A model generated the notes under the pieces. That model was given only the letters and a program-made list of their open reading frames with translations, had not been told where the DNA came from and ran no database searches. A stretch of 38,736 nucleotides of DNA, from assembly GCA_019634195.1 (NCBI GenBank), contig JAHQVV010000094.1:1-38736 (forward strand). The letters run 5' to 3'. Position numbers and translations under genes: made by a program. This document shows, one piece after another, positions 1-38,736 of this stretch (within the stretch, counting starts at the first letter, position 1; each line of letters begins with the position of its first letter). The DNA comes from Phycisphaeraceae bacterium. Its GTDB lineage: Bacteria; Planctomycetota; Phycisphaerae; Phycisphaerales; Phycisphaeraceae.

Positions 1-129
1 ATGCTGTTCACCGGGGGTACATTAAGTGCATTTATGCGCAGCGGAACCCAGATAAGCTCATGGCGATTACTGCATCGTTCTCGCGCTCTTAAGGCGGGTT
101 CTCGCATTCCGCGAATACCGATAGGACGG
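1..129. other. Unassigned sequence left of the ppdK remnant
   Basis: No gene could be assigned. One plus-strand frame is open from the window edge to a TAA at 90-92 and could be the tail of a gene starting outside the window; its roughly 29 residues match no family I recognise. Another frame is open from position 1 to a TGA at 166-168 and runs into the ppdK-like piece, but its first 40 codons do not look like pyruvate phosphate dikinase. The segment may be degraded or rearranged DNA. Confidence 0.4.
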
Positions 130-289
130 TCGACCAAGAAGAAGCTCAAGGTCGGCATCTGTGGTTGAGCACTGCGGCGACCCAGCATCGATCCAGTTCT
201 GCCACAGCGTTGGGCTGAACTACGTTTCCTGTTCGCCGTTCCGCGTGCCGATCGCGCGTTTGGTCGCGGCGCAAGCCGCGCTAGCCTAA
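130..289 (+). pseudogene. ppdK: Pyruvate phosphate dikinase 3'-end remnant, frameshifted
   Basis: The last 40 or so codons of a pyruvate phosphate dikinase are readable but broken. The first part gives [14 protein letters not shown] and then hits TGA at 166-168. Shifting the frame by one extra T at about 165 restores [19 protein letters not shown], then [13 protein letters not shown] and AAQAALA, and a TAA at 287-289. This is the near-invariant C-terminus of the enzyme, which interconverts pyruvate, ATP and phosphate with PEP, AMP and pyrophosphate. The usual EHGGDP motif reads EHCGDP, a second sign of decay. Upstream of about 130 no further homology is visible, so the fragment is truncated as well as shifted. 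A sequencing error could explain the extra base but not the missing upstream homology. Confidence 0.75.
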
Positions 290-314
290 CCAGCCGATCC
301 GTTTATGCCTTTTA

Positions 315-345
315 AAGACCCGTGGCCCGGTGCCGCGGGTTTTTA
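315..345 (+). terminator. Rho-independent terminator after the ppdK remnant
   Basis: A 9-base-pair stem (318-326 with 332-340, one T-G pair, 5-base loop) is followed directly by a T run at 340-344. An A-rich stretch lies on the 5' side. It sits 25 bases after the ppdK stop codon, as expected of the original gene's own terminator, and isolates the following operon from read-through. Confidence 0.8.
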
Positions 346-510
346 TTTGCGCAGTCGCGTGAGTGTGAGTACTCAGGGGGTATCTCGGATTGCTTGGCCC
401 GTCTTAGTTGGAGGGGAGGCAGGCCCAGTACCGATATCTATTGCGTGTAAAGGCCGGTAGCAGCGGTCGCCGCTGGGGCGGGCTGTAGAAGTCGTTTTGA
501 GGTTTCGTCT
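346..510. other. Intergenic region ahead of the desaturase operon
   Basis: No convincing coding sequence. It should carry the promoter of the operon that starts at 511, but I do not see a good paired -35/-10. A TGAGG ribosome binding site at 498-502 lies 8 bases before the ATG at 511. Confidence 0.4.
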
Positions 511-1509
511 ATGACAGGGCAAGAGCTCCGAAAGCAGTTCGCTGTCGTATCTTCCTGGCGTGGCGGGCTGGATTTGCTGTGGCATTGGGCCGCGATCCTG
601 GGCCTGGTGTGGGCCGCCAGCGCGGTCGGGCACTGGCTCGGTTTTGTGCTGGCCGCGGTGCTCGTCGGCGGCCTGCAGCACGGGCTGATTAATCTTGCGC
701 ACGAGGCTTGGCACCGGCTGTGCTTCAAAAGTAAGCGGGTCAACGACTTTGTCGGCGGCTGGTTTTATTGCTACGCGGCCGGGATGCCTTATTACCACGA
801 CCGCAACCGGCACTGGGCCCACCACCGTCTGGTCGGGCACCACGATGACCCGGATTGGATCAACTATTGCAATGAGGGCCGGGTGCCACTCGCCCGTTTG
901 ATGTTGTTTCTGATCGGCCGGCTGCTGGGGGGGCAGTTGGTGTTGACCGCGTACAGCCTCTTGTTCCGTCGCGAGGCGCGCATCTCGGTTGTGTCGGGCA
1001 CATCAAAAAAAGGCTTGCCCTCGTCTTCTGCGGAGTGGGGGCGTGTGGTAGTGTGCCAGGCCGTGTTGTTTGGCGTGTTCGCTGCGATTGGGCCGTGGTG
1101 GTCTTACTTCGTGCTTTGGGTGTGGCCGCTAGCTAGTTTTGCGAGCTTGTTCATCGCGGTGCGTGCGTATGTTGAGCATGCAGCGGAAGATGACGCGACG
1201 ACCGAAGAACGTCTTTATGATTTTTCGCCGAGCACGGTCGAGGCGTTTTTTATCTCGCCGTGTCACTTCAATTACCACGCGTTGCATCACGCCTATCCCA
1301 ATGTCCCGCACTATCGGCTGAGGCGTTTTAAGCGGGCGATGTGCGAGCGCGGCCTAGCGTACCCGGGTCGGGACATGGGGGGCTACCTGTCGTTTCTGAT
1401 ACACGAGGCGTGGGGTATCGCAGCGGCCCGCACACCTAAGAAAGCAACCCCACATGCAGCAAGCCGCCCCGAGTCCGATGACAAGCCAGCTACCCGGCAG
1501 GCCGCCTGA
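511..1509 (+). CDS. Fatty acid desaturase-like membrane di-iron protein A
   Basis: This 332-residue membrane protein belongs to the fatty acid desaturase / hydroxylase superfamily, whose members use a di-iron centre to desaturate or hydroxylate lipid chains. The three histidine boxes are visible: HEAWH at 64-68, HWAHH at 101-105 and NYHALHH at 254-260, plus an extra EH at 222-223. Hydrophobic segments lie at about 22-58 and 178-218, which puts the histidines on the cytoplasmic face. The ATG has a TGAGG site 8 bases upstream. It is the first gene of a seven-gene unit and overlaps the next gene. A paralogue lies at 4042. The substrate cannot be told from sequence: an acyl chain, sphingoid base or polyprenyl chain are all possible. 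The C-terminal 30 residues are polar and low in complexity. Confidence 0.85.
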   Translation: MTGQELRKQFAVVSSWRGGLDLLWHWAAILGLVWAASAVGHWLGFVLAAVLVGGLQHGLINLAHEAWHRLCFKSKRVNDFVGGWFYCYAAGMPYYHDRNRHWAHHRLVGHHDDPDWINYCNEGRVPLARLMLFLIGRLLGGQLVLTAYSLLFRREARISVVSGTSKKGLPSSSAEWGRVVVCQAVLFGVFAAIGPWWSYFVLWVWPLASFASLFIAVRAYVEHAAEDDATTEERLYDFSPSTVEAFFISPCHFNYHALHHAYPNVPHYRLRRFKRAMCERGLAYPGRDMGGYLSFLIHEAWGIAAARTPKKATPHAASRPESDDKPATRQAA

Positions 1510-2545
1510 GCAGGGCGCTAGTGAAGCCTGTGTCCCCCCTCTGATCTCGGTGATCTGTGACGGCTGCGGCGCGGACAAAGCCGATGTGCTTGCGGAGATT
1601 GATGCCGACTACGAGTATCTCGGCGTGATTGAGGACGCCTATGCGCTGCGTCGATTCCGCTACGTCGGCTGCCGCGAATGCGGGCTTATCTATCAGAACC
1701 CGCGCCCGAGTGATCAGGAGATTTTTCACTACTACCCCGATGTGTACGGGTGTTTTGCCCAATGCCCCCCGCCGGGCCGGATGATGGGGCTGCTGTACAA
1801 AGTCATGGTGTGGTTGAAGCGGCGTGAGCTGATGCCTTTGCTGCCAGACGATGGGGTGCTGCTAGATTTTGGTTGTGGTAACGGTCACTGGCTCCAGGCG
1901 TTTAAGCCTCATATAAAGCCCACGCAGCGGCTGGTGGGGGTTGATCCCTGCCAAAAGCCCATCGATCAACTCCGCGAGTTCGGCGTCGAAGCGTATGTCG
2001 GTGATGAGCACAACATCGGTGAGGTGGTCGGCGAGCAGAGTGTCGACCTGATCTTGTTGAACCACGTCATCGAGCATGTCCCGGACCCACGGCGTCTGCT
2101 GCGGCGTCTTCGGTCGGTCCTCAAGCCCGGTGGGCGGATCCTGGGGGTGACCCCGAATGTCGCGGCTTGGGATCGGAAGCTATTCGGCAAGTATTGGGCC
2201 GGTTGGCATGCGCCGCGCCATTTCATCCTGTTTGATGAGTCATCGCTTCGGCGTTACGCCTCGGATGCGGGGCTGGAGTTGGTTGATTGTCGCTACGAGT
2301 TTGAGGGTGCCAACCACTGGTCGGTCAGCGCCCACAGTTGGCTGGCTCAAAAATTAGGTTGGCGGGCCAGCCCCGGGCGGTACAGGATGGCCTTGTATCC
2401 CTTGCTCCTGTTGCCGGCCCTGCCGGTCACGCTGGTTCAAAAACTCTTTAGCAAGCCCAGTGTCATGAGTTTTGAGTTGCGCAAGCCGGATGCTGATTCC
2501 CAAGTGGAGCACGGTGTGCCCGGCCGCAGGCCCGATAACCCCTAA
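1454..2545 (+). CDS. Class I SAM-dependent methyltransferase A with zinc-ribbon-like N-terminus
   Basis: A 363-residue methyltransferase. An N-terminal cysteine pair module (CxxC at 35-38 and at 73-76, the second followed by GLIYQNPRP) precedes a Rossmann-fold domain with motif I DFGCGNG at 138-144 and HVIEHVPDP downstream. This arrangement is common in methyltransferases of surface-glycan and lipid clusters. The start is uncertain: the ATG at 1454 overlaps the preceding desaturase by 56 bases, and the ATG at 1478 would still overlap by 32. Its sister at 5076 has the same cysteine spacing and the same post-motif pattern (APRHFILF here, IPRHWNLF there), so the two are clear paralogues. The methyl acceptor is unknown. 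Confidence 0.85.
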   Translation: MQQAAPSPMTSQLPGRPPEQGASEACVPPLISVICDGCGADKADVLAEIDADYEYLGVIEDAYALRRFRYVGCRECGLIYQNPRPSDQEIFHYYPDVYGCFAQCPPPGRMMGLLYKVMVWLKRRELMPLLPDDGVLLDFGCGNGHWLQAFKPHIKPTQRLVGVDPCQKPIDQLREFGVEAYVGDEHNIGEVVGEQSVDLILLNHVIEHVPDPRRLLRRLRSVLKPGGRILGVTPNVAAWDRKLFGKYWAGWHAPRHFILFDESSLRRYASDAGLELVDCRYEFEGANHWSVSAHSWLAQKLGWRASPGRYRMALYPLLLLPALPVTLVQKLFSKPSVMSFELRKPDADSQVEHGVPGRRPDNP

Positions 2546-2632
2546 GAGCCTTTGCAGCCTCGCGATTGTCTTCGTCGATCCCAAGTCTGTTAAACCAGCA
2601 TATTCCAGACTGCCGCAAGCCAGGCGTGATCT

Positions 2633-4045
2633 ATGAACTCTAAGCTCCAGTTGGCCTCAAGCCACGATCCCCCCGCGTCGCGAGGTGTTATGGGCCATCG
2701 GCTTCGCCTTGCACGGTACAGCCCGTGGTTGCTGTCGCTGGTTATAGGGGCTCTGGGGTTGTTGGTCTGGCTTGTATCGCTGAGTTACTACGGAAGCTTC
2801 TATCGTGGTTGGGATGCGCAGCTGTACTACGCCCACATGCGCACGGTCATGATCGACCACGATCTGGACTCTACTAACGAGATCGAGTCGCTGACACCGG
2901 GCAAGCAGGTCTTCGTCGTTGGCAAGACCTGGGGCGGGCTGCCGCGAACGGCTGACGGCCGGATCGTCAACCTCTACACCGTCGGCTCATCGCTGATGGG
3001 CGTGCCTGGCTTCGTCGCGGGGCACATCATCGCGTTGGCGTCTGGTCACGACACGGACGGGTACAGCCGGCCGTATGAATTCGCGGTTACGCTCTGGTAC
3101 GTGCTGCTGGTCGCGGTGGGTTGCGGCGTGTTAGGCTCTGCGATCGCGCCGTGGGTGGGCCCGCGCTCGGCCTGGTTCGCGGTGTTCGCTGTGTTCCTAG
3201 GCACGAACCTTATCTACTATACGGGCGTGCTCCCGATGATGAACCACGGGCCTTCGTTTTTGCTGATGAGTGCGCTTGTTTGGCTGGCGCTACGGCTGTA
3301 TCGCACGCCCGATCGCGTGTGGATGTGGCGGGCGGTGGCAGCGGTCGTGTTCATGCTGGTGCTGGTGCGCCCGACGGACGCGGTGATGATGATCGTGCTG
3401 CTGCCGGCGGCGCTGAAGGTTATCAAGACGGGCTGGCGGCCGAGCGTATCCAACGGCTTGCCGGTTGTGCTCGCGGTGTTTGCCGCTGCGGGGGTGCAGT
3501 TGCTCGTTTGGCGTGCGGTGTATGGACGCTGGGTGCTCAACGGCTATTCGGAATGGGGCAACGGCGCGGGCTTTGATTTCACGAATCCGATGCTGCCGGA
3601 GATTCTGACCTCGGGTCAGGGCGGCGGCTGGCTGTACCACCCGTTGTATGGCGTTGGCTTTGCGGGTCTCATCGTGGCGTGCTGCCTAGTGCGTGGCAGG
3701 GAGCGTGGTGTCTGGCTCGCGTTGGCCGCTGGTGTCGTGCTGCACATCGGGCTGTACAGCTACTGGGTCAGCTGGGACTCGGGTGACAGTTTCGGCAATC
3801 GCATCTTCATCAATTCAGCCCCGCTGGCCGCGTTTGGATTGGCGTATCTGTTGCACCTGATGCGTGGCCGGGTTGCGGTGATGAGCGGTGCCGTCGTAAT
3901 GGCTTTGTTGATTCTTTCCAATGCGTTGTTGATGGCGTGCTTTGTAAAACAAACGCTGCCGCCGCGCGCGAGTGCCGACCTCCCCTCGCTGATCGAGGCG
4001 CAGTGGCAAATGATTCAACACCCCGGCATGGAGGCGAAGCCGTGA
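2633..4045 (+). CDS. Polytopic membrane protein, GT-C glycosyltransferase-like
   Basis: A 470-residue protein with about ten hydrophobic segments. The first spans about 31-53 and is followed by an acidic loop with WDAQLYY (60-66) and DHDLD further on. An aspartate in the first outer loop after helix 1 is the hallmark of GT-C enzymes, which transfer sugars from polyprenyl-phosphate carriers on the outer face of the membrane. A large loop follows, then alternating helices to the C-terminus. I call it GT-C-like on topology and that loop only. The start at 2633 is the first ATG after an 87-base gap with no other feature; a second in-frame ATG is at 2690. Its stop overlaps the GTG start of the next gene, so the two are translationally coupled. 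Confidence 0.6.
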   Translation: MNSKLQLASSHDPPASRGVMGHRLRLARYSPWLLSLVIGALGLLVWLVSLSYYGSFYRGWDAQLYYAHMRTVMIDHDLDSTNEIESLTPGKQVFVVGKTWGGLPRTADGRIVNLYTVGSSLMGVPGFVAGHIIALASGHDTDGYSRPYEFAVTLWYVLLVAVGCGVLGSAIAPWVGPRSAWFAVFAVFLGTNLIYYTGVLPMMNHGPSFLLMSALVWLALRLYRTPDRVWMWRAVAAVVFMLVLVRPTDAVMMIVLLPAALKVIKTGWRPSVSNGLPVVLAVFAAAGVQLLVWRAVYGRWVLNGYSEWGNGAGFDFTNPMLPEILTSGQGGGWLYHPLYGVGFAGLIVACCLVRGRERGVWLALAAGVVLHIGLYSYWVSWDSGDSFGNRIFINSAPLAAFGLAYLLHLMRGRVAVMSGAVVMALLILSNALLMACFVKQTLPPRASADLPSLIEAQWQMIQHPGMEAKP

Positions 4046-5079
4046 GTCAGGCATTGCCACACATGCAAGGTGTCGACCGCCGTAATAGCCAGGCGGCTTA
4101 TGCGCGTCTGCTCTTGCCACAGCGGGTGAAAGAACTTAGCCGGCGTTCGGCGATGCGCCCGGTGCTGGATACCGCGGCATGCTGGCTGCTGATCGCTTCG
4201 GCATGGGTGGCGGTGGCGTGGCAGCCGGTCTGGTGGGTGGTGCTGCCCGCCTTCGCGGTCATCGGCAACCGCTACTACGCGTTGTTTATCATCGGGCACG
4301 ACGCGCTGCACCGCCGGCTGTTTGAACGCCGTAAGCTCAACGACCGTTTTGCCGATCTGTTCATTTTCGCGCCGATCGGCGCGATCACCCGGCTCAACAA
4401 CCGCAACCACCTGCTGCACCATGCTCACCTGGCGACCGACCGCGACCCAGACCATCACAAATACGCCTGCTTCGGGAAGGCCGGGCTGGCCCCCTTGCTC
4501 GGTTTCCTGACCGGGCTGACCAGTGTGGCGCGTTCTGCTGCCAATGTGTTTCTGCGTCGAAAAAGCGATGCGAAAGATATGTCTTCACGCGATGGCTACC
4601 GGCTGGCGGATGTGCTGATCCTTGGCGCGTGGCAGGGCGGCCTGATCGCAGGGCTCACGCTGGCGATCGGCTGGTGGGCTTACCCGGTGCTCTGGCTCGC
4701 CCCTGTGTATGTCTTCGCCATCCTCGCAGACAACCTGCGCAGCTTCTGCGAGCACTCGCACACCGAGGCCGATCACGTTGCGGACGAGCACCGGTTGATC
4801 ACGTACCACAGCCCGGCGTTGGAGCGTTGCCTGGTCGCGCCGATGTCGATGAACTATCACACCGCGCACCACCTTTGGCCGACGATCCCGTACTACCGCC
4901 TGCGTCAGGCAGATACGGAGTTGATCGCCGCCGCAGGGCAGGGCACGGACATGGTCTGGCGGCGCAGCTATGTGGGCTACCTCTGGCGGTACATGCGTTC
5001 ACTGCCGATCGATGGCTGTGATAAGCCGGCCCATCAGGCCATGCCGCCGGCGGAGACGCTGCGAAGGAGGGCGGCATGA
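4042..5079 (+). CDS. Fatty acid desaturase-like membrane di-iron protein B
   Basis: A second desaturase/hydroxylase-family enzyme, 345 residues from the GTG start. Histidine boxes are HDALH at 86-90, HLLHH at 123-127 followed by a histidine-rich DRDPDHHKY stretch, and NYHTAHH near the C-terminal third. FCEHSH adds further ligands. The reading frame is open further upstream to an ATG at 3937, but the GTG at 4042 is preferred: it overlaps the previous stop as GTGA and has GGAGG about 8 bases upstream. The protein is a diverged paralogue of the desaturase at 511. In the operon it is followed immediately by its own methyltransferase, repeating the desaturase plus methyltransferase pairing. Substrate unknown; hydroxylation is as likely as desaturation. 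Confidence 0.85.
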   Translation: MSQALPHMQGVDRRNSQAAYARLLLPQRVKELSRRSAMRPVLDTAACWLLIASAWVAVAWQPVWWVVLPAFAVIGNRYYALFIIGHDALHRRLFERRKLNDRFADLFIFAPIGAITRLNNRNHLLHHAHLATDRDPDHHKYACFGKAGLAPLLGFLTGLTSVARSAANVFLRRKSDAKDMSSRDGYRLADVLILGAWQGGLIAGLTLAIGWWAYPVLWLAPVYVFAILADNLRSFCEHSHTEADHVADEHRLITYHSPALERCLVAPMSMNYHTAHHLWPTIPYYRLRQADTELIAAAGQGTDMVWRRSYVGYLWRYMRSLPIDGCDKPAHQAMPPAETLRRRAA

Positions 5080-6122
5080 GTGCCCACCCGCGGATGATTG
5101 ATGTCGGGGTTGATCCGCAGGATCAAGATCGTGGCATGCCCAAAGGCTGGGAGAACACTGATGCGCCGATGATCCAGACCACGGCGGTCCCGGCGTGTCC
5201 GGTGTGTCAGTCGCAGGCTGGCTCCGGCTATGCGCAAGGCTACGACTACGAACTGGAAACCTGCCGGAATCGCTGGGGGTTTGTCCACTGCGACGACTGC
5301 TCGCACGTCTGGCTTAACCCCCGTCCTGCGGTCGAGACGCTGTCTACGATCTACCCGCCCAGCTACTACGCTTACAACTACGATGCGCAGGTCAGCCCGA
5401 TCGCGGTGAAGGCCAAGCAGTGGATCGACCGCATGAAGATGGCCGGCATCCGTAAAGCGATGCCTGCCCCCGCCAAGAGCTTTGTAGATATCGGCTGCGG
5501 CAACGGGCGGCTGCTCCAGGCGATGCATCGCCTGGGGGTTTGCAGGCAGCAGTGCTATGGGCTCGAGTTGGATCAGGGTGTTGTCGACTCGTTATGCGAG
5601 CAAGGGTTTTCGGCGCATTGCGAGCGTGTCGAAGACTGCACGCAGATCGCCGATGGCAGCATCGACCTGGCCACCATGTTTCACGTGATCGAACACGTTG
5701 ATGACCCCGGCGCCGTGGTGAGCCGGGTAGCGCGTTGGCTATCGGAGGATGGGGTTTTCGCGCTGGAGACGCCGAATGTCCAGAGCCTGGACGCCAGGCT
5801 GGGTCGCAAGAGGTTCTGGGGCGGCTACCACATCCCCAGGCACTGGAACCTCTTTACCCCCAAGTCGATCACGCAGCTGCTTGAGGACAACGGCATGGAG
5901 GTAGTCGACATCCGGTACCAGAGCGGCCACTCGTTCTGGATCTATAGCCTGCATCACCGCCTGCGGTACGGCACGCCGCGGATGCCGCGGTTAGCACGCT
6001 GGTGCAACCCTTTCCGCAACCTTGCCCTTCTCGCGTTGGTGACCGCCTTTGACCGGCTGCGCGTGATGATTGGGATGAAGACCTCCGCGATGCTCGTCAT
6101 CGCTCGCAAACGCCAAGACTGA
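5076..6122 (+). CDS. Class I SAM-dependent methyltransferase B with zinc-ribbon-like N-terminus
   Basis: A 348-residue paralogue of the methyltransferase at 1454. CxxC pairs at 41-44 and 72-75 form the N-terminal module, followed by WLNPRP and a tyrosine-rich stretch near 94-102. Motif I is DIGCGNG at 138-144, and MFHVIEHVDDP marks the later acidic motif. The ATG overlaps the preceding stop as ATGA and has a strong AAGGAGG site about 5 bases upstream, so it is translationally coupled to desaturase B. Residues 1-35 lack family features and may be a lineage-specific extension. The methyl acceptor is unknown; the context points to a lipid or a lipid-linked sugar. Confidence 0.87.
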   Translation: MSAHPRMIDVGVDPQDQDRGMPKGWENTDAPMIQTTAVPACPVCQSQAGSGYAQGYDYELETCRNRWGFVHCDDCSHVWLNPRPAVETLSTIYPPSYYAYNYDAQVSPIAVKAKQWIDRMKMAGIRKAMPAPAKSFVDIGCGNGRLLQAMHRLGVCRQQCYGLELDQGVVDSLCEQGFSAHCERVEDCTQIADGSIDLATMFHVIEHVDDPGAVVSRVARWLSEDGVFALETPNVQSLDARLGRKRFWGGYHIPRHWNLFTPKSITQLLEDNGMEVVDIRYQSGHSFWIYSLHHRLRYGTPRMPRLARWCNPFRNLALLALVTAFDRLRVMIGMKTSAMLVIARKRQD

Positions 6123-6140
6123 ACCGACCGGAACGCGACT

Positions 6141-7406
6141 ATGCAAGACCAACAAGCCATCGAACTGACCGTTGTCATGCCCTGCCTCAACGAGGCGGAC
6201 ACGCTGGCGACCTGTATCCGAAAAGCCTGGAAGGGCATGGGCGAGGCGAATGTGGTCGGCGAGGTGGTGGTCGCGGACAACGGGTCGACCGACGGCTCGA
6301 TCCAGATCGCTCAGAGCGAGGGGGCCCGCATCGTACACGTGCCACGCAAGGGCTATGGTTACGCACTACAGGCGGGGATTTCGTCGGCCAAGGGCAAGTA
6401 CGTGCTCATGGGCGATGCGGACGACAGCTACGACTTCCTCGAAATCCCGAAGTTCATTGAGAAGCTCCGTCAGGGCCATCAGCTGGTGCAGGGCTGCCGC
6501 CTGCCGTCGGGCGGCGGGACGGTGGCCAAGGGCGCGATGCCGTTCTCGCACCGCTGGTTCGGCAACCCGATGTTTTCGCTCATGGTGCGGAAGATGTACT
6601 GGTCGCCGATCCATGATGTGTACTGCGGCATGCGTGGGTTTACCCGAGAGTTCTATGCCAGGAACACGCCGGTCGCGGGGGGGATGGAGTTTGCGACTGA
6701 GATGATCATCCGCGCATCGCTGCACGGCGAGGATACCGCGGAAGTGCCGATCACCCTGCACCCGGATGGCCGCAAGGCCCATGCGCCGCACCTTCGGACG
6801 ATGCGTGATGGCTGGCGGACCCTGCGCTTCTTCATGCTGCGGAGCCCGCGTTACCTGTTCTTCCGGCCCGGCGTGGTGATCGCGCTCGTCGGGCTGATGT
6901 TCATGCTCGCGGGCAGCTTCAACTGGACCGTCGGGCCGATGACCTTTGACCTGCACACGATGCTCGTGGGGGCGCTGGCTTTCCTGCTGGGGGTGCAGGC
7001 GATGCAGTTCGGGGTCTTTGCGAAGCTGCTGGCGATTGCGGAGGGTTTTTCGCCGGAGGATACGCGGCTGAGCCGTTGGCTCTCGTCGATCACGCTCGAG
7101 CGTGGGCTGCTGCTTGGCGGCGGGGCGGCTTTGATCGGCTTGACCTGCATCGGTGTTCCGTCGTATCAGTGGGCGTCGGGGGGGTTCTCCTCTCTGGACT
7201 ACGGCGTGGCGATGCGCTGGGTCATCCCGGGTGTCGTGCTTGTCGCGGCCGGGGTCCAGTGCATGCTCGGGCGGTGCTTCGCGGGGGCGCTTGAACTGCT
7301 CGCGGAGCGCAGCCTGAATATGGGGGCGGCACCGACCGAACCCGAGGCGCCGCTGCAAGCGGCGGTCACGACCACGCCCGCAGCACCGATCCGGAAAGCC
7401 GCATGA
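6141..7406 (+). CDS. Family 2 glycosyltransferase with C-terminal membrane segments
   Basis: A 421-residue GT2 enzyme of the dolichyl-phosphate-mannose-synthase-like type. The N-terminal catalytic domain shows VVMPCLNEAD, DNGST at 46-50 and the metal/nucleotide-sugar motif GDADDSYDF starting at 91. Four hydrophobic helices follow between about 245 and 385. Such enzymes usually move a sugar from a nucleotide donor onto a polyprenyl-phosphate carrier on the cytoplasmic face. That fits as the first step feeding the GT-C-like protein encoded at 2633, although this pairing is inferred. It starts 18 bases after the previous stop and overlaps the next gene by 4 bases. The C-terminal tail is alanine- and threonine-rich and unconserved in appearance. 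Confidence 0.88.
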   Translation: MQDQQAIELTVVMPCLNEADTLATCIRKAWKGMGEANVVGEVVVADNGSTDGSIQIAQSEGARIVHVPRKGYGYALQAGISSAKGKYVLMGDADDSYDFLEIPKFIEKLRQGHQLVQGCRLPSGGGTVAKGAMPFSHRWFGNPMFSLMVRKMYWSPIHDVYCGMRGFTREFYARNTPVAGGMEFATEMIIRASLHGEDTAEVPITLHPDGRKAHAPHLRTMRDGWRTLRFFMLRSPRYLFFRPGVVIALVGLMFMLAGSFNWTVGPMTFDLHTMLVGALAFLLGVQAMQFGVFAKLLAIAEGFSPEDTRLSRWLSSITLERGLLLGGGAALIGLTCIGVPSYQWASGGFSSLDYGVAMRWVIPGVVLVAAGVQCMLGRCFAGALELLAERSLNMGAAPTEPEAPLQAAVTTTPAAPIRKAA

Positions 7407-8110
7407 CCAGCCTGACTACGATCCACACCTCCGAACGCTGCTGCAACGAGACATGGGAGCAGGCCTACGCCCGGTTCGAGACCCCCGAGCAGGAGGTCGA
7501 CAAGTTCCTGCGTCGCTTCGATTGGTTCGGCGCGAAGGATTGGCCCAAAGACGCCGCGATTGTCGAACTGTTCTGCGGCCGGGGTAACGGGCTCGTCGCG
7601 CTTTCCCAGCTGGGCTTTACGAACCTGTCCGGGGTGGACCTCTCGGCAGACCTGCTTGGTCAGTACACAGGCGATGCGCAGACCTATGTCTGCGATGCGC
7701 GCGACCTTTCATTGGAGACCGCGAGTCAGGATATTGCGGTTGTCCAGGGCGGCGTGCATCACCTGCCGGAGTTGCCAGCAGATCTGGAGAAAAGTATTGA
7801 GGAGGCGGCGCGCGTGCTTAGGCCCGGCGGCAAGTTGGTGATGGTCGAGCCCTGGGATACGCCGTTTCTGCGAGCGGTGCATGCGGCGTCGGCCAACGCG
7901 TTGCTGCGTCGGCTCTGGGGCAAGCTGGATGCCTTCCAGGTGCTCTACGAGAACGAACGACAGACCTACGACAACTGGCTGTCACGGCCCGTTGAGGTGC
8001 TTGGCGTCATCGAGAAGTACTTCCACATCGAGCGGCAACGCCAGGCTTGGGGCAAGCTATTCTGCCTAGCCCGCCGCCGCGAATCCGCGTCGCTCGCCAA
8101 AGCGACATAG
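7403..8110 (+). CDS. SAM-dependent methyltransferase C (type 11)
   Basis: A 235-residue class I methyltransferase without the cysteine module of its two operon relatives. Motif I reads VELFCGRGNG, then GVDLSADLL for the acidic ribose-binding loop, and VLRPGGKLVMVEPW for the later strand. It starts with ATG overlapping the GT2 stop (ATGA). As the last gene of the unit it is followed by a short hairpin and then a terminator at 8194. The overall look resembles small-molecule or quinone/lipid methyltransferases, but the acceptor is not identifiable. Confidence 0.85.
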   Translation: MTSLTTIHTSERCCNETWEQAYARFETPEQEVDKFLRRFDWFGAKDWPKDAAIVELFCGRGNGLVALSQLGFTNLSGVDLSADLLGQYTGDAQTYVCDARDLSLETASQDIAVVQGGVHHLPELPADLEKSIEEAARVLRPGGKLVMVEPWDTPFLRAVHAASANALLRRLWGKLDAFQVLYENERQTYDNWLSRPVEVLGVIEKYFHIERQRQAWGKLFCLARRRESASLAKAT

Positions 8111-8193
8111 CCAGCCCTGGCGGAATACGGCTGCGAGATGTGATCGCCATCTCACCGCTGGGTGGTCTGGTAAGGCCAAATGCATACAATTCC

Positions 8194-8216
8194 CCGCCCT
8201 CATTGGCGGCGTTTTT
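8194..8216 (+). terminator. Terminator of the desaturase operon
   Basis: CCGCC (8194-8198) pairs with GGCGG (8205-8209) across a 6-base loop, and a run of five T lies at 8212-8216. The stem is short, so strength is modest, but the position between the operon's last gene and the next start at 8258 is right. Confidence 0.6.
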
Positions 8217-8257
8217 CTTCGCTTAATCCGCCACTCATTTTTGCCGATAACCCATCT

Positions 8258-8902
8258 ATGCAGGGTTGGCCTTGGAAGAAACAGGCGCAGCCGGGCGATG
8301 CGTCCTGGCGTCAGAGGAAGGCCCACCGCTACGGCGGTGAGACAGTCCGCTGCGCCTTGGGAGAGGTTGCGGATATCTCGGCGTCGGGGATGCGCGTGCT
8401 CTGCGACGGCAAGCCCCCGGTGAAGCAGGGCGGGGCCATCCCGGTCCGCCTCAAGTTCAGCGACGGGTCGCTGCAGGTGGGCACGCAGGTCCGGTGGGTT
8501 AAGCGGCGGGGGCTGAAGCGGCACGAGATCGGCTTGCAGTTCGTCCAGCTCAAACCAGGCGTCGAGAAGGTGCTTGAGGCCATCGCTCGCTTCGGTATGG
8601 CTGAGGCGGCTAAGCATTTGGATGAAGATCGTGGTCGCGATCAATCTGAGCCTCGTAAGAAACGGAAGGTGGAGAAGCCTCGGGCCGAGGTCGAACTGCC
8701 TAACTACTACAAGACGCTCGAGCTGGACCCGGAAGCGACAGCCGCCGAGATCAAAGCCAGCTATCGGCGTTTGGCAACGATGTACCACCCCGACCGGAAT
8801 GATTCCGCAGAGGCGCTCAAGCGCTTCGAGGACATTAACGAGGCGTACCACGTGCTCCGCGACGCGCAGCGACGCAGTTCCTATGGCCGTATGGCCGGTT
8901 GA
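8258..8902 (+). CDS. PilZ-DnaJ fusion protein
   Basis: A 214-residue protein from the ATG at 8258; a longer frame from 8180 would read through the terminator and is rejected. Residues 15-110 form a PilZ domain with both cyclic-di-GMP-binding motifs: RKAHR (20-24, RxxxR) and DISASG (39-44, DxSxxG). A charged linker rich in K and R (125-145) leads to a J domain at about 149-210, with the HPD tripeptide at 177-179 that stimulates Hsp70 ATPase activity. There is no signal peptide or membrane helix, so it is cytosolic. The fusion suggests that c-di-GMP could direct or gate a DnaK client interaction; this is inferred. Genes for DnaK or c-di-GMP enzymes are not in the window. Confidence 0.87.
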   Translation: MQGWPWKKQAQPGDASWRQRKAHRYGGETVRCALGEVADISASGMRVLCDGKPPVKQGGAIPVRLKFSDGSLQVGTQVRWVKRRGLKRHEIGLQFVQLKPGVEKVLEAIARFGMAEAAKHLDEDRGRDQSEPRKKRKVEKPRAEVELPNYYKTLELDPEATAAEIKASYRRLATMYHPDRNDSAEALKRFEDINEAYHVLRDAQRRSSYGRMAG

Positions 8903-8957
8903 TTCTCGCAATCAGAACCCACTACTCAGGCCGCGTGATCAGCGGTACACTGCGGGC

Positions 8958-9602
8958 ATGAAACATGCTCTCACGCTTCTGCTGCTGCTATTCCTCGTCA
9001 CCGGCTGCTGCAGCACGCCCGTCAAGAAGACCCCGCCCGTCGAGCTCCTGCCGGGCAATATGACCCAGTGGCAGACGATCAATTTCGGCGGCGAGGGCGA
9101 TGTCTATTTCAGAGAAGGCACGCTCAACCTCGACTACGGCAACCCACTGACTGGCGTCACGTATCAAGGCGACCTGGCTAGACTCCTTGGCGAGGCCAAA
9201 GAGAACTACGCGATCACCATGCAGGCTCAACGTGTTGAGGGCGTGGATATGTTCCTCGGGGTAACGTTCCCGGTGGGTAACGAAGGGCACGTGAGCCTCG
9301 TGCTCGGCGGCTGGGCCGGGGCAATCACGGGCCTGTCGAACCTCGATGGACTCAACGCCTCGGAGAATGCAACCACGCAGTACCATGCCTTCGAAGACAA
9401 GCAGTGGTACAAGGTCAAGATCCTCGTCACCAAAAACAAGATCCAGTGCTGGCTCGACAGCACGCAACTCGTGGATGTGAAGCGAGCCGACTACGAGAAG
9501 TACGACACGCATGGCGCGGTGGTCGATACCAAGCCTTTGGGTCTGTTCAGCTACGGCACGTGGGGCAAGGTTCGGGACATGAAGGTGTGGCGGTTAAAGT
9601 AG
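8958..9602 (+). CDS. Lipoprotein with a DUF1080/LamG-like domain
   Basis: A 214-residue lipoprotein. The signal peptide ends in the lipobox LVTGC with cysteine 17 as the lipidation site, and a second cysteine follows. The rest looks like a beta-sandwich of the DUF1080 (3-keto-disaccharide hydrolase) or concanavalin-like type, with W-rich strands such as QWYKVKILV and a closing GKVRDMKVWRL. Such domains bind or cleave sugars, but no catalytic residues can be pointed out, so function stays open. The frame is open upstream to 8574, but that part only overlaps the PilZ-DnaJ gene out of frame; the ATG at 8958 begins the signal peptide. The TAG stop lies within the palindromic repeat at 9599. Confidence 0.75.
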   Translation: MKHALTLLLLLFLVTGCCSTPVKKTPPVELLPGNMTQWQTINFGGEGDVYFREGTLNLDYGNPLTGVTYQGDLARLLGEAKENYAITMQAQRVEGVDMFLGVTFPVGNEGHVSLVLGGWAGAITGLSNLDGLNASENATTQYHAFEDKQWYKVKILVTKNKIQCWLDSTQLVDVKRADYEKYDTHGAVVDTKPLGLFSYGTWGKVRDMKVWRLK

Positions 9603-9704
9603 GACAGGCATTCCTGCCTGTCGATCGGCGCAGCCGAATGGATATGCCAGACGATTTACGATTAGGTCTTTGACCTATTGACAGGCAGGAACGACTGTCC
9701 TACC
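9599..9704. repeat. Palindromic MITE/REP-like repeat, copy 1
   Basis: A 106-base element bounded by near-perfect inverted repeats. The left end (9599-9622) and the right end (9680-9704, reverse-complemented) agree at 22 of 24 bases of GTAGGACAGGCATTCCTGCC and beyond. The core contains CGGCGCAGCCGAAT. A diverged second copy lies at 23094-23181 with the same end sequence and the same core motif. There is no ORF in it. It fills the space between the convergent lipoprotein and dapF genes, supplies the lipoprotein stop codon, and could fold into a long hairpin that ends transcription from both sides. Confidence 0.75.
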
Positions 9705-9708
9705 AAAA

Positions 9709-10614
9709 TTAGCTCGGCCATTCGCCGGTAAACACTTCCGTCGCGGGGCCGGTCATGATAACAGGGCCGGGGGGGCTCCCGGGTGTGCCGTGGGCGCTGT
9801 TTTGCCACTCGAGATGTAGCGGCCCGCCGGGCAGGTGTGCGGTGATGCTCGCGTTGGTTCGCTCGGTTAGCACGCCCGCGACACAGACCGCGCAGGCGCC
9901 GGTGCCGCAGGCCAGGGTCGGTCCGCTGCCGCGCTCCCAGTGCAGGACCTTGGCCGTCTCGTCGTCGACAGCCTCGACGAAATGGATGTTCATCCGCTCG
10001 GGGAAGGCGGGGTGGTTCTCTAACGCTTCGCCCCAGCTACGCAGCAGGTCGCCGGTCTCCTCGCTGACTTCATCAACGTAGATCACGGCGTGGGGGTTAC
10101 CCATGGAGACGAAGGTCGCGTCGAAACGCTCGGTCGTGCCAGGCACGGAGAGCTTGAAGGTCTGCGGCTGGTCGGTCTCGGTCAGCTCCTCGGCATCGAC
10201 GGGGACCTTCGCGGGTTCGAGGATGGGGCTGCCCATATCGACGCTGACGGTCTTGACCTTGCCTTCGTTGTCAAATTCGTAGGCCAGCGACAGGACGCCG
10301 CAGGCGGTCTGGATACGCATGGGGTTGTCGCTGTGGCGGTCTCCGAGCTGGTGGTCGTGGACCATCTTGCAGACGCAGCGGATGCCGTTGCCGCACATCT
10401 GGCCCTCGCTGCCGTCTATGTTGAACATCTGCATGCGTGCCGCGGCATCGACGCCATCGTCTGGCGGGAGGACGAGGATGAGCCCATCGCTGCCGATGCC
10501 GAAGTTGCGGTTCGAGACGATCTGCGCCATGCGGGCGGGGTGCTCGACGGTCTGGTCGAAGCAGTCGACGTAGACGTAGTCGTTGCCGATGCCGGTCATT
10601 TTGATGAAACGCAT
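9709..10614 (-). CDS. dapF: Diaminopimelate epimerase
   Basis: A 301-residue DapF, which converts LL- to meso-diaminopimelate for lysine and peptidoglycan synthesis. It opens with MRFIKMTGIGNDYVYVD, and the two catalytic cysteines sit in GQMCGNGIRC and in PTLACGTGACA, the paired active-site signatures of the family. Length is slightly above the usual 275 residues, with an acidic insert in the middle. It is the last gene of a probable minus-strand run after an M48 peptidase gene, 46 bases upstream. A meso-DAP pathway agrees with the cell-wall division cluster elsewhere in the window. Confidence 0.95.
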   Translation of the reverse strand: MRFIKMTGIGNDYVYVDCFDQTVEHPARMAQIVSNRNFGIGSDGLILVLPPDDGVDAAARMQMFNIDGSEGQMCGNGIRCVCKMVHDHQLGDRHSDNPMRIQTACGVLSLAYEFDNEGKVKTVSVDMGSPILEPAKVPVDAEELTETDQPQTFKLSVPGTTERFDATFVSMGNPHAVIYVDEVSEETGDLLRSWGEALENHPAFPERMNIHFVEAVDDETAKVLHWERGSGPTLACGTGACAVCVAGVLTERTNASITAHLPGGPLHLEWQNSAHGTPGSPPGPVIMTGPATEVFTGEWPS

Positions 10615-10660
10615 GGGGTTTACTCAGGGTGGATTAAATGGCCGGGGATTATAGCTTGGC

Positions 10661-12178
10661 TCAGGCGAAGTAGAAGGATGCCGTGATCAATAAGCCGATC
10701 AGCGTGGCGACTTTGATCCGCAGGAGCACGCGGTCGATGGCGGGGGTGTCCAGCGGCTGGCCGATCAGCGATCGCAGGTGGTCCTGCCGCCAGGCGATCG
10801 AGCCGTGCCGCCAGCTCTTGCGTGTGGTCGGGGCGTGATTGAGTTCGGAGACGCGCTGCAGGGCGTGGATCATCGTCTGGACCGAGGCCTCGTCGAAGGC
10901 CCGCGTATCAGGCGGTTCGGCCGGCGCGTCTTCCGCGTTCATGGCCAGGTGTTGGACGGCGAAAACGTCGGCTTGGCGTTCGATCCGCCTTGAGACCCAG
11001 CCGAATGTGAGCAGTGCGGCCATGAAGGCGGGGATGCTGACGATGGCCATCCGCACGTTGGGGTCGTTTAGTGTGAGTGACGTGCTGTCGGCTTCGCCGC
11101 TTAGCCCCGATACCTGCGTCTGCATCGGTCCGGCCCAGGCGTCCAAGGCCGCGTAGCCGCCGCCCTCGAGCGAGCCGAGCAGCGCGACGACGACCAGGGC
11201 CATCCAGATGAGGTGCTTGTGTTTTACATGGGCCAGCTCGTGAGCCATCACGGCCTCGATCTCGCGCGGCCCGAGCTGGTCTAGCAGGCCGTCGGATAGC
11301 AGGATGTAGCGGACCTTGCTCACCAGGCCTGTGACCGCCGCGTTGATCATGCGCCCGCTGGTCTGCCAGAGCAGCAGCTCGCGTACGCGGACGTTGTGCT
11401 GCTCGCAGAGCACAACCATTCGGTCGCGGACCTCGCCAGCGGGCAGGGGGCGGGTGTGCCAGACGTGACGGATGATCAGCGGTGCGCCGATGAAGATGAC
11501 CAGCACGCCCAGGGGCGAGAGGGCCATGGCAGCATTGTCACTAAGCGGGCCACCGAAGTTCGGCCCCAGCAGTGTGAGCGTCTCCGACCAGGCGAACACC
11601 GCGAGCAGGGGAAGCAGCAGCAGGCCGAACTGATGCCGCAGCTGCATGGCGATGTACGCCCCGCGTGGCAGCAGGGGGTAGACCGGCTTGCCCGCGTCCG
11701 CGTCGCGCATGATCAGCGCCTCGCGCAGCCGGCGGTCGATCGGTTGATACGCCGCCCATGCCCAGACCACGGTCAGCAGCGTCGGCAGCATGATCAGCAG
11801 CTCATCGACCAGCACCGTGTGCTGCAGCGGCACGCGGAGGTGGCGAAGCGCTCCCGCGGACAGGTCAACGATGAACAGGCACAGCAGCACGAGCGGCAGC
11901 GCGCTGGACATCGCTTCAAGCCGGTTCAGGGACCGCTGGCCGCGAGCGTTGCCCAGCCTGCGGTGTGTGCTTCGGCAGGCCAGCCAGTACGACAAACCGA
12001 TAAACAATTTGGGCAGTAAGACGACCAGCAATACCGACCACAGGCTCAGGCCAGGCCAGACATCCCCGGGCAGCGCCTCGGCCGCGCGGACGGCCTTGCC
12101 GTCGGCGACGACATCAACGGTTGTTGTCGCGTCGTGCAGGAAGACCGCAACGAAAAGTCCCAGCAACAACACCTGCAT
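10661..12178 (-). CDS. M48-family membrane zinc metallopeptidase
   Basis: A 505-residue integral membrane peptidase of the HtpX/Ste24 class. The zinc motif HELAH is at 313-317 and the third ligand is E400 in RRIERQAD. Hydrophobic helices lie at about 1-14, 42-66, 92-108, 125-143, 183-200, 218-236, 324-337 and 376-394, with one more at the C-terminus. Family members degrade misfolded membrane proteins or process lipoproteins; which applies here is unknown. At about 500 residues it is longer than HtpX (about 290) because of an extra N-terminal membrane block. It begins 3 bases after the stop of the preceding unknown gene, so co-transcription is likely. Confidence 0.88.
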   Translation of the reverse strand: MQVLLLGLFVAVFLHDATTTVDVVADGKAVRAAEALPGDVWPGLSLWSVLLVVLLPKLFIGLSYWLACRSTHRRLGNARGQRSLNRLEAMSSALPLVLLCLFIVDLSAGALRHLRVPLQHTVLVDELLIMLPTLLTVVWAWAAYQPIDRRLREALIMRDADAGKPVYPLLPRGAYIAMQLRHQFGLLLLPLLAVFAWSETLTLLGPNFGGPLSDNAAMALSPLGVLVIFIGAPLIIRHVWHTRPLPAGEVRDRMVVLCEQHNVRVRELLLWQTSGRMINAAVTGLVSKVRYILLSDGLLDQLGPREIEAVMAHELAHVKHKHLIWMALVVVALLGSLEGGGYAALDAWAGPMQTQVSGLSGEADSTSLTLNDPNVRMAIVSIPAFMAALLTFGWVSRRIERQADVFAVQHLAMNAEDAPAEPPDTRAFDEASVQTMIHALQRVSELNHAPTTRKSWRHGSIAWRQDHLRSLIGQPLDTPAIDRVLLRIKVATLIGLLITASFYFA

Positions 12179-12181
12179 GGC

Positions 12182-13198
12182 TTACTTACGCAGCTCGTAG
12201 TACTCGTCGCTGTCCTTGATGGATTCACCGGCCGCGGCGGCGTCGGCGACGAGCTTTACGCTATCGCTCTTGAGTTCTTCGATCGCGGCCTTGATCGCCT
12301 TCTGATTGCCCGCCTCACCACGCTCGAACAGGGCGTAGCCCAGACGCAGCGCCGCCCATGCGCGGAAGGTCACGTCCTGGTCTTCCTTGGCGACCCTGAT
12401 CAGGTCTCCGATATTCGGTTTGCCCTTCTTTTGATTCACCGACTCGGTCGGTTCGAGCTTGCTGTTCCAGACGTCTTCGACCGCCTTGATCGCGTTGTTC
12501 CACTTCATGACCTTGTCGTTGCGTGCTCTGAGCTCGTCTTGCTCGATCTCGCCATCCTCATAGCGGGTTTTGTTGATCTCTCCCAGCTTTCGGAGCGCGC
12601 TCTTCATGATGGCCAGGCCACGCTGACGCGATTTTAGGCGGGTGTTGTTCTCATAGATTTTTTGACCCAGTTTCAGGTACGAGATCGCGATGGCCTGGGC
12701 CTCATCAAACTCGATCTGATCGCTGTGGCTCTTGATCGTAATGCTGATGGCGCGACCCACGGCCGCGAAATTGGACTTCATCTCAGGCGAATCGAAGTAC
12801 TTCACCGGGATCTGCTGATCGAGCAGCCCCTTGCCCATCTCGCTCGCGGCGGCGCCGTGCAGGGCCTGGATCACGGGCTTGGCCTTCTCGGCTTTTTCTT
12901 GATCCTCGATACCACCCGCGGTGATGAAGTTCTGGATTTTTTTTGCCTCGATTAACAGGTCGTCGAGGCTGCTGCTGCCGCCGGGCGCGTCGCCAAGCTC
13001 GGGCAGGCCTTCGGTTTTGAGCGTTTGCTTTGCGAGGTTTTCGTCGGTGATCGCGCCGCTGGCACGGTCAGCCGGTCCGGGCTGGAACTTGAAGAAGAGC
13101 GCGATAGCGATCAGGAGCACGATCCCGCAGGAGATGCCCGATCCGACCCAGATGCCGTTGTTGGAGGGCTTCTTCTTTGGTCTTCTTCTGGTTGCCAA
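12182..13198 (-). CDS. Unknown single-pass membrane protein, helical
   Basis: A 338-residue protein I do not recognise. A basic N-terminus (RRRPKKK) is followed by one membrane helix at about 17-38, then a largely alpha-helical, charged region to the C-terminus that could be TPR-like. The orientation is probably N-in, with the bulk outside the cytoplasm. The start is a TTG at 13198, 4 bases after the larC stop; no in-frame ATG lies nearby. It sits between larC and the M48 peptidase and may be a partner or anchor for that peptidase, but this rests only on adjacency. Confidence 0.65.
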   Translation of the reverse strand: MATRRRPKKKPSNNGIWVGSGISCGIVLLIAIALFFKFQPGPADRASGAITDENLAKQTLKTEGLPELGDAPGGSSSLDDLLIEAKKIQNFITAGGIEDQEKAEKAKPVIQALHGAAASEMGKGLLDQQIPVKYFDSPEMKSNFAAVGRAISITIKSHSDQIEFDEAQAIAISYLKLGQKIYENNTRLKSRQRGLAIMKSALRKLGEINKTRYEDGEIEQDELRARNDKVMKWNNAIKAVEDVWNSKLEPTESVNQKKGKPNIGDLIRVAKEDQDVTFRAWAALRLGYALFERGEAGNQKAIKAAIEELKSDSVKLVADAAAAGESIKDSDEYYELRK

Positions 13199-13202
13199 TT
13201 TT

Positions 13203-14084
13203 CTATGCCTCTGTTGAGTGTGGAGTGGTGGGTCCGAGTTCGCCGGGCCTGCTGGGTGTGCCCAGGATCAGCCGGAGGAGGTTGGGCACGTCCGGCGATT
13301 CGCGGTCGCCTGCGCCGTAGCCGACCTCTTGGATCGTCATCGGCGGGGCGGGCCCATAATGATCGCAGAGCCCGGCGACGAGTGCGGCGCCGGTCGGTGT
13401 GACGAGTTCGCCGGTACGGTCGACGCCAACGGTGGGGACGCCTTGCATCAGATACGCCGTGGCCGGCGCGGGGACCGGCATAATGCCGTGGTCGCACTTC
13501 ACAAAGCCGCGGCTGATCGGCAGCGGGCCGCACGAGACCGAGTCGACTTCGAGCAGCTCGATCGCGACGATTGAGCCAAGCATGTCGACGATCGAATCGA
13601 CCGCGCCGACCTCGTGGAAGTGGATGTCTTCGAGTGTCTTGGCGTGCACGCGTGCCTCGGCCTTGGCCAGCTTCGTCACGACCCGGCCGGCCCGCTCGCG
13701 CCCGCGCGGGGTCGTGTCGAGCTCATCCACCATCGCCATGATCTCGCGGTAGCCGGTGTGGTGATGGTGCGTGTGGCCGTGATCATGCCCATGATCGTGG
13801 CTGTGGCTGTGGCTGTGGCCGTGATTGTGATCATGGCCGTGCTTGTGGTGCCCGACCACATCGGCTGCTGCGGGCTGCTCGTCCAAGAGCTTGGCTTTCA
13901 GATCGACCGCGCCGATGCCGTGCCGCTGGACACGCTGGCTTGTGATCTCGTAGGGGCGTTCGACGGGGAGCTTGGCCAGGGCTTGGCGGATCGCGTCCAG
14001 ATCGATGCCCAGGTCCACGCAGGCCCCGAGGAACATGTCCCCGGCGATGCCGCTGAACGGATCGATGTGCAGGTGATTACCCAT
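13203..14084 (-). CDS. larC: LarC-like nickel insertion protein, first domain only
   Basis: A 293-residue member of the LarC/DUF111 family, which inserts nickel into the pincer cofactor of lactate racemase and related enzymes. The N-terminus HIDPFSGIAGDMFLGA and the later HFHEVGAVDSIVDMLG block are diagnostic. A histidine tract at 79-109, roughly half histidine, is a likely nickel-binding loop. Full-length LarC is usually 400 residues or more. Here the protein stops after the first domain (LarC1 in Lactobacillus plantarum), and the following 1 kb encodes something else, so the second domain is missing. No larA, larB or larE is in the window. The ATG at 14084 is the natural start. Confidence 0.85.
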   Translation of the reverse strand: MGNHLHIDPFSGIAGDMFLGACVDLGIDLDAIRQALAKLPVERPYEITSQRVQRHGIGAVDLKAKLLDEQPAAADVVGHHKHGHDHNHGHSHSHSHDHGHDHGHTHHHHTGYREIMAMVDELDTTPRGRERAGRVVTKLAKAEARVHAKTLEDIHFHEVGAVDSIVDMLGSIVAIELLEVDSVSCGPLPISRGFVKCDHGIMPVPAPATAYLMQGVPTVGVDRTGELVTPTGAALVAGLCDHYGPAPPMTIQEVGYGAGDRESPDVPNLLRLILGTPSRPGELGPTTPHSTEA

Positions 14085-14198
14085 AAGTGCCGATCATACC
14101 CCAGCCGAGGGGCCCCAACCACCGGCGGCATGATCACGGCAGCACGTTTGGCCGTAGCATGTCAGGATACGGCTACTTAGCACCGCAGGAGTTTGCCC

Positions 14199-15356
14199 AT
14201 GACCGACGAACAAGCACCATCCCCCGGCGCACCGCGCCAGCCCATCGACCCGACCGGCACCTCGACCCCGCCACCACCGCCGCCCGGCTACGTCCCCGCG
14301 GTCTACGTGCAGCAGCCCTCGGGCAAGAGCGGCCTTGGCAAGATCATCATCTACCTCCTCGCGGTGGGCCTGCTGATCTCCGTGACGGCCAACATCTACC
14401 TCGCCGGCCCGATTAACACGGTGATCTATCAGTTGTCGCTGACCGCGCCGCCCGAGCAGCCCTACAACCCGACGTTTGAGAAGACCGGCGACACCAGCCG
14501 AGTCGTCGTCGTTGAGATCTCGGGCATGATCGATGGCACGGTCGCGGACTTCGCACGCAAGGCGTTTTACACGCTCGAAAACGATCCGCCCGCAGCGGTC
14601 GTCATCCGTGTCGAGTCCGGGGGCGGTGGGGTGACCGCTTCCGACCAGATCTGGCACGCGATCCAGAGCTTCCGCGCAGCCCACCCGGACGTCCCGGTCA
14701 TCTCGAGCTTCGGCGCCGTCGCGGCCAGCGGCGGGTACTACATCGCGGCACCCTCCGACTACATCTTCTGCGAACGGACCGGGATCACCGGCAGCATCGG
14801 CGTGCTCGCGCAGGTCCCCGGGCTCGGCGGGATGGTCGAGAAACTCGGCGTCGAGATGAATATGGTTATCGCCAACAAGTCGCCCAACAAGGACGACGCC
14901 AACAACCTGTTCGTAGAGTGGTACGACGATGAAGGCAACCTGACGGAAGACGGCGAGGCCGCCGTTGCTGTGCTGGAGAACCTGGTCGATGACGCGTACG
15001 ATACTTTTTTCAAGGTTGTGAAAATCGGCCGACAAGCCGCCGACCCGAGCATCACCACGGAGGAACTCGAGCAGGCCGCGACGGGTGCGATCTTCATTGG
15101 CAAGGAAGCGCTAGATGCCAAACTTGTCGATAAGATCGGCTACCTCGACGACGCGATCGCGCACGCACACAGCGAAGCCAAGCTGAGCGGTGAGCCGAGG
15201 GTCTCGATTATCCGTAAGCCGGTCCCCGGCCTGCTCAGCTCTATGTTGTCGGGAAAAGAAGGGGCGAATTTGGGAGATATCACCGGGCAAGAGCTGCGCG
15301 AATTGGTCGACGACGCGACGGCGGTGAGGCTTGAGTACCGGATGCGTCTGAAGTAG
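14199..15356 (+). CDS. sppA: Signal peptide peptidase, S49 family
   Basis: A 385-residue S49 serine peptidase of the short SppA type, anchored in the membrane to cut leftover signal peptides and membrane fragments. A proline-rich cytoplasmic leader (1-45) precedes one membrane helix at about 47-68. The catalytic domain shows the nucleophile Ser177 in AASGGYYIA and GITGSIGV just after. The general-base lysine probably lies in the KSPNKDD segment near 227-231. The frame is open to a TTG at 14193, but the ATG at 14199 with AGGAG 7 bases upstream is the better start. It is divergent from larC across 114 bases and is followed at short distance by two unknown envelope genes. Confidence 0.92.
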   Translation: MTDEQAPSPGAPRQPIDPTGTSTPPPPPPGYVPAVYVQQPSGKSGLGKIIIYLLAVGLLISVTANIYLAGPINTVIYQLSLTAPPEQPYNPTFEKTGDTSRVVVVEISGMIDGTVADFARKAFYTLENDPPAAVVIRVESGGGGVTASDQIWHAIQSFRAAHPDVPVISSFGAVAASGGYYIAAPSDYIFCERTGITGSIGVLAQVPGLGGMVEKLGVEMNMVIANKSPNKDDANNLFVEWYDDEGNLTEDGEAAVAVLENLVDDAYDTFFKVVKIGRQAADPSITTEELEQAATGAIFIGKEALDAKLVDKIGYLDDAIAHAHSEAKLSGEPRVSIIRKPVPGLLSSMLSGKEGANLGDITGQELRELVDDATAVRLEYRMRLK

Positions 15357-15385
15357 TTCGGCGATTGTATTCAGCGAGTCGTACG

Positions 15386-16753
15386 ATGCGTGTGAGGCCT
15401 TGGGGTGTGTTCTTAGTTCTGGTCTGCTGGGCCGGCACATTCATGGCGTGCCGCAGCGGGACGGGCGTGTCACCGCCTAGCCCATTGGACGGCTCCAGCG
15501 GTCGTCAGCACGAAGCAGGCCCCAGGCCGATGCGTGCGGTTACGTATTCGCGACAGCCGATGGCGGGCCGACAGGCCGCGGTCGAGCACATGATCGCGGA
15601 GGATGCCGATCGCTTCTGGGCGGAGTGTGCGGCGAAGGCCCGGCAGATCGATGACTGGCCGATGATCCGGCTGCTCAGCGGAATAGCAGAACAAGCTCGC
15701 GAGCCCCGAGCCCTGGTCTGGCTGGTGCGGTCCTGGGCGATGCCGTCGAGCACTGTGTCGGATGTGGAGAGACCCGAACGTCGGGCTATCGAAGCGATCA
15801 CCGGCGAGAAGGCTAGTGTGCTGCTCAATGCTATCGTCTTTGAGCAGGCGGAGTCGCACCCGCCTGCCACGCAGGTCGCCGCCTGGGCGGTGCTGTGTCG
15901 GATTGCGTCGCACGACGAACTGCGTGGCTTGGTCAGGCAAGCGGTGGGCGGGCAGGCAAGCCTGCTTGTCTCGATGCTCAAGCAATGCGAGCCGGCGGTG
16001 GATGTGCTGCCCGCCGACCGCGAGGCGATTGCGCGTCTGATGCGATTAACGGCTGAGCACGACGCACTGCGGTGGTCGGGTTGGGCGCAGTGGCGGCGCA
16101 GCCACGCCGACGATGGCCCAGCGACGCTGGCGCTGCGTCACCTGCCGGGGCTGCTGCACCATGATGTCCAGGCCGAGGGGTGGGGGCGTGCTCGCTGGCT
16201 GGAACATATTCGGGGAAGGTTGTCGGATCGTCGGCATGTACCCAGGGGCGAGGGGGCCGAGGGGGCAGCCGTTGTCACGAAACGCCCAGGCCGCTTTGAG
16301 GACCACCTCGATCGTCTCGGCATCGCGGATCTAATCGTGCTGGACCACCTGCTCGATGCGATGGACGATTGGGCTGTCCGCGATAGCCTGTTCGAGCACG
16401 CAGAAGCGGACCACAACGATCGGCGTACCGAGTTTGGCGGGGCGCTGGTCTGGGACGATCAAGGCAAGCTGATTTATCAGCCGTTTGATCCTCTGCTGCG
16501 GCGGCATGACCAGGCCTATCTTGCCACGGCGCGGTGCATGCAAGCGGTCTATCTTGGTTTGGCGCACGTGCACTTCCACGCCCAGCGTTACGGCAACGCG
16601 CCGTGGGCGGGCCCGGGCAAGGGTGACCTCGACTTTGTCGATGCCCACCACGCGAACGCGGTGGTATTTACGTTCGTAGACCACCGCACGATGAACGCGG
16701 ATGCCTATTGGTCCGGCGGCGTGATCATCGACCTGGGGTGTGTGACGCGGTAG
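15386..16753 (+). CDS. Unknown exported protein, probable lipoprotein
   Basis: A 455-residue protein without a recognised family. The first 22 residues form a signal peptide ending in GTFMAC; the cysteine suggests lipidation, though phenylalanine at -3 is unusual for a lipobox. The middle (60-250) is helical and may be a repeat-like scaffold. The last third contains E349 in TEFGG, HVHFH at 394-398, GDLD at 413-416 and a hydrophobic VVFTFVD strand. That order loosely recalls a JAMM/JAB metal centre, but the spacing differs and I do not claim it. The ATG at 15386 is chosen over an in-frame TTG at 15365 because it gives a clean signal peptide. It begins 29 bases after sppA. Confidence 0.65.
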   Translation: MRVRPWGVFLVLVCWAGTFMACRSGTGVSPPSPLDGSSGRQHEAGPRPMRAVTYSRQPMAGRQAAVEHMIAEDADRFWAECAAKARQIDDWPMIRLLSGIAEQAREPRALVWLVRSWAMPSSTVSDVERPERRAIEAITGEKASVLLNAIVFEQAESHPPATQVAAWAVLCRIASHDELRGLVRQAVGGQASLLVSMLKQCEPAVDVLPADREAIARLMRLTAEHDALRWSGWAQWRRSHADDGPATLALRHLPGLLHHDVQAEGWGRARWLEHIRGRLSDRRHVPRGEGAEGAAVVTKRPGRFEDHLDRLGIADLIVLDHLLDAMDDWAVRDSLFEHAEADHNDRRTEFGGALVWDDQGKLIYQPFDPLLRRHDQAYLATARCMQAVYLGLAHVHFHAQRYGNAPWAGPGKGDLDFVDAHHANAVVFTFVDHRTMNADAYWSGGVIIDLGCVTR

Positions 16754-16843
16754 CGACTTGCCGATATCGTATGGAACACGTTTGGTTGCGTGGCGGGTGC
16801 CACGGTTCATTTCACCACAGTTGGCCATTGGCCGGAGTACGAC

Positions 16844-17386
16844 ATGGGTCTGCAGGAAATACGCTACTGGTTTGAAGACCTCGAACTGCGTAAGAAGCTT
16901 GAGGAGAACCAATCGGTCGCGGTCGTGGGCCTGCTCGTGGTCATTATTTTCTGCCTCGGCCTAGTGATGTGTCAATTGACCGGCGGCGGGCCGGGTTCAT
17001 CCACCAGGGAGTTCAAACTCGTCTACTTCGACGTAGACAGCCAGACGATCAAGATCGTTGATCATAAGGGGCCCGCACAAGCGGCTTCGCCCCTCGAGGG
17101 CACGGACAATGTCTTCATCGCCAGTGTATTTGCCTGCGAAGCTTGCCCCGAGGGGCAGATTAAAGACGGCATGAATCTGGATGACCTCAAAGCGGAGGGC
17201 ATGTTTATCGCCTGGCTCGAACGGATCGACCCCAATATGACCGACGAGATGGCGATGTTTGGCGAGGGCCGAAGCTACCGCACGCTCGAGAACGATCGGT
17301 GGTACAAGACGACCGAAAAGGGCTACGAGTTGATCAATAAGAGGCTCTTGGACCGCTGCCCTAAGGCACGAATCTGCAGGCCGTAA
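16844..17386 (+). CDS. Unknown small membrane protein
   Basis: A 180-residue protein starting at the ATG at 16844, which has GGAG about 7 bases upstream; a longer frame to a GTG at 16790 lacks support. A charged N-terminal helix (1-25) leads into one membrane segment at about 26-43 ending in VMCQ, then a soluble domain of about 135 residues. That domain has a CEACPEG motif and further cysteines at the extreme C-terminus (CPKARIC). It resembles no family I know. It lies at the end of the sppA run and converges with the hydrolase gene, 18 bases away. Confidence 0.65.
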   Translation: MGLQEIRYWFEDLELRKKLEENQSVAVVGLLVVIIFCLGLVMCQLTGGGPGSSTREFKLVYFDVDSQTIKIVDHKGPAQAASPLEGTDNVFIASVFACEACPEGQIKDGMNLDDLKAEGMFIAWLERIDPNMTDEMAMFGEGRSYRTLENDRWYKTTEKGYELINKRLLDRCPKARICRP

Positions 17387-17404
17387 ATCTACGGCGACCG
17401 TTTC

Positions 17405-18283
17405 TTAAGCCTGGCTGGTTCTGCAGCAGCGTTCGGCAAAATCCAGGCTCCGCTCGATCAACTCGGATGTCACTGCCGGCAAGCCGTCGGCTGGGGTATT
17501 GGCTGGTAGCGGGTTGGGGCAGTTGAAGACGTGATTCGCTCCGGGGATGATCGCGAGTTCGCTATGTGGCGCGGCGGCTTCGTGCAGCCGCTTAGCGCAG
17601 GTGTGTGGGACGGTGTCGTCCGCATCGCCGTGCAGGACCAGCATCGGGCAGGTCACGTTTGCTGCTGCGAGGGTGGGGTCGAACCACGCCGGGTCACGTT
17701 CGATCTCTTCGAGCCAGCCAAGGCCAACGTACAGGTCCTGGCCGGTGCGGCCCGATGGCGACAGCAGCCGGCCCTCGGCGCGGAGTTGATCGCGGACCAG
17801 GTCATCCATCTTGCAGGCGTAATCGGGTGCCGCGGCGGTGATGAGGCCGGCCAAGTTTTCAGGCTCCGTGCGGCCCGAGAAGAGCGTGCTTGTCACGCCA
17901 CCCCGGCTGTGGCCAAAGACGGCACATGGAAGATCGGCGGGCAGGTCAGCAAGCTGAAAAACGGTTTGTAGGTCCTCGACCTGCCTTCCCCAGCGGTCCT
18001 GTTCAAACAGGCCCGGGCGTTCAAACGTCTCGATCCGGTTGGTCATCCCGCTGTGTGAAAAATTAAACCGCACAGCAATTAGGCCCCGAGCCGCGGCTTG
18101 ATCGCAGAGCGTCGGGAAGAATCCGTAGTCCTTGTACCCCTTGAATCCGTGGCAGCAGATCAGCACGCCGGCCGGCTCGTTAGCGGGCCAATGCGTATCG
18201 CCGTAGATCGTTTGCTCATCACTGCCGGGGGTGGTCCATGGGGTGATGCGGGTGTCGCTCATCGCAATAGGCCGTTTCAGCAT
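17405..18283 (-). CDS. Alpha/beta hydrolase
   Basis: A 292-residue alpha/beta-fold hydrolase. The oxyanion region reads ICCHGFKGYKDYGF, the nucleophile elbow is GHSRGG, the acid is in LHGDADDTVP and the histidine in PGANHVFN, so the Ser-Asp-His triad is complete. No signal peptide, so probably cytoplasmic. It resembles dienelactone-hydrolase or acyl-esterase relatives; the substrate is unknown. The ATG at 18283 is used, though one seven codons downstream (18262) is equally possible; neither has a clear ribosome binding site. It is the last gene of a minus-strand run with the membrane protein at 18304 and the cupin at 19396. Confidence 0.85.
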   Translation of the reverse strand: MLKRPIAMSDTRITPWTTPGSDEQTIYGDTHWPANEPAGVLICCHGFKGYKDYGFFPTLCDQAAARGLIAVRFNFSHSGMTNRIETFERPGLFEQDRWGRQVEDLQTVFQLADLPADLPCAVFGHSRGGVTSTLFSGRTEPENLAGLITAAAPDYACKMDDLVRDQLRAEGRLLSPSGRTGQDLYVGLGWLEEIERDPAWFDPTLAAANVTCPMLVLHGDADDTVPHTCAKRLHEAAAPHSELAIIPGANHVFNCPNPLPANTPADGLPAVTSELIERSLDFAERCCRTSQA

Positions 18284-18303
18284 TGAGGGGGAGCAGGCAC
18301 GCC

Positions 18304-19356
18304 TCAGCCGGCGGGTGTTTCACGTGGCTGAGCGGCGCGCTGGCCGGCGGCTCGTTCGCGGAGCAGGTCGAGCATCCCGCGCACCTCGTCGGCCATGCGT
18401 GAGTTGGGGAACTCGCGGATGATCTGCTCGCCGACAGACACGGAACGCAGCCACTCTTTATCGTGCACCGCGATCTTGAACTGCACGCCGAGGTTTTCTC
18501 GCTGCTTGCCGATGACACCCCGGGCGGTCTCACGGAACGGCGCGGCCTCCTGCTCGGTCAGGTACTTGTCTAGTTCCTTGAGCAGTCCGACCGCACGGTC
18601 CACGTTGTCGACTTTGGCGGCTTCGAGGAACTCCCGCTCCAAGTCGTGCTTGTACTGCTCACGCGCGTGGGTGACCTTGCGTTGGACGCCATGGATCTGC
18701 GGCGAATCGTTGTAAAGCCGATGGATCTTCTCGGCCTCTTTGGAGGCCTCCTCGAACTTGTGCGCGGCCAGCAACTCGTCGAGCTTGGCCAACGCCTTCT
18801 GGACCTTTTCTTCCAGCTCCGCAGTGCGGGCGGCGATGATCTGGTCGCGGTATTCCTCGGCCTCTTCCTTGTGGCCGTAGGTCGTGCCGATCTCATTGAC
18901 CAGAACCAGTGCGGCGTCGAAGTCTTTCTTGTCGATGTCCTCGCGGATGGTCGAGCGGAGCAGGTTGATGTCTTCGTGGCGGTAGGCGATGCGTTTGGCG
19001 GTCTCGCTGAGCAGCAATCGCTCGTTGACCGACTGGGTGAGGGTGACGAGGTTCTTGGTCCACGGTGCGCCGGCGCTGTCCCGCCCGTACACTGCCCAGC
19101 GGATGGCGCCGATGATGAGCATGATGGTGCCGCCGATGGCCATGAGGATCGGCGGGCTGTACGCGAAGTAGGCGACGACGATCGGGTTGGCGATCTCGGA
19201 TTCGCTTGAGCTGTTAAAGAGCCCGACGGTCAGGATACAGCTGACGATGAAGGAGCCGACCCAGAGCAGCAGCCCGCCGGTGACTAGGCCGGGGGGCGTG
19301 GAGAAGAACGGCCGCTTGATTTTCTCGGGTGGCGTGTTCGGTGCGTTGTCGGCCAT
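18304..19356 (-). CDS. Unknown membrane protein with long helical domain
   Basis: A 350-residue protein of unknown function. Two membrane helices (about 24-46 and 65-88) are separated by a short loop, then a long charged helical region covers 100-335. Its E/K/A-rich pattern suggests coiled coil or TPR-like repeats (for example EEKVQKALAKLDELLAAHKF). It lacks a signal peptide, so both termini are likely cytoplasmic. It is 39 bases behind the cupin gene and 20 bases ahead of the hydrolase gene, which suggests one transcript. A scaffold role is possible but not shown. Confidence 0.65.
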   Translation of the reverse strand: MADNAPNTPPEKIKRPFFSTPPGLVTGGLLLWVGSFIVSCILTVGLFNSSSESEIANPIVVAYFAYSPPILMAIGGTIMLIIGAIRWAVYGRDSAGAPWTKNLVTLTQSVNERLLLSETAKRIAYRHEDINLLRSTIREDIDKKDFDAALVLVNEIGTTYGHKEEAEEYRDQIIAARTAELEEKVQKALAKLDELLAAHKFEEASKEAEKIHRLYNDSPQIHGVQRKVTHAREQYKHDLEREFLEAAKVDNVDRAVGLLKELDKYLTEQEAAPFRETARGVIGKQRENLGVQFKIAVHDKEWLRSVSVGEQIIREFPNSRMADEVRGMLDLLRERAAGQRAAQPRETPAG

Positions 19357-19395
19357 GATGACGATCCAGTCGAAGTGTGGGGTGAGGTCCTAGCG

Positions 19396-19776
19396 TTATG
19401 AACCGGGGGTTGGCGAGCACGCGCCGTCGCCGCAGTCGAACTGCGTGGGCACGATGCACATAAAGCGGAAGGTTTCGTCGCCGGTGTTGCGGAACTGGTG
19501 CAGCTCGTTGGCGGGGACATAGATCACGTCGCCGGCGGTGACCTCGTGAGGCGTGTCGCCGCACATCGCGACGCCGGTGCCGTCGAGGATCATGATCTCG
19601 TGCTCGTAGTTGTGCTGGTGGTGCGGCGTCTGGCCATCGGGCTCGACGTCAAAGACACGCATCGCGAAGTTCGGTGCCCCGTCGTCTCGGCCGACCATCA
19701 GCCGCATCTGCACCCGGTCCGCGCCGGGCATCGTCATCGGCTTGGCCGGGGTCTCACTGGGCTTGCGGATGAGCAT
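19396..19776 (-). CDS. Single-domain cupin
   Basis: A 126-residue cupin from the ATG at 19776, which has AGGGAG upstream; an in-frame start at 19824 is unsupported. Motif 1 reads TPHHQHNYEHEIMILDGTG (two histidines and a glutamate as metal ligands) and motif 2 reads GDVIYVPANELHQF with the last histidine. Members bind a metal and act as dioxygenases, isomerases or sensors; nothing here decides which. The C-terminal tail DCGDGACS has two cysteines. It faces the SRPBCC remnant gene divergently across 112 bases and heads the minus-strand run. Confidence 0.85.
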   Translation of the reverse strand: MLIRKPSETPAKPMTMPGADRVQMRLMVGRDDGAPNFAMRVFDVEPDGQTPHHQHNYEHEIMILDGTGVAMCGDTPHEVTAGDVIYVPANELHQFRNTGDETFRFMCIVPTQFDCGDGACSPTPGS

Positions 19777-19888
19777 AATGGGCTCCCTAGTCCTTCGCTC
19801 AAGTATATCGAACCGATAGGGCAAATGCTATGCTGAGCTAAACTTACGTCAATTGCTGAAGATCATTCGGCTCTCTTAAGGAAACTGC

Positions 19889-20346
19889 ATGCCCGGCGGG
19901 ATCGCCAAACAACAGATGCCACTCCCTGCGGCGGATGTCTTCAAGCTGCTGCACGATTACGCCCGTCGATTGGAGTGGGCACGCTGCTGAAGAAGGCATA
20001 CCTTACCGGCGGCCACGAAGCCGCCTGCAAAGGCGTGACGTCTTGCTGTGTAGGCAAGCCATGCTTGGGCCTGATCGCGATGGAGACGAAGTACATCGCT
20101 TTTGACGAGCCGAGGTTGGCCGCAGTCGTGCTGATCAACAGGCCTTTGCTTTTTGAATCGTTTAGTGCTTCGATCAAGCACGGAGATAACGGGCTTGGAT
20201 CGACCGCTGAGTACACGTTCCACTTCCGGGCCAGGCCTCGGTGGCTGCGAAAGATAATCGAGCCGGTGATGCTGAAAGTATTGAAGCGAGAAACCGCGGC
20301 GCGCCTCGAAGCACTCGCTGTGTTTATGTCTGACCCGCCCGCCTAG
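19889..20346 (+). pseudogene. SRPBCC (START-like) family protein, frameshifted
   Basis: Two frames together encode one protein of about 152 residues. The first reads VFKLLHDYARRLEWARC and stops at 19986-19988. The second continues TLLKKAYLTGGHEAACKGV and runs to the TAA at 20344-20346, ending in FHFRARPRWLRKIIEPVML and then KVLKRETAARLEALAVFM. That is the usual end of polyketide-cyclase/SRPBCC lipid-binding proteins. Inserting one A in the G-rich GTGGGCACG at 19975-19983 would give LEWDTLLKKAYL, an intact gene, so a single base is missing. Either this is a recent pseudogene or an assembly error. The 3' end overlaps the convergent MFS fusion gene by 23 bases. Confidence 0.75.
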
Positions 20347-22246
20347 CCGCTTCTTCCTCGCCCAGCGCGATGATCCGTCGCCGCAGCTCCGCGGTGATGT
20401 CCTCGGGGCTGTCGTTCTTGCCCGGCGTGAACGGCTGGCCAAAGGTGATCGTGGAGGTCGTGGGCTTGAGCACGTGCTTGAGCATCGACCTACTCACGAC
20501 CGTGCCATCGACCCAGCAGGGAACGATCTGGGCGCCGGAAAGGCGTGCAACGACCGCGGCGCCGCCTTCGAAGTCCCTGAGCTCGCGGCTGTCGTACTGC
20601 AGGTGCCCCTCGGGGAACATGCCGACAACGTGGCCTCTCTTCAGTTCGCCGACGATCTGCCGGATCTGCCGCATGGCGCTCCCGCGCTCATCGCTGGCCA
20701 GGTCGTGCTCGATGCAGATCGGGTCGATCGCGTTCCACAGGGCGTTGCCGATCTTCATGCGGTAGGACGTGAGCATCAGCCAGCGGACCATGCGGATCGT
20801 GCTGGATTGGATGAGGAACGGGTCCATCGCGGTGGTGTGGTTGGCGACGATGACGACCGGGCCCCTGGCGGGGATGCGCTGCTTGTTGCGCACCGTCATG
20901 CCGTGCCAACTGAAACAGAACAAACGGGTTAGCCGCCAGAAGACGTTGGCCATCTTGTTGGGCATGGGGCCGCGTGGCAGGGTGTAAATCAATCCAGCGA
21001 TACCGATGACCAGCAGGATGCCCGCGTTGGTGAGAACGACAGGGGGCATCCAGCTGTCTGCGTCAGGAAGCTGCCAGATAATGCCGTTGATCGTGATCGT
21101 GCCGATCGTTGAAACAATATTGGTCAAGCCCATGATGCGGCCACGCATATAGTTAGGGCTGATCACCTGCAACAGCGAAAGAACGTTGATGACACACATA
21201 TTCCCAAAGATGCCAACGAAGAGCCCCGTTGCAAAATGCAGCGGGCGATAGGGCACGAGCGTAAACACGATCATGCACAAAGCGACACCGATCAGACTGA
21301 TTTTGAGGACCAGTGTGGCCTCGCGTTGAGTGCCAATGATCGCGATAACGCCAGCCCCGATCAGCATCCCCCCGCCGATCGTCGCGGTCATATAGAGGTA
21401 GTGCGTAAACAACTCTGAACCAACGAAATCAAAATGGAGGTGCCCAAATGTCAACGCGGCGTTGTACACAATCATGGCGCTACCCCACACGCATGTGAAT
21501 ACAACCATGAGCCTGATATGTTTCATATGGCCGCGGAGGTAGCGTAAGGCTTGGCGTAACGAGCGATCCGATTGTTCAGGCCGTTCCGCATCGCGCGGCT
21601 TGAGGAATGCAAAGAAAGAGCCCGACACGGCGTAAAAACCGATCGCGATCATCAGGCCGTACTTAATTGATTCGCCTCGCTCCGCATCGAGGATGCGTGT
21701 TGCCGCGACGGCTCCGATCATCGACGCGACGACACCCAGCCCGATAATGAACGCATTGCCGGCCTGGAGCTGTTTCTGAGCAACGATCTGCGGGATTGTC
21801 GCGTTGCGAGTCGGATTGAACGTCGCGGCGAGGGAGCCGACTAAGAACAAGACAAGGAAGACTTTCCAGTGCATGTCGGTCGTCAAAACCGGATCACCCG
21901 AAAGGCTGTACACACTGAATAATGCGCCACACAGGACGGCGGCACGCAACTCATCGCACGTCAGAAGGATCCATTTTCTTGGGAGCTTGTCTGCTAACCA
22001 ACCTGCCGGGAAAGAGAGGAAGAGGTATGGCAGGAAGAAAAAGAACTGTGTCGCGGCGTTAAAGCTGACCCTGCCCGAGTCCGTCTCCGAGGCCATCGCA
22101 CCCAGCAAGATCAGGGCGGCGGCCATGATCATCCGGTCGCCGAACCCACTGGCCGCCACGGAAGCCCACATCAGCGTGAAGCTGGGGTTGCGCCACAGCG
22201 GCGTGGTCTTGACGGGTTGTTGGGCGGCACTCGCCGAGTCAGGCAT
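20324..22246 (-). CDS. MFS transporter fused to a PlsC-type acyltransferase
   Basis: A 640-residue fusion. Residues 15-430 are a major facilitator domain with about 12 helices, including the cytoplasmic loop GWLADKLPRK. Residues 455-640 are a glycerolipid acyltransferase domain with the catalytic NHTTAMD (H470, D475) and the substrate motif FPEGH at 544-548. The pair recalls the LplT-Aas system, in which lysophospholipid is flipped inward and re-acylated, but the acyl-ACP synthetase part of Aas is absent here. The likely job is uptake plus acylation of lysophospholipid in the inner membrane; this is inferred. ATG at 22246. The gene shares its minus orientation with the CpsB-like gene 54 bases upstream. 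Confidence 0.9.
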   Translation of the reverse strand: MPDSASAAQQPVKTTPLWRNPSFTLMWASVAASGFGDRMIMAAALILLGAMASETDSGRVSFNAATQFFFFLPYLFLSFPAGWLADKLPRKWILLTCDELRAAVLCGALFSVYSLSGDPVLTTDMHWKVFLVLFLVGSLAATFNPTRNATIPQIVAQKQLQAGNAFIIGLGVVASMIGAVAATRILDAERGESIKYGLMIAIGFYAVSGSFFAFLKPRDAERPEQSDRSLRQALRYLRGHMKHIRLMVVFTCVWGSAMIVYNAALTFGHLHFDFVGSELFTHYLYMTATIGGGMLIGAGVIAIIGTQREATLVLKISLIGVALCMIVFTLVPYRPLHFATGLFVGIFGNMCVINVLSLLQVISPNYMRGRIMGLTNIVSTIGTITINGIIWQLPDADSWMPPVVLTNAGILLVIGIAGLIYTLPRGPMPNKMANVFWRLTRLFCFSWHGMTVRNKQRIPARGPVVIVANHTTAMDPFLIQSSTIRMVRWLMLTSYRMKIGNALWNAIDPICIEHDLASDERGSAMRQIRQIVGELKRGHVVGMFPEGHLQYDSRELRDFEGGAAVVARLSGAQIVPCWVDGTVVSRSMLKHVLKPTTSTITFGQPFTPGKNDSPEDITAELRRRIIALGEEEAARRAGQT

Positions 22247-22300
22247 GAGAGGATTCTAACAGCGACTGCTTACAGATCGCGGATGGTGTCGCAATTCGCG

Positions 22301-23062
22301 TTACGAAAATAATAACCGGCGAACCTCACTGTCGAGCATCGCGTTGATTCTTTCTTCCCCGAACTCCTCCGAGGCGATCGCGATGCCGTCGAGGCGGCCT
22401 TGCAGCACGGCGGGGCGGTGCATGTCCAACGCGAGCAGCGTGTATCGGCCCTCGGTCATGTACTGCCGTATGGCCTGGTCGGGGTAGTGCCCCTCCTCGC
22501 CGGTGAAGCAGCGGAGGTTGCCCTGCAGCAGGACGCCCTTGTCCATGATGCGGTCGAGGTGGGCTTCGAAGTTGTCGTGTGTTGGCGAGCGTTCGGGGTG
22601 CGCGAGGATCGGGGTGTAGCCGTTGTCCAGCAGCCAGTCGAGCGTCTCGTCGATCCAGTCTTGCCATCGCGGTTCCCAGAAATCGCACAGCACGTAGGGC
22701 GAGTCGGCCAGGGTCGGCACGCCATTGGCCTGCATCCACTGCACCGCGTCGGGGTAGATTCGCAGCTCCCCGCCGGTCCAGAGCTGGTACGGCAGGCCGG
22801 CCTTCTCGATCTCCTGGGCCAGCGCATCGCGCCAGGCCTTGATGTGCGCGGGCGTGATGTGAGGGAAGTTGTTGGGCCAGCAGTGGGGCGTACAGATCGT
22901 GCCGACAAAGCCGTGTTCGATGAGCGTGCGGACCGATTGCAGCGATTCTTCGACGGTGGCGCAGCCGTCGTCAATGCTCGGGAGGATGTGGCTGTGGATA
23001 TCGATCCGGCCGGGGGGGATGCTGTCTGGGTCTGAAGTTTGGGGGTTCGGGTCTGGGTTCAA
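22301..23062 (-). CDS. CpsB/YwqE-like PHP-domain phosphatase
   Basis: A 253-residue member of the CpsB/CapC family of metal-dependent tyrosine phosphatases. The N-terminus RIDIHSHILPSIDDG holds the HxH metal motif and DDG; further ligands are in TPHCWPN and ILAHPER, and the C-terminal ALDMH. In Firmicutes these enzymes dephosphorylate the kinase that controls capsule export. No tyrosine kinase or capsule gene is adjacent here, so the role could be different. It follows cinA on the same strand, separated by a 136-base gap that contains the second palindromic repeat. The first 15 residues are proline-rich and the true start could be slightly later. Confidence 0.87.
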   Translation of the reverse strand: MNPDPNPQTSDPDSIPPGRIDIHSHILPSIDDGCATVEESLQSVRTLIEHGFVGTICTPHCWPNNFPHITPAHIKAWRDALAQEIEKAGLPYQLWTGGELRIYPDAVQWMQANGVPTLADSPYVLCDFWEPRWQDWIDETLDWLLDNGYTPILAHPERSPTHDNFEAHLDRIMDKGVLLQGNLRCFTGEEGHYPDQAIRQYMTEGRYTLLALDMHRPAVLQGRLDGIAIASEEFGEERINAMLDSEVRRLLFS

Positions 23063-23093
23063 AACGGCACCACTTTTCCTTCAGTTCCTGAAC

Positions 23094-23181
23094 GGTGGGG
23101 CGGACACTCCTGTCTGCCGTCCGGCGAAGCCGAATCATAGGCCCCTTGAAGAGTCTGATAGGAAGGAATGCCTGTCCTACC
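23094..23181. repeat. Palindromic MITE/REP-like repeat, copy 2
   Basis: An 88-base relative of the element at 9599-9704. The right end (23161-23181) reads GGAAGGAATGCCTGTCCTACC, matching the complement of copy 1's left end. The left end (23094-23118) is the same palindrome with several changes, mostly purine-purine or pyrimidine-pyrimidine. The core CCGGCGAAGCCGAAT corresponds to the CGGCGCAGCCGAAT of copy 1. It lies in the gap between cinA and the CpsB-like gene and has no coding capacity. Copy 1 has the better preserved ends. Confidence 0.7.
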
Positions 23182-23198
23182 TATCCATGATCGGTCAT

Positions 23199-24485
23199 TC
23201 ATGGGGCGCTGGCCCACTTCATCTGGTTGAGGTCTTCGCCCATGAGTTGGAGGCGGAGCAGTTGCAAGGCACATTTGGCCGATCGGTCGCGGACCGCCTC
23301 GCGGTCGCCGGGCAGTATCGCGAGGCGGGCGATGGCCTTGACGGCTTCGCCTTCGCGGTAGGCCATGCCGATCCAGACGGTGCCGACGGGTTTGTCTTTG
23401 CTGCCGCCGCCTGGGCCCGCGATGCCGGAGGTGGAGAGGGCGAAGTCGGCGCCGCTTTGTTCCAGGGCACCGCTCGCCATCGCTTCGACGACCTGCTGGC
23501 TGACCGCGCCATGCTGCTCGATCAATGCCATCGGCACGCCCAGTTGCTCGGCCTTCATCTCGTTGGCGTAGGTCACCCACCCGCCGAGTACGGATGCGCT
23601 CGATCCAGGCACATCCGTGAGCATCCCCGAGATCAATCCGCCGGTGCACGACTCGGCGACGGCGATAGTCTTGCCTTGCTCGGTAAGCAGCGCGATGACG
23701 ACGTCTTGCAGCGCGACCTCGTTCTGACCGAACGCGAGTGGTCCGACTTTGTCTTTGGCCTGTGCGAGCGCCTCCTCCAGCAGGGCCTTGGCCTGCCGGG
23801 GGTCTTCGTGCTCGCTGCGGACGCGAACGGAGACGTAGCCGTTGGCCACGGTCGTGCCGACAAGCGGGTTGCGGTCTCGGGCCATGAGGGGGCCAAGCCG
23901 ATCGGCGATGTCCGACTCGCCGCTGCCGAAGCTGTTGAGTTTAGCGGTGAGGATCGTGCGGGCAGTACCGGCCCGGTCTTGGATGGCGGGCTCGATCTCG
24001 TGCTCGAACATCGCCTTCATCTCGCGCGGCACACCGGGCGTGACGAAGACCTCGCAGTGTCCGAGTGTGGCACGGATGCCAGGCGCGGTGCCGCAGGTGT
24101 TTTCGATCATTGTGCTGGTCTGCGGGTGGGTCGCCTGGATACGGTTACGCTCAGGCATCACACGGCCCCGGCCTTTGAAATAGGACGCGATGTGCTCGAC
24201 GCTCGCCGGGTCCTCGGTGAGATCCACTCCCATCGCCTTAGCGAGCGCAGGGCGGGTCAGGTCGTCGTCGGTCGGTCCGAGCCCGCCGGTGATGATGAGC
24301 ACCTTGGCCGCCTCGGCACACTGCTGGATCACCTCGGCGATGTGGTCCAGGTCGTCCGGCACGGTGCGGTGCTCGACGCAGCCGATCCCCAGGCCCGACA
24401 GCCGCCCGGCCAGCCACGCGGCGTTCGTATCGACCGTCTGGCCGAGGATGAGTTCGTCACCGATAGAAAGCAGGATCGCGGGCAT
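23199..24485 (-). CDS. cinA: CinA, nicotinamide-nucleotide amidase
   Basis: A 428-residue full-length CinA. The N-terminal MoaB-like half starts MPAILLSIGDELILGQTVDTN and holds GGLGPTDDDLTR. The C-terminal amidase half holds AVAESCTGGLI, SGIAGPGG and PVGTVWIG. The enzyme deamidates nicotinamide mononucleotide to nicotinate mononucleotide, and the N-terminal half acts on ADP-ribose in some species. ATG at 24485; it is divergent from folD across 110 bases. Length and motifs are complete. Confidence 0.95.
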   Translation of the reverse strand: MPAILLSIGDELILGQTVDTNAAWLAGRLSGLGIGCVEHRTVPDDLDHIAEVIQQCAEAAKVLIITGGLGPTDDDLTRPALAKAMGVDLTEDPASVEHIASYFKGRGRVMPERNRIQATHPQTSTMIENTCGTAPGIRATLGHCEVFVTPGVPREMKAMFEHEIEPAIQDRAGTARTILTAKLNSFGSGESDIADRLGPLMARDRNPLVGTTVANGYVSVRVRSEHEDPRQAKALLEEALAQAKDKVGPLAFGQNEVALQDVVIALLTEQGKTIAVAESCTGGLISGMLTDVPGSSASVLGGWVTYANEMKAEQLGVPMALIEQHGAVSQQVVEAMASGALEQSGADFALSTSGIAGPGGGSKDKPVGTVWIGMAYREGEAVKAIARLAILPGDREAVRDRSAKCALQLLRLQLMGEDLNQMKWASAP

Positions 24486-24583
24486 GTTTGGGGTCTGGTG
24501 GTCTCGGGGTTACTGTCTGGCTATGAATCATAGAGGGTTTATCCACGCTGTCTCGAATTCCCGATCCCTAAATCCGATCCCCC

Positions 24584-24589
24584 TATAAT
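24584..24589 (+). promoter_or_regulatory. Candidate -10 element of folD, leaderless arrangement
   Basis: A perfect TATAAT lies only 6 bases before the folD ATG at 24596. Transcription would then begin at or next to the start codon, giving a leaderless mRNA. No -35 of good quality is seen 16-18 bases upstream, and no ribosome binding site precedes the ATG, which fits the leaderless reading. Confidence 0.4.
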
Positions 24590-24595
24590 TCGTCT

Positions 24596-25450
24596 ATGAC
24601 TACTACCGCTACGCTCATGGATGGCAAGCGCGTCGCCAAGGAACTACTCGACGCCGCGGCGACCCGTGTCCAAACGATCAAAGGCAAGACCGGCGTGACG
24701 CCGTGCCTCGCGACGGTGCTCGTCGGGGCCGACCCCGCGTCGGTCACCTACACGCAGATGAAACGCAAGCGCTGCGAGTCGATCGGCATGCAGTCGCACA
24801 AGGTCGAGTTGCCCCAAACATCGACGACCGAAGACGTCGTCAGCTGCGTCACCGAGTTGGGCAGCGACCCGGCGATCAACGGCATCCTCCTACAGCACCC
24901 CTCGCCGCCACAGGTTGATGAGCGCGCCGCGTTCGAAGCGATCCCCGTCGTCAAAGACGTCGACGGCGTGACCTTCGGCAGCTTTGCACACATGTGGTTC
25001 GGCGAAGCGGGCTTTGCAAGCTGCACCCCGGAAGGTATTGTCCGGCTAATGGACGCGTACGATGTCGAAATCGAAAGCAAGCACGCCGTGGTCATCGGCC
25101 GAAGCGCGATCCTCGGTAAGCCCATGGCTGGCCTGCTGCTCAGTCGCAATGCGACGGTCACGATCTGCCACAGCCGGACGCAGAACCTCAGCGAGATCGT
25201 CGCGCAGGCCGACATCGTCGTCGCGGCGGTGGGCCGAGCGAACTTTGTGCAGGGCGACTGGATCAAGCACGGGGCCGTCGTCATGGACGCGGGCTACAAC
25301 GAAGGCAACGTCGGCGATGTCGACTTCGAGCCCGCCGCCGAGCGTGCATCGATGATCACCCCCGTCCCGGGCGGCGTCGGCCCAATGACCATCGCGACGC
25401 TCATCGAGCAAACCGTCACCGCGGCGGAGCGGCAACTCGGCGTCGCATGA
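24596..25450 (+). CDS. folD: Bifunctional methylenetetrahydrofolate dehydrogenase/cyclohydrolase
   Basis: A 284-residue FolD, which oxidises 5,10-methylene-THF with NADP and hydrolyses the product to 10-formyl-THF. The active-site YTQMKRK segment (Y and K), the LLQHPSPP loop, KDVDGVT, the nucleotide-binding GRSAILGKPMAGLLL and the closing TPVPGGVGPMT are all present. The ATG at 24596 fits the family N-terminus; MDGKRVA seven codons later is the alternative. Together with gcvT further on, it belongs to one-carbon metabolism. Two unknown genes follow on the same strand. Confidence 0.96.
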   Translation: MTTTATLMDGKRVAKELLDAAATRVQTIKGKTGVTPCLATVLVGADPASVTYTQMKRKRCESIGMQSHKVELPQTSTTEDVVSCVTELGSDPAINGILLQHPSPPQVDERAAFEAIPVVKDVDGVTFGSFAHMWFGEAGFASCTPEGIVRLMDAYDVEIESKHAVVIGRSAILGKPMAGLLLSRNATVTICHSRTQNLSEIVAQADIVVAAVGRANFVQGDWIKHGAVVMDAGYNEGNVGDVDFEPAAERASMITPVPGGVGPMTIATLIEQTVTAAERQLGVA

Positions 25451-25509
25451 ATCGCTCTAAATCGATTGAACCCGCAGCGATAGCTAGCCGCTAGAGATAC
25501 AGACGACCT

Positions 25510-26115
25510 ATGTCCCAACTCCAAAATACCTACGACATCCAACGGCCTACCGGTGTCTGCGCCGCGACGGGCCATGAACTCGCGCCCGGCGAGACTGTAT
25601 ACGCCGCGCTAGTGGACCCGCCGGCCGACGACCGTTCTGAGGAGCAGCGCAAGGCGAACGACAAGGGTGAACTCCCGATGCTGCGGATCGATGTGTCAGC
25701 CGACGCTTGGGAGGACAACGCCTTCCGCCCGCCGTACCTGTTCGGTTTCTGGCGGACCGAGGTGCCCGAGCCCAACGAGAAGAAGAAGCTGCTCGTCGGC
25801 GACGCCGCGATCCAGGAACTCATGCTCTCGATGGAGGACGCGACCGAGGACAAGCAGCTCGCCTTCCGCTACGTGCTCGCCCTGATCCTGCTGCGTAAGA
25901 AACTGCTTCGGCACGATGGCATCGATCGACGCGAGCAGGACGATGGCCCGGTACAGGATCACTGGCAGTTCACGCCCAAGCTCGACATCGGCAAAGGCCA
26001 CTTCGGTAAATGGAACGAGGACAACAAATTCGAGGTGCTGGACCCGCACATCACCGAGGACGAGATCTCCGGCGTCACCGAGCAGCTTAGCCAGGTATTG
26101 GAGCTGGATCTTTGA
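25510..26115 (+). CDS. Unknown soluble protein
   Basis: A 201-residue protein with no signal peptide or membrane helix. It opens MSQLQNTYDIQRPTGVCAATG and continues LAPGETVYAAL, a pattern recalling a small zinc- or treble-clef-like beta domain, though only one cysteine is present. The rest is acidic, with helix-rich LAFRYVLALILLRKKLL and a C-terminal tail ending in a run of E, L and D. No function assigned. It begins 59 bases after folD and its stop overlaps the TTG start of the next gene, so the three are likely one transcript. Confidence 0.7.
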   Translation: MSQLQNTYDIQRPTGVCAATGHELAPGETVYAALVDPPADDRSEEQRKANDKGELPMLRIDVSADAWEDNAFRPPYLFGFWRTEVPEPNEKKKLLVGDAAIQELMLSMEDATEDKQLAFRYVLALILLRKKLLRHDGIDRREQDDGPVQDHWQFTPKLDIGKGHFGKWNEDNKFEVLDPHITEDEISGVTEQLSQVLELDL

Positions 26116-27008
26116 GATCGGTCGAACGCCTAGCCGGGGTTTTGTTTGTTGCGCTGCTCCTTGTTGCATCGGGCTGTCACCGCCCCAATACCTTTACCAC
26201 TGTGGGTGGGTTTATCTCCCCACTTACGCCCGCGGACATCACGTATGAAGAGCTGGCCACGCAATACAACGCCGCGATCGAGCCGTTGGCGACGCTGTGG
26301 TCCCGCGCGGATATCGATATCGAGTGGGTCGAGATTGAAGGCGATGGCGACCGCAAGTACCGCAGCGAGAGCGGGAACGGCAAGTTCATTATGCGGCGGG
26401 GCGAGGGCCCGATCGACACGGCGATGACCGTCGAGAAGCTCGGGAAAATCTATCTCTGGGCCGGCTCGAATCAATCCGGCTACTACCTCTTCGACCGTGT
26501 CGATGGCGACAACAAGACGCTTTATGTCGGCGAGCACGGGGCGATCGGGGGCGGCAGGGCCTTCCCCTTGCCGATCCACCCGAGCATGGTGCCGACGCTG
26601 CTGGGGCTTGAGCCGCTGCCGGCGGCCTTGCCCGAGGAGGAAACGCTGACAGCGATCGATCGGTACGGCGAACAGTACCTGCTGAGCATGCCCGAACTCG
26701 GCATGCGCATGCTGATCGATCCGGCGACGTTCCGCCCCACGCGCGTGGACCTGACCGATCGCAAGGGCTTTAGCGTGCTGACCGCCAAGCTAACCGGGGA
26801 GTTGGAAGTCGAGGCTGCAAAGACTTTGAAAACCCCGCCTCTGATCTGCGAGAAGGCCGAGGTTTATGTGTCGGGGTTCGAGTCGCGTTTCACGCTGGAT
26901 TTCCAATCGGCGACCACGAGCACGCGGCGGATCAAGGATCAGATGTTTGATCTTGAAGCACTCAAGAATGCGCTGAAGCCTGATCGAGTGATCGATCTGG
27001 ATGAGTGA
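26112..27008 (+). CDS. Lipoprotein of unknown function
   Basis: A 298-residue lipoprotein. The signal peptide has the lipobox LLVASGC. The start is a TTG at 26112, overlapping the previous stop as TTGA, with GGAG about 9 bases upstream. The mature part looks like beta strands with repeated aromatic and acidic pairs (for example KLGKIYLWAGS) and could be LolA-like, a periplasmic lipoprotein-carrier fold, but that is a guess. It is coupled to the unknown gene at 25510 and ends just before a strong hairpin terminator. Confidence 0.7.
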   Translation: MRSVERLAGVLFVALLLVASGCHRPNTFTTVGGFISPLTPADITYEELATQYNAAIEPLATLWSRADIDIEWVEIEGDGDRKYRSESGNGKFIMRRGEGPIDTAMTVEKLGKIYLWAGSNQSGYYLFDRVDGDNKTLYVGEHGAIGGGRAFPLPIHPSMVPTLLGLEPLPAALPEEETLTAIDRYGEQYLLSMPELGMRMLIDPATFRPTRVDLTDRKGFSVLTAKLTGELEVEAAKTLKTPPLICEKAEVYVSGFESRFTLDFQSATTSTRRIKDQMFDLEALKNALKPDRVIDLDE

Positions 27009-27013
27009 TTTTA

Positions 27014-27060
27014 AAGCCCACCGCGTTGACGCAGCCAATACGGTGGGCTTGAGTGTTTTA
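27014..27060. terminator. Bidirectional hairpin terminator between convergent genes
   Basis: AAGCCCACCG (27014-27023) pairs perfectly with CGGTGGGCTT (27041-27050), a 10-base-pair stem with a 17-base loop, followed by a T-rich tail to 27060. It lies between the lipoprotein at 26112 and ispH, which converge on it, and probably serves both. Confidence 0.8.
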
Positions 27061-27064
27061 ATTC

Positions 27065-28009
27065 TTATTGCGTCATCTCGTGCTTCATCACACGTAGTGT
27101 CACGGGCAGGGCGAACTGCATGCCTTCGTCAAGGGAAGCGGACGGCTCGACCTCCCCGCTATAACGCTTGACCAGTTCGTCGATGATGTCCTGCACCAGG
27201 TCGTCCGGTGCCGACGCGCCGGCGGTGACGAGCACGGTCTCGACGCTTTCAAACCATTCATCTTTCAGCTCGCTCTTGTCGTCCAAGAGCTGGGCGGGGG
27301 TGCCGTCGGTCTCGCTGATCTCGGTGAGGCGGACGGAGTTGGAGCTGTTGCTGCTGCCGACGACGAGGGTCAGGTCCGCCGACTTGGCGAGCTCGCGCAC
27401 CGCCTGCTGGCGATTCGTCGTCGCGTAACAGATGTCTTCCTTGGGCGGGGCCTTGCAATGCGGGTACTTCTGCTTGATCGCGTCGATGATCACGTTGGCG
27501 TCGTCGATGCTTAGCGTGGTTTGGGTGAGATAGACGAGTTGGTCATTGACCGAGAAGCTGGTGGCCTGCACGTCCTCGGGGGACTCGACGATGGTGATGG
27601 CTTCGGGGGCTTCCCCGAAGGTGCCCTCAACCTCGTCGTGCCCGGCGTGGCCGACCAGCAGGATCTTGCAGCCCTGCTTGGCGTAGCGGCGGGCTTCGAC
27701 ATGGACCTTGGTGACCAGCGGGCAGGTGGCGTCGATCATGCGGAGGTTGCGTGCCTCGGCGCGCTGGCGGACAGCGGGGGAGACGCCGTGGGCGCTGAAG
27801 ACAACGGTTTGGCCGTTGGGCACCTCGTCGATAGAGTCGACGAAGGTAACGCCTTGCTGGACGAAGCGGTCGACGACGTGCTTGTTGTGGACGATCTCGT
27901 GGAAGACCCACAGCGGCGGGCCGATGAGATCGACCAGTTCCTGGACGGTGTCGATGGCCATGTGGACGCCGGCACAAAAGCCGCGCGGGCTGGCGAGGAT
28001 GATCTTCAT
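27065..28009 (-). CDS. ispH: 4-hydroxy-3-methylbut-2-enyl diphosphate reductase
   Basis: A 314-residue IspH, the last step of the MEP isoprenoid pathway, reducing HMBPP to IPP and DMAPP with a 4Fe-4S cluster. Cluster cysteines lie in RGFCAGV (C12), IDATCPLV and DICYATTNRQ, and the HAGHDEVEG and SSNSSNS blocks are typical. The ATG at 28009 follows the GT9 gene by 5 bases, so the two are probably one transcript. Length and motifs are complete. A terminator follows at 27014-27050. Confidence 0.96.
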   Translation of the reverse strand: MKIILASPRGFCAGVHMAIDTVQELVDLIGPPLWVFHEIVHNKHVVDRFVQQGVTFVDSIDEVPNGQTVVFSAHGVSPAVRQRAEARNLRMIDATCPLVTKVHVEARRYAKQGCKILLVGHAGHDEVEGTFGEAPEAITIVESPEDVQATSFSVNDQLVYLTQTTLSIDDANVIIDAIKQKYPHCKAPPKEDICYATTNRQQAVRELAKSADLTLVVGSSNSSNSVRLTEISETDGTPAQLLDDKSELKDEWFESVETVLVTAGASAPDDLVQDIIDELVKRYSGEVEPSASLDEGMQFALPVTLRVMKHEMTQ

Positions 28010-28014
28010 AGGCC

Positions 28015-28890
28015 TTATTCTAAGCCCACCGCCTCGAGCACGGCGGCGAGGGACACATCCTCGATCCGCCCCGGGCCACCCGGTGGCCCCACGCAGCGGA
28101 AGTGCTCGCCGCGGGGGGCGGTCTTGCCCGGGTCGGTCGGGCCTAGGATGCCCAGCGTCGGCGTGCCGAGCTGTGCGGCCAAGTGCATCGGCCCGGCATC
28201 GTTTCCGATGAACAGACGCGCATGCTGCAGCACGGGCATCAGCATATCGGCGCTGCGGTAGACCTCGGCCCCCAGCGTCTCGGTCCAGTGGTGCATCCGG
28301 TCGGGCGACCAGCGTTCTAACTCGACCTCACCGATGACCGGCTTGATGTCCTGGCCCTGCTTGGCGAGGGTGCTGATCAGGGCCTCGTACTGCTCGGTAG
28401 GCCAGCAACGCTTGATCGCGCTGCTGCCCGGGTGGATGACGATCGGGCCGGCGGGGTTTGTCCGGGGTTGTGGCTCGATGGGCCGAAGCGACAGGCCCTG
28501 AACGCCGAGTTGTTTGGCGTGCCAATCGGCGAAGTGCTCCTCGGCCTCGGCGGGCGGGCGGGGGGCGATCAGGATCAGTTCCGCATCGGTCGAAAGCCTG
28601 CGGACGTTCTTCGCCCAAGCGTCGTCCTCGCTGCTGAGGAAGCTGATGATCTGCGTCGCAGATTCGAACAGGTCGCCGACGGCAGGGCTGACACGTGACG
28701 GGCCGCCCTCGGCGTGCAGGCGGGTGAACTCGAACAACTCGATGTCCATCGGCGTGGTCCCGATCATGCGCGCGGCCAGCGATGTCCGCTGCCATGGCGC
28801 GACGACCGTCATCGGCCTGGGCATCGCCCGCATCAGCGGCATCAGCAGCAGGAACTCGTCCAACGGCCCGGCATGAAAGAGCAGGTGCAT
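28015..28890 (-). CDS. Glycosyltransferase family 9 (heptosyltransferase-like)
   Basis: A 291-residue GT9 enzyme of the ADP-heptose:LPS heptosyltransferase fold. The C-terminal nucleotide-binding half shows IVIHPGSSAIKRCWP and ARLFIGNDAGPMHLAAQLGTP, the family signature, then LGPTDPGKTAP. The N-terminal half is short and divergent. It implies sugar addition to a surface glycan or a lipid A core, as expected of a cell with an outer membrane; the sugar is not known. It starts at the ATG at 28890, opposite a divergent sigma gene, and is followed 5 bases later by ispH. Confidence 0.88.
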   Translation of the reverse strand: MHLLFHAGPLDEFLLLMPLMRAMPRPMTVVAPWQRTSLAARMIGTTPMDIELFEFTRLHAEGGPSRVSPAVGDLFESATQIISFLSSEDDAWAKNVRRLSTDAELILIAPRPPAEAEEHFADWHAKQLGVQGLSLRPIEPQPRTNPAGPIVIHPGSSAIKRCWPTEQYEALISTLAKQGQDIKPVIGEVELERWSPDRMHHWTETLGAEVYRSADMLMPVLQHARLFIGNDAGPMHLAAQLGTPTLGILGPTDPGKTAPRGEHFRCVGPPGGPGRIEDVSLAAVLEAVGLE

Positions 28891-29142
28891 CCCTAAAGCA
28901 TACCGCTACGCCCCCGGATCGTCCCCGGCAGCTTGCCCTGAGCACCGTGAATCACACCGGCTACTGGGGCGGGGTGTCGGTTGTACCGGTCGTGCGGGCT
29001 GTTGGCTTAAACAAGCTATCGGAACGTACAAATGCGTTAAGCAGGACTTGCCAAGGTCCGATTAGTTCCGCAGGCAGGCACCGCCAGCCAGGATTCGGCC
29101 CGCACCAACGTGTGGTCCAGGGACACGGAGAGAGGAATCACT

Positions 29143-30024
29143 ATGCCAAGCAGGCGCGTCAAGTCCGACCTGGAGGTCTACCTCAAGCAGATCGATGAGA
29201 GCCCGCTTCTCAACCGAGAAGAGGAAGTCATGCTCGCTCGGCGGATCCGCGACGAGGGCTGCATGGCCTCGCGGGAGCACATGGTCCGCTCCAACCTGCG
29301 GCTGGTCGTCTCTATCGCCAAGCGGTACATGAACCGCGGTCTGCCGCTGCAGGACTTGATCGAAGAGGGCAACATCGGGCTGATGAAAGCGGTCGAGAAC
29401 TTCGATCCCGAGTTCGGCGCCCGCTTCTCGACCTACGGCACGTGGTGGATCAAGCAGGCTATCAAGCGAGCGCTGATCAACGCGGTCCAGCCGATCCACA
29501 TCCCCGCTTACATGGTCGAGCTGATCGCGAAGTGGAAGAAGGCGTCGCGCGACCTGGAAGAAGAGCTGGGCCGACAACCGAACACCAAAGAGCTGGCCGA
29601 GAAGATGGAGCTGCCCGAGAAGAAGGTCCGCATCATCAAGAAGGCGGTCCGCGCCTCGCAGCGCCCTTCACAAGAAGGCGGCGGGGGCGACAACGACGCG
29701 CCTTCGATCGGCGAATATGTCGCCGACGACCGCATGATGCCGCCGGACGAGGCGGTGTTGCTCGACGACAATCTCGAAACGATCGCCACACTGCTCGGTG
29801 CGATCGATGACCGCGAGGCGACGATCCTCCGGCTTCGCTACGGCCTGGAGGGCGACGAGCCCCTGACCCTCAAAGAGATCGGGGCCATCGTTGGCCTGAC
29901 CCGTGAGCGCGTCCGCCAGATCGAGATCGAAGCGCTGCGTAAGCTCAACGACCGCATGAACTCGGACCGGCCACTCGCCGCGATACGTGCGAGGGAAGCG
30001 GTGGCCGCGCGGCGTGGCGCTTGA
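29143..30024 (+). CDS. Sigma-70 family RNA polymerase sigma factor (RpoD/SigA-type, short)
   Basis: A 293-residue sigma-70 family protein with regions 1.2, 2, 3 and 4 but no 1.1. Region 2 reads RSNLRLVVSIAKRYMNRGLPLQDLIEEGNIGLMKAVE and contains ARFSTYGTWWIKQAIKRAL. Region 4 ends in ADL-type helices with LTRERVRQIEIEALRKL. The ATG at 29143 has GAGAGGA upstream and is chosen over an in-frame ATG at 29110. Its small size and lack of region 1.1 point to a group 1 or 2 sigma; planctomycetes often carry several such factors. It is divergent from GT9 across 252 bases and is followed by tandem hairpins. Confidence 0.9.
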   Translation: MPSRRVKSDLEVYLKQIDESPLLNREEEVMLARRIRDEGCMASREHMVRSNLRLVVSIAKRYMNRGLPLQDLIEEGNIGLMKAVENFDPEFGARFSTYGTWWIKQAIKRALINAVQPIHIPAYMVELIAKWKKASRDLEEELGRQPNTKELAEKMELPEKKVRIIKKAVRASQRPSQEGGGGDNDAPSIGEYVADDRMMPPDEAVLLDDNLETIATLLGAIDDREATILRLRYGLEGDEPLTLKEIGAIVGLTRERVRQIEIEALRKLNDRMNSDRPLAAIRAREAVAARRGA

Positions 30025-30041
30025 CGCACACTCAATAAATA

Positions 30042-30112
30042 GCCCCGCACATGAGTGCGGGGCACGAATGGTTTCAAACCCTGGCCCCGCATTCACGTGC
30101 GGGGCTGTTTTT
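30042..30112. repeat. Tandem GC-rich hairpins, bidirectional terminator
   Basis: Two near-identical palindromes. Hairpin 1 is a perfect 9-base-pair stem (30042-30050 with 30055-30063, loop ATGA). Hairpin 2 is an 8-base-pair stem (30084-30091 with 30098-30105), followed by TGTTTTT at 30106-30112, which ends plus-strand transcription from the sigma gene. The complement of hairpin 1 is followed by TATTTATT and can end minus-strand transcription of the metallopeptidase gene. The spacer carries the short palindrome GGTTTCAAACC at 30070-30080. Both hairpins share GCCCCGCA and TGCGGGGC arms, which suggests a duplicated or mobile unit. Confidence 0.8.
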
Positions 30113-30905
30113 AGCGTTTCACACCCCAGACTTCTTTCACGATCTCGTACAACTCGGGGTCGTGGTCTTTGAGTTGCGGGCGGACAAAGGGGTAGAAGTC
30201 ATTGCAGCCGAAAAAGGCCTCGGTTGCTTCGGCGAAGTATTCCTTGTGGTCGGTCATCGCGTAGTGCCGCACCTCGCGGCCGCCGATGTGCTGGACCTTG
30301 TCGTAGGTCTTCGCGGCCTCGGCCTTCTTAAAACTCTCGATGATGTCTTTGCGGCCAAAGCTTAAGTGCAGGTCGTGGTAGGCGTGGGCGAACTCGTGCA
30401 GCATTGTGTTCGCCTTTTGGCGAGGGCCGCGACGCGCAAAGCCCCGGGCGTTGCTGATCTCGACACAGTTGGCCTTCTCGGTTAGGTAGCCGTTCGCGCC
30501 GAGCCAGTTCTTGCTGGGGTGGTACTGCGCCGCGTTGCTGTAGGGGTTGTTCAACTCGACCCAGATCGGCACGTCTTTGAGCAGCTTGACCTTGTCGGCG
30601 GGCAGCGTCTCGATGATTACATAGAGCTGGTAGTGGATCTCGTCCATCACATCTTTGTGCAGATCCTTGTCTGCGATCAGGTCTTCATGGACGAGCAGCT
30701 TCCAACCCATGATCTCGGCATCCTTGTATGCCGTAACGGGGGAGTGGGGCTCCTTGCCTTTGCCGGGGCTGCCGCGCTGCCGCGGTTCACGCCCATCGGG
30801 TGATTGCGCGCTGGGGGTTTCACCGTGCTCGGGGTGGCCGGAGTGGGCCAGCGCGGGGAGCACGAGGCTAAGGGTGATTAGGCTCGTGATCAGTGTCTTC
30901 AACAT
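30111..30905 (-). CDS. Exported anthrax lethal factor-like zinc metallopeptidase
   Basis: A 264-residue exported protein. A signal peptide of about 20 residues (ending LVLPALA) is followed by a low-complexity, charged linker to about 58 and then a catalytic domain. The zinc motif HEFAH lies at 170-174 and KEYFAEATEAFFG at 221-233 supplies a downstream glutamate ligand, the arrangement of the lethal-factor-like peptidase clan. No partner toxin domains are present, so it is more likely a periplasmic protease than a toxin. The stop lies next to the tandem hairpins; gcvT lies 56 bases upstream on the same strand, possibly in one transcript. Confidence 0.75.
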   Translation of the reverse strand: MLKTLITSLITLSLVLPALAHSGHPEHGETPSAQSPDGREPRQRGSPGKGKEPHSPVTAYKDAEIMGWKLLVHEDLIADKDLHKDVMDEIHYQLYVIIETLPADKVKLLKDVPIWVELNNPYSNAAQYHPSKNWLGANGYLTEKANCVEISNARGFARRGPRQKANTMLHEFAHAYHDLHLSFGRKDIIESFKKAEAAKTYDKVQHIGGREVRHYAMTDHKEYFAEATEAFFGCNDFYPFVRPQLKDHDPELYEIVKEVWGVKR

Positions 30906-30961
30906 CGGGGGTACTCGGCAGGGTTGGCGGACGTCGGGTAGACGCTCGGCGAGGCCCGGTC

Positions 30962-32077
30962 TTACTTGGGCCGTTTGTAGAACGGCAGCTTGCAGACGGC
31001 GGCCTGGACCTCACCACTACCGACCTTGACCGTGACGGTGTCGCCTTCGTCTACAGAGCCTGGCGTGACGTAAGCCATCGCGATGGGCAGGCCCAGCGTC
31101 GGGCTCATGCAGCCGGAGGTGACGGTGCCGATGGCGTTACCGTCGGCCTGGATCTCGCAGTCCTGGCGCGGCGTACGCTTGCCGTCGATCTTGATGCCGA
31201 TCAGCTGCTTCGGTGGGCCATCGGCGGCGATCTGTTCAAGGGCGTCCTGGCCGATGAAACGCGGGATGGCCGGGCCTTCTTCGGCCTTGTCTTTGTTTAG
31301 CGACACCGCGAACTTGAGCCCTGCCGACAGTGGGTCGGTGTGCTCGTCCAGTTCGTGGCCGTACAGCGGCATGCCCGCCTCGATGCGCAGTGTGTCGCGC
31401 GCGCCCAGGCCCGCGGGCTTGACGATGCCCTTGCCCTTGTCTTTGAGCAAGAGCTTGATGGCCATATTGGCCATCTTCGCGCCGAGGATCACCTCGACGC
31501 CGTCCTCGCCGGTGTACCCCGTGCGGGAGATGACCATCTTGAGGATCATCAGGTTCTTTTCGGTGAAACGGTAGTTCTTCATCGTGGGCACGGTCTTGGA
31601 GAACCCGCCGATCTTTTTCATGACCTTTGGGCCTTGCACCGCGATCATGGCGGTGGACTCGGTCGTGTCGTCGACCTTGATCGTGTAGTCGAACTGCTTC
31701 ACCACCGCGTCCATGTGCGCGAGCACCTTCTCGCGGTTGGACGCATTCACAACCATCATCCAGTCGTCCGGGAAGCGATAGACGAGGATGTCATCGATAA
31801 CCCCGCCGTTCTCATTGCAGATCAGCGCGTAGCGGGCCTGGCCCTCGTCCATATCGCTGACCTTGCGTGTCAACAGCGTCTCAAGAAACTTGCGCGCGTG
31901 CCGGCCGGAGATGCGGACCCGGCCCATGTGCGAGACATCAAACACCGACCCGCTGTTTCGGCACTGGTTGTGCTCGTCAATGATCGAGCCGTAATGGATG
32001 GGCATCTCCCAGCCGGCGAAGTCGACAAACTTCGCGCCGTGGTCGGTGTGGTAGTTGTAGAAAGGCGTGCGTTTCAA
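30962..32077 (-). CDS. gcvT: Aminomethyltransferase (glycine cleavage T-protein)
   Basis: A 371-residue GcvT, which transfers the methylene of glycine from the lipoyl H-protein to tetrahydrofolate. The start motif FVDFAGWEMPIHYGSI, the SGSVFDVSHMG block, RTGYTGEDGVE and the closing PTLGLPIAMAYV are typical. No gcvH or gcvP is in the window, so the other glycine cleavage genes lie elsewhere. A glycine-rich lysine-rich stretch replaces a conserved loop at about 230, but the domain order is normal. A 141-base gap without features separates it from ftsI. Confidence 0.94.
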   Translation of the reverse strand: MKRTPFYNYHTDHGAKFVDFAGWEMPIHYGSIIDEHNQCRNSGSVFDVSHMGRVRISGRHARKFLETLLTRKVSDMDEGQARYALICNENGGVIDDILVYRFPDDWMMVVNASNREKVLAHMDAVVKQFDYTIKVDDTTESTAMIAVQGPKVMKKIGGFSKTVPTMKNYRFTEKNLMILKMVISRTGYTGEDGVEVILGAKMANMAIKLLLKDKGKGIVKPAGLGARDTLRIEAGMPLYGHELDEHTDPLSAGLKFAVSLNKDKAEEGPAIPRFIGQDALEQIAADGPPKQLIGIKIDGKRTPRQDCEIQADGNAIGTVTSGCMSPTLGLPIAMAYVTPGSVDEGDTVTVKVGSGEVQAAVCKLPFYKRPK

Positions 32078-32218
32078 GGGGCGTTCCTTCGGGGGTTACT
32101 GAAGGCCGCATTGTATGGAAATAGCCGCGACGCTACGCGGCGCCGGATGCTTGCTTTTGATGAGATATAGATCGCTCGCTTGTGACGTGTCGCGTCGTAG
32201 CTATTATCGCGTGAATAA

Positions 32219-34051
32219 CTACTCCACGACCTCGTAGAGATTGTCGACCCGGTCGCTCAGGTCGGTGCCGGGGTTGGTGGGGACGCCGAGGTAGATGAGC
32301 GAGCGTTCGATGACGTTGCGGACGGCCGGTGCGGCGACGATCCCGCCGTAGTGGCCGATCTTTTTGTCCGGGTCCTTGATGAAGCAGCCGACGACGAGTT
32401 TGGGCTTATCCAGCGGCGCTCCGCCGAGGAAGGATGAAAGGTAGCGGTCCTGGTAGTAGTTGCCAAGTTCGGGGTTGGGCAGCTGCGCGGTACCGGTCTT
32501 GCCCCAGATGTCGTAGTAAGGGGAGTTGGCTTTCTTGCCGGTGCCGTCGATAACCGTGTCGCGCATGGCATAGAGGGTTGCCTCGGCGGTGCGTGGGCTT
32601 ATAACGCGCTGGGGCGTGGTAACCGCGACGCCGTCGTCGGCTCGCTTCCAGGCCTCGATGCGGGGTTCGACCATGACGCCGCCGTTGGCGAGGATGGACA
32701 TCGCGCGGGCCATCTGGATGCCGGTGGCGCCGATCTCCTGGCCCATCGGCCACGAGCCGTGCGAGTAGCTCTGTGCGCCGCGGTGCTCGTGCATGGTCAG
32801 CAGGCCGCCGACCTCCCCGGGCAGGTCGATGCCGGTCGGTCGGCCGAAACCAAACGACCGCATGATGTTGTAGACGTCTTCGATGCTGACGCGCATCGCG
32901 ACCTTCGCCATGCCGATGTTGGACGAGTACTTGAGGACCTTGTGCCAGGAGATGATGCCCTTGCCACGGGCATCGCGAAGCCGTCGTCCGTTGGGCATCA
33001 CCCAGACGCCACTGGTCGTGCAGTCGATCGGTTCGCTGGGGTACGCGGCCTTTTTTTCGGTCAGGCCCGCCCAGATGAAGGGCTTGAAGATCGAGCCGGG
33101 CTCAAAAACGTCGGTCACCGGGCGGTTGCGGCGCTGCTCGTCATCGACCTCGCCAAACGCGTTGGGGTCGTAGGTCGGGTACGTCGCGATCGCCAGGACC
33201 TCGCCGGTGTTGGGCTGCATAACGATGATCTGGCCCGACTTGGCGCCGTACTGCTCAACGGCCGCTCTGAGTTCTTCCTCGCAAACGCGCTGGATGTAGG
33301 CATCGATAGCCAGGCGGATGTTCTCGCCGTCCTCGAAGGGCACGTAGTCTTCGCCGTTGACCCACATGCGTCTGCGTTTGTAGTCGCGCATGAACTTGAA
33401 CGACCCGGGCTTGGCGAGCAGGCGGTCCTCCCAGTAGCGTTCCAGTCCCTCGAGCCCTTCGCCGTCGCGGCCGACGAAGCCCAGCAGCGTGCCGGCCAGC
33501 GGCCCCTGCGGGTAATCGCGCACCGTGATCGGCTCCATGTAGATCCCGGGCAGTTCTAACCCCTTGAATCGATCGACCTGTGCGTCGTTCATCCGGTCAT
33601 CGAGCAGGACGTACCGCTTGTGGCTCCGGCCCGAGAGCTTTATGTCGATGTCGACCGGGTTGTAGCCCAACTCGTACGCGATGGTCTCGCCAAAGACGGT
33701 GCGGTCCGCGATGAACAGCGGGTCACAGAACAAGCGGTAGCCAACCCGTGTCGCGGCGAGGACGCGGCCGGTGCGGTCGATGAGCCCGCCACGCATCGCG
33801 GCCATGTGCGCGGTGCCGATCTGCGATTCCCGCAGCGCCTCGATGTGCGGGTCGGGGTAGGCCTGTAGCTGGTAGACGCGCCCGAGCAGGCCAGCGAAGG
33901 TGATCGTCAGGCAGATCACGACGCCCCGCGCGGTCCAAGACAGCCGCCGGCCACGCTGCTGGTCCAGCGCCTCACGGTCCTCCGGCGGGGTGAAGTCGGT
34001 CAGGCGGTACGGCCCGGGCTTGGGTGGATCGTCGGGCGTCTGGTCAGCCAT
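32219..34051 (-). CDS. ftsI: Peptidoglycan D,D-transpeptidase FtsI (PBP3-type)
   Basis: A 610-residue class B penicillin-binding protein that cross-links septal peptidoglycan. A cytoplasmic tail of about 42 residues precedes one membrane helix at about 43-60, then a dimerisation domain with RGGLIDRTGRVLA. The transpeptidase domain carries S320-x-x-K323 (EPGSIFKP), S376-x-N378 (YSSN) and KTG at 518-520. All three catalytic motifs are intact. It is the last gene of the division cluster, directly after the ftsL-like gene, which it overlaps by 8 bases. Presence of this gene implies a peptidoglycan wall. Confidence 0.95.
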   Translation of the reverse strand: MADQTPDDPPKPGPYRLTDFTPPEDREALDQQRGRRLSWTARGVVICLTITFAGLLGRVYQLQAYPDPHIEALRESQIGTAHMAAMRGGLIDRTGRVLAATRVGYRLFCDPLFIADRTVFGETIAYELGYNPVDIDIKLSGRSHKRYVLLDDRMNDAQVDRFKGLELPGIYMEPITVRDYPQGPLAGTLLGFVGRDGEGLEGLERYWEDRLLAKPGSFKFMRDYKRRRMWVNGEDYVPFEDGENIRLAIDAYIQRVCEEELRAAVEQYGAKSGQIIVMQPNTGEVLAIATYPTYDPNAFGEVDDEQRRNRPVTDVFEPGSIFKPFIWAGLTEKKAAYPSEPIDCTTSGVWVMPNGRRLRDARGKGIISWHKVLKYSSNIGMAKVAMRVSIEDVYNIMRSFGFGRPTGIDLPGEVGGLLTMHEHRGAQSYSHGSWPMGQEIGATGIQMARAMSILANGGVMVEPRIEAWKRADDGVAVTTPQRVISPRTAEATLYAMRDTVIDGTGKKANSPYYDIWGKTGTAQLPNPELGNYYQDRYLSSFLGGAPLDKPKLVVGCFIKDPDKKIGHYGGIVAAPAVRNVIERSLIYLGVPTNPGTDLSDRVDNLYEVVE

Positions 34052-34331
34052 CCTGCTGCTCCGGTTCGTCGTTGTCTTCTTCGGTAGCGGGGCGGCGGGA
34101 GATCGGCTCGACCTGCAGTTCGGCCCGCTCGATCGCTTCGTTGAGCGCCTCGGGCCGGGTCATCTTCGCGATGCGGACCTGAAGGTCCTTGATGTGCTCG
34201 CGGGCCTCTTTCATCCGGGCGTGCGACTCGGCCATCGCGTGCTTGTCGTTGAGTTCCTGCTGACGCAAGCCGAGCAGCCCCGCGCCGACGGCGGAGAGCA
34301 GGGCCACAACAGCAAGATAGCGCAGCGTCAT
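34044..34331 (-). CDS. FtsL-like divisome protein
   Basis: A 95-residue protein with one N-terminal membrane helix (about 3-22), then a coiled-coil-like stretch with regular leucine and isoleucine spacing (EHIKDLQVRIAKM) and an acidic tail. This is the usual build of FtsL, which holds FtsI/FtsW in the divisome. Sequence is weakly conserved in that family, so the assignment leans on size, topology and position just upstream of ftsI, which is where ftsL lies in dcw clusters. Its 3' end overlaps ftsI by 8 bases. Confidence 0.7.
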   Translation of the reverse strand: MTLRYLAVVALLSAVGAGLLGLRQQELNDKHAMAESHARMKEAREHIKDLQVRIAKMTRPEALNEAIERAELQVEPISRRPATEEDNDEPEQQDG

Positions 34332-34347
34332 CGGTGTTCGCCTTGAA

Positions 34348-35532
34348 TCAGCGGGTGGGCAGCTTGAGCGTCATGCCGACACGGATGTCGTTGGCACTGC
34401 TGAGCTTGTCCTTGTTGGCCTTGTAGATCTCGTCGTAGCGTTCACCGTCGCCAAGAAGCTGTTGGGCGATGCGGTAGAGGCTGTCGCCTTCTTTGACGGT
34501 GTAGGTATTGCGGGCGGCAGGCTGTTCGCGCTCGGGTTGCGTTTCGCGTGCGTTGCCCGAGCCGGCGAGGGCCTCGTTGGCTTCTTCAATCACTTGCGCC
34601 ACACGCGGGGCGGGGATCCGCAGCTTCATGCCCGCACGCAGGTGCTCGGGCTTCTTGAGGACATCTGTGTTGACGTCCATGATGAGCTGCCACTTGCCGG
34701 CCGAGCCAAGGTGTTCGGCGGCGAGTTCGCTGAGCGTCTCGCCTTCCTTGACCGTGACCATGCGGACGCGTTGGCGCTGCGGGCGGTCGCCTCCGGTCGC
34801 GCTGCGTTGGGCCAGCTCACCGGTCGGGTCTTCGGCTTCGGTTGTGCGCTTGGGGATGGTCAGGACGACGCCCTGGACGATCTCGCCGTTGGTCCCGACC
34901 TTGCCTGGGTTCGCGTCGCGGATGGATCGCCACATGTTGCCGTCGCCGTCGTAGTGCTTGCGGGCGATGGCCGTGAGAGTCTCGCCAGAGGCGACTTTGT
35001 GCCTGATCGTTCCGGGCTGGGCGTTGATGAGTTGTGGGTCGGGGAGCTCGACGTGGGCAAGGTCTGCGAGGTGGTTGCTGCCCGGGCCCTCGCGCTCCGG
35101 CGAGAGCTGGTGGCCACGGGCCAGGTGCGTATCGTCGACAGGCTCAAAGCCAACCGGGTCGGCGTTGGGGTCAAAAGCCGGCGGCGTCGTGTCGTTAACC
35201 GGGCCAGCGAGTGTCGGCGCTTCGCGGAACGGCGGCTCGCCGATGGTCACGGTGGTTGGGTCGGGAGGCGGTCCTTCGCGGCGTTCGATGTTTTCGAGGC
35301 TGACCGCCGCGAGGTTGCGCGGGTCTGTGATCTCCGCGGCCGGCTCGGTATCGTCCTCTCGGGTGAGGATAAACTCGGGCTGATTGGTGGTTTGCTCAAC
35401 AAAGTTGGGCAGGTCTTCCTCGGCCAGTTCCTCACGGGTCGCGGGTACCGAGAGGTAATCCGAGACGAAGACGCTGACGAAGAGGATGACCCCCAGGCCA
35501 ACAATGAGTCCGACTTTTGTTTCGCGAGCCAT
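34348..35532 (-). CDS. Membrane-anchored protein with three LysM domains
   Basis: A 394-residue protein with one N-terminal membrane helix (about 7-26), an extended proline- and acid-rich spacer (30-170), and three LysM repeats at about 176-227, 256-307 and 343-393. LysM domains bind N-acetylglucosamine in peptidoglycan; here they would reach into the periplasm from the inner membrane. No catalytic domain is visible. It sits between rsmH and the ftsL-like gene, inside what is normally a conserved dcw block, which suggests a lineage-specific divisome or septal wall-binding part. The ATG at 35532 is used. Confidence 0.88.
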   Translation of the reverse strand: MARETKVGLIVGLGVILFVSVFVSDYLSVPATREELAEEDLPNFVEQTTNQPEFILTREDDTEPAAEITDPRNLAAVSLENIERREGPPPDPTTVTIGEPPFREAPTLAGPVNDTTPPAFDPNADPVGFEPVDDTHLARGHQLSPEREGPGSNHLADLAHVELPDPQLINAQPGTIRHKVASGETLTAIARKHYDGDGNMWRSIRDANPGKVGTNGEIVQGVVLTIPKRTTEAEDPTGELAQRSATGGDRPQRQRVRMVTVKEGETLSELAAEHLGSAGKWQLIMDVNTDVLKKPEHLRAGMKLRIPAPRVAQVIEEANEALAGSGNARETQPEREQPAARNTYTVKEGDSLYRIAQQLLGDGERYDEIYKANKDKLSSANDIRVGMTLKLPTR

Positions 35533-35583
35533 GCCTATTCATCCGTGGGTTGGGCCGCCGTCTTCCTTGACGACCGAGTGGTC

Positions 35584-36576
35584 TTAATCTGGTTTGCCTG
35601 TCGTCAGGGCGGGGTCGGCCGGGTTGTAGTGCTGCCTTTCCTCGCTCCTGTTCTGTCGTTTCGCGACGCGTAATTTGGCGCTGCGGCTTCTTGGGTTGTG
35701 GTGCTCTTCCTCTGGCGTGGCGGCCACGGGTTTACGTGTGACGCGCTTGAATGTGCCCTGTTTTTCGGCCTCCTGGAACGCCCGTTTAACGAGGCGATCT
35801 TCGAGCGAGTGGAAGCTGATGATGCCGACCAAGCCATCCTCTGCAACCAGGTTGGGCAGCCGCCTGAGCAGCATGTCCAACGCTTCGAGCTCGCCGTTGA
35901 CCGCGATCCTCAGGGCCTGGAAACTGCGGGTCGCCGGATCGATCCGGGAACTGCCCCTTGGCCCGTAGGCACGCCTGCAAATCTCGGCGAGCTCCTGTGT
36001 GGTAGAGATCGGCTGATCCGCCCTGGCTTGCACAATTTTCCGGGCGATTCGCCGGCTCAAACGTTCATCTCCGAAACGGAAGAGGATGTCCGCCAACTCC
36101 GTCTCGCCAAGCCGGTTCACAAGGTCCGCCGCGGTCGCCGGGCCGTTGGGGTCTAGCCGCATGTCCAGCGGCCCGTCGTGCTTGAACGAAAGGCCGCGAT
36201 TGGGGTCGTCGACCTGATTAGAGGCAAAGCCCAGGTCGGCGAAGACAGCATCGATCGAGTCAAGATTCGCTTGTCTCAAGGCGTTTTCTGCGGCGGCGAA
36301 GCTGGTGTTGGCCAGGTGTAAAGAGACGCCGTGCTGTTCGGCGAGGGGCTCGAGGCGTGCTTTCGCGTAGGCGAGGTTGCCGGGGTCCAGGTCCGTGCCG
36401 AGGTAGTACCCGCCGGGCCCGAGCCTGGGGATGATGTGTGCGGCATGCCCGCCTCGGCCAAGCGTGCAGTCCAGAACGCGCCGCCCGGGCTGGTCGCGAT
36501 CAAGGTCCAAGAACGCAAGAACCTCGTTCAATAGAACGGGGATGTGCCCGGTTTCGTCTTGACCAGTGGCGTGCAT
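35584..36576 (-). CDS. rsmH: 16S rRNA (cytosine1402-N4)-methyltransferase
   Basis: A 330-residue RsmH (MraW), which methylates N4 of cytosine 1402 in 16S rRNA. It starts HATGQDETGHIPVLLNEV, then LDCTLGRGGHA for SAM binding, FADLGFASNQ, GPLDMRLD, FGDERLSRRIA and SFQALRIAVNGELE, and closes with ISFHSLEDRLVKRAF. The frame is open to 36846, but those extra residues overlap hslV antisense and match nothing, so the ATG at 36576 is the start. It is the first gene of the minus-strand division cluster. mraZ, usually just upstream, is absent; hslV lies divergent there instead. Confidence 0.95.
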   Translation of the reverse strand: MHATGQDETGHIPVLLNEVLAFLDLDRDQPGRRVLDCTLGRGGHAAHIIPRLGPGGYYLGTDLDPGNLAYAKARLEPLAEQHGVSLHLANTSFAAAENALRQANLDSIDAVFADLGFASNQVDDPNRGLSFKHDGPLDMRLDPNGPATAADLVNRLGETELADILFRFGDERLSRRIARKIVQARADQPISTTQELAEICRRAYGPRGSSRIDPATRSFQALRIAVNGELEALDMLLRRLPNLVAEDGLVGIISFHSLEDRLVKRAFQEAEKQGTFKRVTRKPVAATPEEEHHNPRSRSAKLRVAKRQNRSEERQHYNPADPALTTGKPD

Positions 36577-36667
36577 GGTGAAAGTGTAGCGGGAGACGAG
36601 CCGCGCCCCGTGTGAATCGTTATGAACACAGCGTGACGTTTCGCGTCTACCACTGCACCGCACTAAG

Positions 36668-37246
36668 ATGATCCGTATGCCGAGCAAACGAAACGAACTT
36701 GAGATCCGCAGCACGACCGTCCTGTGTGTCCGCCGGGGCGAGCAGGTGGCCATTGCGGGCGACGGCCAGGTCACGATGAACAACGCCGTTGCCAAGGCCG
36801 ACGCGATCAAGGTCCGCCGACTCGATGAGTTCGGGACGGGCGGCAAGGGCGTGCTCGTCGGCTTCGCGGGCGCGGCGGCGGACGCTTTTGCGTTGCTCGA
36901 ACGTTTTCAGCGCCACTTGCAGGACTCGCCCCAGAACGTCAAGAAGGCCGCGGTCGAGTTGGCCAAGCAGTGGCGGATGGACCGGGCGCTGCGTCGGCTC
37001 GAGGCGCTGATCGTCGTCGCCGACGCCGAGGTCTCGCTGCTTGTCTCTGGTACCGGCGATGTCATCGAACCTAGCGACGGCGTCATCGGCATCGGCTCGG
37101 GCGGAACCTTCGCCACCGCGGCGGCCCGGGCCCTGCTCGCACACACCGACCAGGCCCCGGCCGACATCTGTCAGCACGGCCTGGAGATCGCCGGCGAGTT
37201 GTGCATCTACTCGAACACAAACATCACGCTGCTGAGCCTGGACTGA
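36668..37246 (+). CDS. hslV: ATP-dependent protease subunit HslV
   Basis: A 192-residue HslV, the peptidase ring of the HslUV protease. The body starts at STTVLCVRRGEQVAIAGDG with GDGQVTMNN, and GSGGTFATAAARALL follows further on, as in the family. The catalytic N-terminal threonine would be Thr16 or Thr17, so a propeptide of about 15 residues must be removed first. A later ATG at 36677 would shorten this slightly. The ATPase partner hslU is not adjacent; the next gene is a tRNA. It is divergent from rsmH across 91 bases, which must hold both promoters. Confidence 0.94.
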   Translation: MIRMPSKRNELEIRSTTVLCVRRGEQVAIAGDGQVTMNNAVAKADAIKVRRLDEFGTGGKGVLVGFAGAAADAFALLERFQRHLQDSPQNVKKAAVELAKQWRMDRALRRLEALIVVADAEVSLLVSGTGDVIEPSDGVIGIGSGGTFATAAARALLAHTDQAPADICQHGLEIAGELCIYSNTNITLLSLD

Positions 37247-37294
37247 TGCGGGCTTGACGCTTGCGTGGCCCAAGCTAAACTACGCGATCCCCAA

Positions 37295-37378
37295 GCCCGT
37301 GTGGCGGAATTGGCAGACGCGCTGTCTTCAGGTGGCAGTTCCAGCAATGGAGTACAGGTTCGAATCCTGTCACGGGCA
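37295..37378 (+). tRNA. tRNA-Leu (CAG)
   Basis: An 84-base class II tRNA with a 7-base-pair acceptor stem GCCCGTG/CACGGGC, a GCGGAATTGGCAGACGC D-arm typical of leucine tRNAs, and a long variable arm. The anticodon stem is CTGTC/GGCAG around the loop TTCAGGT, giving anticodon CAG at 37329-37331, which reads CUG codons. The T-loop is GGTTCGAATCC. The CCA end is not encoded. It follows hslV by 48 bases and precedes its own terminator. Confidence 0.95.
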
Positions 37379-37381
37379 TTG

Positions 37382-37416
37382 AAAACCCCTCGCAATAAAC
37401 GCGGGGGTTTTTCTTT
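37382..37416 (+). terminator. Terminator after tRNA-Leu
   Basis: AAACCCC plus CGC (37383-37393) pairs with GCG plus GGGGTTT (37401-37410), loop about AATAAA, followed by T-rich TTTTTCTTT to 37416. It lies 4 bases after the tRNA and is a standard rho-independent signal. Confidence 0.85.
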
Positions 37417-37510
37417 GGCTGGGCTCAGGTGCAATGGCCTGCCATCAGTCGCCGCATTTACCGTGGGACGATTCGAGGGCTAAACTGTTTCAGCAGTCTT
37501 TCGCCCGATC

Positions 37511-38736
37511 ATGGACCCCACGATGCTACATCCGTTCGCGCTAATTCTCTCAGCCCCTGTCGCGCTCTTGCTCAGCGTTTGCGCGGCCGCACAAAACGTT
37601 GAACACGCCGAGCACCCCCTTGCGGGGCAGGCGATTTTGGTGCCCGAAGGCCCGCCGGCCGACAGCGTTGATCTGCCCAGATTCCCATCGATCAGCCCCG
37701 ATGGTTCAACAATCTGCTTCAGTTGGCGTGGCGACCTCTGGCGGGTCCCCGCCGCTGGCGGCCAAGCCATGCGGCTGACAGTGCACCCCATGGATGAAGA
37801 CTTCAGCGCGTGGAGCCCCGATGGTCAAACAATCGCCTTCAACTCCACCCGCTCCGGCTTCCGAAATGTCTATCGGATGAAAGCCGACGGCACGGCCGTG
37901 CAAGCGGTGACCCGGGAGGACCGGTCTCATGTTCTAGCGGGTTGGGCCGATGGCCAGACGATTGCGGTGAGTGCTTGGCGGGAGGCGGATGTCCACAAGA
38001 ACCCCAGGCCTTACTTTGTCGATGTCGGCGGCGGCCCGATCACCCGCATGCACGACGCGTTTGGTCGCTCGCCCGTGGTCAGCCCCGACGGCAGATACGT
38101 GGCCTTTGTGCGGGGTCGCGCGAGTTGGACGAAGCCCTTTCTGACCAACAGCGACAACCGCGACCTCTGGCTATACGACCGGCAAGCGAACCGTTTCCGC
38201 CGACTCACCACCAACCCCGGCAACGACGGCATGCCGAGGTGGATCGACAGTGAAACGATCGCCTATCTTTCCGCTCGGCTGCCTGATCGCGTCAATCTGT
38301 ACCGCCTCAATATCAATGACGATGAGTCTAAAGCTCGTGCGCTCACCGTGTTCAAGCATGATGATGTTCAGCACTTTGACCTCGCCCGGGAGGCGGGCTC
38401 GATCGTCCTGCATGTATGGGACAAGTTGTACACGCTGGACCTGAGTGAGGAGCAGGCCGAGCCCAAGCCGATCATGGTTACGGCGCCGACGGATACGAGC
38501 GGCCGGACCATCATTAAGCCGTTGCAGGGGAGCGCGAATCAAGCCGTGCTATCCCCTGACGGCAAGGTCATGGCGATCAGCATCCATGGTGAGCTATTCG
38601 TTCGTACGCTTGACTCGGAGAACCCGGCCCAGCGCATCACTCGGCACCCTGCGCTGGATCATCAGCCCGCGTGGTCGCCGGATGGCCAGACGCTCTACTT
38701 CACTTCCGACCGTGACGGCACGCTCTCGATCTACCA
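37511..38736 (+). CDS. Tricorn/TolB-like beta-propeller protein, N-terminal part
   Basis: The frame is open from the ATG at 37511 to the window edge, about 408 residues, so the gene is truncated by the window. A signal peptide (hydrophobic core about 9-26, cut near ACAAAQ-like AAAQ) is followed by repeated PD40/WD40-like units: SISPDGSTICFSWRGDLWRV, AWSPDGQTIAFNSTRSG, VVSPDGRYVAFV, VLSPDGKVMAI and AWSPDGQTLYFTSDRDGT. Each unit has the [S/W]PDG turn of TolB and tricorn propellers. In this lineage such N-termini often precede a PDZ and an S41 peptidase domain, so a periplasmic tricorn-like protease is likely but the catalytic part is not visible. A second ATG at 37523 is possible. Confidence 0.85.
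   Translation, partial: MDPTMLHPFALILSAPVALLLSVCAAAQNVEHAEHPLAGQAILVPEGPPADSVDLPRFPSISPDGSTICFSWRGDLWRVPAAGGQAMRLTVHPMDEDFSAWSPDGQTIAFNSTRSGFRNVYRMKADGTAVQAVTREDRSHVLAGWADGQTIAVSAWREADVHKNPRPYFVDVGGGPITRMHDAFGRSPVVSPDGRYVAFVRGRASWTKPFLTNSDNRDLWLYDRQANRFRRLTTNPGNDGMPRWIDSETIAYLSARLPDRVNLYRLNINDDESKARALTVFKHDDVQHFDLAREAGSIVLHVWDKLYTLDLSEEQAEPKPIMVTAPTDTSGRTIIKPLQGSANQAVLSPDGKVMAISIHGELFVRTLDSENPAQRITRHPALDHQPAWSPDGQTLYFTSDRDGTLSIY

Follow-up and report, generated by a model that had tools for sequence, protein, structure and literature searches.

A PilZ–J-domain fusion protein in Phycisphaerales and its possible role as a c-di-GMP-dependent Hsp70 co-chaperone

Introduction

Can the second messenger c-di-GMP act on the Hsp70 machine through a co-chaperone? 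This question is raised by a short gene found in a 38,736-nt stretch of DNA from a Phycisphaeraceae bacterium; this whole stretch is called the window below. The window is located on contig C82 of its own genome, G000, whose assembly is 89.6% complete. The encoded protein is composed of one sensor domain (PilZ), one linker and one J domain.

Fusion of PilZ to a chaperone is not wholly new in kind, being preceded by the published CsdK1 and CsdK2 proteins of M. xanthus and by a mention of DnaK- or DnaJ-containing PilZ proteins in the same species. According to the accessible portions of PMC10313047, CsdK1 and CsdK2, both PilZ-DnaK chaperones, allow a further PilZ protein, CdbS, to accumulate and probably do so through its stabilisation. 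As in the window protein, a PilZ domain at the N-terminus is joined to a component of the Hsp70 machinery, and the c-di-GMP motif of CsdK2 is full. Compared by description, the PilZ domain sits on Hsp70 itself in CsdK1 and CsdK2 and on the J-domain partner in the window protein; moreover, the pair of ligand motifs is kept in most relatives of the window protein, whereas CsdK1 lacks its first half.

Further, M. xanthus has 24 PilZ proteins, and for four of them the accessible portions of PMC8316039 (2021) mention a DnaK or DnaJ domain. By this wording, at least one of them combines PilZ and DnaJ in one protein, which is the same pairing as in the window protein; these proteins are known from a domain-survey mention and are likened to the window protein by description. 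When all 24 PilZ genes were deleted in that study, defects of motility or development were reported only for plpA, pixA, pixB and pkn1, and exopolysaccharide was wild-type-like in all 24 deletions; accordingly, motility, exopolysaccharide and development were intact when the DnaK- or DnaJ-containing PilZ proteins were deleted. No PilZ-DnaJ protein was found in the accessible portions of PMC9140294, PMC12564702, PMC11985408 and PMC12943098. The literature searched, in which few subscription journals are covered, yielded no functional study of a PilZ-J protein; none of 5.39 million papers uses a name for a PilZ-DnaJ fusion, and the accessible portions yielded no J-domain protein shown to be under the control of a nucleotide second messenger of bacteria.

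The gene and its reading frame

The fusion is encoded on the forward strand at positions 8258..8902 (214 aa plus stop) as a single open reading frame. An alternative in-frame start at 8180 would give a protein of 240 aa. The relatives L043 and L044 can be aligned from the methionine at 8258 onwards, and no like sequence is present upstream of this methionine in the L044 frame. Hence the ATG at 8258 is the likelier start; the longer variant, unconserved in the relatives, is less likely.

The preliminary description of the locus allowed for two separate proteins brought together by a misread frame. This is excluded, since 46 further genomes from the order have the two domains joined in one ORF in the same way. 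Compared with the nearest relative, dN is low relative to dS, with values of 0.20 and 2.26, respectively, for the whole gene (where dS is near saturation) and 0.11 and 1.18 for the PilZ part; dS is given for the whole gene and the PilZ part only. These two observations rule out a misread frame or an assembly artefact as the source of the fusion, and the chance that the PilZ and J domains were joined accidentally or by mis-assembly is negligible.

Domain composition and predicted structure

All features described here lie on the forward strand. The PilZ domain (8309..8596, residues 18–113) comprises a beta barrel, a C-terminal helix (residues 102–112) and the start of an FG(F/M) turn (residues 112–114). 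It contains the RxxxR motif (8315..8329, residues 20–24, RKAHR) and the DxSxxG motif (8372..8389, residues 39–44, DISASG). The linker (8597..8695, residues 114–146; pLDDT below 60 at about 121–140) leads to the J domain (8696..8893, residues 147–212) with its HPD tripeptide (8786..8794, residues 177–179). The two PilZ motifs and the HPD tripeptide are thus confirmed at the same residues at which they had been initially reported.

Both domains score well above the Pfam cut-offs: PilZ (PF07238) with E 1.9e-9 and 38.2 bits against 22.5 (residues 27–109), and DnaJ with E 1.6e-21 and 76.6 bits against 27.8 (residues 149–209). No other Pfam domain exceeds its cut-off within the 214 aa. The G/F region, the zinc finger and the C-terminal client domains of canonical DnaJ (class A) or CbpA (class B) are absent, and the NCBIfam DnaJ score of 73.5 bits is far under the cut-off of 377.2. 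Unlike in CsdK-type PilZ-DnaK proteins, an Hsp70 domain is absent from the protein according to Pfam.

In class-C J-domain proteins, the J domain is carried on an unrelated targeting domain, and such a J domain, having no client domains, works at the place to which its partner domain brings it. The window protein resembles them in having a J domain with HPD, no DnaJ client domains and an attached domain that would serve for targeting; it differs from other members of the class in that the attached domain is a predicted second-messenger sensor. In the reading that we favour, and to which we give even chances, the protein is a class-C J-domain protein reduced to a minimum, and the recruitment of DnaK is tied to c-di-GMP by the PilZ part.

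In the AlphaFold model, a PilZ barrel resembling those of the c-di-GMP-binding Alg44 and YcgR is connected by a flexible linker to a canonical J domain. Both the beta-barrel fold and the C-terminal helix expected of PilZ are present in the model, and its J part matches the fold of a DnaK-bound J domain. Arg20 adjoins an N-terminal arm that is poorly predicted. In 36 of the 45 aligned rows Arg24 and Asp39 are 15 residues apart, and the Pfam PilZ match begins only at profile position 20; for these reasons the strand following RxxxR looks short. We take the spacing between the ligand motifs to be longer in Alg44. Compared with the stand-alone receptors, the YcgR PilZ domain and Alg44 (5y6g, 4xrn, 4rt0), the window PilZ domain has the same fold and both ligand motifs; the differences are the shorter stretch between the motifs and the J domain as a partner. 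When the PilZ part alone was compared with solved structures by sequence search, only an insignificant match, to Alg44, was obtained (E 0.95). No solved structure of a PilZ-J fusion is present among the best 60 of 80 profile matches; all these 60 overlap the J part, and several begin some positions earlier.

The region between the two domains bears on one of the two main rivals of the proposed function, namely that the PilZ part inhibits the J domain of the same molecule and that the protein, lacking a specific client, adjusts the DnaK cycle in general. Candidate contact sites for such autoinhibition are available. One is the FG(F/M) turn with its nearly invariant Gly113: this glycine is kept in 43 of the 45 fusion rows and differs in most stand-alone PilZ relatives, and the FG(F/M/Y) turn that follows the PilZ helix in the fusions is missing from most stand-alone rows. 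The other is a hydrophobic pattern at residues 143–147, just N-terminal to the J domain. However, the aligned linker stretch (115–148) spans from 16 to 93 residues across the 45 rows, and the model, with pTM 0.50, offers no confident or fixed contact between the domains and no confident domain arrangement. We consider autoinhibition distinctly unlikely.

Conservation within the order

The order was represented by 201 genomes, that is, G000 and 200 others. Of the 200 others, 46 have the single-ORF fusion (47 of 201 with G000 included). In 43 of the 46 a match covers both domains, and three more, G083 (L088), G183 (L145) and G068 (L149), were recovered by reading whole frames. Since fusions with long linkers can show as a PilZ match alone, the number of 46 is a lower bound. 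These carriers belong to five of the six families (f1, 21 genomes; f2, 20; f6, 3; f3 and f4, one each). The distribution is patchy: the majority of the genomes sampled do without the gene, and therefore it is not essential.

All 41 rows of the alignment A2, including the window protein, match both Pfam PilZ (at E ≤ 0.01) and Pfam DnaJ. The nearest named record, the Phycisphaera sp. MAG contig L012, has 72% identity over residues 1–214 and was the only relative obtained in a wider scan of contigs; among the aligned rows, identity to the window protein falls to 27%. Over this range both arginines of RxxxR are retained in 41 of the 44 relatives, Arg24 being present in all 44. The form [D/N]xSxxG is seen in 41 of 44, the remaining three having DxTxxG, and HPD in 42 of 44; all three motif sets occur together in 36. 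Taken as predictors, these motif sets point to c-di-GMP binding and to Hsp70 stimulation. The fusion is real and conserved, though patchy, and the retention of relatives across many members of the order suggests a signal-controlled chaperone helper.

The two relatives without HPD are L078 (G049) and L079 (G055) from two species of the genus g9. They keep the PilZ motifs, and their J domains still score above the Pfam DnaJ cut-off. Judging by the sequence, these J domains are expected not to engage Hsp70 and form a natural variant. They are what one would see if the J domain were a structural remnant or a protein-interaction helix bundle, with PilZ as the functional part and Hsp70 uninvolved. 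Against this, HPD is maintained in all relatives but these two, and a canonical DnaK is encoded by every carrier tested (see below), which makes such a role of the J domain very improbable.

Distribution outside the order and origin

The A2 profile was run on 392 genomes of the phylum. Eight full-length matches were obtained, all of them from the order, which contributes 31 genomes to this sample. In the 361 phylum genomes outside the order (by subtraction, 10 from the class and 351 from the rest of the phylum), none of the matches listed spans both PilZ and J. Matches were listed down to E 3.6e-24, and the best candidates per genome (mostly eight) were scored; among the matches listed, the weakest fusion has E 4e-55 and the best J-only match, 2.5e-32. 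Two J matches from this search, in G288 (61–197) and G472 (59–194), extend further upstream than the others, and both contain stops. In a set of 248 genomes of the class, 10 matches were found at E ≤ 1e-30, again all within the order. The search of plasmids (72,556 records; tblastn, E 1e-12) gave J-domain matches only; these occur in 6 records and all stay below 80% coverage. The range in sequence data studied here is the phylum of the window; the architecture is glimpsed in one other phylum, by the M. xanthus mention alone.

A tree of the PilZ part was built from 47 fusion rows and 23 stand-alone rows over 99 columns. On this tree, which is weakly resolved, the fusion label requires 2 changes, compared with 19.4 in shuffles. 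The fusions may have had a single origin, with which the tree is compatible.

c-di-GMP, DnaK and flagellin genes in the carriers

Genomes without a full-length match in the order search were treated as non-carriers. GGDEF domains are present in all 68 genomes tested (20 carriers and 48 non-carriers). When genomes were compared within the same family, no excess of GGDEF was seen in the carriers: the mean is 9.0 in eight carriers and 8.8 in 15 non-carriers of f1, and 3.7 in nine carriers and 4.2 in 17 non-carriers of f2, while the counts in f6 are 9, 10 and 12 in carriers and 3 and 11 in non-carriers. Flagellin was found in 20 of 20 carriers (E ≤ 0.001, all also passing 1e-15), compared with 41 of 48 non-carriers (E ≤ 1e-15); the Fisher test gives p 0.096, with no correction for kinship.

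A canonical DnaK is encoded in all 10 carriers tested, which is only permissive for the predicted stimulation of Hsp70. In G000 a canonical DnaK was not found, and the sole strong Hsp70 match is divergent. Given that all 10 tested carriers have DnaK, its absence is probably due to the incompleteness of the assembly (89.6%). The divergent match is a 601-aa Hsp70 with an acidic stretch (L133:1390-3195, contig C103); the gene immediately next to it (L133:3199-5079) encodes a protein that has leucine-rich-repeat-like matches. G000 contains nine GGDEF matches above the cut-off, nine PilZ matches and three J domains; the fusion accounts for one PilZ and one J. On contig C84 of the same genome (L008, L091), a 797-aa frame combines a PilZ match (7031-7336) with the strongest of the GGDEF matches in G000 (5831-6331).

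Gene neighbourhood

The fusion is preceded by a methyltransferase gene (7403-8110, Pfam) and followed by a small gene (8958-9602) with a 3-keto-disaccharide hydrolase Pfam match above the cut-off; a dapF-like gene, named by eye, lies downstream on the opposite strand. The upstream gene closes a co-oriented run (511-8110); judged by eye, except for 7403-8110, its members resemble methyltransferases, a glycosyltransferase and a pair of desaturase-like membrane enzymes. For the relatives, flanks of 3 kb or more on either side are available at 36 of the 45 loci. The largest neighbour clusters, the fusion itself aside, cover only 9 of the 45 loci; hence the protein looks like a free-standing regulator whose location gives no hint of the client. 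No operon partner naming the client was seen across the 45 loci.

Placement of the chaperone at flagella, pili or secretion machinery had been suggested for this protein. By eye, no gene of these systems was found beside the fusion, either in the window or in the example sequences of 19 neighbour clusters, and this suggestion has no specific support. The broader claim, a link between c-di-GMP and Hsp70, is favoured by the conserved fusion, the predictive motif sets and the GGDEF and DnaK genes encoded alongside; the proposed site of action does not share in this.

Proposed mechanism and the role of the ligand

In this J protein without G/F, zinc-finger and C-terminal client domains, the PilZ domain would replace the client-binding part of DnaJ. 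c-di-GMP would bind the RxxxR/DxSxxG site of the barrel, and the N-terminal arm would fold over the bound ligand. The ligand-bound state would alter either the client or partner held by the PilZ domain, or the freedom of the J domain. The tethered J domain, via its HPD loop, would stimulate ATP hydrolysis by the cellular DnaK at the client, and the action of Hsp70 on the chosen client would thereby depend on c-di-GMP. What the analysis shows is the gene in one frame, its domains, motifs, conservation and fold matches, together with DnaK and GGDEF genes in the carriers tested; ligand binding, DnaK stimulation, the coupling between them and the identity of the client are points that we infer. 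An intact motif is in itself no proof of binding, and several observations count against this mechanism: the seemingly short strand after RxxxR, the poorly predicted arm beside Arg20, the insignificant match to Alg44, the relatives that deviate at HPD, DxS or Arg20, the model without a fixed domain contact, the patchy occurrence, the missing canonical DnaK in G000, the lack of a GGDEF excess in carriers and the CsdK2 substitution described below. That the fusions form a family of c-di-GMP-gated Hsp70 co-chaperones, in which the second messenger acts as a direct switch on the client or the activity of the DnaK machine, is a tentative reading, to which we assign somewhat less than an even chance.

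The second main rival is hinted at by the CsdK2 data. In it, PilZ would serve to dock the protein on a fixed client or on a further PilZ or GGDEF protein; c-di-GMP may be bound but would not control the chaperone function, and the J domain would bring DnaK constitutively. In the accessible portions of PMC10313047, the interaction of CsdK2 with its client maps to the DnaK part, substitution of the c-di-GMP motif leaves the interaction with CdbS unaffected, so that the motif is dispensable for it, and the relevance of c-di-GMP to CsdK2 is left open by the authors. PlpA, in turn, has an intact motif yet is reported not to bind c-di-GMP, according to the accessible portions of PMC8316039. The variation within the family is of the same tendency: three relatives from the genus g80 (L080, L084 and L085) have DxTxxG in place of DxSxxG with HPD kept, and three others (L059, L067 and L076) have no Arg at position 20, though in all of them a neighbouring position is Arg. 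In contrast, the ligand motifs are conserved over 44 divergent relatives to about the same degree as HPD, and a pure docking surface has no need of the ligand arginines. On balance, we regard ligand-independent docking as unlikely, while leaving it an appreciable chance.

The question posed by the PilZ-DnaK proteins of M. xanthus in the accessible portions of their description, whether c-di-GMP matters for the chaperone, recurs here in a very small form of 214 aa. If the fusion is gated by c-di-GMP, protein quality control would be a direct output of c-di-GMP signalling, and quality control or assembly would be linked to the cellular c-di-GMP state. If it is not gated, the conserved ligand site needs another reason. 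Variants suitable for a test exist in nature: L078 and L079 without HPD, and L080, L084 and L085 with DxT, where a changed ligand affinity is possible. Another variant of the architecture is the PilZ-J protein of G134 (L083:7400-8374, forward strand), which has two Pfam PilZ domains, the second located, by eye, after the J domain.
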